From the NCBI GenBank assembly GCA_947489605.1, contig CANLEG010000004.1, positions 1 through 45,544 of the forward strand: a DNA stretch of 45,544 nucleotides, given 5' to 3'. The notes below the pieces were generated by a model. The model saw only the letters and a program-made list of their open reading frames with translations, ran no database searches and had not been told where the DNA came from. Each line of letters opens with the position of its first letter. Positions within the stretch are counted from its first letter, which is position 1. Origin of the DNA: Actinomycetota bacterium (lineage in GTDB: Bacteria > Actinomycetota > Actinomycetes > Nanopelagicales > Nanopelagicaceae). The position numbers and the translations under genes are program-made. Shown here piece by piece: positions 1-45,544 of this stretch.

Positions 1-1
1 T

Positions 2-73
2 TACGCACCAATTCCTGGTGATGGCGCCGAGATTCTTGGAATCGTAACGGCGGTATTGCGCAGTATTCGTTAA
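2..73 (+). CDS. 3' end of an unidentified gene (partial)
   Basis: An open frame enters from the left edge and stops with TAA at 71-73, giving 23 residues that end in VTAVLRSIR. The reading frame agrees in direction with the operon that follows (87-93 nt to the next start), so it is probably the last part of an upstream gene. There is too little sequence to assign a family. It could also be a chance open frame. Confidence 0.4.
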   Translation, partial: YAPIPGDGAEILGIVTAVLRSIR

Positions 74-113
74 TTTTAAGCTGGGCTGAATAGGGATCGA
101 ATAGGAAGAGGTA

Positions 114-142
114 TTGACATATTCGGCTCCCAAAAGGAGAAT
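114..142 (+). promoter_or_regulatory. Candidate promoter of the VOC-isomerase-dehydrogenase operon
   Basis: A perfect TTGACA at 114-119 is followed after 17 nt by GAGAAT at 137-142 (4 of 6 matches to TATAAT). It lies 25 nt before the start of the first complete gene. The -35 box is strong and the -10 box weak, so this is tentative. Confidence 0.35.
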
Positions 143-166
143 TCCTGCTAAATAGGAGGAATGCTC

Positions 167-529
167 TTGAGTTCAAAGCAATTTGATCGCACCCGTTTCG
201 ACCATATCGGCGTTATCACCGAGGAGAAACACGGCGAAGAGAACTTCGTGGATGCAACCCGAGTCTGGGTTACAAATCCAAGAATCCATCCTGCAAATGT
301 CGAATACCTTCGCTACGAACATGACACTCCTGTAACAGGACCAATTCGTCACTTGCCACACGTTGCATACCGCGTTGATAGCGTTGATGAAGCAATTAAA
401 GGCCACGAGATTTTATTAGAACCATGGGATGTCGCTGATGGTTTTGTTCGCGTCGCATTTGTTCTAGTTGATGGCGCAGTCGTTGAATTTATGCAATACC
501 GAAATCCAAATGAAACTGGCTGGTTTTAA
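167..529 (+). CDS. VOC (glyoxalase/dioxygenase) superfamily protein
   Basis: Predicted small metal-dependent enzyme of the vicinal oxygen chelate fold, about 120 residues. The N-terminal FDHIGVI strand offers a metal-ligand His, and the C-terminal VVEFMQY strand offers the usual Glu; HLPHVAYRVDSVDEAI is the typical second-half strand and helix. An ATG at 161 directly abuts the AGGAGGA ribosome binding site (154-160), which is too close. The in-frame TTG at 167 has a 6-nt spacing and is preferred. It is the first complete gene of an operon with a sugar isomerase and a Gfo/Idh/MocA dehydrogenase, so a lyase, epimerase or isomerase step in sugar or polyol catabolism is likely. The exact reaction is unknown. 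Confidence 0.75.
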   Translation: MSSKQFDRTRFDHIGVITEEKHGEENFVDATRVWVTNPRIHPANVEYLRYEHDTPVTGPIRHLPHVAYRVDSVDEAIKGHEILLEPWDVADGFVRVAFVLVDGAVVEFMQYRNPNETGWF

Positions 530-555
530 TAACTTAAGTTCGAAAGGGAGAAAAA

Positions 556-1365
556 ATGAATAATCCAATCTGTCTAAACAGCAACTCGTATCACGGCTTC
601 ACACTTGAAGAGGCTGTCACTGGTGCTAAACGAGCAGGCATTAAGTTGATCGAGCTCGCTGGTGTAATCGGCTGGACCGAACACGTTCGAAATGATTATT
701 CAGATGAGCAGATCGCAAAGGTCCTAAAGCTATTGGCTGACAATGACATTAAGGCAATTGGTATGTGTGGCCACACAAATATTCAAACCGCTGAAGGACA
801 AGAAACTTTTAGAAAGAATCTTCATCTGGCAAAGAAGCTTGGTGTTGATTATGTAACACTTTCAACTGGTGAGACCCATGGCGATGAATCAGTTATTGGC
901 GATGACACTGAACTTGTAAAGATCATTCAAGATTTAGGTACCGTCGCTAAGGGCCTTGGCTTAGTTATGGCGATTGAAACTCACGGAAATAACTATGCAA
1001 CTGGCCAGAGCATCATCGCCCTTCTAAAGAAGGTAAATATGCCGAACGTCCGCCTGAACTATGACACGGGGAACGTAGTGTTTTACGGTGCGATCATGCC
1101 GTACGAAGATCTAGATGCTTCTACTGGATCAATCACAGGTATTCACCTAAAGGAGAAAGCTGGCGCCCAGAACGAATGGAACTTTCCAGCTGTTGGTCGC
1201 GGAGATTTAGATTTCGATCGCATTCTAAAGACGCTAAAGAAGAATGGCTGCACTGTTGCACTAAGTATTGAAATTGAATTCACTCCAGCAGGACCAAATG
1301 GTGTTGAGGATGTTCATGAATCACTCGCTTTTTCAGTGGACACAATCAAGCGGCTATCTGCTTAA
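556..1365 (+). CDS. Sugar phosphate isomerase/epimerase (xylose-isomerase-like TIM barrel)
   Basis: A 269-residue protein of the AP endonuclease 2/xylose isomerase-like TIM-barrel family, cytoplasmic. Recognisable barrel strands are GIKLIELAG near the N-terminus, MAIETHGNN (first acidic ligand), NVRLNYDTGNVV (Asp ligand), GIHLKEK (His ligand) and ALSIEIEF (final Glu). Together these form the divalent metal site used for aldose-ketose or epimerase chemistry. GGGAG lies upstream of the ATG at a good distance, 26 nt after the VOC gene. The next gene is a Gfo/Idh/MocA dehydrogenase, a common pairing in inositol or rare-sugar pathways. The substrate cannot be read from sequence. Confidence 0.88.
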   Translation: MNNPICLNSNSYHGFTLEEAVTGAKRAGIKLIELAGVIGWTEHVRNDYSDEQIAKVLKLLADNDIKAIGMCGHTNIQTAEGQETFRKNLHLAKKLGVDYVTLSTGETHGDESVIGDDTELVKIIQDLGTVAKGLGLVMAIETHGNNYATGQSIIALLKKVNMPNVRLNYDTGNVVFYGAIMPYEDLDASTGSITGIHLKEKAGAQNEWNFPAVGRGDLDFDRILKTLKKNGCTVALSIEIEFTPAGPNGVEDVHESLAFSVDTIKRLSA

Positions 1366-1388
1366 GTTCTAGGTTTAGGGGTTTTTAG

Positions 1389-2396
1389 ATGGCTTCGATT
1401 GCAATTATTGGTCAGGGTTACATGGGAAATGCACATGCTGCGGCATGGGCAAGTGCTGGTCAAGCAGATGCAATTAAATACATCTGCACCCCACGTCCTA
1501 AAGAGGGTTCGGTTCCTGCAGCAAAGAACGCTAAATACATAACTGATCTCGATGTAATTCTCAAGGATGCCGATGTTAAATATGTATCAGTCTGTACCCC
1601 AACCCCGACTCATAAAGATATTACGGTTGCCCTTCTTGCGGCCAGCAAGCATGTACTGCTTGAAAAACCAATTGCGCTAACTGTTGCTGATGCAAAAATT
1701 GTTGCGGATGCTGCTGCGAAAAGTTCTGGGTCGTTGATGATTGCACAAGTAGTTCGCTTCTTTCTTGGTTATCAAAAGCTTCGTGAAGTAAGTGAATCTG
1801 GTGAACTTGGCAAACTTCTTTCAGTTCATGCCCGCCGCTTCTCCCCTAAACCAACTTGGGCAACCTGGCTTGGCGATGAGAGCCAATCTGGTGGAATGCT
1901 TGTTGATTTTTCAATTCATGATTTCGATCAGATAAATATGTATTTGGGAAAGCCGGTTGAAGTATTTGCTGCGCAAACTTCAGCATCTGGCCCTGCAGAG
2001 ATAACTGTTAAATATGAAGGTGGTGGCGTCGGCCAAGTTCAAAGTTTTATGAATGCCGCAGAAGGCGTGCCATTCACAAGCACAATTGATCTACTTGGAA
2101 CATCCGGCATCGCGCATTACGAATTTTCTGCAATCTCCGCGACCGAAGAATCTTCATCCGGAAACAATGCGGGCGTGAATAGTTGGCATGTCTTTTCTTC
2201 AAAAGGAAATACTGTTGAACAGATTGCGAGCGATGATCCATATGGTCGCCAAGTTAAGTATTTCTTTGATCAAGCAAGCAGTGGTGGCAAATATGATTTA
2301 TCGCCAACACCATCTGCGATTGCTGCGTTGCAAGTATGTCTTGCAGCAAAGGCTTCCCTCAAAGAGGGTCGCCCGGTTGCAATCTCAGCAAACTAA
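1389..2396 (+). CDS. Gfo/Idh/MocA family NAD(P)-dependent oxidoreductase
   Basis: A 335-residue dehydrogenase with an N-terminal Rossmann fold (IIGQGYMGNAHAAA at about residues 5-18) and the family EKP motif (HVLLEKPIAL near residue 95), where the Lys is catalytic. GGMLVDFSIHDFDQINMYLG is the conserved HD-containing segment of the C-terminal domain. It probably oxidises or reduces a sugar, polyol or sugar-acid carbon with NAD(P). It is the last gene of the forward operon. Its stop codon is 4 bp from the stop of the convergent gene, with no room for a separate terminator. Confidence 0.92.
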   Translation: MASIAIIGQGYMGNAHAAAWASAGQADAIKYICTPRPKEGSVPAAKNAKYITDLDVILKDADVKYVSVCTPTPTHKDITVALLAASKHVLLEKPIALTVADAKIVADAAAKSSGSLMIAQVVRFFLGYQKLREVSESGELGKLLSVHARRFSPKPTWATWLGDESQSGGMLVDFSIHDFDQINMYLGKPVEVFAAQTSASGPAEITVKYEGGGVGQVQSFMNAAEGVPFTSTIDLLGTSGIAHYEFSAISATEESSSGNNAGVNSWHVFSSKGNTVEQIASDDPYGRQVKYFFDQASSGGKYDLSPTPSAIAALQVCLAAKASLKEGRPVAISAN

Positions 2397-2400
2397 TTAA

Positions 2401-3402
2401 TTAGATCTTTACTACTTGCCCAGTTCTAGCTGACTCTTCGGCTGCAAGTGTTGCTTCAAGTGCGCGCATTGCATCTACTGGCGTACTAACTGTTGGTTGA
2501 AGTCCACGAAGTGCGCAATCTGCAAAGTACAAGAACTCTTCGCGAAGTGCGCCGCCACGGTAACCATCGAACTCTGGCCAATATGTTGTATCAGGGCTGC
2601 GAACACCAGTTGTCTTTGTAACAATTCCAAGGTTTGGGAATGTGTCTTGGATGTGAATTAAACCTTCGGTTCCAATAACAGTCATACGCTCGTCGATATC
2701 AAATGGTGTGTGTTCTGGCATGCACCAAACTGTTTCCAAAATTGCAGTAGCACCGCTCTTAAAGCGATACATCGTCTGACCGATATCTGGATACTTCAGG
2801 CCGCGCATATCTGTTGTTTGGGCATACGCACTAACAATTTTGTCGCCGGTTAGCCACAACATAATGTCAGTATCGTGAATTGCATCGCCAACAATTGGCC
2901 CAATCTTGTTTAAAATTTCTGGTGTCCATGCCGCAGGAATATTTCTGCGTGAACTTAGCGATAGAACTTTTCCGATTGCGCCTTCGCTGATGGCTTTCTT
3001 GGCTGCGCGATAACGCGGGTTGAAGCGAACGATGTGGCCAATCTGCAAGATTCCCTTTGCGCCCTTTGATGCCGCAATAATCTTTTCGCAATCTGCAACA
3101 GTTGAAGCCATTGGTTTCTCTAGAAACACATGCTTTCCAGCCTTAAGTGCATCAATTGTTATATCTGTGTGTTGGTCCCACATTGTTGTAATTGAAACCG
3201 CATCGATATCAGGATCGGCCAACATATCTTTATAATCTTTATAAAGTTTCTTAACGCCATACTTCTTACCAAGCTCATTCAAACGATCTTCAGTTCGCGT
3301 ACAGAGCGCAGCTAATTCCAAACTCGGAGTTCCAATAATGGCATCGCAGTGAATTTCCCCAAACCAGCCAAGGCCAATTACGCCGATTCTTAATCTATCC
3401 AT
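2401..3402 (-). CDS. Gfo/Idh/MocA family NAD(P)-dependent oxidoreductase
   Basis: A 333-residue protein with a nucleotide-binding GLGWFGEIH motif at about residues 10-18, HVFLEKPMAS with the catalytic Lys, and VGDAIHDTDIMLWLTG carrying the conserved Asp-His pair. AAGGAG lies 6 nt before the ATG. It is the distal gene of the reverse operon ATPase-permease-binding protein-TIM protein-SDR-this gene. It is related to, but clearly different from, the convergent Gfo/Idh/MocA gene, so the two operons probably supply successive or parallel redox steps on the imported compound. Confidence 0.92.
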   Translation of the reverse strand: MDRLRIGVIGLGWFGEIHCDAIIGTPSLELAALCTRTEDRLNELGKKYGVKKLYKDYKDMLADPDIDAVSITTMWDQHTDITIDALKAGKHVFLEKPMASTVADCEKIIAASKGAKGILQIGHIVRFNPRYRAAKKAISEGAIGKVLSLSSRRNIPAAWTPEILNKIGPIVGDAIHDTDIMLWLTGDKIVSAYAQTTDMRGLKYPDIGQTMYRFKSGATAILETVWCMPEHTPFDIDERMTVIGTEGLIHIQDTFPNLGIVTKTTGVRSPDTTYWPEFDGYRGGALREEFLYFADCALRGLQPTVSTPVDAMRALEATLAAEESARTGQVVKI

Positions 3403-3436
3403 TTCTTTCTCCTTTGTTTGTTTGGAAATAATCTGA

Positions 3437-4228
3437 CTAAAAATTCTCCAAAGTAAGTTCGCGAGACATCACAATATTTCCGGCAGTTAAACCGCAATCA
3501 ACCGGCAACTCGACTCCAGTAATTGCAGATGCGGCATCCGAGGCTAAGAAGGCCACAGCATTTGTAACATCACTTGGTTCAGCAATTCGAGCCAATGGAT
3601 ACCAACGCATTAAAGTCTTTAAAACTTCTGGATCTTTTGCAGCGCGTGCATTCCAAAGCGGAGTTCTTACGGTTCCAGGTAAAACAATATTTGCGCGAAT
3701 TCCGTATCGACCGTTCTCCATCGCAATTGCTTTAGTCATACTTATTAGCGCTGCTTTTGCTGCGCTATATGCCGGATCACCAAGTGCTGAAACGCCGTTG
3801 ACTGATCCAACCGTGACGATTGCCGCTTTGCCTTTCTTCTTCATTCCTGGCAGAACTGTGTGAACACAGTTGTAGGCACCATTTAGATTGCCGTTAACGT
3901 CATATGCCCAATCCGCAGGAGTAGTTTTTTCAATGGTTGGATGATCTGAAAAACCAGCGTTGTTTATCAAGATATCGACATCGCCAAAATCTTTAATTAA
4001 TTTACCTAATCCGGTTGCAACAGAAGCAGCGTCACCGATATCGCAGGTAAGCGGATGTGCAGTTATTCCTTCTGCCGCCAATTCAATTGCAAAGGTATTA
4101 ACAGAATCCTTTTTATCAATTGCGAAAATTATGGCGCCTTCGCGACCAAAGTGTCTCGATAGTTCTTGTCCGATACCGCCTGCGGCACCAGTAATAGCAA
4201 CTATCTTCTTATCAAATAACTTACTCAT
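3437..4228 (-). CDS. Short-chain dehydrogenase/reductase
   Basis: A 263-residue classical SDR. It has TGAAGGIG for cofactor binding near residue 14, INNAG in the middle, and a Ser plus YSAAK active site. GVELPVDCGLTAG is the usual C-terminal segment. The start codon overlaps the stop of the preceding gene by 4 nt (ATGA), so the two are translationally coupled. It likely oxidises a hydroxyl group of the substrate imported by the adjacent ABC system; specificity is not visible. Confidence 0.9.
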   Translation of the reverse strand: MSKLFDKKIVAITGAAGGIGQELSRHFGREGAIIFAIDKKDSVNTFAIELAAEGITAHPLTCDIGDAASVATGLGKLIKDFGDVDILINNAGFSDHPTIEKTTPADWAYDVNGNLNGAYNCVHTVLPGMKKKGKAAIVTVGSVNGVSALGDPAYSAAKAALISMTKAIAMENGRYGIRANIVLPGTVRTPLWNARAAKDPEVLKTLMRWYPLARIAEPSDVTNAVAFLASDAASAITGVELPVDCGLTAGNIVMSRELTLENF

Positions 4229-5409
4229 TTTTTACTCACCGAGGCCAACGCTTTCCCGATCCAATTGAGACTTTGGCTACGGATGTGGCCATAGTTGTAA
4301 AACCCAATATCTTTAACTCCGCCCTCCCAGAGAGCTCTAACTGCGCCAACGACCTCTTCTTCGCTTGTTAAATCTGGAAATGCTGGTCGCAATATTCCTT
4401 TTATTTTTCCGATGTTATCTGTCCTATTTTTAATGTCAGCCAAATCCCCCTTGATGCGACCTATCGTTGGCTCATAGAAACAAGCTTCGATGACGCCAGT
4501 GGTCTTCGCCATGGCTTTAAAGTCAGTGCCTTCATACCAAGCACCGCCAGAAGGTCTCGCTACAGAAGGAATAATTGCAACTTCTATATCCTTGCGAACG
4601 CCTTGGCGAATCTCTTTCGCAAGTGATGTAACCACTCCACTTCTGAATTCTAGGAATTTATGAAGATCGGGATCACTTGCAACGTCTGCAAGCCAAAGCG
4701 CATCTGCCATATCGTTCTCGTAATCGATATCGCCTTCTAAATAATTATGAATATTAATTGCTATCCGTGCCTTCAAGGCCTTTGCATCAATATTCAATTT
4801 CTCGGCACCGGCTACGCAATATTTGCAGAAGCAGAGTCCAAGGCTTTGCGAGAGCCACTTATTTGGTCTGACATGACTCATCTCATGATGAAAACCATGT
4901 TCGTAAGGTGGGAAACCAATTGATTCAATTGAGATGCCATCTACTTCATAACTTTCTGTTACATCTTTAGCTAAACCAATTGCATAAGCCCGTGCCTCTG
5001 GCGCAGATGGACAGAGTGCATAAATATATGGATCACCGAAAGCATTCTGCACTGCAGAATCTTGATGCTTGGTTCCGAGCGGAGTGTTGTGCAGAAGAAC
5101 TAACCAGGCGCTTACGGAAAGCCCTTTGGTCTCAGTTAGTTCGCGTAAGACTTGGCCATCACCATAAATTGAATTCGGAATTGGCTTGATAGCACCATAT
5201 TTAGCGGCATCAGACTTGAAATAAACTGTGCCATCTTCCGGAAAATAAACTTTGTTTGTCGCACTCTTAGGGCGAAGAAATTTGCCAGCGTGATAACTGC
5301 TAGCCAGCGTTATGGAATTAATTCCAATTTTAGATAACTCATTAACAGTTTTGGCTACGCCATTTTCTGCGAGGTCCCACGAATAGGAAAACATGGATAG
5401 TTTGCTCAT
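4225..5409 (-). CDS. Uncharacterised TIM-barrel-like protein with CFCKYC motif
   Basis: A 394-residue cytoplasmic protein that I cannot assign to a characterised family. Segments such as GINSITLASSYHAG, VDGISIESIGF and GVKDIGFYNYGH look like barrel strands of a glycosidase-like or alanine-racemase-like fold. A CFCKYC cluster in the middle could bind a metal. A TTG at 5424 is in frame, but the ATG at 5409 has GGGGGA just upstream and gives a natural MSKLSMF start. It lies between the binding-protein gene and an SDR it overlaps by 4 nt, so a hydrolytic or isomerising step on the imported substrate is a reasonable inference only. Confidence 0.7.
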   Translation of the reverse strand: MSKLSMFSYSWDLAENGVAKTVNELSKIGINSITLASSYHAGKFLRPKSATNKVYFPEDGTVYFKSDAAKYGAIKPIPNSIYGDGQVLRELTETKGLSVSAWLVLLHNTPLGTKHQDSAVQNAFGDPYIYALCPSAPEARAYAIGLAKDVTESYEVDGISIESIGFPPYEHGFHHEMSHVRPNKWLSQSLGLCFCKYCVAGAEKLNIDAKALKARIAINIHNYLEGDIDYENDMADALWLADVASDPDLHKFLEFRSGVVTSLAKEIRQGVRKDIEVAIIPSVARPSGGAWYEGTDFKAMAKTTGVIEACFYEPTIGRIKGDLADIKNRTDNIGKIKGILRPAFPDLTSEEEVVGAVRALWEGGVKDIGFYNYGHIRSQSLNWIGKALASVSKK

Positions 5410-5432
5410 GAGTCCCCCATTCAAATAAAGAA

Positions 5433-5458
5433 GTCGCCCCCGAATTAACGAGGGCGAC
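5433..5458 (-). terminator. Intra-operon hairpin after the binding-protein gene
   Basis: GTCGCCC (5433-5439) pairs with GGGCGAC (5452-5458); two further pairs form inside after one mismatch. On the reverse strand the stem is followed by a T-rich run (TTCTTTATTT). It sits between the binding-protein gene and the metabolic genes, so it probably attenuates rather than fully stops the operon transcript, raising the ratio of binding protein to enzymes. Confidence 0.6.
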
Positions 5459-5475
5459 CTCGCTTAACTATTTAC

Positions 5476-6576
5476 TTACTTGATTACTACCTTTTCGAAC
5501 ACTGGGCTTAACTTGAAAGCCTTTGCATCCTTGGCAACTGCAGCAAGATCAAACTTATTCGCACCCTTAATAAGTATGTTTGAGTAAGTTTCTGCTGGCT
5601 TTAGAAGACGTGGAGTTTGTCCCATGTCTGCTACAACCTTTAGATAATCAGCCCAAGCTGCTGGATAGTGGTAACCCCAACCCTTGCCATCAAGGCGGGA
5701 GATCATATTTCCTACTTGACCTTCGCGCATTGAATCAACTGCAAGTTGTGGTGACAGTGTCGCACCAAGTGCTGGAAGTGCGTTGTAGGTAATTTGTGCG
5801 GCTGCACGAGGATTTTCCTTGGCAAACTCCAAGCCCATTGCAACTCCACGTAGGAAGCGTGTGTATATATTTCTTCCGGCCGATGTCTTTAGTTCTGAAG
5901 CACGGATGTCATAACCATTTGATGGTTGCTTTGATGTTTCCTTGCCGATGATCCAGTCAACGTCGATACCTGTTGCTGCCCATTGTGCGATAAGTCCATC
6001 CCATGCAAGACCAGCATCACACTTACCTGATGCAATTGCTTGTGACCAAGTTGGCCAACCAGCATCAATGATTTCCACTGACTTATAGTCAACGCCAGCT
6101 TCTACAAGCATTGGGTTGATAATTGCAGCCCATGCTGGTGAACCAACGCAGATCTTCTTGCCAGTGAATTGAGATATCTTCTTTAGCGAACTTCCCTTAG
6201 GAGTTGCAAAGTTGAATACCTGTCCTGGAATCATGTTAAATGCAGAAATAACAGGCACGCCTGCTGCAATTGAAGATAGCAAAATTCCTGGGCTTGGATA
6301 AGAAACGTCTACTTGCTTCTGAGCAACGAACTTAGTTGCTGCAGTTCCATCAGAAGGTCCGGCAATAAGTTTTACATTAATGCCTAGCTTCTTGAAGTAT
6401 CCCTGATCGATGGCTACGTGAAGCATGTAGTCATCCATTACATCTAGTGAACCACGTGGAGACATCCATGTGATTGTGGCTTCTTTAGGTGCAGCGTTTG
6501 AAACGGTCGGCCCAACAACTAGAGAGAGTGCGGCTAACGCCGATACCCCCGCCAGCCATAGCTTTCTATTTTTCAT
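5476..6576 (-). CDS. ABC transporter substrate-binding protein, NMT1/THI5/SsuA-like
   Basis: A 366-residue exported binding protein. The ATG at 6576 follows AAAGAGGAAAAGAA and starts a clear signal peptide (MKNRK, then a hydrophobic stretch of about 20 residues, cleavage near SNA-AP). The longer upstream open frame has no such signal. TITWMSPRGSLDVMDDYMLHVAIDQGYFKKLG and the GPSDGTAATKFVAQKQVDVSYPSPG region are typical of the family that binds taurine, sulfonates, thiamine precursors or nitrate. The surrounding dehydrogenases and ROK regulator point instead to a carbon substrate. Confidence 0.85.
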   Translation of the reverse strand: MKNRKLWLAGVSALAALSLVVGPTVSNAAPKEATITWMSPRGSLDVMDDYMLHVAIDQGYFKKLGINVKLIAGPSDGTAATKFVAQKQVDVSYPSPGILLSSIAAGVPVISAFNMIPGQVFNFATPKGSSLKKISQFTGKKICVGSPAWAAIINPMLVEAGVDYKSVEIIDAGWPTWSQAIASGKCDAGLAWDGLIAQWAATGIDVDWIIGKETSKQPSNGYDIRASELKTSAGRNIYTRFLRGVAMGLEFAKENPRAAAQITYNALPALGATLSPQLAVDSMREGQVGNMISRLDGKGWGYHYPAAWADYLKVVADMGQTPRLLKPAETYSNILIKGANKFDLAAVAKDAKAFKLSPVFEKVVIK

Positions 6577-6661
6577 TTCTTTTCCTCTTTCTGTTGTTTG
6601 CGGACTTGCTTTTTTAGTATCTGCGTTCTGGGTTCGGATTAGAACGCAATTCTTTTTATTC

Positions 6662-7519
6662 TTAAACATCCCAACTTGCATACTTTCTATTTATAAAGGT
6701 GAAGAAGGAATATATGCCAACACCAAAAGTCGCAACAATTACGAGCACTGCTCCGAATTGCGACATCTGTACTAGTGATGAGAAGTAAATTAATCGGTTG
6801 CCAAGACCCATGCCGCCACCGACCATCTCGGCGCCTACGGCTGTTAGTAATCCGAAAATTGAACCAACCATGAAACCAACGATGATCATTGGAAGTGCGA
6901 ATGGGAATCGAATTTTGCGGAAGAGTTGGAATTCAGTTGCACCATAAGATTTTCCAAGTGCGATCAATTCAGCATTTGTTCGTCTAAAACCAGTAGCAGA
7001 GTTGATCATTACCATCGGACCAGTTGCCAGCGAAATTGCAATCACACGAGGGGTCATTCCGAATCCAAACTTAAGCATCAAGAATGGAATCAAAGCAACC
7101 ATCGGAGTTGTAACAAGAATAATGATGTAAGGCGAGATGAAAATATCTAACCCTGGTTTTAGCGTTACTAGCACTGCAAGTGCGAGGCCAATTGTGGCAC
7201 CAATGATTAGCCCCATAAAAAATGTCTGCACTGTCTGGGTTAGTGGCTTCCAGTAAAGGGTGGAAAAGTCGGTAAATAAGCTCTGGATTATCGAGGTTGG
7301 CTTTGGAAAAACATAAGCCTCGGTATTTGACCAGATCAAAATAAATTCAAGAAGGGTTACGACAACAATTGCAAGTGCTAGTACAGATGCAATCTCCTTG
7401 ATGCCTTTAGCACGGCGGATACCAGCGATAGCTGAAACGTCGACCGGGCCATTTCCACCTTGCTTGCCACCTGAAGAATTAAAATCTGGAATTTTATCTG
7501 CAAGATTATCGGTAGCCAT
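6662..7519 (-). CDS. ABC transporter permease, SsuC/TauC-like
   Basis: A 285-residue inner-membrane protein with about six hydrophobic segments after a roughly 45-residue cytoplasmic N-terminus. The ATPase-contacting EAA loop is visible as ALGKSYGATEFQLFRKIRFPFALPMI. It starts 2 nt after the ATPase gene stop, with GGGGAA upstream, and is followed after 85 nt by the binding-protein gene. It would form a homodimeric channel driven by the ATPase next door. Confidence 0.9.
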   Translation of the reverse strand: MATDNLADKIPDFNSSGGKQGGNGPVDVSAIAGIRRAKGIKEIASVLALAIVVVTLLEFILIWSNTEAYVFPKPTSIIQSLFTDFSTLYWKPLTQTVQTFFMGLIIGATIGLALAVLVTLKPGLDIFISPYIIILVTTPMVALIPFLMLKFGFGMTPRVIAISLATGPMVMINSATGFRRTNAELIALGKSYGATEFQLFRKIRFPFALPMIIVGFMVGSIFGLLTAVGAEMVGGGMGLGNRLIYFSSLVQMSQFGAVLVIVATFGVGIYSFFTFINRKYASWDV

Positions 7520-7521
7520 TT

Positions 7522-8301
7522 CTAATTCCCCTTTCCAGATTTAGAACCTTCAACATCTTCACGAATTGATTTTAAGATTTCAATAAACTTTGGTTCGAAC
7601 TGCAGATCGATGTGACGTGGTCTTGCAAATTCAACATCAACAATTCGAGATAACCGTCCTGGTCTTGGCGACATAACCCAGACTCGGTCGGCTAAAAAGA
7701 TTGCTTCAGATATTGAGTGCGTGACGAAAACAATTGTCTTTCTTGTGCGCTCCCAAATTTTCAATAGAAAGAGATTCATCTCTTCACGAGTGAAAGCATC
7801 GAGTGCGCCAAAGGGTTCGTCCATTAAAAGCACTTCAGGGTCTTGGGCCAGTGCGCGAACAATTGATCCACGTTGTTTCATTCCACCGGATAATTCGCCA
7901 GGGTAGGAATTTTCAAATCCTTTAAGACCAGCTACTTCCAAGAGCTCGTCAACCAATTCGCGATTGACTGGCTTCTTCTTAATTTGAAATGGAAGTTCAA
8001 TATTTTCTATAAGGGTGCGCCAAGGAAGAAGGTTTGAATCTTGGAAAACCATTCCAATGCGATCTGGTAGCGGCTTAGTTAACAACTCGCCATCTATATG
8101 CACAGTTCCTGATGTTGCTGGATGAAGTCCAGATAAACACCAGAGAAGAGTGGTCTTGCCACATCCGCTTGCGCCAACAACACATACAAATTCACCATCC
8201 TTAACACTTTCTGAGAAGTTCTTTACAGCTTCTACAGTCTTTGTTTCGGTCTGATAAATCTTTGAAACGTCCGTAATTTTTATACGTGTCGCTTGCGTCA
8301 C
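7522..8301 (-). CDS. ABC transporter ATP-binding protein, SsuB/TauB-like
   Basis: A 259-residue ATPase. Walker A is GASGCGKTT near residue 43, the signature is LSGGMKQR, Walker B is VLLMDEPFGALD, and FVTHSISEAIFLADRV contains the switch His. The start is GTG with AAGGAGAG 6-7 nt upstream. It is the first gene of the reverse operon and energises the adjacent permease. The operon promoter must lie within or upstream of the region shared with the divergent ROK regulator. Confidence 0.92.
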   Translation of the reverse strand: MTQATRIKITDVSKIYQTETKTVEAVKNFSESVKDGEFVCVVGASGCGKTTLLWCLSGLHPATSGTVHIDGELLTKPLPDRIGMVFQDSNLLPWRTLIENIELPFQIKKKPVNRELVDELLEVAGLKGFENSYPGELSGGMKQRGSIVRALAQDPEVLLMDEPFGALDAFTREEMNLFLLKIWERTRKTIVFVTHSISEAIFLADRVWVMSPRPGRLSRIVDVEFARPRHIDLQFEPKFIEILKSIREDVEGSKSGKGN

Positions 8302-8323
8302 TAATGCTCTCCTTATTAGTTAA

Positions 8324-9691
8324 ATGCTTTGTCCTGCCTGGAAATTACTTTTAGACTGCCCTTCTGCTGCGGTCCACTTCCGTGGTTTACTTAGGGGTAA
8401 TAGAACAAGGAGTCTTCCTATTCTGTCAAGCACTTTCTCAGAGTTTCTTCCGGCAGCTTTCACGAGGTCCTCCTCAGGCTCACCGGCCGGTCTGCGACGT
8501 CTAAATGTGGCTCGAGTTTTCGAAACCGTGCGAACTAACGGCCCTATCACTCGACAGTTAATAGGTGAGATTTCCGGACTATCTAAGCCAACAGTCAATG
8601 AAGCCCTCGATATTTTAAATAAAGAGAAGCTGATCTCGATGAATGAAGCGAAGACAAAATCTGCCGCTGGTCGTCCTGGACCAAAGGCGCAGCAAATATC
8701 TTTTAATAAAGATCGCAAGAAAATTGTTGCAATCGATATTGGTGGATCTAATATCCGGCTACTCGTTTCGGATCTAGATGGAAATATCATCGCAACTCTT
8801 ATGCAGAGCACACCGCTTAAGGGTGGGCGCAAGGCAATTATTGCTAAGGTGAAAGAACTTTACGAAACTGCCTTAACGCAAAACAAAATTAAGGTTTCAG
8901 ATATCGGTTCTGTTGTCGCAGGATCTCCCGGAACCATTGATCCAGAGACCGGCGAAATCACCCGCTCTTACAACTTGCCAGATTGGGAAGGTTTCTCACT
9001 AAGTGATGAACTTTCTAAAGTATTAAAGAAGCAAGTTAATGTTGAAAATGAAGCACACCTTGCAATCTATGGTGAGCACTGGCGCGGTGGTGCTAAAGAT
9101 TTAGCAAATGCTGCGGCAATGTCGGTCGGAGTAGGTATCGGTTTAGGTTTGTTGATCAATGGCCAGGTCTATCGCGGCTTCAACGGAATTGCTGGTGAAG
9201 TTGGAAACTTGCCACTACAGATTGCAGATGAAGTTAAATCTCCGATGAATGCGAACTTTGAATTCCATGCCAGCGCCGTTGGTTTAGAGCGAAATTTTGA
9301 AGCAGTTAAGAACAAAGATGGCGCGAAAGAGATAATCAAACTAGCCGGCGCAAATGGTGTTACTGCAAAAGTTATCTATGAGGCTGCTGCAACTGGAAAT
9401 AAATTAGCCGCTGAACTTGTGAACAATCAGTTAGAACTACTCTCCCGAGGCATTGCCTCAGTTTGTTGCATAACAAACCCTGAAGTATTTATTCTCGAAG
9501 GTGGCCTTGCTCCGGCCCTTGAACCACACTTAAAAACAATCTCCAAAATGGTACAAAAAATTACTCTGATTGCTCCAAAGATAGTGATTTCTGAATTAAA
9601 GGACCTAGCAACTGCATATGGCGCACTGCGCCGTGGAATCGAAAATGTGGACCGCGCTACCCTGATTTCAATTTTGCAAGAAACAGCTTAG
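8324..9691 (+). CDS. ROK family transcriptional regulator
   Basis: An N-terminal winged helix-turn-helix (ETVRTNGPITRQLIGEISGLSKPTVNEAL) is fused to a sugar-kinase-like ROK domain: IVAIDIGGSNIRLLVSDLDG for the phosphate site, VVAGSPGTIDPETG, NVENEAHLAIYGE and GVGIGLGLLINGQVYRGFNGIAGEVG. The usual GHxxx-CxCGxxGC zinc motif is not seen after the EVGN segment. It most likely represses the divergent ABC operon in response to a sugar-like ligand. The ATG at 8324 has no ribosome binding site and its first 45 codons read like non-coding sequence. The family-like GSPAGLRRLN stretch begins only near 8476, and the next in-frame start is GTG at 8507. The true start is unresolved. Confidence 0.85.
   Translation: MLCPAWKLLLDCPSAAVHFRGLLRGNRTRSLPILSSTFSEFLPAAFTRSSSGSPAGLRRLNVARVFETVRTNGPITRQLIGEISGLSKPTVNEALDILNKEKLISMNEAKTKSAAGRPGPKAQQISFNKDRKKIVAIDIGGSNIRLLVSDLDGNIIATLMQSTPLKGGRKAIIAKVKELYETALTQNKIKVSDIGSVVAGSPGTIDPETGEITRSYNLPDWEGFSLSDELSKVLKKQVNVENEAHLAIYGEHWRGGAKDLANAAAMSVGVGIGLGLLINGQVYRGFNGIAGEVGNLPLQIADEVKSPMNANFEFHASAVGLERNFEAVKNKDGAKEIIKLAGANGVTAKVIYEAAATGNKLAAELVNNQLELLSRGIASVCCITNPEVFILEGGLAPALEPHLKTISKMVQKITLIAPKIVISELKDLATAYGALRRGIENVDRATLISILQETA
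8399..8429 (-). promoter_or_regulatory. Tentative promoter of the ABC-dehydrogenase operon
   Basis: On the reverse strand a perfect TTGACA occupies 8429-8424, with TCTATT at 8404-8399 after a long 19-nt spacer. It would give a leader of about 90 nt. If real, it lies inside the nominal 5' part of the ROK reading frame, which suggests that frame starts further downstream. Confidence 0.25.
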
Positions 9692-9715
9692 CTAACAGAA
9701 ACTCGAATTGGAAAC

Positions 9716-10330
9716 TTACTGAATTACTACGTTTGTAATTTTACAGATAGTTATTTTCGATTGTAAGAATTCGCCTTCAGTTGGATCAACCGTTAAATCA
9801 AAGCGTGATTTAACTGCAATCCAATTAGAAATATATGCGCACTGCGCCTTTACGGGCAACCAGTCCGCCACATCTCGATCGCCCTTAGAGCGATTTAAAC
9901 TTGCTGTTACTGCCAACAAAGAACGTGAATCTTCTAAATCATTTGCAAATTCCATCCGCTGCGATGCCGTCCAAGCCCATGCCCCAGATCGCCAAGCTTC
10001 AGCAAGGGGAACCATATGATCGATATCTAAACCAGTTGGATTTGTGAAAACTTTTCCATCGTACGAACTCTTCCATTTGCCACCGGTTAAATAACAGCCA
10101 GCACCAACCTTAGGTTTCACAATTGCTTCAGCAATCAATACTTCATACCTTGTATTACAGCCATCTTTATCGGCATCTATCCAATGTTTAAATAAATTTC
10201 GCGAATATCCGCCCACTTGGTCGGCTGTCATTACAAGAGTAATTTTTTCTGCAGCCGAAGTAGGTGAATTACTCAAGGAGAGAATCAGCACCGAGCAGAG
10301 CCCAAGGGCCAAGCGTCTCGATCTATTCAC
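9716..10330 (-). CDS. Secreted HNH endonuclease family protein (DUF1524/GmrSD C-terminal type)
   Basis: A 204-residue protein with a GTG start and a signal peptide (NRSRRLALGLCSVLILSLS, cleavage near SAA-E). The nuclease core shows LDIDHMVPLAEAWRSGAW, with the catalytic His following the Asp, and LNRSKGDRDVADWLP with the second-half Asn. This architecture is common in exported actinobacterial nucleases, which may degrade extracellular DNA for nutrients. It is a stand-alone gene with a leaderless-type promoter, divergent from the next SDR. Confidence 0.85.
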   Translation of the reverse strand: MNRSRRLALGLCSVLILSLSNSPTSAAEKITLVMTADQVGGYSRNLFKHWIDADKDGCNTRYEVLIAEAIVKPKVGAGCYLTGGKWKSSYDGKVFTNPTGLDIDHMVPLAEAWRSGAWAWTASQRMEFANDLEDSRSLLAVTASLNRSKGDRDVADWLPVKAQCAYISNWIAVKSRFDLTVDPTEGEFLQSKITICKITNVVIQ

Positions 10331-10336
10331 ACCAGC

Positions 10337-10342
10337 AGATTA
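10337..10342 (-). promoter_or_regulatory. -10 box for a leaderless transcript of the HNH gene
   Basis: Reverse-strand TAATCT ends 6 nt before the GTG start at 10330, with no ribosome binding site between, so transcription probably begins at or next to the start codon. No convincing -35 box is seen. Confidence 0.45.
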
Positions 10343-10386
10343 CCGACAGTAAGCGTTTAGGAATAGAAAAAATGGATTTACCGCAC

Positions 10387-10392
10387 TAACCT
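10387..10392 (+). promoter_or_regulatory. -10 box for a leaderless transcript of the SDR gene
   Basis: TAACCT is followed by exactly 7 nt (T and C only) and then the ATG at 10400. There is no ribosome binding site. This is the spacing expected when the mRNA starts at the A of ATG. Confidence 0.5.
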
Positions 10393-10399
10393 TCCCCCC

Positions 10400-11131
10400 A
10401 TGACATATCAATTGCGTGACCTAAACGGAAAAGTTGTAATCATCACTGGTGCCACAGCAGGAATTGGTGCCGCTGCTGCAAAAGCCCTTATTGAGATGGG
10501 CTGCAAAGTTGTTTTGAATGCCCGTAACGAAGAGCGCCTTAAGGGCATGGTTGCTGAACTCGGTGCCAGCGCTGTTTATGTCGCCGGTGATTGTTCAGAA
10601 CCAGATCTTGCTCGTAAAGTTGCAAAGGCCGCAATCGATAACTTCGGAACAATCGATGCCGTTGTTCCAAATGCGGGAATCGGTTTCTATGGTTCTATTC
10701 TTGATCACAGCGATGAAGATGTAAATCGCATGATGCGCACAAACTATGAGGGAACAGTTCACATGATTCGGGCCGCGCTTCCAACAATGTTGGCGAAGAA
10801 AGAGGGCGATGTAATTATCGTTGCATCTGTCGCAGGTTTCCGTGGTGGCGATATTGAAGCCATCTATGCCGGAACCAAACATGCCCAAGTTGGTTTTGCT
10901 GGTTCACTTGATCGCGAACTTCGCGCAAAGGGTGTCCGTGTTGCACTTGTCTGCCCTGCCGGAACCGAGACTGAATTCGCACTTGGCTTTGGTCGCACCG
11001 CTGGAGAAGAAAAGTTAAAAAATTATTTGCGACCAGAAGATGTTGCTTTTCAAATCACAACCATCATGAGCCAACCTCGTTCGGTTCGCACACATGTATG
11101 GAAAATGTGGTCCATGCAGCAAGATTCTTAA
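10400..11131 (+). CDS. Short-chain dehydrogenase/reductase
   Basis: A 243-residue classical SDR with TGATAGIGAAAA at about residues 16-27, VPNAGIGFYG (the NNAG motif reduced to PNAG), a Ser in VASVAGF and YAGTKHA as the active-site Tyr and Lys. The C-terminal half is shorter than in most family members and ends WKMWSMQQDS. No substrate is indicated. It is monocistronic, leaderless, and convergent with the following small membrane-anchored protein. Confidence 0.88.
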   Translation: MTYQLRDLNGKVVIITGATAGIGAAAAKALIEMGCKVVLNARNEERLKGMVAELGASAVYVAGDCSEPDLARKVAKAAIDNFGTIDAVVPNAGIGFYGSILDHSDEDVNRMMRTNYEGTVHMIRAALPTMLAKKEGDVIIVASVAGFRGGDIEAIYAGTKHAQVGFAGSLDRELRAKGVRVALVCPAGTETEFALGFGRTAGEEKLKNYLRPEDVAFQITTIMSQPRSVRTHVWKMWSMQQDS

Positions 11132-11136
11132 ATTAG

Positions 11137-11544
11137 CTAGCCCTTAACTACCGCTTTAATAATCGCTTCAGGTGTTGCATGCTCGCCAACTTTTGCATCA
11201 ACACTTGTAACGATTCCATTTTTCTGAGCCGCTGCCAAGAATGCCAATTGCGCAGCAATATCAGTCATCCAATACAACGCGGATGGCCCGGCTCGATCCA
11301 AGATTCGCTCAGCCTGTTCAATTCGCGCATCAGAGAATTTTTCAACATCGTTCTTGTCATCTTCAACAATCGCTAACAAATATTGCTTTATCTCAAATGC
11401 AATTCCAGTCTTATCGCCATCATCTTCGATTAAAGATTTAAGTTCGGCATCCAGGCCGCGCATCTTTCGTCCTTCGCGCTTTTTTCGGGACTTGCGCTCC
11501 ATATATAAATAGACCAGCGCTGCAATGAATAGAAATTCAAACAT
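11137..11544 (-). CDS. Uncharacterised membrane-anchored protein
   Basis: A 135-residue protein with a single N-terminal hydrophobic helix (FEFLFIAALVYLYM) followed by a strongly basic stretch (ERKSRKKREGRK), so the rest should be cytoplasmic. The soluble part is acidic and helical, with no motif I recognise. GAAAGGGG precedes the ATG. Its promoter region is shared divergently with the heliorhodopsin gene, which hints at co-regulation but does not show a functional link. Confidence 0.7.
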   Translation of the reverse strand: MFEFLFIAALVYLYMERKSRKKREGRKMRGLDAELKSLIEDDGDKTGIAFEIKQYLLAIVEDDKNDVEKFSDARIEQAERILDRAGPSALYWMTDIAAQLAFLAAAQKNGIVTSVDAKVGEHATPEAIIKAVVKG

Positions 11545-11636
11545 TTTCTGCCCCTTTCAATGATCTAAAGCTAGATTTAAACCTATTCCCTACCTCTGAC
11601 ATCACGGTAATCCCCCAGATTCAAGCCCGCCAGGGT

Positions 11637-11642
11637 TACCCT
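11637..11642 (+). promoter_or_regulatory. -10 box for a leaderless heliorhodopsin transcript
   Basis: TACCCT ends 7 nt before the ATG at 11650. The geometry is identical to the upstream SDR promoter, and no ribosome binding site is present. Confidence 0.5.
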
Positions 11643-11649
11643 TTTGCCC

Positions 11650-12414
11650 ATGAGCAAAGAAATCACATCCCAAAGTCTTCGCAAGATAAACATCTTCGCT
11701 GGAATTCTTCATCTGGCACAAATGGCTGCAGTCCTCGCACTCAGCAACGACTTCGCACTTCCAGTCACTGCCAACTACATGTCTGGTCCGCCGGGATCCA
11801 CATACGCCGATCCAGTCATTCTTTTTAGTACTCCAGTTGGTTTAACAGTTGCAATCTTTCTTGGTCTTTCTGCACTCGCTCACTTCATCGTCGCAAGTCC
11901 ACAATTTTTCCCACGTTACAGCGCAGGCATGGCCGCAAAGCGAAACTATTTCCGCTGGGTTGAATACTCAATTAGCTCTTCAGTAATGATTGTTTTGATC
12001 GCCCAAGTAACTGGCGTTGCAGAAATTTCAGCAATAATCTCAATCTTTGGTGTCAACGCATCGATGATTTTATTTGGTTGGTTACAAGAGAAATATGAGA
12101 ACCCAGGAAGTGGCGGTTGGCTTCCATTCATCTTTGGTTGCATCACCGGAATCGTTCCGTGGATTGCGCTTCTCTTTTATGTCTTCTCAATTGGTGGCCC
12201 TAGCGATGCCTCTGCCCCAGCATTCGTCTATGGCATCGTTTTGACGATATTTATCTTCTTCAACTCATTCGCACTCGTGCAATGGTTGCAATACAAGAAG
12301 GTCGGAAAGTGGTCAGAATACATTCGCGGTGAACGTACTTACATCACGCTTTCACTCGTTGCTAAATCACTTCTGGCTTGGCAGATCTTTGCCAACACTT
12401 TAATTCCTGCTTAA
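11650..12414 (+). CDS. heR: Heliorhodopsin
   Basis: A 254-residue seven-helix retinal protein closely matching the heliorhodopsin pattern: NDFALPVTANYMSGPPG after helix A, FRWVEYSISSSVMIVLIAQ in helix C with the Glu counterion, FGVNASMILFGWLQEKYENP, and LVAKSLLAWQIF in the last helix with the retinal Schiff-base Lys at about residue 239. Heliorhodopsins have an inverted topology (N-terminus inside) and generally behave as slow-photocycle sensors or signalling proteins rather than pumps. The ATG at 11650 is preferred over a TTG at 11644 because it fits the family N-terminus and the -10 spacing. A photolyase operon lies 1.7 kb downstream. Confidence 0.95.
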   Translation: MSKEITSQSLRKINIFAGILHLAQMAAVLALSNDFALPVTANYMSGPPGSTYADPVILFSTPVGLTVAIFLGLSALAHFIVASPQFFPRYSAGMAAKRNYFRWVEYSISSSVMIVLIAQVTGVAEISAIISIFGVNASMILFGWLQEKYENPGSGGWLPFIFGCITGIVPWIALLFYVFSIGGPSDASAPAFVYGIVLTIFIFFNSFALVQWLQYKKVGKWSEYIRGERTYITLSLVAKSLLAWQIFANTLIPA

Positions 12415-12430
12415 CACTTCTTAGAGTTTT

Positions 12431-12468
12431 AAAAAAATGACTCCCGGTGACTAAATCGGGAGTCATTT
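12431..12468 (-). terminator. Rho-independent terminator between heliorhodopsin and tRNA
   Basis: A perfect 12-bp stem (AAATGACTCCCG at 12435-12446 with CGGGAGTCATTT at 12457-12468, 10-nt loop). On the reverse strand it is followed by a run of seven T (12437-12431), making it a strong terminator for the tRNA. It may also stop heliorhodopsin transcripts in the forward direction. Confidence 0.8.
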
Positions 12469-12476
12469 GGTGTGCG

Positions 12477-12550
12477 TATGACTGGTGGGAATCGAACCCA
12501 CGACCTTCCTCGTAGTCAGTGAGGTGCTCTATCCGCTGAGCTACAGTCAT
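12477..12550 (-). tRNA. tRNA, anticodon ambiguous (GAC/Val by position)
   Basis: A cloverleaf is readable: acceptor ATGACTG/CAGTCAT with discriminator A, D-arm GCTC/GAGC with AGCGGATA loop, T-arm GTGGG-TTCGATT-CCCAC. The anticodon arm is irregular. CCTCA and CGAGG pair with an A-C mismatch at the loop, giving loop CTGACTA (anticodon GAC), but position 37 is T and the variable region is 6 nt. The ACTACG stretch resembles tRNA-Arg(ACG), yet that register does not form a stem. No CCA is encoded. The acceptor stem is flanked by a further inverted TGCGT/ACGCA, so the precursor may be extended. A functional isoacceptor cannot be asserted. Confidence 0.8.
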
Positions 12551-12669
12551 ACGCATGCGAAAATTAGCCCTGATTACATTCTGTTAAATTTTTTGAAAAC
12601 GATTTTGTGAATAAAGATCAGTTGTGTAAAAAGAATTGCAATCAGCCCAAAAGTTGATGTTAAGGTTCA

Positions 12670-12752
12670 TCCGCGTAGTCAGTGAGGTGCAAGTCCAGAT
12701 GTTATAGTTTTGGCACTTAGTCATAGAGGTGTGCAATACAATCTGAGCTACA
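12670..12752 (-). pseudogene. Degraded tRNA echoes
   Basis: Positions 12674-12690 repeat exactly 17 nt of the tRNA anticodon arm (12511-12527), and the match extends to 21 nt with one mismatch. Positions 12716-12752 again resemble the anticodon-to-D-arm stretch, ending CTGAGCTACA like the tRNA. Neither copy can fold into a complete tRNA. They look like fossils of one or two extra tRNA copies or of recombination at the tRNA. Confidence 0.55.
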
Positions 12753-12754
12753 AG

Positions 12755-12788
12755 AAAGAGCCCCGCAGAGAAATCTGTGGGGCTCTTT
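12755..12788. terminator. Strong bidirectional terminator hairpin
   Basis: A 15-bp stem (12755-12769 with 12774-12788, one G-T pair) is capped by a GAAA tetraloop. The ends read AAAGAG and CTCTTT, so it can serve either strand. It lies after the tRNA echoes and beyond the esterase gene stop codon. Confidence 0.75.
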
Positions 12789-12821
12789 GCTTATCCTAGA
12801 TAAGTGCAGTAATTAATTTCC

Positions 12822-13997
12822 CTATTTTTTATGGGCCAACAGAAAGTCGAAGACTGAAGAAATGAATGCGGCATTTATCTTTGGTAAGTGCTTTCCTCCA
12901 GCGATCGTCCACATTTCAACGGCCACACCCTTAGGGCACTTGTAAGCCGCTTTGGTTGTCTCAGAACCAGCAAGAACTGATTCGTAATTAAATTTAGCCT
13001 TGTTCTTAATCAGCGCCGCTGAAGTAGAACAGCCATTTATTTCCGCCCATTTACTTGTTTCAACAGCAACGCTTGGATACGGCTGCTTCGGATCATCAAA
13101 GACATCTCCGCCAGCAATATGAATCAATTCATCTTCGGTACCGTTAATTTGCAAGACGCTAACAGGTCGATCTGCCTTACATAGTGACATATCTGCAAAG
13201 CTTGATCCGTTGAAATTCACAAGCGCCGCTATCTTGCTCGAATTATTGCAAGCAGTCGTATACGACATGAAGCCGCCATTTGAATGTCCAAAGAAATAAA
13301 CGCGCTTGGCATCAATCGAAACCTTCGCACTTATTTGTTTCACAAGATCCATCAAATACTTGGAATCATCAACGCCGCTTTTTTCAAAATCACAACATGA
13401 TCCAGTCGCATTCCAAAAAGGTAGTCCACCACTATTCTTCGAACCAGATGGCAGAGCCAGAACAACTCCCCTTTTATATGCCTCAGCGGTTAAATCCACC
13501 AGTGCCAGTAAATCATTCGGTGTTGCCGTAAAACCAGGAAGTGCAACTAGCAACGGCGCTGCTACTTTGGCTTTCAACGTTCCAGGGATTAATACTTGAG
13601 CCGGGCGCACATCGCCAACCTTTATTAATTTGCTTCCCTTCTTTAAAGTTATCTTCAAGCCTTTTTCTAGAACAAATTGATTACCGGTACTTGCCGGCGC
13701 AGTTGGTTGGGCTGATGCGGTTGGTTTTGCCGCAGGTGTTTCAACCGCAGGAAGTGGATCTCCATCAATCCACCACTTTGCGATTCCATAAATAAGAATG
13801 CATGAAAGATTTTTGCCACTATACGAACTAAGTTCTTTCTGCCCTACTGCATCGGTCGAACATGTGCGTCCTGGTGCCGCAGCCCCTTCAGGATATCCAT
13901 CATCTAATGCGGCAGCAGTTGCAGATGAAGTAAGAAATAGTGAAAGTAAAGAACCAGCTGCCAATACAGTAAACAACTTACGCAGCGATAATTTCAT
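12822..13997 (-). CDS. Secreted polyhydroxybutyrate-depolymerase-like esterase (LpqC type)
   Basis: A 391-residue exported alpha/beta hydrolase. A signal peptide (MKLSLRKLF, then a hydrophobic core, cleavage near ATA-A) is followed by a Cys-containing region of about 60 residues and a Pro/Ala linker. The catalytic domain has the nucleophile elbow FGHSNGG, a NGTEDELI segment for the acidic residue and AGGKHLPKIN for the His. Family members cleave polyhydroxybutyrate, feruloyl or acetyl-xylan esters, and the true substrate is not visible. A TTG at 14003 is in frame, but ATG 13997 starts the signal peptide. Confidence 0.85.
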   Translation of the reverse strand: MKLSLRKLFTVLAAGSLLSLFLTSSATAAALDDGYPEGAAAPGRTCSTDAVGQKELSSYSGKNLSCILIYGIAKWWIDGDPLPAVETPAAKPTASAQPTAPASTGNQFVLEKGLKITLKKGSKLIKVGDVRPAQVLIPGTLKAKVAAPLLVALPGFTATPNDLLALVDLTAEAYKRGVVLALPSGSKNSGGLPFWNATGSCCDFEKSGVDDSKYLMDLVKQISAKVSIDAKRVYFFGHSNGGFMSYTTACNNSSKIAALVNFNGSSFADMSLCKADRPVSVLQINGTEDELIHIAGGDVFDDPKQPYPSVAVETSKWAEINGCSTSAALIKNKAKFNYESVLAGSETTKAAYKCPKGVAVEMWTIAGGKHLPKINAAFISSVFDFLLAHKK

Positions 13998-14076
13998 ACC
14001 CAATTAGATTGCATTAATCGGCATATAGCAAGGGTAAATGAATGAACTCAACAAGAGATTTGCAATAAAAGTTAAG

Positions 14077-14082
14077 TAAAAT
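14077..14082 (+). promoter_or_regulatory. -10 box of the DUF2256-photolyase operon
   Basis: TAAAAT (5 of 6 matches to TATAAT) ends 5 nt before the ATG at 14088. No full ribosome binding site intervenes, so a leaderless or nearly leaderless mRNA is likely. A clear -35 box is not seen. Confidence 0.4.
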
Positions 14083-14087
14083 CAGGC

Positions 14088-14231
14088 ATGCCTCGCACCG
14101 CAAAAACGAAGAATGGTTTCGCACCCAAAATCTGCGTTCGCTGCGGCCTGGAATTTGAATGGCGAAAAAAATGGGCCAAGAACTGGACCGAAGTTAAGTA
14201 CTGCAGTGAAAGATGCCGTGAGAATAAATGA
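14088..14231 (+). CDS. DUF2256 zinc-ribbon-like small protein
   Basis: A 47-residue protein with CVRCG at residues 16-20 and YCSERC with Cys39 and Cys43, giving four Cys for one zinc. The conserved [18 protein letters not shown] core is the DUF2256 signature. The family is found next to cryptochrome/photolyase genes. Here the coding sequence overlaps the photolyase start by 4 nt (ATGA), so the two are translationally coupled. Its role is unknown; an accessory role in photolyase assembly or DNA binding would be an inference. Confidence 0.9.
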
Positions 14232-15700
14232 AGCGCATCATCTACATTCCATTCGATCACTTGCATCGAAACTTTGGCGCACTCAAGGAAGCTGATCCAA
14301 AACAAGATGTAATGGCAATGGTTGAAAGTGCTCGAATGACAACTGGGCGCAATTGGCACAAAGAACGTCTCTTCTTTTTAATCTCCAGCGCTCGACATTT
14401 TGCCGAGTCACTGAAAGATGAAGGCTTCACAGTTGAATATGTAAAGGCTGCAACAACTATTGATGGCCTCGAAACTATCAAAGCAAAACACAAACTCAGC
14501 GAAGTCATCTGTGCTGAACCATCTTCATTCCGACAGTTCGAAGCGCTACAAAAGTGTGGTGTCACATTCATCGCTAATGATTTCTTCTTAACTCCTCGCC
14601 CACTCTTCAAAGAATGGGCTGATTCGCAGAAGTCGTTTCTGATGGAAAATTTCTACCGGTTACAACGAAGTCGATTAAATAATCTGATGGAAAAAGGAAA
14701 ACCAACCGGTGGCGCCTGGAACTTCGATAAAGAGAACCGCTTGCCACCACCAAAGAAGTATGAAGGCCCGGCATATTTAGAACATAAGCGCGATCAAATT
14801 GATATTGAAGTTGCCAAAGAACTTGGCCACACACCAACAACAACTTGGGCTACGACGCGTAAGGGCGCACTTGATCAGTTGAAAAACTTTATTGATAACC
14901 ACTTTGCAGAATTTGGTCCACTTGAAGATGCGATGACCACAGATAACTGGGCGCTTCACCATTCACTTCTTTCGCCCTACTTAAACAATGGTCTTATCCA
15001 TGCCGAAGAAGTTATCGCTGAAGCAGTCAAAGCTTTCAACTCCGGCAAAGTTCCCATTGAATCCGCAGAAGGCTTTATTCGCCAAATTATTGGCTGGCGC
15101 GAATATGTAAACGGCATGTATTGGTTCCTCGGCCCTGATTACCGCGAAAATAATCAACTAAAAGCGACTAGAAAACTTCTTCCACTATTTACTGATTCCA
15201 ATAAAACCAAGATGAATTGCATAAAGGAAACGGTTGCCGATATCGAAGAACGCGCCTGGGTTCATCACATCCCACGCCTTATGCTGCTAAGTAATCTCGC
15301 ACTAGTCACCGGCACCAATCCCCAAGAATTTCTTGATTGGATGCGTGAAGTATTTATCGATGCAACTGAATGGGTAATGGTTCCGAATGTAATTGGAATG
15401 GGCGTTCATGCCGATGGTGGCGCAATGATGACAAAACCATATGCGGCGGGCGGTGCTTACATTTCGCGGATGTCTAACTACTGCAAACCTTGTGTCTACA
15501 ACCCTAAGTTGCGAACTGGCGAAGACGCTTGTCCGTTCACAACCTTGTACTGGGATTTCCTAGATCGACATAAAGAAACTTTCGCAAAGAATCATCGCAT
15601 GAGCCAACAATTCTTTGGTCTTAACCGGTTAAGTGATCTTCCAGAGCTAAAGCAAAGGGCTAAAGAAGTTCTCGAAGGGTTAGAGCAAGGAACAATCTAA
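14228..15700 (+). CDS. phrB: FeS-type bacterial cryptochrome/(6-4) photolyase (PhrB-like)
   Basis: A 490-residue FAD protein of the iron-sulfur bacterial photolyase group. The N-terminal Rossmann-like antenna domain begins [16 protein letters not shown]. The C-terminal domain contains [34 protein letters not shown] and [25 protein letters not shown], typical of the FAD pocket. Four Cys suited to the [4Fe-4S] cluster are present: one near residue 330 and three at about 418, 421 and 434 (YCKPC, then ACPF). The family repairs (6-4) UV photoproducts using light. It is coupled to DUF2256 upstream and lies near heliorhodopsin. Confidence 0.93.
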
Positions 15701-15703
15701 AAC

Positions 15704-15853
15704 TTAGTTGTTCTTCACGTATTCAGATGCGTGCGGAAAACCATTTGCTTCAAGCTTCTCCGCTAAATCAGCCTTTACTGCCTTAACAACCTTGTGGGTT
15801 CCATCGCAGTTCTTCTCTTCATCTCTTGTGTAACCACACTGACATGCACCCAT
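15704..15853 (-). CDS. Small CDGSH-like iron-sulfur protein
   Basis: A 49-residue protein with Cys4, Cys6, Cys16 and His20 in the order C-x-C-x2-T-x6-CDGTH, close to the three-Cys one-His [2Fe-2S] motif of CDGSH proteins. The spacer between T and the second Cys pair is 6 residues instead of 5 and lacks the usual Pro. The remainder is a short helix rich in Lys and Ala. The start ATG has only a weak GAG upstream. The gene is convergent with the photolyase, with stop codons 3 bp apart. The assignment rests on the motif alone; a zinc site is possible. Confidence 0.6.
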   Translation of the reverse strand: MGACQCGYTRDEEKNCDGTHKVVKAVKADLAEKLEANGFPHASEYVKNN

Positions 15854-15901
15854 GAAAATCTCGTTTCTAATTGAAGTTGATGTAACTCTAACTAACTTTT
15901 C

Positions 15902-16021
15902 TTACTCGAAATCGCCGCCCCTGCCAGTGATTTTCTTCTTGCTTCGCGTAGGACGTTCATACGAGATAAGCAAACCAAAGAGAATCACGGCAAAGGCACC
16001 GATAACAATAAATTTTTCCAT
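15902..16021 (-). CDS. Small single-pass membrane protein
   Basis: A 39-residue ORF with one N-terminal transmembrane helix (EKFIVIGAFAVILFGLLIS) and a basic, Gly-rich tail (RPTRSKKKITGRGGDFE). It begins 4 nt after the stop codon of the preceding membrane protein gene, so the two are probably one transcript. The function is unknown. Confidence 0.6.
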   Translation of the reverse strand: MEKFIVIGAFAVILFGLLISYERPTRSKKKITGRGGDFE

Positions 16022-16025
16022 GTAG

Positions 16026-16400
16026 TTATCCGAGAACTGCCCATACAACTAGTGCAAATACAGCAATACCAAGACCGACCATTGCAGTCGCAGATAGCGA
16101 TAAGAATCCACGTGATGCTGAAATTCTCTTCGATAGTTCTGATGGCTTTTCAATTCTCTTGAGATCAATAAGCAAAACTTCTGCTTCACGAATAGTTGCA
16201 TACTGGGAAATGATTGCAAGAATTCCAGTGGCTGCGGCAACACCAAGTGTTAGATACTTAGCGCCATCGGTTGCGTTTTCGAATACACCAAGGGCTGCCA
16301 TTACAAAAACACCAATCAACATCAGAGTTGGCGCAATTTGAGCATTAATGATTTGTGAGCGCTTTGTGTTCCAAAGCTCTAATAATCCTTTTTCATCCAT
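16026..16400 (-). CDS. Uncharacterised membrane protein
   Basis: A 124-residue protein with AAGGAG before the ATG. There are about four hydrophobic segments: APTLMLIGVFVMAALGVF, YLTLGVAAATGILAIIS and two in the C-terminal 40 residues, with a basic and acidic loop (REAEVLLIDLKRIEKPSELSKR) between. The layout of two hairpins separated by a helical loop resembles many small bacterial membrane proteins of unknown role. It probably forms an operon with the 39-residue membrane protein downstream. Confidence 0.7.
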   Translation of the reverse strand: MDEKGLLELWNTKRSQIINAQIAPTLMLIGVFVMAALGVFENATDGAKYLTLGVAAATGILAIISQYATIREAEVLLIDLKRIEKPSELSKRISASRGFLSLSATAMVGLGIAVFALVVWAVLG

Positions 16401-16496
16401 AGTTTCTCTCCTTGTTCCTACCTTGTTATTACCTGGTTCTTGGCTCCCGCTTAGGAGTCGGTAAATATTAAGTCCTAAACCCTAAATCCGCGTGTC

Positions 16497-16742
16497 CTAA
16501 TTCGAAAGGCTCGCCAGCTTCTCCACAACCGCATTGGCCGAAGGGTTTGTCATCGCGGTTCCATCAGAGAAAACCAGCGTTGGCACAACCTGATTTCCAC
16601 CAGTAATTTTCTCAACAATCTCGGCAGTGCCTGGAACCTCTTCAATATTAATCTCTTCAAAGGTAACCCCAAGGCGACCCAACTGCGACTTCAACCTCTT
16701 GCAATATCCACACCAGCTAGTCGAATACATTACGAATGACAT
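16497..16742 (-). CDS. mrx1: Mycoredoxin (glutaredoxin-like)
   Basis: An 81-residue thioredoxin-fold oxidoreductase with the CGYC active site at residues 11-14, the cis-Pro segment VVPTLVFSDG and an ITGGN stretch. The pattern matches mycoredoxin-1, the actinobacterial enzyme that removes mycothiol from S-mycothiolated proteins. The ATG follows the stop of the alpha/beta hydrolase gene by 2 nt, with AAGGAAGAGG at the junction, so the two genes are co-translated. Confidence 0.9.
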   Translation of the reverse strand: MSFVMYSTSWCGYCKRLKSQLGRLGVTFEEINIEEVPGTAEIVEKITGGNQVVPTLVFSDGTAMTNPSANAVVEKLASLSN

Positions 16743-16744
16743 TC

Positions 16745-17539
16745 CTACCTCTTCCTTAAAAACTCTAGAACCAACTTCGAAACTTCCTGATGCTTCTCTT
16801 CCATCAGCGGAATCATTCCGCCTTGGATTACCGCTTTCGATATCCCCTTGGAATTCTTCAAACCGTGAAGAAACTTGTCGGCCTGTGGGAAAGCAAATGG
16901 ATCATCCGAAGGAGCCAAGATTAATACTTCCGAAGTTATTTTCTCTACTTGATCTTCTATGACATATGCAGCACAAGCAGCATGCCCATCAAGTGGATTC
17001 AGTCCAACAGCAAGTGAATCGTGAATAAATCGATTCAATATCTCTGGCTTATTCTTTGGATAATACTTATATCGCTTCGCCCAATTCGAAGTTAAATGTG
17101 AACCATCTTCGGCAATAACCGCATCGTCCACACCATCGCCATCTTTATGCTTCTCTCGATATTCCTTATCTGCAAATGGCGCAGCCGAAATAATTAACTT
17201 TTTCACTCGATTCGGATACTCCGCCGCAACAGCGAATGCAACAAGCCCGCCAGTGTGATGGCCTAGCAAATTAAAACTCGGCAAACCCATCGCATCTGCC
17301 AATGCAATTACTCCTGATGTATATTTCTCAATTGTCTGCGGCGCAGCAAACTTCGCACTCTGACCAAACCCATACATATCCATTGCAATCACTCTGTGTT
17401 CCACAGCCAACAACGGAATCAATTCCCGAAATTCATCCCAAGATCTTGGGGTTTGATGCAGAAGAATTATTGGCTCGCCTTGGCCCGCTGTAGCAATATG
17501 CAATTGCCCAAGTTCAGTTGTTATGTATTGAAATTCCAT
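16745..17539 (-). CDS. Alpha/beta hydrolase
   Basis: A 264-residue cytoplasmic hydrolase. The oxyanion HxTP-type motif is LLHQTPRSWDEF, the nucleophile elbow is LLGHHTGGLVAF where the usual Ser is replaced (GHHTG in place of GHSMG), and ILAPSDDPFAFP offers an acidic residue. The central Thr of GHHTG could serve as nucleophile, as in some alpha/beta hydrolases with non-Ser elbows. It is the first gene of an operon with mycoredoxin. The substrate is unknown. Confidence 0.85.
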   Translation of the reverse strand: MEFQYITTELGQLHIATAGQGEPIILLHQTPRSWDEFRELIPLLAVEHRVIAMDMYGFGQSAKFAAPQTIEKYTSGVIALADAMGLPSFNLLGHHTGGLVAFAVAAEYPNRVKKLIISAAPFADKEYREKHKDGDGVDDAVIAEDGSHLTSNWAKRYKYYPKNKPEILNRFIHDSLAVGLNPLDGHAACAAYVIEDQVEKITSEVLILAPSDDPFAFPQADKFLHGLKNSKGISKAVIQGGMIPLMEEKHQEVSKLVLEFLRKR

Positions 17540-17596
17540 AGACCCAAAAGACTACCCAGAATTAATCTAACGGCAGTATTCGCCCCCGCGAGTCCC

Positions 17597-17624
17597 TTGA
17601 CCCAAAAATACCCTTTGTTATTCT
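17597..17624 (+). promoter_or_regulatory. Promoter of the small lipoprotein gene (leaderless)
   Basis: TTGACC (17597-17602), a 16-nt spacer and TATTCT (17619-17624), then 6 nt and the ATG at 17631. Both boxes are good and no ribosome binding site is present. It is one of the clearest leaderless promoters in the window. Confidence 0.65.
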
Positions 17625-17630
17625 TATCCC

Positions 17631-17837
17631 ATGAAAAAAATAACTGCCATGGTTCTAGCGCTTACATTCTCACTAACCCTCGCTGCTTGTGGTGGCGACA
17701 AGGCTGAAGATACAAACACTGCAGCCACATATTCAAAGTGTCTTGAGACCGAAGCAGCAAAGTTATTGGATGAAACCGGATCTAACGCCGACTATGCCAA
17801 CGAAATGGCAGCAAAGGCCTGCGAAGCGCTTAAGTAA
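17631..17837 (+). CDS. Small lipoprotein
   Basis: A 68-residue protein with a lipoprotein signal (KKITAMVLALTFSLTLAAC, lipobox LAAC at residue 19), so the mature form is about 50 residues and membrane-anchored. The mature part is acidic and Ala-rich with two further Cys. No family is recognised. Its last 44 nt recur at 19286-19329. The next lipoprotein gene starts 7 nt after the stop. Confidence 0.75.
   Translation: MKKITAMVLALTFSLTLAACGGDKAEDTNTAATYSKCLETEAAKLLDETGSNADYANEMAAKACEALK
17794..17837 (+). repeat. Donor copy of a 44-nt gene-end repeat
   Basis: These are the final 44 nt of the 68-residue lipoprotein gene, including the stop codon. They match 19286-19329 at 42 of 44 positions, in the same orientation. 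Confidence 0.85.
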
Positions 17838-17844
17838 TTTAGGG

Positions 17845-18285
17845 ATGCGACGCTTAATTGCAGCAATCTCAATTGCAGTGCTTCTAACTGGCTGTGCTCA
17901 AAAGTCTCCCCTTGAGAATCTTGCTGATGGTCCTTGCACGGGCGCACAAGTTAAGTTAATTGATAAACATATTTCAGGCCAGATAAATGCCTTGGCTAAG
18001 AAGAATTGGAAGTTGGCTTATTCATTTGCCTCACCTGATTTCAAGGCAGGAGTTGGGATAACTGACTTCAGTTACATCATCGTTGCGCAGTATTCAATGC
18101 TAATTAAGAACCAAGGCTTTCGCTTTAACAATTGCACCATTGCCGATAGCTTGATCACGCAAGAAGTAAGCGTGACGAGTGGCGGGCAGATTTATGACCT
18201 TAGCTACAAGCTCTCAGTAAATGAATCAAAACTTGGAATTGAATCAGCGGTGATTAATAAGGCCGGAACTAAATTAAGTACCTAG
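17845..18285 (+). CDS. Lipoprotein, possibly DUF4864-like
   Basis: A 146-residue protein with a lipobox signal (RRLIAAISIAVLLTGC). The mature part contains ISGQINALAKKNWKLAYSFASPDFKAGVG and SYIIVAQYSMLIKNQGFRF, which resemble the helix-plus-cone layout of DUF4864/SnoaL-like domains. Two Cys may form a disulfide. AGGG precedes the ATG at 17845. The longer open frame from 17689 merely overlaps the preceding gene. The role is unknown; it probably shares a transcript with the 68-residue lipoprotein. Confidence 0.7.
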   Translation: MRRLIAAISIAVLLTGCAQKSPLENLADGPCTGAQVKLIDKHISGQINALAKKNWKLAYSFASPDFKAGVGITDFSYIIVAQYSMLIKNQGFRFNNCTIADSLITQEVSVTSGGQIYDLSYKLSVNESKLGIESAVINKAGTKLST

Positions 18286-18302
18286 CTCCAAAGCCACGGC
18301 AG

Positions 18303-18331
18303 TTCCCAATGTCAGTACACACTGCCATAAT
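18303..18331 (+). promoter_or_regulatory. Promoter of the unknown 314-residue gene (leaderless)
   Basis: TTCCCA (18303-18308), a 17-nt spacer and CATAAT (18326-18331), followed by 6 nt and the ATG at 18338. No ribosome binding site is present. Confidence 0.55.
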
Positions 18332-18337
18332 TGCAAC

Positions 18338-19282
18338 ATGGCCGAAAACGAACTGACTCCCAATGAGATTGAGTATCTCTCTTGGAAGCTCATGTCCAGA
18401 GCGTTGGAATTCCTTGATTTAGATTTGCATCTCGCAGATTTGCATCCAGGCGGCGGCCAATATGATTGTTTGTCACTTATTACAAATGATGGTGACATTT
18501 TTTTAATGCTCAATCGCAATGGCACATCTGCAAAATCAAATACTGGAATTGTTCACGATATCTGGGAGAACGCATCTAAAAATGGTGCCCGTTCAACAAT
18601 AATGGACACTTTCACTGAACTAGATATCGATATGTACGATGTAGCAAAAGAAAACGCAGCTTTAATCCTTACCTGTAAGCGTATGGTTCGATGGATTCGG
18701 CACCAATCAAGCAAAAAAGGTAGCGCTATTTGCTGTTGGATAGATGATTCTTATTTTGTTGGTCCATCCAAAAACTTACTTTCTCAAGTAATGATTCCTG
18801 GATCGTGGACCACTCAAGATCCCCCACGTGAATCAACAGATTGGTCAGCCTGGCTATATGCCTTAACTATTGATGAAAAAGTAATAGGACTTGTTAACAT
18901 GAAAACTGGTGATGCCGTTAACCCTGATGGCACACCAATGGCACAGTGGTATGAAGAAAAATTTCTTGTTGCAGCCAAAAAAATCAAAAAGGTTGAGCCA
19001 TTCATACAGCCAATTGAAATGCCCACTGAAGAAGTTCTAAAGATTTTCCGAAAGGTTAGTACCTTCAACGGCTATAACGTATTTGGCGATGAACTAGCAT
19101 CGGTCGCAACTTCTGTGGCAGAGGATTGGTCAAACACGGGCGAACTTCCTGAAGACATTGAAAAAATCAAGGGCGCTCTCTTCTTCGAATTCCGTAGAAC
19201 TCATCACACAGGTCAATACCCAGAAGGCAACGATCTTTTATACGTGAAGGCCTTAGGACAAGCCATTGATAAACATAAATAG
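18338..19282 (+). CDS. Uncharacterised protein, 314 aa
   Basis: No family is recognised. The N-terminal half (NEIEYLSWKLMSRALEFLDL, then alternating strands such as CLSLITNDGDIFLMLNRNG) looks like a small alpha/beta domain. The middle has strand-rich stretches (ICCWIDDSYFVGPSKN) and a short basic linker (AAKKIKKVEP). The C-terminal 80 residues are helical and end with FEFRRTHHTGQYPEG. There is no signal peptide or membrane segment. Immediately after its stop lies the 44-nt echo of the upstream lipoprotein gene. Confidence 0.6.
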   Translation: MAENELTPNEIEYLSWKLMSRALEFLDLDLHLADLHPGGGQYDCLSLITNDGDIFLMLNRNGTSAKSNTGIVHDIWENASKNGARSTIMDTFTELDIDMYDVAKENAALILTCKRMVRWIRHQSSKKGSAICCWIDDSYFVGPSKNLLSQVMIPGSWTTQDPPRESTDWSAWLYALTIDEKVIGLVNMKTGDAVNPDGTPMAQWYEEKFLVAAKKIKKVEPFIQPIEMPTEEVLKIFRKVSTFNGYNVFGDELASVATSVAEDWSNTGELPEDIEKIKGALFFEFRRTHHTGQYPEGNDLLYVKALGQAIDKHK

Positions 19283-19285
19283 ATC

Positions 19286-19329
19286 ATGCCAATGAAATGG
19301 CAGCAAAGGCCCGCGAAGCGCTTAAGTAA
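19286..19329 (+). repeat. Echo copy of the lipoprotein gene 3' end
   Basis: 44 nt matching 17794-17837 with two differences, one at codon level GCC-AAT instead of GCC-AAC and one TGC to CGC. It includes a stop codon in the original frame but is attached to no ORF. It begins 3 nt after the stop of the 314-residue gene and ends before a convergent gene. Confidence 0.85.
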
Positions 19330-19332
19330 ACC

Positions 19333-20565
19333 TTAGTACGGAATACCATTACAAACATTACATAAATCAGCAACTGGAAACGTTTCCTCTAAGTTGCTGG
19401 AGATAAAAGTAAATTCTTTTTTATCGTAATCAATAGAATCTGATGCAGTTTTACAAAAGTCACAAACAAGAGCCCAGTAGTGCATATCCTTTCCGTATCT
19501 CTTGAAATGTTTCCTATAGGAATGGAGCGCAATAGTTCCACATTTTGGACAAGGGATATTGCTCAGCCCTTGGAGAAACCAGCTATCCTCACTAAATCTA
19601 ATTTTCATTTTCCGCAGATCTTGAATTTCAGGCTTGAAACCTTCATCTCTATGAACTAATTCAATTAGCGAATTGAATCCTCCAAGATTTCCCTTACTAT
19701 CAAATTCATCGAAAACTTCAACTACTTCAGCAGTTGGTGCAAGAGCCTGTGCGGTTTTGTACGCCTGAATTATGGCCGAGATATCAGGTGTTTTGAGTTG
19801 AGGTTCCGCCTTTTCCAATATTTCCCTTGCGAACACAATTTGTCTTTCATCCATTGAAGCAATAGCTGCGGCGATGAAGGCATTTGCTGCATAAATATCG
19901 AGTTTGAGGTCAATTGATTCGTGGCCATAAGCTAAAGCTTTTTCTATTTCAGAGAAATCTCCAGTTGACTTGAATTTCAAAGTATGTGCTCGCACCAATG
20001 CATTGAGCGAAAACGTGCGACCTGAATCTGCCTGAAATTTGAGAGCAATATCTGCAGCTGCAATAGCTTTGTCGAACTCCCCTAGATCACAATAGGCTCC
20101 ACATAAAACTGTTAATGAATAGTAATTTAGCCTGGTCTTATCTAATATCTGCTTGCATATAATTATTGAGATATCAGGGCGAGCAATTTCACGGAGGTAT
20201 TTGCCAATCTTATTTCTATTGGCTGGTATAGGTTCAAGTGCCAATAAAGAGATTTCTCTGGCAGCATGCACAACTGAATCAATTGAGTTAAATCTGTGTG
20301 GCTTTTGGCCCAAGAAATCCAACAGTTTGTTCAGCCCTACCTGATATTGTTCAAGATTTCCTTGTGATAGCTGTGTTAGAAATTCCCCTGTTCCAACAAT
20401 TGAAGATAAATAGTTCTGTACAATTTTCTTAAGGGAATCTTCTTCTGGCAGACTTCCCTTCTGAATAGTTTGAAAAATCTTAATTGAAATCTCTTCTAGC
20501 GCTTTCCAATCATTTACTGAACGGGCATTCTCGCTTTGGTCCAGAAGGGTTGGGATTGTTTCCAC
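19333..20565 (-). CDS. TPR-like helical protein with C-terminal zinc ribbon
   Basis: A 410-residue protein with a GTG start. Residues from about 30 to 290 are helical repeats (for example YYSLTVLCGAYCDLGEFDKAIAAADIALKFQ, a good tetratricopeptide match). The C-terminus has CPKCG and, about 30 residues later, CDFCK, giving a four-Cys zinc ribbon, plus a final CNVC. TPR plus zinc ribbon suggests protein-protein or nucleic-acid scaffolding; no enzyme domain is visible. It is transcribed divergently from the 78-residue gene. Confidence 0.65.
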   Translation of the reverse strand: METIPTLLDQSENARSVNDWKALEEISIKIFQTIQKGSLPEEDSLKKIVQNYLSSIVGTGEFLTQLSQGNLEQYQVGLNKLLDFLGQKPHRFNSIDSVVHAAREISLLALEPIPANRNKIGKYLREIARPDISIIICKQILDKTRLNYYSLTVLCGAYCDLGEFDKAIAAADIALKFQADSGRTFSLNALVRAHTLKFKSTGDFSEIEKALAYGHESIDLKLDIYAANAFIAAAIASMDERQIVFAREILEKAEPQLKTPDISAIIQAYKTAQALAPTAEVVEVFDEFDSKGNLGGFNSLIELVHRDEGFKPEIQDLRKMKIRFSEDSWFLQGLSNIPCPKCGTIALHSYRKHFKRYGKDMHYWALVCDFCKTASDSIDYDKKEFTFISSNLEETFPVADLCNVCNGIPY

Positions 20566-20571
20566 TATTGA

Positions 20572-20600
20572 ATTATTGAGTATCTAATTGAGGAGCGCAA
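20572..20600 (-). promoter_or_regulatory. Promoter of the TPR-zinc-ribbon gene (leaderless)
   Basis: Reverse-strand TTGCGC (20600-20595), a 17-nt spacer and AATAAT (20577-20572), then 6 nt and the GTG at 20565. The -10 box has 5 of 6 consensus positions. Confidence 0.5.
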
Positions 20601-20648
20601 TGCTTTCGAAGCACGAGGAAGGATGAGTTCAATGTCAGCACCCATCCA

Positions 20649-20654
20649 TAAACT
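20649..20654 (+). promoter_or_regulatory. -10 box of the 78-residue gene (leaderless)
   Basis: TAAACT is followed by 6 nt and the ATG at 20661, with no ribosome binding site. The -35 region is unclear. Confidence 0.4.
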
Positions 20655-20660
20655 TCAAGC

Positions 20661-20897
20661 ATGGACTTTTCTCTAGAGAGAATTCGCACCCTCGAACCCG
20701 ATAGCGATGACGAGCGCTACCTGCTCGAAATCTCTTGGCTCTATCACCGCATAGTTCTAACTGGCTCTCAAATACCCGTTATCGATCTTGCCTACGAATT
20801 AGTTTTACCTGAAGACTTCATCGGTGAATGCGTCAGCACCGCAATGGAACTTGGCCTTCTAACTAATCCAAAGCGTGGAACATCTGGGCGAGAATAA
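20661..20897 (+). CDS. Small uncharacterised protein, 78 aa
   Basis: An acidic helical protein. IDLAYELVLPEDFIGECVSTAMELGLLTN has the look of a winged-helix half or small regulatory domain (helix, turn, helix, then GLLT), but no family is certain. It has no signal or membrane segment. Its last codons touch the break point of a truncated NERD gene on the other strand, so it may have been placed here by the same rearrangement. Confidence 0.6.
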   Translation: MDFSLERIRTLEPDSDDERYLLEISWLYHRIVLTGSQIPVIDLAYELVLPEDFIGECVSTAMELGLLTNPKRGTSGRE

Positions 20898-21289
20898 TTT
20901 GAGGGTATATCTGAATAAGGAAAGACTAAATTTGGGCGTGCAGCAAAGTGCTTAATACTGCTCTTTCTTTCTAAGAAATTCTTTAGTGCATATAGATTCT
21001 GCGTAACTTGGGTAATCGGATCTATTTCACGAGAACCTTTGGCATCTTTTTGCTTGAAAGTTGAGTCAGTGTTTGGCGTAACCTCTCCACCTTTCACTTC
21101 AAGAACAGCGATCCCTACTTCCGGAATGGCAACTATGAAGTCAATTTCAAATCTTTTACCTGGTTCTAAAATCACTAAATTGCATATAACTGCCGCATCA
21201 ACTGGAAGTTGTTTAAGCAGCTCGGCCCAAACCACCCTCTCAGAGGGGTCAGCGAAGATTGGTTCTTTCGGGAAAGATAGGGCTGGCAT
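20898..21289 (-). pseudogene. Truncated NERD-domain (nuclease-related) gene
   Basis: The N-terminal 130 residues show a NERD domain: RVVWAELLKQLPVDAAVICNLVI, then EIDFIVAIPEVGIAVLEVKGG with the Asp and Glu-x-Lys catalytic-type residues, and ITQVTQNLYALKNFL. NERD proteins usually continue into a helicase or kinase-like domain. Here the frame runs open to 20792, but only as the antisense of the 78-residue gene, so the real coding sequence appears to break near 20897. It is best read as a 5' remnant, or possibly a short protein ending by chance. Confidence 0.65.
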
Positions 21290-21365
21290 AGGAGAATTCT
21301 CTTGAACTTTGCGCTTATCGGCAATGAGTACACGATTTTAGGTGCGGATGTCGGTCGATTAAGGT

Positions 21366-21371
21366 TAAATT
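21366..21371 (+). promoter_or_regulatory. -10 box of the 398-residue gene (leaderless)
   Basis: TAAATT is followed by 6 nt and the ATG at 21378, with no ribosome binding site. No clear -35 box. Confidence 0.4.
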
Positions 21372-21377
21372 CTCGTC

Positions 21378-22574
21378 ATGAGCAATGGTGAAAATATCGA
21401 AATCTTTGAAGATCGCGTGGTTCTCAATAATTTCGAAATAAGGGACTCAGCTCTTGCTGAATATCTAGCGACCGTCGAAGATCCTGAATCTGAAATTAGA
21501 GATTTGATTGATATATCAATGACAATGAGGTCACGATTCAATACGGACCTCGAAACTCAAAATATTAAAGCATCTGCCGATGCAGTAATCGAAAAAATTG
21601 AAACGACCTACAAGGAATTCATAAAGGAACTTGAGGAAGAAGCCAAGAAATTAGTTGACCCAAAGGATGGCCCTGTTGTTAAAGCCTTAGAAAAAGCGGC
21701 TGAGGGAACTTTCACGAAACTTTTGAATCCAGAATTTGATCCCGAGGCACCAAGCCCTATATCCCGGTTAAAGTCAGCACTAAGTGAAGAGATTGATGAG
21801 TTTAAGGAAGACATAGAAGAGACCCTTAGAGAAATCAAAACTAAACTGGGAATTGGGGCCAAAACTAGAAAAACTGCGGCCGATGGAAATGACTTCGAAG
21901 CAAGCGTTGATTCTGTAATCCAAGATCTTGCAAAGATTTATGGGGATACTGCAATCTCGATAGGCGCCCAGCCAGGAATAGCAGGATCTAAAAAAGGTGA
22001 CACGCTTGTAACTCTAAATTATGACGATACCCAAAGCCAGCGCTGTGAGATTGTTTGGGAATCCAAAACAGAAGCAAGGTTTAAGGGAGACTCAAAAACC
22101 AAATCTCCTAAAGTAATTGATGATCAAGTAAAGATTGAATTAAACAAAGCAATTAGTACGCAGAGTGCCAATGCGGGAATTCTTGTTTTGGATTCTGCTG
22201 GTTTAGACATGGATGCCCAACCAGTGTGGCGTGAATATGAAGGCAATAAGTTGCTTGTAGTTGTTGATCCGAATGTTGTTGATGAAGATTTGATTCGACT
22301 TGCTTACCTTTGGGGCCGCTGGAAAGCGCGTTCCTCAATTGGAAAACTTGAATCAACAATAGATTCCGATGGTATTAGAGACACGATTGAAACCTTAAGG
22401 TTACGACTCAAAGAACTGCGTAAAGTAAAGCTTCACCATACGGCTTCAATCGATGCGATTAATTCAGCAGATTTACTTCTCAAATCATTCCGAAAAGATG
22501 CAAAAACCATGATGGAAGATTTAGCAGGAATGGTTAACATTAAAATTGAAGACGATCCAGATGGGGATGATTAA
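21378..22574 (+). CDS. Putative PD-(D/E)XK-like protein with coiled coil
   Basis: A 398-residue cytoplasmic, highly acidic protein. Residues about 60-165 are long charged helices likely to form a coiled coil. The following domain reads GNDFEASVDSVIQ, SKKGDTLVTLNY and CEIVWESKTEARF, reproducing the Glu, Gly-Asp and Glu-x-Lys pattern of the PD-(D/E)XK nuclease fold, as in DUF2130-type proteins. A further helical region ends in DDPDGDD. This is inferred from motif order only. A DNA-related function, perhaps defence or repair, would fit the neighbouring NERD remnant. Confidence 0.55.
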   Translation: MSNGENIEIFEDRVVLNNFEIRDSALAEYLATVEDPESEIRDLIDISMTMRSRFNTDLETQNIKASADAVIEKIETTYKEFIKELEEEAKKLVDPKDGPVVKALEKAAEGTFTKLLNPEFDPEAPSPISRLKSALSEEIDEFKEDIEETLREIKTKLGIGAKTRKTAADGNDFEASVDSVIQDLAKIYGDTAISIGAQPGIAGSKKGDTLVTLNYDDTQSQRCEIVWESKTEARFKGDSKTKSPKVIDDQVKIELNKAISTQSANAGILVLDSAGLDMDAQPVWREYEGNKLLVVVDPNVVDEDLIRLAYLWGRWKARSSIGKLESTIDSDGIRDTIETLRLRLKELRKVKLHHTASIDAINSADLLLKSFRKDAKTMMEDLAGMVNIKIEDDPDGDD

Positions 22575-22646
22575 TCCTTAACTTCTTAATTTACTGCCTC
22601 GTGCAAATCTTTTAAGTGTATGAAAATCATACAGTTTAGAAAATTT

Positions 22647-23810
22647 TTACCGCGTCATTGAAACAATTTTTATATTTCCACCAACGCTTGGCAAATACTC
22701 AACAAGAAATGAGCCCAAACTTTCCATTTCGACAAAAGATCGGGCGACAAATTCGAGTTTTGATATTGATAGTTGACCTACTTTTTCTCTCATTTTTGCA
22801 ATTCGATTTTTTTCAATTTCAAAGAGTTTTTCTCCAAATTCTGCCCTCTTTTTATCTGAAATATTCTGCAGTAATTCGTCCTTATAGGCTCCATCAATTC
22901 CGCGTAAGAACATTTCTACCTGCTCATTTTGTGCCAAATCTTCATACCAAACAAATTCTGGCGTAGTTACTTTCGCTAAAGTTGCCCGTGGACTATTCGC
23001 AGCGTGAGGTCGCAATTCTATTTTTATGGCACTTGGAATCCACTCATCTTCTCCATACCCAACGAAAAGCAATCTTGCGAGCTTTTCCGCATCTGGGTGA
23101 TTGAATAAATATGGAACAAGAAGTTCCATTATAAGTGCGTGCCAATCAATATTTTCGTCAAATTCAAAATTAAAAACATCTTCAAAGCTAGTTCTTACAT
23201 GATTTCCGTAAATTGCCACCATCTCTACTGGGTTTTCAATTTCACTTCGACTTTGCGCCCATTCTTCAAGAAATTTTAACTTTCGTAAGGGTTCACTGTC
23301 CTCGGTTTCATCGCTAAGAAGGGCATGTTTAACGTATTGAGGGAGTTCATTGCCATAAACATTTATTGGTTCCAAACCTCGCCATAAGTTGATCATTTCA
23401 ATTATATAGAGAGAAATATTCTCTGAATTTCGCTCTAGTTCATCTTTAAAATTCATAAGAATGGGCCGAATCCTTGTAGGTAATGTGTCCTCAAATGTTT
23501 CCAGGTTAGGTAGACCTGCATTTTTATAAAATTCAAGAAAATTTAATGCGTAATCTCCCATACGTGGGAATGGTTCCCCTAGGGTCTTGCCCCACTTATT
23601 CAAGATTGCATTAATTGGAATCAGATTAATTGTTGCTAACCCTGCAGTTGCGACGGCAATTTTATGTCCTGGAATTTCAATTATTTTCTCAGCTGTATCG
23701 GTCCATAGAGTTTGATTGATTCCTTGATTGTCTGGTTCGGTAATCGACACACTTTCATCTGCAGCGAGCGCAAATCCAGTAGTATTCCAAACCATAAATA
23801 TTGCTGTCAT
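22647..23810 (-). CDS. Putative Ntn-hydrolase (proteasome-superfamily)-like protein
   Basis: A start at ATG 23810 gives MTAIFMVWNTTGFALAADES, resembling the N-terminus of proteasome-family proteins where Thr after the removed Met is the nucleophile and an AxD follows the second strand. KIAVATAGLATINLIP matches the next strand-turn. The 388-residue length is far above a typical beta subunit; the C-terminal half is helical and charged and unassigned. An upstream in-frame TTG at 23873 adds 21 residues and would bury Thr2. Neither start has a ribosome binding site. The fold assignment is tentative. Confidence 0.5.
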   Translation of the reverse strand: MTAIFMVWNTTGFALAADESVSITEPDNQGINQTLWTDTAEKIIEIPGHKIAVATAGLATINLIPINAILNKWGKTLGEPFPRMGDYALNFLEFYKNAGLPNLETFEDTLPTRIRPILMNFKDELERNSENISLYIIEMINLWRGLEPINVYGNELPQYVKHALLSDETEDSEPLRKLKFLEEWAQSRSEIENPVEMVAIYGNHVRTSFEDVFNFEFDENIDWHALIMELLVPYLFNHPDAEKLARLLFVGYGEDEWIPSAIKIELRPHAANSPRATLAKVTTPEFVWYEDLAQNEQVEMFLRGIDGAYKDELLQNISDKKRAEFGEKLFEIEKNRIAKMREKVGQLSISKLEFVARSFVEMESLGSFLVEYLPSVGGNIKIVSMTR

Positions 23811-24020
23811 GGCAAAATCATTCACGAGATTGTTTGTTTTGTCACTCCCCTCTGCTATCTTTTCCTGGGTCAAGAAATCAAGCGTTAAGCCCTTCGGCTA
23901 GCTTGATACCAACCGCGCTAACCGCGCACGGTGGTTCCGATGGAAGACCTGCTGGCGTTGAAACTCACCGTCAGAAGAGCGGATCTTCTGTTTATGGGGT
24001 CCATTAAGGGCTGGTTTGTT

Positions 24021-24191
24021 ATGAGCGAAATAAATAGTGGGGCTGAACCAAAAAAATTCTTCTTCCCGATTCCAGAAGGATTTTCCAGTTTCACCAAGGA
24101 GCAAAGGGCGGAATACGCGAATGCTCTGTTCGAATTCATGCTTGCTAAGCACATCAAGCCTGAGAATGGTGATGTCAGTGGGGACAATTAG
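24021..24191 (+). CDS. Small uncharacterised protein, 56 aa
   Basis: A soluble acidic ORF containing KKFFFPIPEGFSSFTKEQRAEYANALFEFML, which reads like a folded helical protein rather than noise. The in-frame start could also be upstream (23931 or 23940), but the ATG at 24021 has AAGGG about 10 nt before it. It ends 30 nt before the serine protease gene, so the two are probably one transcript. The function is unknown. Confidence 0.5.
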   Translation: MSEINSGAEPKKFFFPIPEGFSSFTKEQRAEYANALFEFMLAKHIKPENGDVSGDN

Positions 24192-24221
24192 GTTGAGCAG
24201 TCCTAGGGAATTGGGGGCACG

Positions 24222-25070
24222 GTGGAAGAGAACAGATTTATTGATGATGGCGAAGGCATGGTTTGGCTTGAGAAGAAAGAATCAAAGTTCAAGTTGGTCG
24301 TGCGCAAATTTCTAATTCCATTTAAGTTCTTTAATCGTGGTGCAAAAAGATTTGCTGGCGCGATTGCGATAGTTGCATTGTTGCTGGGTGGTGGTGGTGT
24401 GTATCTAGGTATTGGGCCATATTTGAATTACAACAACACTGATCCTGAAGATGATGGCTATGTTCAACCAAGAGGGCTGCAAAATTTGGTTTCTCGAGTC
24501 CTTGAATCAACAGTCACGATTACTTGTGATGCAGATGAGGATTTTTTTACACAAGGCAGTGGTTGGGCGATTGATTTACCGATTAAAGATAAGAAAAAGT
24601 ATTTATCGGTGATCATTACAAATCATCATGTTATTGAGGATTGCATTGGCAACAAAGGTGAGTTGAGAGTTAAAACTTACTTTGGCAATGATTATGTCGC
24701 TGATGTTGATCGTTGGGATAAGAAGAATGACTTAGCTGTTGTGATGACCGAAGCAAAGGTAGAGCCGTTGTCGCTTTCCCAAGCAATTCCATATCCAGGT
24801 TATTGGGTTATGGCTGCGGGAACCGCGGATGGATACGAAGGATCTATCTCATTCGGAAATGTTTTAAATGGCACCGATACTGAGGTTTTGATAACAGCCC
24901 CTGTGTCTCATGGCAATAGTGGCGGGCCACTTGTTGATAACGAGGGAAATGTAATTGGAACTAATACTTGGAACCAAGAAGGTGAGCAATACAACGGGGC
25001 ATATTCGTTGGATGCGATGTGTAAGAAGATTATGAAATGCAAAGGCAAGTTTTATTGGTCACGTGATTAA
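24222..25070 (+). CDS. Membrane-anchored trypsin-like serine protease
   Basis: A 282-residue protein with a GTG start after GGGGG. About 40 cytoplasmic residues precede a single transmembrane helix (residues 45-64), then an extracytoplasmic chymotrypsin-fold domain. The triad is visible: His136 in ITNHHVIEDC, Asp170 in KKNDLAVV and Ser233 in SHGNSGGPL. There is no PDZ domain, unlike DegP/HtrA. The unusual feature is the charged cytoplasmic tail, which could receive a signal. The TPR gene follows after 28 nt. Confidence 0.85.
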   Translation: MEENRFIDDGEGMVWLEKKESKFKLVVRKFLIPFKFFNRGAKRFAGAIAIVALLLGGGGVYLGIGPYLNYNNTDPEDDGYVQPRGLQNLVSRVLESTVTITCDADEDFFTQGSGWAIDLPIKDKKKYLSVIITNHHVIEDCIGNKGELRVKTYFGNDYVADVDRWDKKNDLAVVMTEAKVEPLSLSQAIPYPGYWVMAAGTADGYEGSISFGNVLNGTDTEVLITAPVSHGNSGGPLVDNEGNVIGTNTWNQEGEQYNGAYSLDAMCKKIMKCKGKFYWSRD

Positions 25071-25098
25071 TGAGTAACTACGGAAAGAAAGAGGTTGG

Positions 25099-26025
25099 AT
25101 GAAGAACGAGGATGAGAAGTTAGAGGCCGAGCTTTGGGAGACGGCTTCCAATTGTGATGGTGAAGAGAAAGTTGATGCGTTAATTCAGTTGAGTTATCGC
25201 TCGTTTAATCGCGGGGATCATGCGGAATCTTTGGCGCTATGTGAGACTGCGCGGGATTTGTATGAAGCACTTGGTGCGGGTGCAAATACTTCAACGTTGG
25301 CACATATCTATACCGGTATTGGGTATTCGCTAAATAGATTGCGTCGTCACACCGATGCTGCTGCGGCTTTGGATCGTGCGGTTGTTTTGTATCGCGAGAT
25401 TGGATCGACGGAGGCTGTTGTGCAACTGCGATGCGAAGGTGATTCTTGGTATGACGCGAAGGAATATGAGAAGGCGCATGGCGCTTATGTTGCGGCGATT
25501 AATGAGGCGAATCCAGATGTTGCCGATCGCGAGGTTGCAATTAATTATGCGAATGCGGGAAGTGCGTTAATAAAGTTAAAGCGTTGGAGTGAGGCTTTGA
25601 CTAATTTCTTAGCGGCGAGGGCGATTTATAAGACGTTGAAGATGCCGGGTGAGATTGTGCACTGCGATGAAGAGATTGCGCTCTGTTATTACTGGCTGGG
25701 CAATGGCATGGAAGCTTTGCATCATGCCCAACTTGCAATGGATTTTGCAGACACCGCTGAAGATGATTTCCATAAGATGTGGGCGGTTGCTCGGATGGGA
25801 TTAGCGAAGAAGGTTTTGGAAGAGTATGACGAGGCGTTGGAATTATTTGCCGATGCGAAGTCGCGGATGGTTCGGGCAGAGAATCCGAATTGGCGGGCCG
25901 TAATTAAAATGGAACGGCAGGTTGCATCGATCCTTGTGATTAAGGGACGAGTTTCTGAGGCGCAAGAAATTGAGCGACGCATTGCGGCAATGGCTGAGGT
26001 TGTCTTCGATGAGGGTGAAGAATAA
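25099..26025 (+). CDS. Tetratricopeptide repeat protein
   Basis: A 308-residue cytoplasmic protein built almost entirely from TPR-like helix pairs (for example YTGIGYSLNRLRRHTDAAAALDRAVVLY, ALTNFLAARAIYKTL, ALHHAQLAMDFAD). GAAAGAGG lies before the ATG. The guanine-rich third codon positions make its codon use look different from most neighbours, which may indicate transfer. It is probably co-transcribed with the membrane protease. Its last 60 coding nt recur at 27045-27104, beyond the convergent amidohydrolase. Confidence 0.8.
   Translation: MKNEDEKLEAELWETASNCDGEEKVDALIQLSYRSFNRGDHAESLALCETARDLYEALGAGANTSTLAHIYTGIGYSLNRLRRHTDAAAALDRAVVLYREIGSTEAVVQLRCEGDSWYDAKEYEKAHGAYVAAINEANPDVADREVAINYANAGSALIKLKRWSEALTNFLAARAIYKTLKMPGEIVHCDEEIALCYYWLGNGMEALHHAQLAMDFADTAEDDFHKMWAVARMGLAKKVLEEYDEALELFADAKSRMVRAENPNWRAVIKMERQVASILVIKGRVSEAQEIERRIAAMAEVVFDEGEE
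25964..26023 (+). repeat. Donor copy of a 60-nt gene-end repeat
   Basis: The final 60 nt of the TPR gene just before its stop match 27045-27104 at 54 of 60 positions, in the same orientation. Confidence 0.85.
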
Positions 26026-26028
26026 CTT

Positions 26029-26907
26029 TTACTTTCCCCGCGGATCTTTTAGATTCAAAATCCCCAATGCATCAGCATGAATGATTAGTTCTATCTGCTC
26101 CAGTGAGATTTTCGGAAGGTTTGTTCCTTCTACTATCTCATTTACTGCCCGCAGGCGCTCCATGGCGTATTTGGGAGTCGTAATTGGGAAGTCAGAACCA
26201 AATAATAATTTGTGCATAACGCCCCATTCGGTTGCCATAAGCATCGCCTCGTATGTCATCCAAGGGCGAGTGTAAATTGCAGAGACATCAGCATAAACAT
26301 TGGGATGCTTGCGAATAGTGACGACAGTTTCTCGGACCCAAGGATGACCGACATGTGCCATTACTATTTTTAGATCCGGAAAACGAATTGCTACTTCATC
26401 CGTAACGAGAGGATGCGCATACTGTAACGGCGCTTCACGAACTGGTGAGGCACCAGTGTGAAAGAGAATTGGTAGAGACAATTTTTCAGCACGAGCATAA
26501 AGGGCAAGTGCTTCACGACTTAACGGATCAAACCGCTGGTAGTTCGCACCTAACTTAATTCCCACTAGCCCCAGACCAATGGATTTGTCCATCTCCTCTT
26601 TCCAGTCATGTCTCATAGGATCAACCGACATAAAACCGATTCGATTTGAATCCAATGCGACGAAAGCGGCCGTGTCTTCATTGATTCGAGTAGCGTCACC
26701 AGGGGTTCCAACAAAACGTTCAGTATCTGGAACATGAATATTAAAGACGATAGATACATCAGCGCCAGCCATGCCTGTTTGGTAGTCCAAATAACTATTG
26801 GTGGTAGCAACAGGATCTCCTGAATGCCAACCTAGATATGTTCTCTTTTCATTCTCCGGTACAGCGTGAACGTGTGTCGGAGAATGAGTGTGAACGTCAA
26901 CAATCAT
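26029..26907 (-). CDS. Amidohydrolase family 2 protein
   Basis: A 292-residue metal-dependent TIM-barrel hydrolase or decarboxylase (ACMSD/amidohydrolase-2 type). The HxH motif is IVDVHTHSPTH at the N-terminus, LPILFHTGASP gives the third His, IVMAHVGHPW the fourth and LLFGSDFPI the catalytic Asp. Family members decarboxylate or hydrolyse aromatic and lactone-type substrates. It stands alone in reverse orientation between the two copies of the TPR gene-end repeat, which suggests it was inserted there. Confidence 0.88.
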   Translation of the reverse strand: MIVDVHTHSPTHVHAVPENEKRTYLGWHSGDPVATTNSYLDYQTGMAGADVSIVFNIHVPDTERFVGTPGDATRINEDTAAFVALDSNRIGFMSVDPMRHDWKEEMDKSIGLGLVGIKLGANYQRFDPLSREALALYARAEKLSLPILFHTGASPVREAPLQYAHPLVTDEVAIRFPDLKIVMAHVGHPWVRETVVTIRKHPNVYADVSAIYTRPWMTYEAMLMATEWGVMHKLLFGSDFPITTPKYAMERLRAVNEIVEGTNLPKISLEQIELIIHADALGILNLKDPRGK

Positions 26908-27044
26908 TTTGATTCACCCATTTCCTCTTCTAAAAAGATTAAAACGAAAGTTTGGTTTGCCCGAGCCTCGAAAACTACTTCCGAGTGAGGCCAAATTTAG
27001 ACACAATCTGTGAAGATATCTAGTGTTAAAAGGTTCAATCGGTT

Positions 27045-27104
27045 AAGAAATTGAGCGACGTATTGCGTCAATGGTCGAAGTTGTCTTCGATGATGGTGAA
27101 GAAT
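27045..27104 (+). repeat. Echo of the TPR gene 3' end
   Basis: 60 nt at 90 percent identity to the last coding nt of the TPR gene. Read in the original frame it gives EIERRIASMVEVVFDDGEE, nearly the TPR C-terminus, but without the stop. It lies directly upstream of, and partly inside, the open frame of the next gene, which reads it in a different frame. Confidence 0.85.
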
Positions 27105-27110
27105 GGCGTT

Positions 27111-27611
27111 GTGAAAAAAGTTGCCATTGGGCTGGTTGTGGTTCTGCTTGGTGGTGCTTTGTTATCGGGGATTTCAGGGATAACTGGGGCTGGAGTGGAT
27201 CAGTCCGATGAATCTGAATTTGTGGTTCCTAAAGGTGAACCAATTTCAATTGATGGAGTCTTATCCGAGGATGTCTACACATTTGTCTGCGAGATTCCAA
27301 AACAACAGAAGCCAGAGCTAATTTATTTCGCTTGCGCTGATGGAAATACTGGGATTGGAAAGATTGAGTGGAGTACGTGGGAAGCAACGGGCGCCCGAGG
27401 TGTTGGTGAATATTTCGCTAATGATTGTGATCCAGATTGTGCAAACGGTGAATTTGAATTTACCAATGTGAATGTTGCAATTGATAAGGCAATTGGGGTT
27501 AAAGGCAAGGTGCATTTAACAGACCTTACTTATGAATCAGTTGATGAAGGTGGCGTTTCTGGTGAGTGGAATTTAGCCGAGTTTTATCTGGTGATGGATA
27601 AGAACAAGTAA
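27111..27611 (+). CDS. Membrane-anchored or secreted uncharacterised protein
   Basis: With the GTG at 27111 the 166-residue product begins VKKVAIGLVVVLLGGALLSG, a signal anchor or signal peptide. The open frame extends back to a TTG at 27051, but that part is the TPR gene echo read out of frame, so it is unlikely to be native coding sequence. The mature domain has three Cys (VCEIPKQ, YFACADG and the C-x3-C of NDCDPDCANGEF) and is beta-rich, ending in VDEGGVSGEWNLAEFYLVMDK. No family is recognised. Confidence 0.6.
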   Translation: MKKVAIGLVVVLLGGALLSGISGITGAGVDQSDESEFVVPKGEPISIDGVLSEDVYTFVCEIPKQQKPELIYFACADGNTGIGKIEWSTWEATGARGVGEYFANDCDPDCANGEFEFTNVNVAIDKAIGVKGKVHLTDLTYESVDEGGVSGEWNLAEFYLVMDKNK

Positions 27612-27626
27612 TTAAGGTTGTAATAC

Positions 27627-28502
27627 TTAACCGGCAAAATTATTTTGCAATCGGCCTTGTGCGCCGACATCTGCTTTAAATAATGAACCTGCGAGTGGTT
27701 CGTCGCCATTTACGAAATCCTCATAACTTGCGACTGCACATGTTATAAATAGCGTTGAAAGATCGGGTCCACCGAATGCGCAGTTGGTAACGAGAGTTGC
27801 TGCAACATCGACTTGTGCAAGAAGTTCGCCACTTGGCGAGAAACTTCTAACGCAACCGCCACCCCAAAATGCGACCCAAAGATTGCCTAGTGCATCTACA
27901 CACATTCCATCGGGCGCCCCGGAATATCCACTGACATCTATCGCTTCTAGTTCGCCTTCGAGTTCAGAAGTTTCGATATTGAATTTAAAACGGCTTACTT
28001 TCTTAGTAGGCGTATCGATGTAGTAGCAAATCTTGTTATCAGGTGACCAATCCATGCCGTTTGCAATAGTTATATCTTTTAAGAAAACTTTGGAATCAAG
28101 ATTCGGCGAGATTCGCCTTAAATTTCCTTGGTGGGGTTTGGCATCATTAGCGAAAGCGCCAACCCAGTAATTGCCATTGATATCGACGTTTCCATCATTG
28201 GTTCGAACATTATCGAAGGGCATTTCAAGTGGCGTGGACTTTGTAACTTTGAGATCGTTATCTAGTTCTATAAGTTTCAATCCTGCGGCTACGACATATC
28301 CCCCAGATTCGCGCTTAGCTATTGAGGTAACGATTGAATCAAATTCTTGTGACTTCAGGTTTTTAGTTGCTGGATTCCAAACATTAATGATTTTCTTGAA
28401 GGCATCGACCCACATGATTGTTTCGTTGCGCTCATCCCAAAGTAAGCCCTCGCCAAGATCTCCCTTGGTATCTGGGATGCACTCTGAAGAAAATAGTTTC
28501 AC
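27627..28502 (-). CDS. SMP-30/gluconolactonase/LRE family protein
   Basis: A 291-residue six-bladed beta-propeller lactonase. GDLGEGLLWDERN has the first metal-ligand Glu, TNDGNVDINGNYWVGAF and NGMDWSPDNKICYYID give the conserved Asn residues, and PDGMCVDALGNLWVAFWGGG gives the Asp ligand. Family members hydrolyse sugar lactones such as gluconolactone, using a divalent cation. The GTG start has AAGGAG 4 nt upstream. No sugar dehydrogenase is adjacent. Confidence 0.9.
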   Translation of the reverse strand: MKLFSSECIPDTKGDLGEGLLWDERNETIMWVDAFKKIINVWNPATKNLKSQEFDSIVTSIAKRESGGYVVAAGLKLIELDNDLKVTKSTPLEMPFDNVRTNDGNVDINGNYWVGAFANDAKPHQGNLRRISPNLDSKVFLKDITIANGMDWSPDNKICYYIDTPTKKVSRFKFNIETSELEGELEAIDVSGYSGAPDGMCVDALGNLWVAFWGGGCVRSFSPSGELLAQVDVAATLVTNCAFGGPDLSTLFITCAVASYEDFVNGDEPLAGSLFKADVGAQGRLQNNFAG

Positions 28503-28646
28503 GGGACTCCTTACTTGGACTCGGCTTGAAGTTTAATACTTGGCCCTTGGAAATAGCTTCCATAAACAGCTTTTTGTTTTCCACATTTCGTTAGCAACAA
28601 AAAATATCAAAGTTAGCACCAGGTTAGTTTTCGCCTGCCCGTTTCT

Positions 28647-28720
28647 TTCTCGAAACAAGTGAGCACGCCGCCAGCGTTCACTCACTTGATTTCCCTGCTA
28701 ATCGCAGGGGATTTCGAGAA
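28647..28720 (+). ncRNA. Predicted three-way-junction leader RNA (copy A)
   Basis: Closing stem P1: TTCTCGAAA (28647-28655) with TTTCGAGAA (28712-28720), 9 bp. P2: CAAGTGAG (28656-28663) with CTCACTTG (28681-28688), 8 bp, extended by ACGC/GCGT inside. P3: CCCTGC (28693-28698) with GCAGGG (28704-28709). The structure ends 2 nt before GGAGG of the peptide ORF, a riboswitch-like placement. It matches no class I know. Confidence 0.6.
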
Positions 28721-28731
28721 TGGAGGATGTT

Positions 28732-28827
28732 ATGGATCTTGGAAACGCAATCGCAGTTACTGCGATTATGGCCAACATTATGATTGCAGTCATAAGTTGG
28801 CTAATCGCTCATCGTAAGAAACGATGA
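28732..28827 (+). CDS. Small hydrophobic membrane peptide (copy A, 31 aa)
   Basis: ATG at 28732 is preceded by TGGAGG at a 5-nt spacing. The product starts MDLGNAIAV, is hydrophobic through residue 26 and ends with the basic tail HRKKR. It shares the pattern MD-x-G-xx-IA-x-N-x-I-A-x-W with the copy B peptide although many codons differ. Size, topology and structured leader resemble type I toxin peptides, but no antisense RNA is proven. It could also be a small regulator of a membrane complex. Confidence 0.6.
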   Translation: MDLGNAIAVTAIMANIMIAVISWLIAHRKKR

Positions 28828-28901
28828 GAGTAGGCAGTACCAAATCCCTCTAACGGAGGGTAGGTGGCTCGGGAAGAAATTCCCGGACCATCTGGCGAAA
28901 G
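28808..28901 (+). ncRNA. Conserved 3' hairpins of copy A
   Basis: CTCATCGT/ACGATGAG (28808-28815 with 28821-28828) folds over the peptide stop codon. CCCTC/GAGGG follows (28846-28850 with 28856-28860). Then AGGTGG..CCATCT encloses CGGGAA-GAAA-TTCCCG (28862-28893), trailed by GGCGAAAG. The 41-nt block 28861-28901 differs from copy B at one base only, more conserved than the peptide codons. Confidence 0.55.
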
Positions 28902-28961
28902 CGTATCTTAAGAAATGGCTTTGCAGTTGAATTCTTAACAAATATTGCAAACTACTTTAAG

Positions 28962-29768
28962 TTAAACAGTTCGGGAACCGATTAATTCTCCCGCTGCATT
29001 TACTAACAAAACTACATCTAGTAGTGCCACCAACATAAGAAGCTTGAAGAGAATAAATTTCGGGGCAAAGATACTTAGCGTTGCAGCGATGATTCCGATT
29101 ACAAGGATTGGCGTATTTGCACTTGCGCTATTTAGAACAATTGTGGCTGCGATAAGAAATGTTGCCGCGATAAGCCTTGATGGGATACGGCCTAAAGTTA
29201 TTGGAAGGCTTTGGATTCCACTTGCTTTATCTTCCCTAAAATCTTTCAAAACATTTGCGAAGTGCGCGGACATACCAAGTAGGCCGCCGGCCCAAAGTAA
29301 CCACAGTGGTGGTGTGCGATCGGTAGAGATAACGAGAGCTGCTGGCAGAAGTGCAAAGGCAAGTGCGTAAGGAATTGGCGAGAGCGCAGTTGGCTTTAAG
29401 TAGAAGTTATAAGCAACACCGATCCCGATACCCAGAATAGAAATTGATCCAGCCTTTAGCCCAAGTGGGCCAAGAAGATTTACGAATAATGCAATTGGCA
29501 TCATGATAAAAATTGCACGCTTTAATTCCGCTGGTTTAAGTGCGCCAGAAACCAATGGCTTGTTGTTTCGATTATGTTTTAAATCATCGCGGAAGTCGTA
29601 GAGATCATTGGTCCAACCGACTATTAATTGACCTAGGAAAATACCGAATGCGATTATAAACGCGGGGCCTTCCCACCAAAGTTGGGTAGCGAGCAAGAAA
29701 GTAACTGTTGTTACAAGAAGCGTTGGACCAAAGTGAGATGCAACTAAAAAGCCTTTAATCTTGACCAT
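28962..29768 (-). CDS. ubiA: UbiA family prenyltransferase
   Basis: A 268-residue polytopic membrane enzyme with about eight hydrophobic helices. The first Asp-rich motif is NDLYDFRD at residues 54-61 and the second is NVLKDFREDKASG in the middle. These bind prenyl diphosphate through magnesium. KPLVSGALKP is the conserved loop after the first motif. Family members prenylate quinone precursors, chlorophyllides or lipid headgroups, and the acceptor here is unknown. The start at ATG 29768 fits the family; the longer frame to 29909 is antisense of repeat copy B. A TATTCT box lies 5 nt upstream. The gene is bracketed exactly by the 340-bp repeats. Confidence 0.88.
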   Translation of the reverse strand: MVKIKGFLVASHFGPTLLVTTVTFLLATQLWWEGPAFIIAFGIFLGQLIVGWTNDLYDFRDDLKHNRNNKPLVSGALKPAELKRAIFIMMPIALFVNLLGPLGLKAGSISILGIGIGVAYNFYLKPTALSPIPYALAFALLPAALVISTDRTPPLWLLWAGGLLGMSAHFANVLKDFREDKASGIQSLPITLGRIPSRLIAATFLIAATIVLNSASANTPILVIGIIAATLSIFAPKFILFKLLMLVALLDVVLLVNAAGELIGSRTV

Positions 29769-29868
29769 AGCTAAGAATAATTGATTAACAGTTTTAAAGT
29801 ATCCACATTGACAGTTGAAAAAACTTTTCCAAATTTCTTGCCGGGCTAGTTTTCGCCTGCCCGTTTCT

Positions 29869-29944
29869 TTCTCGAAGCATGTGAGCACGCTCGCCAGCGT
29901 TCGTCTCACTTGTTTTCCCTGCTAACCGCAGGGGATTTCGAGAA
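29869..29944 (+). ncRNA. Predicted three-way-junction leader RNA (copy B)
   Basis: P1 TTCTCGAAG/TTTCGAGAA (29869-29877 with 29936-29944, one G-T pair). P2 CATGTGAG/CTCACTTG (29878-29885 with 29905-29912, one mismatch), with an inner ACGCT/AGCGT of 5 bp. P3 CCCTGC/GCAGGG (29917-29922 with 29928-29933). Most changes relative to copy A keep the pairing. Confidence 0.6.
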
Positions 29945-29955
29945 AGGAGGATGTT

Positions 29956-30039
29956 ATGGATTATGGAAAATGGATTGCATTCATTGTGATCATCGCCAAC
30001 TTGATACTAGCTATCTTGCACTGGCGATCGGCCTACTAG
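29956..30039 (+). CDS. Small hydrophobic membrane peptide (copy B, 27 aa)
   Basis: ATG at 29956 follows AAGGAGG by 5 nt, a near-perfect ribosome binding site. The product MDYGKWIAF... is one hydrophobic helix ending HWRSAY. Compared with copy A it keeps MD, Gly4, Ile-Ala, the central Ala-Asn, Ile/Leu-Ala and Trp while codons and several residues changed, which suggests selection on the peptide. The basic tail of copy A is lost. Confidence 0.6.
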   Translation: MDYGKWIAFIVIIANLILAILHWRSAY

Positions 30040-30123
30040 CGCGAACTGGTAGGCCCGTTACCAAAATCCCTCTGACAAAGGGTAGGTGGCTCGGGAAGAA
30101 ATTCCCGGTCCATCTGGCGAAAG
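30030..30123 (+). ncRNA. Conserved 3' hairpins of copy B
   Basis: GGCCTAC/GTAGGCC (30030-30036 with 30049-30055) folds over the peptide stop codon with a sequence unrelated to the copy A hairpin at the same place. A weaker CCCT/AGGG follows (30068-30071 with 30079-30082), then the nearly invariant CGGGAA-GAAA-TTCCCG stem within AGGTGG/CCATCT and GGCGAAAG (30084-30123). Confidence 0.55.
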
Positions 30124-30187
30124 ATTACCGCAAACAAAACTAATTAAGTAAGAAAACCTTGCAAAATCACTAACTACTTTAAGTTAC

Positions 30188-30868
30188 TTATTGAGGCTTT
30201 GGAGCTTCGATCACTTTCTGTAATTTTGGTTCCTCGGTAGGAATACGTTCTTCAAGACCCGCGATTTCTTTCATTACACGTTCAATTCCATCATTAACGT
30301 GGATTAATGCAAATGCTAAGAAACGATTGAACTCTTCGCCGACATCTTTATCAAATAATATTCCGGAAGACTTCTTGCGATTCGAAACGTGGAAAATAAA
30401 GTCTCCCCCATCAGGGCTTGCGCCAGCACCCAACCACTTATCGAATTTCCATTCTGCGGTGTTTGTGCTGCCATTGAAAACCAAACGGTCGGTTGTTAAA
30501 TAAACTTGACCAGTATCTTTATAGATTTGAATTTCTTCACCTGGGATAAAAGTTCCACGTTGTGCGCCAACGCGGTAACGAATTCCGGCAACAACTGGGA
30601 TGCTAAAACCTTGGCTTGATCCAACATATTGCCCAGCTGTTCTTCCTGCTTCGTGATACTGACCGATACCGGCCCAGATAACTATTTCACCGGCCTTAGT
30701 AACCATTTCATGGTTTTCAGAATCTTCGCCATCTTGCACACTGATGAATGCCTCTTTTAATTTGGCGAGAGTTGCAACATCTTCAGACCACTCTTTATGC
30801 AAACGCTCGACTTCGCTTTGGGCTTTCTTGCCCTGGCGATCACCAAACAAGTCGTTAAAGAATCCCAT
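30188..30868 (-). CDS. Uncharacterised protein with PH/GRAM-like middle region
   Basis: A 226-residue cytoplasmic protein. An N-terminal charged helix (KKAQSEVERLHKEWSEDVATLAKLKEAF) is followed by a beta-rich stretch (GTFIPGEEIQIYKDTGQVYLTTDRLVFNGSTNTAEWKFDKW) that reads like a GRAM/bacterial PH domain, and a C-terminal helix with a Pro/Glu tail. It overlaps the upstream SnoaL-like gene by 1 nt (TAATG), so the two are translationally coupled. The function is unknown. Confidence 0.65.
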   Translation of the reverse strand: MGFFNDLFGDRQGKKAQSEVERLHKEWSEDVATLAKLKEAFISVQDGEDSENHEMVTKAGEIVIWAGIGQYHEAGRTAGQYVGSSQGFSIPVVAGIRYRVGAQRGTFIPGEEIQIYKDTGQVYLTTDRLVFNGSTNTAEWKFDKWLGAGASPDGGDFIFHVSNRKKSSGILFDKDVGEEFNRFLAFALIHVNDGIERVMKEIAGLEERIPTEEPKLQKVIEAPKPQ

Positions 30869-31308
30869 TAGATTGGTAGTCCAAGTTGTTTGCGAAAGTT
30901 AAGAGAGTCCCAGGCATCGAAGCCAGAAACAACTTGGCCATTTTCAATTTTATCAATGCTTACGCCATCAACCGATACCTTCTTATTAGATGGTGGCATA
31001 CCTTCTAATTCGCCAGTCTGGGTTCCGGTCAAATGCCATTTAGTTACAACTTGATTGCCTTCGACAATTACATCATCGATACGAAAATGAATGTCGGGAA
31101 ATGCGTTCTGCCATTCGCGCCACTTAGCTCTAAAACTTTCGCGGCCCGTACCGAATTGCGGATCGTTTCCAAATGTATCTGCTGAAATAAATCTATCAAT
31201 AGCGCTTTCATCGCCCTGGTTCCAGATTTGTTCGAAGAATTCCTTGGCTATTTGGCGAATGGTCTCGTTGGATTGGTTGGCATCGCCCTTGGGTGAGTTT
31301 TGATTCAT
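30868..31308 (-). CDS. SnoaL-like polyketide cyclase/ester cyclase family protein
   Basis: A 146-residue alpha+beta cone-fold protein. IRQIAKEFFEQIWNQGDESAIDRFIS, WREWQNAFPDIHFRIDDVIVEGNQVVTKWHLTGTQTGELEGMPPSNKKV and KIENGQVVSGFDAWDSLNFRKQLG are the standard SnoaL-like ester cyclase segments. Such proteins isomerise or hydrate small molecules, but most are uncharacterised. The leaderless start and the coupled downstream gene suggest a two-gene operon. Confidence 0.88.
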   Translation of the reverse strand: MNQNSPKGDANQSNETIRQIAKEFFEQIWNQGDESAIDRFISADTFGNDPQFGTGRESFRAKWREWQNAFPDIHFRIDDVIVEGNQVVTKWHLTGTQTGELEGMPPSNKKVSVDGVSIDKIENGQVVSGFDAWDSLNFRKQLGLPI

Positions 31309-31314
31309 ATGGCA

Positions 31315-31320
31315 ATTATG
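31315..31320 (-). promoter_or_regulatory. -10 box of the SnoaL-like gene (leaderless)
   Basis: Reverse-strand CATAAT (31320-31315) is followed by 6 nt and the ATG at 31308. It is the same hexamer and spacing as the promoter before the 314-residue gene at 18338. A perfect palindrome GCGCTAGCGC (31321-31330) abuts it upstream. Confidence 0.5.
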
Positions 31321-31335
31321 GCGCTAGCGCCCTGA

Positions 31336-31368
31336 TTCCAAAAGATTTCCAAAAGATATCCAAAAGAT
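31336..31368. repeat. Three tandem 11-bp repeats
   Basis: TTCCAAAAGAT occurs twice, followed by ATCCAAAAGAT, all in head-to-tail order. The array lies between the ridA stop codon and the SnoaL-like gene promoter. The 11-bp period keeps nearly the same DNA face, so it may be a regulator-binding array; slippage is the simple alternative. Confidence 0.7.
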
Positions 31369-31373
31369 ATCGC

Positions 31374-31829
31374 TTATTTGAGTGAAAAAATTGCGTCAAC
31401 CTCAACCGGGCTGTTCAAAGGAAGGGATTTAACTCCGATTGCAGTTCTGGTGTGGCTTCCACTGTCAGGACCGAATACATCAAGAATCACTTGACTTGCC
31501 CCGTGTGCGACTAAATGTTGATCTGAAAATCCATCAGCACTTGCGACATAAATTCCTAGGCGAGCAACGTAATTGATTTTGTCGAGAGAACCAAGTGCGT
31601 TCTTTACGGACTCTAAGACATTTATTGCACATTGCCATGCGCATTGTTGTGAAAGTTCTAAATCTACTTCGCTGCCAACAAGGCCAGTTGCAATCATAGT
31701 TTCACCAATACGTGCTACTTGGCCTGATGCATAAAAAGTTTTATCCAAATTACGAATAGGCGCTAGCGAAATATTAAATGTTGATGGTGCTTTTTTGCTT
31801 AGGTTTAGTAAATTCTGATCGAAACTCAT
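31374..31829 (-). CDS. RidA/YjgF/YER057c family protein
   Basis: A 151-residue protein with the RidA fold: FYASGQVARIGETMIATGLVG, then WQCAINVLESVKNALGSLDKINYVARLGIYVASADGF and SGSHTRTAIGVKSLPLNSPVEVDAIFS, containing the Arg of the imine deaminase site (HTRTAIGV). It starts at ATG 31829 with AAGGG upstream; an in-frame TTG at 31844 is less likely. RidA proteins hydrolyse reactive enamines and imines, often next to amino-acid catabolic genes, which fits the D-aminoacylase cluster opposite. It is about 25 residues longer than typical RidA. Confidence 0.88.
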   Translation of the reverse strand: MSFDQNLLNLSKKAPSTFNISLAPIRNLDKTFYASGQVARIGETMIATGLVGSEVDLELSQQCAWQCAINVLESVKNALGSLDKINYVARLGIYVASADGFSDQHLVAHGASQVILDVFGPDSGSHTRTAIGVKSLPLNSPVEVDAIFSLK

Positions 31830-32004
31830 TGAATTACCCTTCAAAATAGTTTGTTAGTCGAATGTGATTAAGCCGCGACCTGCGCCGCCTTTTGCAAGAA
31901 CTTCAAAAGGTTATTAGTAACCGCTAATATCTTTGGAAAGCGTATACAGGTAACTGGCGCCTAATCAAGAACTATCTTGAATTATCTCCGGGAATTCTTG
32001 AATG

Positions 32005-32019
32005 TTTCACTATGTGAAA
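32005..32019. promoter_or_regulatory. Candidate operator in the ridA/SDR divergent region
   Basis: TTTCAC-TAT-GTGAAA is a perfect 15-bp dyad. A second inverted repeat, ATGCCAT (32023-32029) with ATGGCAT (32046-32052), follows. Both lie in the 266-bp region between the divergent ridA and SDR genes. Beyond these dyads and the AAAGGAG site before 32096, I see nothing else there. Confidence 0.45.
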
Positions 32020-32095
32020 ATGATGCCATATTCAGCAAGGCCAGAATGGCATATGATTTGAAGGTGGAGGTAGGAAGAGCGGAAAGGAGAACTAG

Positions 32096-32899
32096 ATGTC
32101 ACTCGACGAGCGTAATGAGTTGAGCAATACCGTCATGGTGATTACAGGTGCGGGCCGTGGAATCGGTAAGGAAATCGCTAAATTGGCGAGCAGCGTTGGT
32201 GCTCAAGTCGCTCTGTTGGATATAAACGTTGAGAATTTAACTAAGACAGTTGATGAGATTAATGCTTTAAATGGCCGCGCAAAGGGTTACACCATTGACC
32301 TATCTTCGGAAGCCGAGATAAATTCGGTTATAGATTCAATCGAAGCTGAATACGGAAGAATTGACTGTCTTGTGAATAATGCAATGTCTGTCGGTGCGGA
32401 AGATTTCTTGAAATCCTCACTTGAAGATTGGGAATTCCAAATCAAAGTAACTCTGACAGCTGCATTTCTAAATATAAAGAGGGTGCTTCCAGGAATGATT
32501 GCAAGAGGCGCCGGTAACATCATCAATATAGGTTCAGTAAATGCAAAGACGATGGTAGGCAGTGATGCATATTCTGTGGCAAAAGCTGGCCTTCATGCAT
32601 TGACTCGCGCAGTTGCTGTGCGATACGGATCAAGTGGTATTCGATGTAACAGTGTTATGCCTGGAAGTATCGCAACAGATGTTTGGTTACAACGTGCTGA
32701 GCGGAATCCAAAAGTTTTCCAGGATTTAAAACCTTGGTATCCACGTGGTCGTATTGGCACCCCAACTGATATTGCTGAGGCTGTTGTATTTCTAGCTTCT
32801 TCACGTTCTGATTGGATGACGGGAACTGAAATGATTGTTGATGGTGGACTTACTGCCGGGCTGGCTCCTATGCTCAAAATAATTGAAGCTTCGGAGTAG
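32096..32899 (+). CDS. Short-chain dehydrogenase/reductase
   Basis: A 267-residue classical SDR with TGAGRGIG at about residues 17-24, VNNAMSVG in the NNAG position, a Ser in NIGSVNAKT and YSVAKAG as active-site Tyr and Lys. AAAGGAG lies before the ATG. It leads a forward operon with two N-acyl-D-amino-acid deacylase-like genes. The likely role is oxidation of a hydroxy acid or amino-acid derivative released by them, by context only. Confidence 0.9.
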   Translation: MSLDERNELSNTVMVITGAGRGIGKEIAKLASSVGAQVALLDINVENLTKTVDEINALNGRAKGYTIDLSSEAEINSVIDSIEAEYGRIDCLVNNAMSVGAEDFLKSSLEDWEFQIKVTLTAAFLNIKRVLPGMIARGAGNIINIGSVNAKTMVGSDAYSVAKAGLHALTRAVAVRYGSSGIRCNSVMPGSIATDVWLQRAERNPKVFQDLKPWYPRGRIGTPTDIAEAVVFLASSRSDWMTGTEMIVDGGLTAGLAPMLKIIEASE

Positions 32900-32904
32900 C
32901 GAAA

Positions 32905-34530
32905 ATGAATGACTCAACCTTTACGATTCGCGGTGCCGTCGCAATGGATGGAACCGGATCTAAATCAACTCGCTCTGATCTAATTGTAAAAGATGGAGTG
33001 ATAGCTAAATTTGGCTCAATACTAAAAGGTGAAGAAGAAGGAAAGATTGTTGATGGTTCAGGGCTCACTGTTTCTCCTGGATTCATCGATCTTCATTCGC
33101 ACTCAGATTTAGCTGTTATTACCGATAAAGAACATCTTTCAAAGGTTACACAAGGCGTAACTACGGAAGTAGTAGGTCAAGATGGCCTGAGTTATGTTCC
33201 ATCAAGCGAAGAGACTCTTAGTATTCTTCGTGAACAACTTTATGGTTGGAATGGTGAACCGGCAGGTCTGTCTTGGAATTTTCGTTCAGTTGCGGATTAT
33301 TTATCGATAGTTGATAAAGGTGCTCCGGTTAATGTTGCCTATTTAATTCCACATGGAAGCGTTCGAATGCTTGTTAGAGGAAATGTTGCAGGGCTAGCGA
33401 GCAAAGCGGAACTTAGCAAAATGTCAGAAATTGTTGAGCAAGGAATGCAGCAAGGCGCAGTTGGGTTATCTGCTGGATTAACTTATACGCCTGCCATGTA
33501 TGCCGATGATGCTGAAATAATTGAATTGTGTCGAGTAGTTGCGAAGTATTCTGGATTCTACGCACCTCATCATCGAAATTATGGTGCGCAATTTCTTACC
33601 GCAGTGGATGACTGCATAGAAATAGCAAGAGCATCTAAAGCAGCACTTCACTTGACGCATTGTCATATGAGTGCTCCAGTAAATCATGACAGAACAGATC
33701 TTTTGTTTGATCGCCTTTCTAGCGCTGAATCAGAAGGTATTGATGTCACTTTAGACAGTTATCCATATCTAGCTGGTTCTACTTATCTTCATGCAATGCT
33801 TCCATCTTGGATTCAAGATGGGGGTAATGACGCAATGAGATCTCGTTTAGCACAACCCGAAATGCGAGCGAGAGCAATTCACGAATTAACAGTTTCTGGT
33901 AGCGATGGAAATCAAGGCGGGACCATGAACTGGGAAATTATAAAAATTGCTGGTGTCCAAAGAGCTGAAAGTTTGAAACTAGTTGGCCTATCGATAGTGG
34001 AAGCAGCGAAAATATCTGGGAAGGATCCAGTAAATTTCTATCTAGATTTTCTTGTTGGCGAAGATTTTCGGGCCTCTTGCGTAATATTTGCGGGTCATGA
34101 GGGAAATATGCGATCGATTATGGCTCACCCCCGTCATATGGCAGGAAGCGACGGAATATTGATGGGCAATAGACCACATCCACGTGCGTATGGAACTTTT
34201 GCGCGCTATCTGGGGCACTATGCCCGGGAAGAAAAAGTCTTTTCTATGGAAGAGGCGGTTGCGCATATGACCGGCAGATCTGCCGCACGCCTTTCGTTAA
34301 AAGATAGAGGTTTACTTAAAGCAGGCTTTAAAGCCGATTTAGTGCTCTTTGATGCAGAGAGCGTTTTAGACCTTTCAACATACGAGTCCCCTCGAATTGC
34401 GGCACGAGGATTTGAATCAGTTTGGATTGATGGCGTAAAAACTTTGAGCAATGGTGAAAGAACTTCTCACCTTCCAGGAAAAGCTATTCGTTCTAATGCA
34501 TCTAACAAATCTAATACAAAAGCGAAATAA
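32905..34530 (+). CDS. N-acyl-D-amino-acid deacylase family amidohydrolase (GQDG subtype)
   Basis: A 541-residue zinc amidohydrolase. LTVSPGFIDLHSHSDLAV has the HxH motif, HLTHCHMS a further His, and MAGSDGILM the catalytic Asp followed by the family segment HPRAYGTFARYLGHYAREE. At the position where D-aminoacylases have GNCG with a metal-ligand Cys, this protein has GQDG, so the metal site must differ. It is predicted to release D-amino acids or hydrolyse cyclic or N-acyl amides. It starts 5 nt after the SDR stop. Confidence 0.88.
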   Translation: MNDSTFTIRGAVAMDGTGSKSTRSDLIVKDGVIAKFGSILKGEEEGKIVDGSGLTVSPGFIDLHSHSDLAVITDKEHLSKVTQGVTTEVVGQDGLSYVPSSEETLSILREQLYGWNGEPAGLSWNFRSVADYLSIVDKGAPVNVAYLIPHGSVRMLVRGNVAGLASKAELSKMSEIVEQGMQQGAVGLSAGLTYTPAMYADDAEIIELCRVVAKYSGFYAPHHRNYGAQFLTAVDDCIEIARASKAALHLTHCHMSAPVNHDRTDLLFDRLSSAESEGIDVTLDSYPYLAGSTYLHAMLPSWIQDGGNDAMRSRLAQPEMRARAIHELTVSGSDGNQGGTMNWEIIKIAGVQRAESLKLVGLSIVEAAKISGKDPVNFYLDFLVGEDFRASCVIFAGHEGNMRSIMAHPRHMAGSDGILMGNRPHPRAYGTFARYLGHYAREEKVFSMEEAVAHMTGRSAARLSLKDRGLLKAGFKADLVLFDAESVLDLSTYESPRIAARGFESVWIDGVKTLSNGERTSHLPGKAIRSNASNKSNTKAK

Positions 34531-34533
34531 CCG

Positions 34534-36162
34534 ATGACTGTGGAATCTTTGGATTTCTCAATTACTGGCTTAATTTATGACGGATTAGGCAATCCCCCTA
34601 AAGCAGGAACTATCGGAATTCGCGACGGCTTAATTGTTTCAATTTTTCCAATTTTATCAAGTGGAGATACGCCAGTTATTGCTGACCGGCATATCGATGC
34701 AGATGGTCTAGTCATCTCGCCCGGATTCATTGATGTGCATACTCATTCTGACGTGAGTCTTTTTATTGACGGTCGAGGTCAGAGTAAAGTTTTTCAAGGT
34801 GTTACCACCGAAGTGACGGGTAATTGTTCGTTTTCGGCTTTTCCAATAGTCGAAAGCAAAAAGCAGCAACAATCTGATTTTTTAGTCGGTATCGGAGATG
34901 ATCAAATCGATCTTGAATGGTCTGATTTAGAAGGATATAGAGCAGCGGTTCACAAAAGAGGTGTTGCAATTAATATTGCACCACTTGTTGGTCATGGCAC
35001 TTTACGAATTGCAAGTATGGGGCTCGAGGAAAGTGCACCAACATCTAATGATTTAGAGCGGATGAGCAAGCTTCTTAAAGAAGCTTTTAAACAAGGGGCA
35101 TTTGGAATGTCTACAGGCTTAACTTATGTGCCCTCACGCTACGCACCATTTGAAGAATTGATTTACCTATGTCGAGTCATTAAAGAAGCTGGAAGAACTT
35201 ACACATCTCATGCTCGTGACTACGATATTTTTGGTCAGGACTTTTTTCTAGGTCCGCTTAAGGAAGCTTTTGCACTCGCTCGCGAAACCGGAGTTCGTGT
35301 TCAATTTTCCCACGCAGCTATAAACAACCCATCCTTATGGGGTAGAGCACAAGATTGGGTAGATCTTTTTGATTCACCTGAGGCAAAAAATTTAGATGTT
35401 GCATTTGATGTTTATCCATACAACGCATCGAGTTCAGCTCTTACTCAGTATCTTCCAGAATGGGTTCAATCTGGTGGGGTTGAGGCAATGAAAGAGCGGC
35501 TTTCAGATCCTGCTACTTTTAATCGGGCAGCAGAAGAATTATCACTAGGTTGGTCTGCGCATAAGATTATTTGGATGTGGGATCGGGTAGTAATCGCTCG
35601 CGGTAATGGACTTCTGGGTGTGGAAAATGGCGATTCAATTGAAGTTGCTGCAAAGAAGTTAGACATTGCTCCGGAAAATCTAGTTCTGGAATTATCTCGC
35701 TTGGGTGGCAACTCGGTCATGGTGGTTCTCTTCTACAGAACTGATGAGGATATGCGAACTTTTGCCCGATCTAAACATTCGATGATCTGTTCTGATGGAT
35801 CTGCAATTCCCTTTGATCAAAAAGGGAAGTTGCCACATCCAAGATCTTTTGGAGCAAGCGCGCGCGCTTTAGGCTATCTGTCGAGAGAGTTAGGCGACAT
35901 GTCATTTGAAGAAGTCATCTTCAAGATGTCAGGAAAAGTAGCAGCTCGCTTTGGTATTCACGATAGAGGCTCGATTGAAGTTGGGAAAGCAGCCGATATT
36001 GTAATTTTCGATCCACTAACCATTAAGGACCAGGCTTCATTTCTCAACCCTTCACAACCACCAATTGGAATTGAGTATGTATTTGTGAATGGCGAAATCG
36101 TTGTTGAGAGAGATTTACAGACAAGCGCACTGCCAGGTAAAGTCTTAAACGCTAATCTTTAG
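34534..36162 (+). CDS. N-acyl-D-amino-acid deacylase family amidohydrolase (GNC subtype)
   Basis: A 542-residue paralogue of the preceding gene, starting 3 nt after its stop without a ribosome binding site, so translation is probably coupled. HxH is in FIDVHTHSDVSLF. The family Cys is retained in TTEVTGNCSFS. Further His are in VQFSHAAI, and the catalytic Asp is in MICSDGSAI, followed by HPRSFGASARALGYLSRE. It should keep the classical metal site and deacylate an N-acyl-D-amino acid. The 3' end overlaps the convergent M81 gene by 11 nt. Confidence 0.88.
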   Translation: MTVESLDFSITGLIYDGLGNPPKAGTIGIRDGLIVSIFPILSSGDTPVIADRHIDADGLVISPGFIDVHTHSDVSLFIDGRGQSKVFQGVTTEVTGNCSFSAFPIVESKKQQQSDFLVGIGDDQIDLEWSDLEGYRAAVHKRGVAINIAPLVGHGTLRIASMGLEESAPTSNDLERMSKLLKEAFKQGAFGMSTGLTYVPSRYAPFEELIYLCRVIKEAGRTYTSHARDYDIFGQDFFLGPLKEAFALARETGVRVQFSHAAINNPSLWGRAQDWVDLFDSPEAKNLDVAFDVYPYNASSSALTQYLPEWVQSGGVEAMKERLSDPATFNRAAEELSLGWSAHKIIWMWDRVVIARGNGLLGVENGDSIEVAAKKLDIAPENLVLELSRLGGNSVMVVLFYRTDEDMRTFARSKHSMICSDGSAIPFDQKGKLPHPRSFGASARALGYLSRELGDMSFEEVIFKMSGKVAARFGIHDRGSIEVGKAADIVIFDPLTIKDQASFLNPSQPPIGIEYVFVNGEIVVERDLQTSALPGKVLNANL

Positions 36163-37645
36163 CGTCCCAACTTGTATCTTCTTCAAATGGATACATTGGA
36201 AAACGTCGATGAGCATATTTAAAGTTCGATAAATCTGCTGTAGAAGCTCCGGCTGTATCTAGCCAATACATTTTCTTGGCAATTGCTTCATAAGCAGGTC
36301 GCGGTGAATGTACGCCCTTAACAACAATAATCTTGTGATCAAGAGGCTCTAAACCTGCATTTCGGAACTGGAGCAGTGAACTAGACATTGCTGGCAACGA
36401 AGTTAAGAGAATGTTGTATCCATCATCGGTTTTGATTGCGGCACTTGGGCCATCGTTGTAATAGAGAAAACCGCCGTGTGAAGGTTTGGTTTCGGCATAA
36501 GTTCCATTAGTGATTGCAGTGACAATCCCTTTAATAGGGAATGGCGTGCCGTGCATGTCATCGAACTTACCGCCAACTTCGGCTTCAACCCTGGCACCAA
36601 TTCCTAAACTTGCACAAAGTTTTACGATAGCGGGATCGCAGAGTGCCTGAAGAACCCCTGATACTCCAAGTCGACGGGCAGCATGCAAGACAAAAGTTGA
36701 ATCCCCTGGTGTTCCAGCGCCGACGTTGTCACCAACGTCAAAAAGAACAATCGGTTTTTCAGATTGATTATTTGCCTCGGCCAGCGCCTTTTCGGTGGAT
36801 GTAGCTACACCATTTAAATCAGCTCGCATATTCCAAGCGTGCAATCCAATTTTATTTGCAACTGATTCCGCTAGGGCTGCATCATTATTTGTTATCGCTA
36901 GAAAAGTCATTCCCATCTGAGGAACATCCGAATATGGATATCCCTCGACAACACTTACTGATAGAACTTTTGAATTTTTCATCTCTAATTCTGCGAATTT
37001 TAAAAGGTCTGACATTGGTTTATCACTAGTGCCTTGTTTCAAAATATTCACAACTAAAGGCGGGGTCGACAAATACATCGTTGGCTTAATCTCACCTTTA
37101 AAGTACTTAACTGCTAAATCGGCCGATTCAAAGGCTCGCTCAAAGGTATCCAAATGTGGGTTGGTCTGGTAGACCTTCACGATATCTGAGTTCGCAACTA
37201 ATTTTCTAGAAATATTGCCGTGCATATCAAGATTGGTAACAATGATTACATCCGGCCCCACAATTGCTCTAACTCGCTCTGCTACCTCGCCATCTGGATC
37301 TTTGTATTTGTCAGAAACAGCAGCCCCATGTTGCGCTAAAAAGACAATATCCCAAGGTCCCTGCTCTTCAATCAATTTCAAAATTTCATTTACTAAATAA
37401 TCTGTTGCTTCAACTGTCATATGACCCATTGGCATCAGTCGTGAAAAAACGAGTGGCACTAAATCAACGTCGGTTTCAGTTCCTAAGCGAGAAAGAATTC
37501 CGGCAATAGTGGCTTTGGATTCTTTGTATTCCTTTACTATCTCGTCTCCGTGCAGAATGCCCGCTTCTTGCCACTTAGCTAAAGATGCTTTAACTTTGGC
37601 GAACGAATTAGTTTCATGCTGAAAACCTGCTATTGCTACTCTCAT
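36152..37645 (-). CDS. M81 family metallopeptidase (MlrC-like)
   Basis: A 497-residue protein starting MRVAIAGFQHETNSF, the typical MlrC N-terminus. The frame extends back to 37726, but that part overlaps the permease gene and lacks similarity. IVFLAQHGAAVSDKYKDPDGEV and ITNLDMHGNISRKLV carry the metal-ligand Asp and His residues, and FDVGDNVGAGTPGDSTFVLHA is the conserved second-domain motif. Family members include MlrC, a metallopeptidase of microcystin degradation, and many of unknown substrate. It follows the two permease genes on the same strand. Confidence 0.9.
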   Translation of the reverse strand: MRVAIAGFQHETNSFAKVKASLAKWQEAGILHGDEIVKEYKESKATIAGILSRLGTETDVDLVPLVFSRLMPMGHMTVEATDYLVNEILKLIEEQGPWDIVFLAQHGAAVSDKYKDPDGEVAERVRAIVGPDVIIVTNLDMHGNISRKLVANSDIVKVYQTNPHLDTFERAFESADLAVKYFKGEIKPTMYLSTPPLVVNILKQGTSDKPMSDLLKFAELEMKNSKVLSVSVVEGYPYSDVPQMGMTFLAITNNDAALAESVANKIGLHAWNMRADLNGVATSTEKALAEANNQSEKPIVLFDVGDNVGAGTPGDSTFVLHAARRLGVSGVLQALCDPAIVKLCASLGIGARVEAEVGGKFDDMHGTPFPIKGIVTAITNGTYAETKPSHGGFLYYNDGPSAAIKTDDGYNILLTSLPAMSSSLLQFRNAGLEPLDHKIIVVKGVHSPRPAYEAIAKKMYWLDTAGASTADLSNFKYAHRRFPMYPFEEDTSWDAKD

Positions 37646-37679
37646 ATCCGACAGCCCTCTCGTGGATTTGATTGTGGAA

Positions 37680-38585
37680 TTATTTGACACTGCCTGCCGT
37701 AAGGCCGCCCACCAAGTATTTCTCAATAGAAATGAACAGAATGATAATTGGAATAATTGCGATCAAAGAACCCGCAAAGAGGAAGTTCCATTTGACTTCA
37801 TATAAACCAGTCAGGAGCGAAAGCCCTACCGAGAATGGTTGCTTTTCAGGTGAACTGGCTAATGTGTAGGCAACAACATATTCGTTCCATGCAGCAATAA
37901 AGGTAAAGATTGCCGTCGTGACTATGCCGGGAGCCGCTAACGGTAAACTTATTTTTCTAAATGTTTGGAACCGGCTCGCACCATCGATGAAAGCGGCCTC
38001 TTCAATCTCAACAGGAATACTTTTAAAGAAACTCGACAAAATCCAAACTGAAAAAGCTAAATTGAATGATACGTTGACCAAAATTAAGCCCTGATACGTG
38101 TTAACTAGATTGAAAATGCTCAACTCACGATAAATACCAATTAGCAAGGAAGTTGGCGAGAACATTTGGGTTATAAGTACTAAGAGCAAGAATGGCGTCC
38201 TGAGCCGAAAATTATTTCTTGCAACATAATATGCGGCCGGGACTGCCACAATTATTCCAATAATCATAGTTGCGATCGAGATAACTAAAGTGTTTCGCAT
38301 ATACATTCCAAAAGGTATCTCTTGGAATACTTTAATGAAATTACCCCACTCATAAATCTTGGGAAAATAAGTTGGAGGCATGTCAGTAATATCACTCTTT
38401 GGCTTTAGGGCTGTTGAAAGCATAGTTACGTAAGGGAAGATAAATAAAAATGCCACGATAATTCCAGTCAGTGACAAACTAACTGATTTTATCCTTGAAT
38501 TTTTACTTCTCTTTTTTCTTGAAGTTTTTCTTTTCTTATTTATCTGTGTAATAGTCATGTTTATCGTTGATCCAATTCTTTCCAT
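37680..38585 (-). CDS. Carbohydrate ABC transporter permease (MalG/UgpE-like)
   Basis: A 301-residue inner-membrane protein with a basic N-terminus, about six hydrophobic helices and the EAA loop IEEAAFIDGASRFQTFRKISLPLAAPGI. It overlaps the upstream permease gene by 25 nt if it starts at ATG 38585. A second ATG at 38558 lies 2 nt after that gene's stop and is also plausible. It forms the channel with the MalF-like partner. Confidence 0.9.
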   Translation of the reverse strand: MERIGSTINMTITQINKKRKTSRKKRSKNSRIKSVSLSLTGIIVAFLFIFPYVTMLSTALKPKSDITDMPPTYFPKIYEWGNFIKVFQEIPFGMYMRNTLVISIATMIIGIIVAVPAAYYVARNNFRLRTPFLLLVLITQMFSPTSLLIGIYRELSIFNLVNTYQGLILVNVSFNLAFSVWILSSFFKSIPVEIEEAAFIDGASRFQTFRKISLPLAAPGIVTTAIFTFIAAWNEYVVAYTLASSPEKQPFSVGLSLLTGLYEVKWNFLFAGSLIAIIPIIILFISIEKYLVGGLTAGSVK

Positions 38586-39484
38586 TTAGATAACTTAAGA
38601 AACAACATGATAAAAATTAAGATTACAAAGAAATTACCAACCGCTAGGGACGCAGACTGTCCTATGTCCTGGTCCCGAAAAGCAACCTTGTATGCGAACG
38701 TTGTAGTTGTATCTGTTTCGTACGCTGGCCCACCTTTAGTCATGACCCAGATAATAGGAAAACTATTAAAAACGTAAACTGAATTAATTACTGCCGCAAC
38801 TAGAAATGCTGGGCGCAATAATGGAAACGTGATTGCCCAATAACCCTTCCAAGCACTTGCTCCGTCTACTAGTGAAGCCTCCATTATCTCCTTCGGTATC
38901 GCCTGAAGCCCGGCGAGCAGAACATAACTTGTGAAAGGAAGTGATACGGTAATTCCGACTGCTAATAGAACTATGAATGATGTCCTTGGATCTCCCAATA
39001 AATCCACTGGCTCTTCCGCTATACGTAAGTCAACGATAATTCGAGTAACAATTCCGAAATAGGGATCGAGAATCCATTTCCACGATGTAGCAGTAATTAC
39101 TAGAGATGCAGCCCAAGGTACGATTACTGAATAGCGAAGAAATCTTCTTCCGCGAAAGTTGGCATTCATTAATTGAGCCAACGGCAGAGATAGTGCCATT
39201 GTTAATGTGACCACGACGACAAGCCAGATGGCCGTTCTCCTGAGGGTTCCGCTTAGATCACTGTTATCTAATAGCGCTTTGTAATTTTCAGTTCCGGCCC
39301 AACCTTTAATAAGTCCGCTAACACTAATTTCTCTAAATGATACGAGGAATAGCTCTACGACCGGCCACAAAACGAAGATAAAAATAAGAAGCAATGCTGG
39401 ACCGATCCAAGGCAAAGATCTGAAGCTCGAACCTTTTTTAAACGTCTTAGTGGACAAGTTCTTCCTTCTTCCAGCTTTAATCAA
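38561..39484 (-). CDS. Carbohydrate ABC transporter permease (MalF/UgpA-like)
   Basis: A 307-residue inner-membrane protein with about six hydrophobic helices. The EAA loop is IMEASLVDGASAWKGYWAITFPLLRPAFL. WPVVELFLVSFREIS near the N-terminus is typical. It pairs with the MalG-like permease. No ATP-binding gene lies in this cluster, so a shared ATPase encoded elsewhere (MsiK/UgpC type, as known in actinobacteria) probably powers it. Confidence 0.9.
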   Translation of the reverse strand: MIKAGRRKNLSTKTFKKGSSFRSLPWIGPALLLIFIFVLWPVVELFLVSFREISVSGLIKGWAGTENYKALLDNSDLSGTLRRTAIWLVVVVTLTMALSLPLAQLMNANFRGRRFLRYSVIVPWAASLVITATSWKWILDPYFGIVTRIIVDLRIAEEPVDLLGDPRTSFIVLLAVGITVSLPFTSYVLLAGLQAIPKEIMEASLVDGASAWKGYWAITFPLLRPAFLVAAVINSVYVFNSFPIIWVMTKGGPAYETDTTTTFAYKVAFRDQDIGQSASLAVGNFFVILIFIMLFLKLSKWKELDQR

Positions 39485-39544
39485 CTCTTAAAAATCTTTA
39501 TCAATCTTTAGCAATTTTAGAAATCTTATTTTATTGGAGATAAG

Positions 39545-39592
39545 AAAAACAAGACAAGCAACGCATTTTCAGCAATTGCTTGTCTTGTTTTT
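39545..39592 (-). terminator. Strong hairpin terminator/attenuator after the binding-protein gene
   Basis: A perfect 17-bp stem (39545-39561 with 39576-39592, 14-nt loop) ends in TTTTT on the reverse strand. It lies between the binding-protein stop and the first permease gene. It should cut most transcripts, leaving the permeases at lower levels than the binding protein. Confidence 0.8.
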
Positions 39593-39599
39593 CAACTAC

Positions 39600-40850
39600 T
39601 TATCCAGCGTTTGCAGCATCACACTTCTTCTGAATGTTAGTCAGAGCTTTCTTTGGATTCAGCATTGCTGTACCCATTTGAGTGACGATATCTGCTTTAC
39701 AAGCTGACCATGAACCAACAGTTCCTGGGTAGAAGATAGCCTTAGGCAATAGCTTGATATAAGGTCCAATGATTGGATCTGATTCAGCTAATTTTCCGGC
39801 TGATTTTGTAGCAGGAATAAATCCGCCAGCAGCCTTCAAGAAGCCTGCATAGTTAGCGGGTACGAAAATGAAATCCAAGAACTTACGGATTTCTGTTTCG
39901 CGACCGTTCGCCTTGTATCCCTTGAAGTAATCCTGCACACCGAGGGTGATATCTGTCTTACCAGGAGCGTGTGGGAATGCTGATGCGCCCCACTTAATCT
40001 TCTCGCCACCATTCTTTGATAGCCAGTCTGGCAAGAATACGCCGCCGTTGACCATAGCAACTTTGCCCTTAGCGAATAATGACCAAGCACCATCGGTACG
40101 ATTTGTCTTACCTGGATTTGGTTGAGTCAACTTTGAATCAACAAGTCCCTTTAAGAAAGTAAGGGTTTCTAGGTATTCCTTTGTATCGATTGTGTACTTC
40201 TTGGTTTTTGCGTTGTAGAGGCGTCCACCATTTCCGCCACCCCAAACTGTAAATTCAGCTTGGCCTTCTTCTACACCTAGAGGTAATCCAAGAGGATATA
40301 CATCTGGATACTTGGCTTTGATTTTGATTGCTGCAGCCTTAAGTTCTGTCCAAGTTGCAGGTGGCTTTGTGACTCCTGCACCCTTCAGAATTGTCTTGTT
40401 ATAGAAGAACGCTCTAGCTGAAGCTAGATCAGGGACTGCGTATTCAACACCGTTGTACTTAGAGTTATCTCTAAATGCAGGAATAATATCTTTAAGCGTT
40501 GCTGCGCTAACAATTTTGTTAGCAGGATAAAGAAGTCCATCTGCTGCTTCTCCAGCAAATTCATCATTGTTAACAATGTCTGGGGATTGACCTGAAGCAA
40601 TGAGTGTCTTTACTTTTTGTCCAATTTCTGGCCATGCAACTACATCGAGATCGACTTTGATACCTGCATTCGCAGCTTCAAATCGTGTAATCAAGTCTGT
40701 GTAATAAGGCAGCATGTCATCGGTATAAGAGGCCATGACTAACTTAAGAGTTACATCTTCAGCCTGAGCAGACGATAAAGGCAGCGCCAAAGAAGCGCCA
40801 AGACTTATCACTGCTGCAGTTGAAAGAAGGGATAATTTTCTCTTCAACAT
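39600..40850 (-). CDS. Carbohydrate-type ABC transporter substrate-binding protein (family 1)
   Basis: A 416-residue exported protein. ATG 40850 begins a signal peptide (LKRKLSLLSTAAVISLGASLALPLSSAQA-ED), with AGGAG about 11 nt upstream; the frame to 40895 adds no signal-like sequence. TLKLVMASYTDDMLPYYTDLITRFEAANAGIKVDLDVVAW and PDIVNNDEFAG are typical of MalE/UgpB-like proteins. Neighbouring deacylases and M81 suggest that the ligand may be an amino-sugar, peptide-like or N-acyl compound rather than a simple sugar. Confidence 0.9.
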   Translation of the reverse strand: MLKRKLSLLSTAAVISLGASLALPLSSAQAEDVTLKLVMASYTDDMLPYYTDLITRFEAANAGIKVDLDVVAWPEIGQKVKTLIASGQSPDIVNNDEFAGEAADGLLYPANKIVSAATLKDIIPAFRDNSKYNGVEYAVPDLASARAFFYNKTILKGAGVTKPPATWTELKAAAIKIKAKYPDVYPLGLPLGVEEGQAEFTVWGGGNGGRLYNAKTKKYTIDTKEYLETLTFLKGLVDSKLTQPNPGKTNRTDGAWSLFAKGKVAMVNGGVFLPDWLSKNGGEKIKWGASAFPHAPGKTDITLGVQDYFKGYKANGRETEIRKFLDFIFVPANYAGFLKAAGGFIPATKSAGKLAESDPIIGPYIKLLPKAIFYPGTVGSWSACKADIVTQMGTAMLNPKKALTNIQKKCDAANAG

Positions 40851-40910
40851 CGGTTTTCGACTCCTAACTAGGTTTGTAGCACAAGCCCTCAGCAAAGAAG
40901 GCCCGCACTT

Positions 40911-40927
40911 GGTGATAGAACTTCACC
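40911..40927. promoter_or_regulatory. Operator dyad GGTGA-N7-TCACC, proximal copy
   Basis: GGTGATAGAACTTCACC is a 17-bp dyad with 5-bp arms, identical in arms and spacing to the copy at 40981-40997, 70 bp away. It lies downstream of the predicted transcription start of the binding-protein gene, where a bound repressor could block elongation. Confidence 0.6.
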
Positions 40928-40971
40928 ACATTTGGGTGTGGATTGGCAAGGATTCGGCAGGTAAAGAAATT

Positions 40972-40999
40972 GTTATAATCGGTGAATTTGATTCACCAA
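40972..40999 (-). promoter_or_regulatory. Candidate promoter of the binding-protein operon
   Basis: Reverse-strand TTGGTG (40999-40994), a 16-nt spacer and TATAAC (40977-40972, 5 of 6 matches). The spacer contains almost all of the distal operator dyad, a layout expected for repression by occlusion. Confidence 0.4.
40981..40997. promoter_or_regulatory. Operator dyad GGTGA-N7-TCACC, distal copy
   Basis: GGTGAATTTGATTCACC is a perfect dyad with 7-bp arms. It overlaps the last codons of the SDR gene and the candidate promoter. Together with the copy at 40911-40927 it probably binds one dimeric regulator (LacI or GntR type); no such regulator gene is in this cluster. Confidence 0.6.
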
Positions 41000-41778
41000 G
41001 AGCTCCATCCGCCATCGATAATGACGTTCTGTCCTGTCATATATTTGGAGCCAAGAGATGCCAAAAATACGGCGGCGGCTGATATGTCATCGCTGCCACC
41101 GAGTCGGCGCATCGGAACCGCGTTGTAAAACGCTTCAAGCATTTCACTAGAGCCGGCCCCTGCCTTCTCGTTCATTTCAGATCCTGCAAAACCACCAGGC
41201 GAGAGGGTATTAATCGTTGTTCCAAACATCGCCAATCGCGGGGCTAAATAATGAGTGATTCCGTGAACTGCATGTTTGCTTGCAAAATAAGGTGCAATGT
41301 CCCAATCCATCCCAGGATACAGAGCAGGATTTCCACCCATCACGCCGTAGACAGATCCGATATTAATTATTCTTCCGTACTTTCGTTCCATCATTAGTGG
41401 AGCAAATATTTGGCAGAGTCTAAATGGCGCCTCCACATTGACCGCAAAGGTATTTCGCCATTTTTCAATTGAGATACTTTGCCAAGGGCCATAATCCGAT
41501 GCTCCGGCGTTGTTGCAAAGAACATCAACTTGTCCAGCTTCATTTGCAATTTTTTCTAAACCTAAAGTTGTCGTGATGTCGGCTGCGATAATCGTTGGAG
41601 TTAGGTCACTGTATTTTTTTAAAATCTCAGCTGTTCGTTGAAGTGCCTCTTCACGACGCCCAACAAGAATTAGGGCTGCACCTGCTTCAGCAAATCCTTG
41701 TGCAATCTGGCGCCCAATACCTGAACCAGATCCAGTAACTAAGGCACGGCTACCCTCTAGAGATAAAGATTTCAGCAT
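40993..41778 (-). CDS. Short-chain dehydrogenase/reductase
   Basis: A 261-residue classical SDR with TGSGSGIG at about residues 16-23, CNNAGASDYG, a Ser in NIGSVYGVMGG and YFASKHA as active-site Tyr and Lys; it ends NVIIDGGWSSW. AAGGAG lies 6 nt before the ATG. It is clearly related to the divergent SDR at 41893 (both have YFASKH and end DGGWSxW), so the pair probably arose by duplication and acts on related substrates. Confidence 0.9.
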   Translation of the reverse strand: MLKSLSLEGSRALVTGSGSGIGRQIAQGFAEAGAALILVGRREEALQRTAEILKKYSDLTPTIIAADITTTLGLEKIANEAGQVDVLCNNAGASDYGPWQSISIEKWRNTFAVNVEAPFRLCQIFAPLMMERKYGRIINIGSVYGVMGGNPALYPGMDWDIAPYFASKHAVHGITHYLAPRLAMFGTTINTLSPGGFAGSEMNEKAGAGSSEMLEAFYNAVPMRRLGGSDDISAAAVFLASLGSKYMTGQNVIIDGGWSSW

Positions 41779-41835
41779 GCGGAACTCCTTTTTTAAAGTT
41801 TTTGGAAGTCTTGAATTTTATACATAGTAAGGCAT

Positions 41836-41849
41836 AGTGTTCGAATACT
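41836..41849. promoter_or_regulatory. Candidate operator between divergent SDR genes
   Basis: AGTGTTCGAATACT is symmetric at 12 of 14 positions around TTCGAA. It lies in the middle of the 114-bp region separating the two divergent SDR starts, so one regulator could control both. Confidence 0.35.
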
Positions 41850-41892
41850 GAAGAATATTTGGAAATTTTATTTGGAGCGGGAGTAATAAATA

Positions 41893-42672
41893 ATGGTGAT
41901 GACTGATTTTGATTTATCGAAGCGCAGAGCCTTGGTAACTGGTGGAAGCGATGGGCTGGGAAGACAATTTGCAGAAGCGCTGCTAGACGCTGGTGCAGAA
42001 GTTGTAATTTGTGGTCGCAGAAAAGATTCGCTCGACTTAACTGTTAGCGAGTTATCAGAGCGCTATTCTGGAATCTCATCCATGGTTTGCGACGTGACCG
42101 ATCAAGATCAAGTCTCTAAATTAGCAACAGATCTTGGCGGAATAGACATTTTAGTAAATAACGCAGGTTTATCTCACCGCGCTAAGTGGGACTTAGAACA
42201 ATCTGAAGAATGGCGCCGAATTATGATCCTTAACTTAGAGGCGCCGTTCTGGCTTTCGCAGAAATTCTTACCGGGAATGATTGAAAAAAGATGGGGAAGA
42301 GTAATCAACATCGCTTCTATCTGTGGAATAGGGTCTTTGGATTCAAACCTCTTTCCAGGATTAGGTGTGGACATGCCCTCATATTTCGCAAGTAAACATG
42401 GACTTATTGGTTTAACTCGATTTTTATCAACTCAAGTAGCAGACACCGGCGTTACGGTAAATGCAATTTGCCCTGGCTTCTTTGATTCTCCAGCAAATCA
42501 TGAAGTGTTTAAACCTGGACCGTTGCTAGATGCCCTCTCTGGAGCCACACCTATGCGCAGAATTGGAACAAACACTGAATTACGAACCGCTCTCCTCTAC
42601 TTGGCTGCACCAGGATCATCCTTCGTTACTGGACAGAGCATTGTCGTCGATGGTGGCTGGTCTATCTGGTGA
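41893..42672 (+). CDS. Short-chain dehydrogenase/reductase
   Basis: A 259-residue classical SDR with TGGSDGLG at about residues 16-23, VNNAGLSHRAKW, a Ser in NIASICGIGS and YFASKHG, ending IVVDGGWSIW. GGGAG precedes the ATG at 41893 by 9 nt; a second ATG two codons later is possible. It overlaps no gene, and the next Gfo/Idh/MocA gene starts 9 nt downstream. It is the divergent homologue of the SDR at 40993. Confidence 0.9.
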   Translation: MVMTDFDLSKRRALVTGGSDGLGRQFAEALLDAGAEVVICGRRKDSLDLTVSELSERYSGISSMVCDVTDQDQVSKLATDLGGIDILVNNAGLSHRAKWDLEQSEEWRRIMILNLEAPFWLSQKFLPGMIEKRWGRVINIASICGIGSLDSNLFPGLGVDMPSYFASKHGLIGLTRFLSTQVADTGVTVNAICPGFFDSPANHEVFKPGPLLDALSGATPMRRIGTNTELRTALLYLAAPGSSFVTGQSIVVDGGWSIW

Positions 42673-42681
42673 GTAATTCTC

Positions 42682-43764
42682 TTGGCTAAACCATTATCAA
42701 AAATTAGGTTAGGAATTATTGGCTGCGGCGATATGCAAAAATCGCATCAGCAAATTTTTCAAGATTTACAAGACAAAGTTATAGTCACTGCAACCGCTGA
42801 TATAGATCTTGAACGCGCAAAAAACGCTGCCGAAATTTTGGGCGCTGATCATGCATTTGTTGACTACCGGGAACTCTTCCCTCATGTTGATGCAGTTCTA
42901 ATTGCAACACCTCACGATTTGCATCACGAAATAGGAATTGCAGCTTTAAAAGCGGGAAAGCACGTACTAATGGAGAAGCCAATGGCCATTAGTGAATTTG
43001 AATGTTTGGACCTTATCAACGGTGCAAAAGCAGCTGACAAGACTTTAATGACTGCATATCCAATGCGATACCACCCCCTTATAGTCAGACTTAAATCACT
43101 ACTCGATGAGGAGTACTTAGGAAAAGTTTTTCATATTGGAATTTTTACCGAACAATTAACGCAGGCTCCAGTCGGACATTGGTTGAGATCAGCTAAACAA
43201 CTTGGCGGTGGCCAATTTTTTAGCCATGGCTGCCACTACATAGATTTATTGCTCTGGTTTCTTGGACGCCCAACTACTGGAATTCATATGGGAACGCGAT
43301 TGGGAACACCTTGGATGGAGCGCGAAGGAACCAGCGATGCTGTAATCGCTTTCGAGTCAGGTGCTTTAGGCCATCATTTTGGAACTTGGGGAGCTAGAGC
43401 TACTAGACATGGTTATGCAATCCATGCACATTGTGAAAAGGGCATGCTTGAAGTTAATATCACTGCCGGATTTTTATATGCCCACCATGGATTTGAAGGT
43501 GAACCACCAAAGGGTGGGATTGGTGGAACACTTTCGCCCGATCCATTACAGGCGGAAATTATTTTACAAACTGATAGGGAATCTAAGCATCTTCAAGGAG
43601 AACTAATTCATTTCGTAGATTGCATAGTTCAATCACTTGAACCACTAACAAGTGGTCCGGAAAGTCTTCAAGGTTTGAGAGTTATTTGGAAACTACAAGA
43701 GGCCGAAGAGCTAGGAAAGTTTGCTGACTTAACGGGCTTAGGGTTTGATCAGTTTGAGAAATAG
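42682..43764 (+). CDS. Gfo/Idh/MocA family NAD(P)-dependent oxidoreductase
   Basis: A 360-residue dehydrogenase with a TTG start and GGTGAG 8 nt upstream, at the SDR stop. The Rossmann motif is IIGCGDMQKSH and the catalytic segment is HVLMEKPMAI. GGGQFFSHGCHYIDLLLWFLG gives the conserved His and Asp of the C-terminal domain. It forms an operon with the upstream SDR. The third Gfo/Idh/MocA enzyme of the window, it probably acts on a sugar-like compound imported nearby. Its last codons are tandemly duplicated beyond the stop. Confidence 0.9.
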   Translation: MAKPLSKIRLGIIGCGDMQKSHQQIFQDLQDKVIVTATADIDLERAKNAAEILGADHAFVDYRELFPHVDAVLIATPHDLHHEIGIAALKAGKHVLMEKPMAISEFECLDLINGAKAADKTLMTAYPMRYHPLIVRLKSLLDEEYLGKVFHIGIFTEQLTQAPVGHWLRSAKQLGGGQFFSHGCHYIDLLLWFLGRPTTGIHMGTRLGTPWMEREGTSDAVIAFESGALGHHFGTWGARATRHGYAIHAHCEKGMLEVNITAGFLYAHHGFEGEPPKGGIGGTLSPDPLQAEIILQTDRESKHLQGELIHFVDCIVQSLEPLTSGPESLQGLRVIWKLQEAEELGKFADLTGLGFDQFEK

Positions 43765-43780
43765 TTTGAGAAATAGTTTG
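43751..43780 (+). repeat. 12-bp tandem repeat across a stop codon
   Basis: AGTTTGAGAAAT occurs twice and AGTTTG starts a third unit. The first unit holds the last codons of the dehydrogenase gene and its TAG. It looks like replication slippage. It lies directly upstream of the GNAT gene promoter. Confidence 0.75.
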
Positions 43781-43781
43781 A

Positions 43782-43809
43782 TTGAATAACGCAATCCATT
43801 TGTTATATT
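43782..43809 (+). promoter_or_regulatory. Promoter of the GNAT gene (leaderless)
   Basis: TTGAAT (43782-43787), a 16-nt spacer and TATATT (43804-43809), followed by 7 nt and the ATG at 43817. No ribosome binding site is present. Confidence 0.55.
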
Positions 43810-43816
43810 TACTCTA

Positions 43817-44314
43817 ATGAAAATTCGTGAATTCCTACCGGCCGATCTCCCAATGATCCATGGCTTTTTTGATCAAATGGGCAAGGAGAGCACTACTTTC
43901 TTTAATCAGAATGATGTTAATCGTAACTTTGCGGTGAAATTTGTAACAGAGAAGAACAAATCAATCATTCGCTGGTTAGCAGAGGAAGATGGAAAGATGT
44001 TGGGCTATGTATTCCTCTGGGATATAGATACCACCCTTCCGTGGTTAGGTATAGCAGTGCGCGAAGATAGAAAGGGGCAAGGTATTGGTAAGAAACTTGT
44101 CGAACATGCAAATCATTGGGCCGAACAAAACGGCAAAGGCGGAGTAATGCTTATAACCGCTAGTGATAACAGTAGAGGTCAATATCTCTATGAATCTACC
44201 GGTTACGAAAAATTTGGAGTTCACCCTTCAGGTGAATTGCTATACATCAGACGCTTCATCACATTTTTGGACCCAGAATTAGAAGGGCGATTTCCTTACA
44301 TACCTGGGTTTTGA
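43817..44314 (+). CDS. GNAT family N-acetyltransferase
   Basis: A 165-residue acetyltransferase. IREFLPADLPMIHGFF opens the fold, WLGIAVREDRKGQGIGKKLVEHA contains the acetyl-CoA motif RxxGxG, and GVMLITASDNSRGQYLYESTGYEKFG is the motif B helix. The acceptor is not visible. It is monocistronic with its own promoter. Confidence 0.92.
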   Translation: MKIREFLPADLPMIHGFFDQMGKESTTFFNQNDVNRNFAVKFVTEKNKSIIRWLAEEDGKMLGYVFLWDIDTTLPWLGIAVREDRKGQGIGKKLVEHANHWAEQNGKGGVMLITASDNSRGQYLYESTGYEKFGVHPSGELLYIRRFITFLDPELEGRFPYIPGF

Positions 44315-44353
44315 TTTTATTTTTTCACATCTCGATAAAATCTATTAATACTA

Positions 44354-44382
44354 TTGATGACACATGGGTCTTAGTTTATAGT
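44354..44382 (+). promoter_or_regulatory. Promoter of the MFS gene (leaderless)
   Basis: TTGATG (44354-44359), a 17-nt spacer and TATAGT (44377-44382), then exactly 7 nt to the GTG at 44390. The geometry supports GTG 44390, not the ATG at 44393, as start codon. Confidence 0.6.
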
Positions 44383-44389
44383 CAAGAGC

Positions 44390-45514
44390 GTGATGCGTAG
44401 GCCAAGTACTTTTGAAGCAATTGTTTTTCAAGCAGTATTTGGCTCTTATTTATTGTGGGCAGCAGGTAGTGCAATACCGCTGATTCGTATTGATTTTGGA
44501 ATTAGCAGAACACTTGCCAGCATGCATAGCATTTCTGTGGGAATTGGCGCGGTGCTAGGGGCTCACCTTGCAGTAAGCCTTGTGAAAAAAATTAGCCGCG
44601 AAAAAATAATGAGATTATCAATTCCAATCATGTCTTTAGGAATATTAGGTCTTACTCTCGGACCATCCATGTGGATTACCGTGCCAGGTTGTGGTCTCGC
44701 TGCATTTTCACAGTCGCTTGTAAACTCACTTAGCCTCTCTCAAATTTCACTCGATGCTAAGCCATCACTTCGAAGAATATATATTCAGAGTGGGATCCAA
44801 GCCTGCTTGGGTGCAAGTGCCATCTTTTTTATTAGCATTTCTCTCAATGCAGAATTGGGATGGCGATTGCCAATATTACTAGGGGTTTTAATCCTTGCTC
44901 CACTGACCATGATTGTTGTTTGGAAAGTAAAATTCTTAGTTTCTGCATCCGCTAAAACATCTAAGGTAGAAGGTTTGCCAAATCACTCTTCCAAGAACTA
45001 CCGGAAAATATTTCTTGCTGGTTTCTTGATGTCGTTCTGTGAGATGGGAATCGGATTTTGGGCTATTGATTTATTAATTGACCGAGGAGCGGGCGTCGCG
45101 TTAGGGGCCTTCGGCTTAGCATTATTGAGCTTAGTTACGGGAATTTCCCGAATTGGATTTGCCACTCTAGGCCATCCTGTTAAAAAAACTATGCGTCTAG
45201 TCCTTGTTCTTTATCCAATTGGGGTTGTGACTATTTGCCTAACTCAATCTTCTGCGATAACCGTGATTGGTTTATTGATTGCGAGTATCGCTGGCTCTGC
45301 TCTCTATGGCGTGGGAGTATTTCAAGTTTCCGAAGGATTCGCAGATCCTTCGGGCAAGATTTCAAATTTTATGACTGGTATGGCTGCTTCATATGGGGTG
45401 ACTCCATTAATTCTTGCGATTATCTTCGATAATTTAGGATTCATCGCTGGGTATTTAACAATGCCCGTAGCGCTATTTTTTGCATACTTGTTATGGCGAG
45501 ATTTGGGGAGTTAA
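44390..45514 (+). CDS. MFS family transporter
   Basis: A 374-residue polytopic membrane protein with about 11-12 hydrophobic helices and a basic central loop (KVKFLVSASAKTSKVEGLPNHSSKNYRKIF) dividing two six-helix halves. The first cytoplasmic loop, VKKISREKIMRLS, stands where the MFS motif A occurs. The protein is short for the superfamily. No substrate can be assigned. Its stop codon overlaps the end of a convergent open frame. Confidence 0.85.
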   Translation: MMRRPSTFEAIVFQAVFGSYLLWAAGSAIPLIRIDFGISRTLASMHSISVGIGAVLGAHLAVSLVKKISREKIMRLSIPIMSLGILGLTLGPSMWITVPGCGLAAFSQSLVNSLSLSQISLDAKPSLRRIYIQSGIQACLGASAIFFISISLNAELGWRLPILLGVLILAPLTMIVVWKVKFLVSASAKTSKVEGLPNHSSKNYRKIFLAGFLMSFCEMGIGFWAIDLLIDRGAGVALGAFGLALLSLVTGISRIGFATLGHPVKKTMRLVLVLYPIGVVTICLTQSSAITVIGLLIASIAGSALYGVGVFQVSEGFADPSGKISNFMTGMAASYGVTPLILAIIFDNLGFIAGYLTMPVALFFAYLLWRDLGS

Positions 45515-45544
45515 TCAGAGCCTTCAACAACTGGATACATTGGT
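45511..45544 (-). CDS. 3' end of a convergent gene, possibly a second M81 protein (partial)
   Basis: On the reverse strand the frame entering from the right edge reads PMYPVVEGSD and stops at 45511. The M81 gene at 36152 ends with FPMYPFEEDTSWDAKD, so the shared PMYP near the C-terminus suggests another M81 family member. With ten residues this is only suggestive. Confidence 0.35.
   Translation of the reverse strand, partial: PMYPVVEGSD

Follow-up and report, generated by a model that had tools for sequence, protein, structure and literature searches.

What is the folded RNA leader that stands directly before a tiny open reading frame (ORF) on this stretch of DNA, and what does it serve? A first-pass annotation of the 45,544-nt stretch analyzed here (the window) had described, at 28647-28720, a riboswitch-like three-way junction through which ligand binding or temperature could control translation of the peptide. 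The junction was confirmed from the sequence, with P1, P2 and P3 where the annotation had placed them. In this copy (copy A), P1 has 9 bp (TTCTCGAAA at 28647-28655 with TTTCGAGAA at 28712-28720), P2 has 8 bp (CAAGTGAG at 28656-28663 with CTCACTTG at 28681-28688), the inner P2 stem has 4 bp (ACGC at 28665-28668 with GCGT at 28674-28677), and P3 has 6 bp (CCCTGC at 28693-28698 with GCAGGG at 28704-28709), or 8 bp counting TT/GA; GGAGG follows at 28722-28726. The copy A leader has a minimum free energy of -40 kcal/mol (z -4.4; 0/200 shuffles equally good), and the leader of a second copy, copy B, reaches -40.8 kcal/mol (z -4.0 against shuffles). The account of copy B stood as regards a G-T pair in P1 and a fifth inner pair (ACGCT/AGCGT), and overlooked a T-T mismatch in P2 (CATGTGAG/CTCACTTG). 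Also overlooked was an outward extension of P1 over the Shine-Dalgarno (SD) sequence, in which UUUC (28642-28645) pairs with GGAG (28722-28725); this outer helix is broken by a U-U mismatch in copy A and is uninterrupted in copy B.

The junction is, moreover, only the first third of a repeated unit of about 360 nt, a context absent from the annotation. Copy A spans 28577-28964 and copy B 29799-30190, and their alignable parts are 79-93% identical. The parts follow one another in the order DnaA-box-like site, TANNTT box, junction with SD, ORF, two conserved 3′ hairpins and a conserved terminal block. The junction is the 5′ part of an almost fully folded, peptide-coding mRNA of about 270 nt. The features of the two copies are as follows.

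28577-28585, plus strand: copy A DnaA-box-like site TTTTCCACA, 48 nt upstream of the TANNTT box
28625-28630, plus strand: copy A -10-like box TAGTTT, putative for the sense transcript, from the positional conservation of TANNTT
28642-28726, plus strand: copy A three-way junction, whole, from sequence, folding and covariation (covariance model R1, 136 bits); P1 28642-28655/28712-28725, P2 28656-28663/28681-28688, inner stem 28665-28668/28674-28677, P3 28691-28698/28704-28711
28722-28726, plus strand: copy A SD GGAGG, largely paired in outer P1 (ensemble unpaired probability 0.23-0.42)
28732-28827, plus strand: copy A ORF of 31 aa, MDLGNAIAVTAIMANIMIAVISWLIAHRKKR, with a hydrophobic segment and a +4 tail (pN/pS 0.39 within its type)
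28842-28901, plus strand: copy A conserved 3′ hairpins CCCTC..GAGGG and AGGTGG-CT-CGGGAA-GAAA-TTCCCG-A-CCATCT (R2, 117 bits)
28902-28964, minus strand: copy A 3′ block up to AACTACTTTAAGTTA, from conservation; partly eroded in this copy
29799-29807, plus strand: copy B DnaA-box-like site GTATCCACA, from comparison of copies
29847-29852, plus strand: copy B -10-like box TAGTTT, from comparison of copies
29864-29950, plus strand: copy B three-way junction, with SD GGAGG at 29946-29950 within P1 (R1, 128.6 bits)
29956-30039, plus strand: copy B ORF of 27 aa, MDYGKWIAFIVIIANLILAILHWRSAY, from sequence and coding constraint
30064-30190, plus strand: copy B conserved 3′ hairpins and terminal block, from conservation (R2, 131 bits)

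At the DNA level, a search of 296 genomes from the same family found the element in 13. With covariance models R1 and R3 together, the count rose to about 28/296 genomes of this one family, across several genera, and contigs that carry the element often hold two or more copies. R1, built from 12 close copies, reaches diverged relatives in other genera (E 1e-10 to 1e-3), in which the sequence differs almost everywhere and what is kept is the P2 hairpin (CRCGC CGCCA GCG), the SD and the upstream box. R3, built only from the diverged relatives and without the window's copies, recovers the window's copy at E 1e-6, so the homology is reciprocal; its structure string contains four spurious pairs at the 3′ end, and its matches agree with those of R1. 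The P2 loop CGCCA is nearly invariant though the flanking stems vary, and a third subfamily shows the related loop CCGTCA.

Across 395 genomes sampled from the class, all positives belonged to this same family. Named records with matches are freshwater actinobacterial assemblies (Powell Lake, Lac Pavin, the UFOp-RH reservoir series and a Ca. Planktophila MAG), and we infer that the host group is the freshwater Ca. Nanopelagicales. Of 30 pattern matches in the contig database, those outside freshwater actinobacterial records fail R3 and are attributed to chance. We rejected a phage origin, as phage records gave no match and the single IMG/VR pattern match fails R3; the 3′ pattern had no IMG/VR match. 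An integron-like cassette (attC) was likewise rejected on inspection, which revealed no conserved RYYYAAC/GTTRRRY pair.

Many element-bearing contigs also carry tRNA-Val(gac), at 12476-12550 on the minus strand in the window and likewise in L032, L033, L034, L035, L128 and L131. L032 (10850-11865) contains a repeat of a unit made up of tRNA-Val, terminator and element, along with a degenerate remnant of tRNA-Val, suggesting a variable region at this tRNA. Two full copies lie among tRNA-Ser, tRNA-Gly and tRNA-Val genes at L128 7166-9124. In three closed genomes (L127, L137), the element is found a few kb from genes that read, by eye and from their protein starts, like UbiA, LexA, NrdR and NrdJ; upstream of the element there was no sign of a LexA box. 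Elsewhere in the window, a 60-nt direct repeat (25964-26023 and 27045-27104, plus strand, 90%) brings the 3′ end of a 308-aa ORF before a 186-aa ORF as well, and flanks a stretch of about 1 kb with a minus-strand 292-aa ORF, resembling an insertion or duplication scar.

Paired positions that drift independently among homologues would speak against the fold, and they do not drift in this way. When 11 relatives are aligned by sequence only, 8 pairs are changed on both sides, a number reached by 0/500 shuffles, and 91% of cells pair compared to 40-46% with partners slid. In a model-fitted alignment of 28 distinct sequences, which leans to the model, 24 of 34 pairs covary. Whole-element consensus folds comprise 57 and 78 pairs, of which 21 and 9 are doubly changed, and include ORF-internal hairpins, a helix between the ORF and the 3′ region (AUGCGAA/UUCGCAU) and pairing of 5′ GCC with 3′ GGC. 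In each of 27 copies tested, the ORF region is more stable than synonymous resampling gives on average (mean z -2.6). Consensus energies for sense versus antisense are -61.7 versus -57.5 and -83.3 versus -71.9, and variants on the sense strand give 91/122 G-U cells versus 9/3 A-C cells. On this comparative evidence, the sense strand is the one under selection, and comparison shows its RNA to be conserved as a structure from the TANNTT box to the 3′ hairpin. By ensemble folding, the SD is mostly paired in all copies. This pairing is above that of shuffled leaders only in the copies from genera g11/g12; the window's own subfamily does not exceed shuffles because its pyrimidine-rich leader pairs GGAGG anyway. 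Short 5′-3′ helices can close the molecule, with the 3′ hairpin partly closed onto the 5′ end; in copy A, the 3′ hairpins are followed by GGCGAAAG, which is able to pair with the 5′ TTTTCGCC.

The ORF encodes 27-39 aa, with one length per subfamily, and the other frames mostly contain stops. Values of pN/pS are 0.20-0.60 in most groups; the type B ORFs (winB, L012, L013) give 0.92, with few changes. Comparison across copies shows a real, constrained peptide. It has one hydrophobic 17-residue segment (KD 1.2-2.5; 1.6-2.5 in most members) and a positively charged C-terminal tail (+1 to +4), as in MDLGNAIAVTAIMANIMIAVISWLIAHRKKR and MELNDVATLVIAIANLILRVWEMRKGRRRNTDGPDQTAT. These peptides have the size, helix and tail of type I toxins (<60 aa, a hydrophobic helix and usually a cationic C-terminus). 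Searches against Pfam, NCBIfam and PHROG gave no convincing match, and the Fst, Ldr, TisB, Hok, Ibs and holin-like toxin profiles gave no relevant match up to E=10 with HMMER filters on. In g11/g12 copies (L053-L061, L083-L087), an overlapping out-of-frame AUG (AUGNAUG) precedes the ORF and opens a frame of 2-5 codons, changed in L056; it might couple translation, as mok does for hok.

Upstream, NTATYCACA precedes TANNTT by 48 nt (47 in two) in all 16 aligned g11/g12 homologues, and g1 copies have this motif or a near variant at the same spacing. The sequence between the two boxes is not conserved, and TANNTT is at the same place in the aligned copies, one excepted. In the complete relative G126, the same boxes occur immediately ahead of an apparent dnaA gene (named by eye), and the oriC of G126 contains CTATCCACAATGTTATCCACAG. 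DnaA is therefore the likely binder of the element's box, a DnaA-box-like sequence (TTATTCACAG) that we take as a putative DnaA target. When 8 genomes were searched for the box at this spacing, the matches were the known copies, a single decayed one and four chance-looking sites.

Beyond the 3′ hairpin, a block of about 65 nt is conserved in the g1 type, with an inward-facing -10-like motif. On the minus strand of relatives it reads CTTACA, 17 nt, TGCTATACG and then the hairpin base, making these motifs a candidate antisense promoter. In a generic promoter scan, sites were no commoner than in shuffles, and the proposed antisense promoter was not among them. The two ends of the element also differ in how they decay. 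Of the strong R2 matches, 13 pair with an R1 match and 10 more, away from contig ends, have no junction, whereas no R1 match lacks the 3′ part. One of the 10 junction-less copies retains the upstream box and one retains the AUG. In the G271 copy, an internal deletion removed P2, P3, the SD and the AUG, and at L192 1501-1635, minus strand (G003:C9:2884-3018), a deletion has left the upstream box region immediately next to the 3′ hairpin and terminal block, with both ends retained. It is thus mainly the translated half that is lost. A costly peptide or a useful 3′ half would lead to this pattern; a 5′-truncating mobility mechanism would look alike in its 5′ loss.

We hypothesize that the element belongs to a previously undescribed family of type I toxin-antitoxin-like modules, a reading to which we give about even odds. 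Membrane type I toxins commonly have a hydrophobic segment and a positive C-terminal tail (PMC8309996), and in the full-length AapA1 message the SD is paired, with a 5′-3′ interaction (PMC8167048). The features of the peptide together with the predicted AapA1-like SD structure account for the fit. We also count in its favor the covariation, the selection on the sense strand, the ORF structure beyond what the codons give, the coding constraint, the reciprocal homology of R1 and R3, the conserved block with its inward-facing motif, the deleted G271 copy and the one-sided decay (10 copies without junction, none in the reverse state). Repeated copies also occur in the ldr, ibs and aapA families. 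Under this reading, the full-length message would be translationally silent because folding hides the SD and the start region, in the manner of AapA1 or hok messages. Repression would be reinforced by an antisense RNA whose start lies in the conserved block beyond the 3′ hairpin. Transcription would respond to DnaA or replication status, and the peptide, once released, would act on the cell's own membrane. A more specific formulation, which we put forward tentatively and regard as rather less probable, is a DnaA-controlled family of small-peptide messages, with an RNA of about 270 nt folded from promoter to 3′ hairpin through the coding region, that would link replication state to membrane-peptide release and in which lone 3′ halves may be anti-peptide RNAs.

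Against the toxin-antitoxin reading stand the negative promoter scan, an SD pairing that surpasses shuffled leaders in g11/g12 alone, the lack of a match to known toxin profiles and the pN/pS of 0.92 in the type B ORFs; the 5′ loss could stem from mobility as well. Several of these observations can be read otherwise. The peptide could be a small, non-toxic membrane protein, either a regulator or a partner in a membrane complex, and its message could owe its structure to a need for stability or for protein binding at the invariant P2 hairpin CRCGC-CGCCA-GCG. Purifying selection on the ORF is consistent with this, as is a loop that stays nearly CGCCA between variable stems and recurs as CCGTCA in the third subfamily. 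A housekeeping partner would not be expected to occur in multiple copies, patchily (about 28/296 genomes) and with no constant neighbor gene, nor to lose its translated half in many copies, and we consider this explanation unlikely. More improbable is a non-autonomous mobile or selfish repeat whose termini (the DnaA-box side and the AACTACTTT..GTTAC side) are recognized in trans, with peptide and fold serving the element. Contigs with several copies would suit such a repeat, as would the position of copies behind gene stops or terminators and close to tRNA-Val(gac), the 5′-truncated copies and the internal deletion that retains both ends (G003:C9:2884-3018). However, 13 copies compared by eye have no target-site duplications or clear terminal inverted repeats, several copies have neighboring genes in common, as from segmental duplication in a variable region, and the coding constraint and fine RNA covariation exceed what a dead repeat needs. 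No clean empty site was found in close relatives, and the genes flanking the G126 copy are not adjacent in element-less relatives.

The reading of the first-pass annotation, a ligand-binding riboswitch or RNA thermometer controlling translation of the peptide, we now regard as very doubtful. It drew on real features, since a conserved three-way junction does precede the peptide ORF and take in its SD, its structure is conserved by covariation upstream of the ribosome binding site, and the G-U-rich outer P1 could melt. Against it, no Rfam family is found at the element, even at a permissive threshold, which rejects known structured RNAs; the gene downstream encodes a tiny, repeated hydrophobic peptide and is neither metabolic nor transport-related; and apart from the P2 terminal loop there is no conserved internal pocket. 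Covariation also runs on through the ORF and 3′ UTR, although an aptamer would not require so extended a structure. Nothing but the structure itself favors a ligand or thermal switch, and we keep its probability low because a structured leader alone makes no aptamer and the fold continues through the gene.

If the element is a type I toxin module, it would represent a new family; in open-access full text, a type I toxin module from this bacterial order, or one with a DnaA-box promoter, is apparently unreported. In lakes, the acI actinobacteria rank among the most abundant bacteria. Although their genomes are strongly reduced, some hold several copies, and the covariance models make the element annotatable.

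With translation-controlling riboswitches, the element shares a compact multi-branch leader at the ribosome binding site, but it has no Rfam match and no metabolic target gene, and its structure spans the whole message. A SAM-IV riboswitch lies in the same window (23868-23985, plus strand, 73 bits, well above the Rfam gathering score). The strongly folded message with long-range closing resembles hok/sok, and AUGNAUG in the g11/g12 copies recalls mok; however, there is no homology, and the overlapping frame has just 2-5 codons and is changed in L056. Peptides of Fst/RNAII and the Fst/Ldr superfamily are similar in having about 30 residues, one hydrophobic helix and a charged C-terminal tail, e.g., ..AVISWLIAHRKKR (PMC8167048). 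Unlike them, the element's peptides have no profile match and no PxxxGC motif, and no shared bidirectional terminator was found. In Helicobacter pylori, aapA/isoA is present in several copies per genome, as the element often is. The two are also alike in a short hydrophobic peptide with a cationic tail, and the pairing of the SD, with a 5′-3′ interaction, in the full-length aapA message (PMC8167048) is predicted for the element too, although they have no sequence relation and the antisense RNA of the element is only proposed. What the element has, and the description of aapA/isoA does not, is a DnaA-box-like promoter and extensive hairpins within the ORF.
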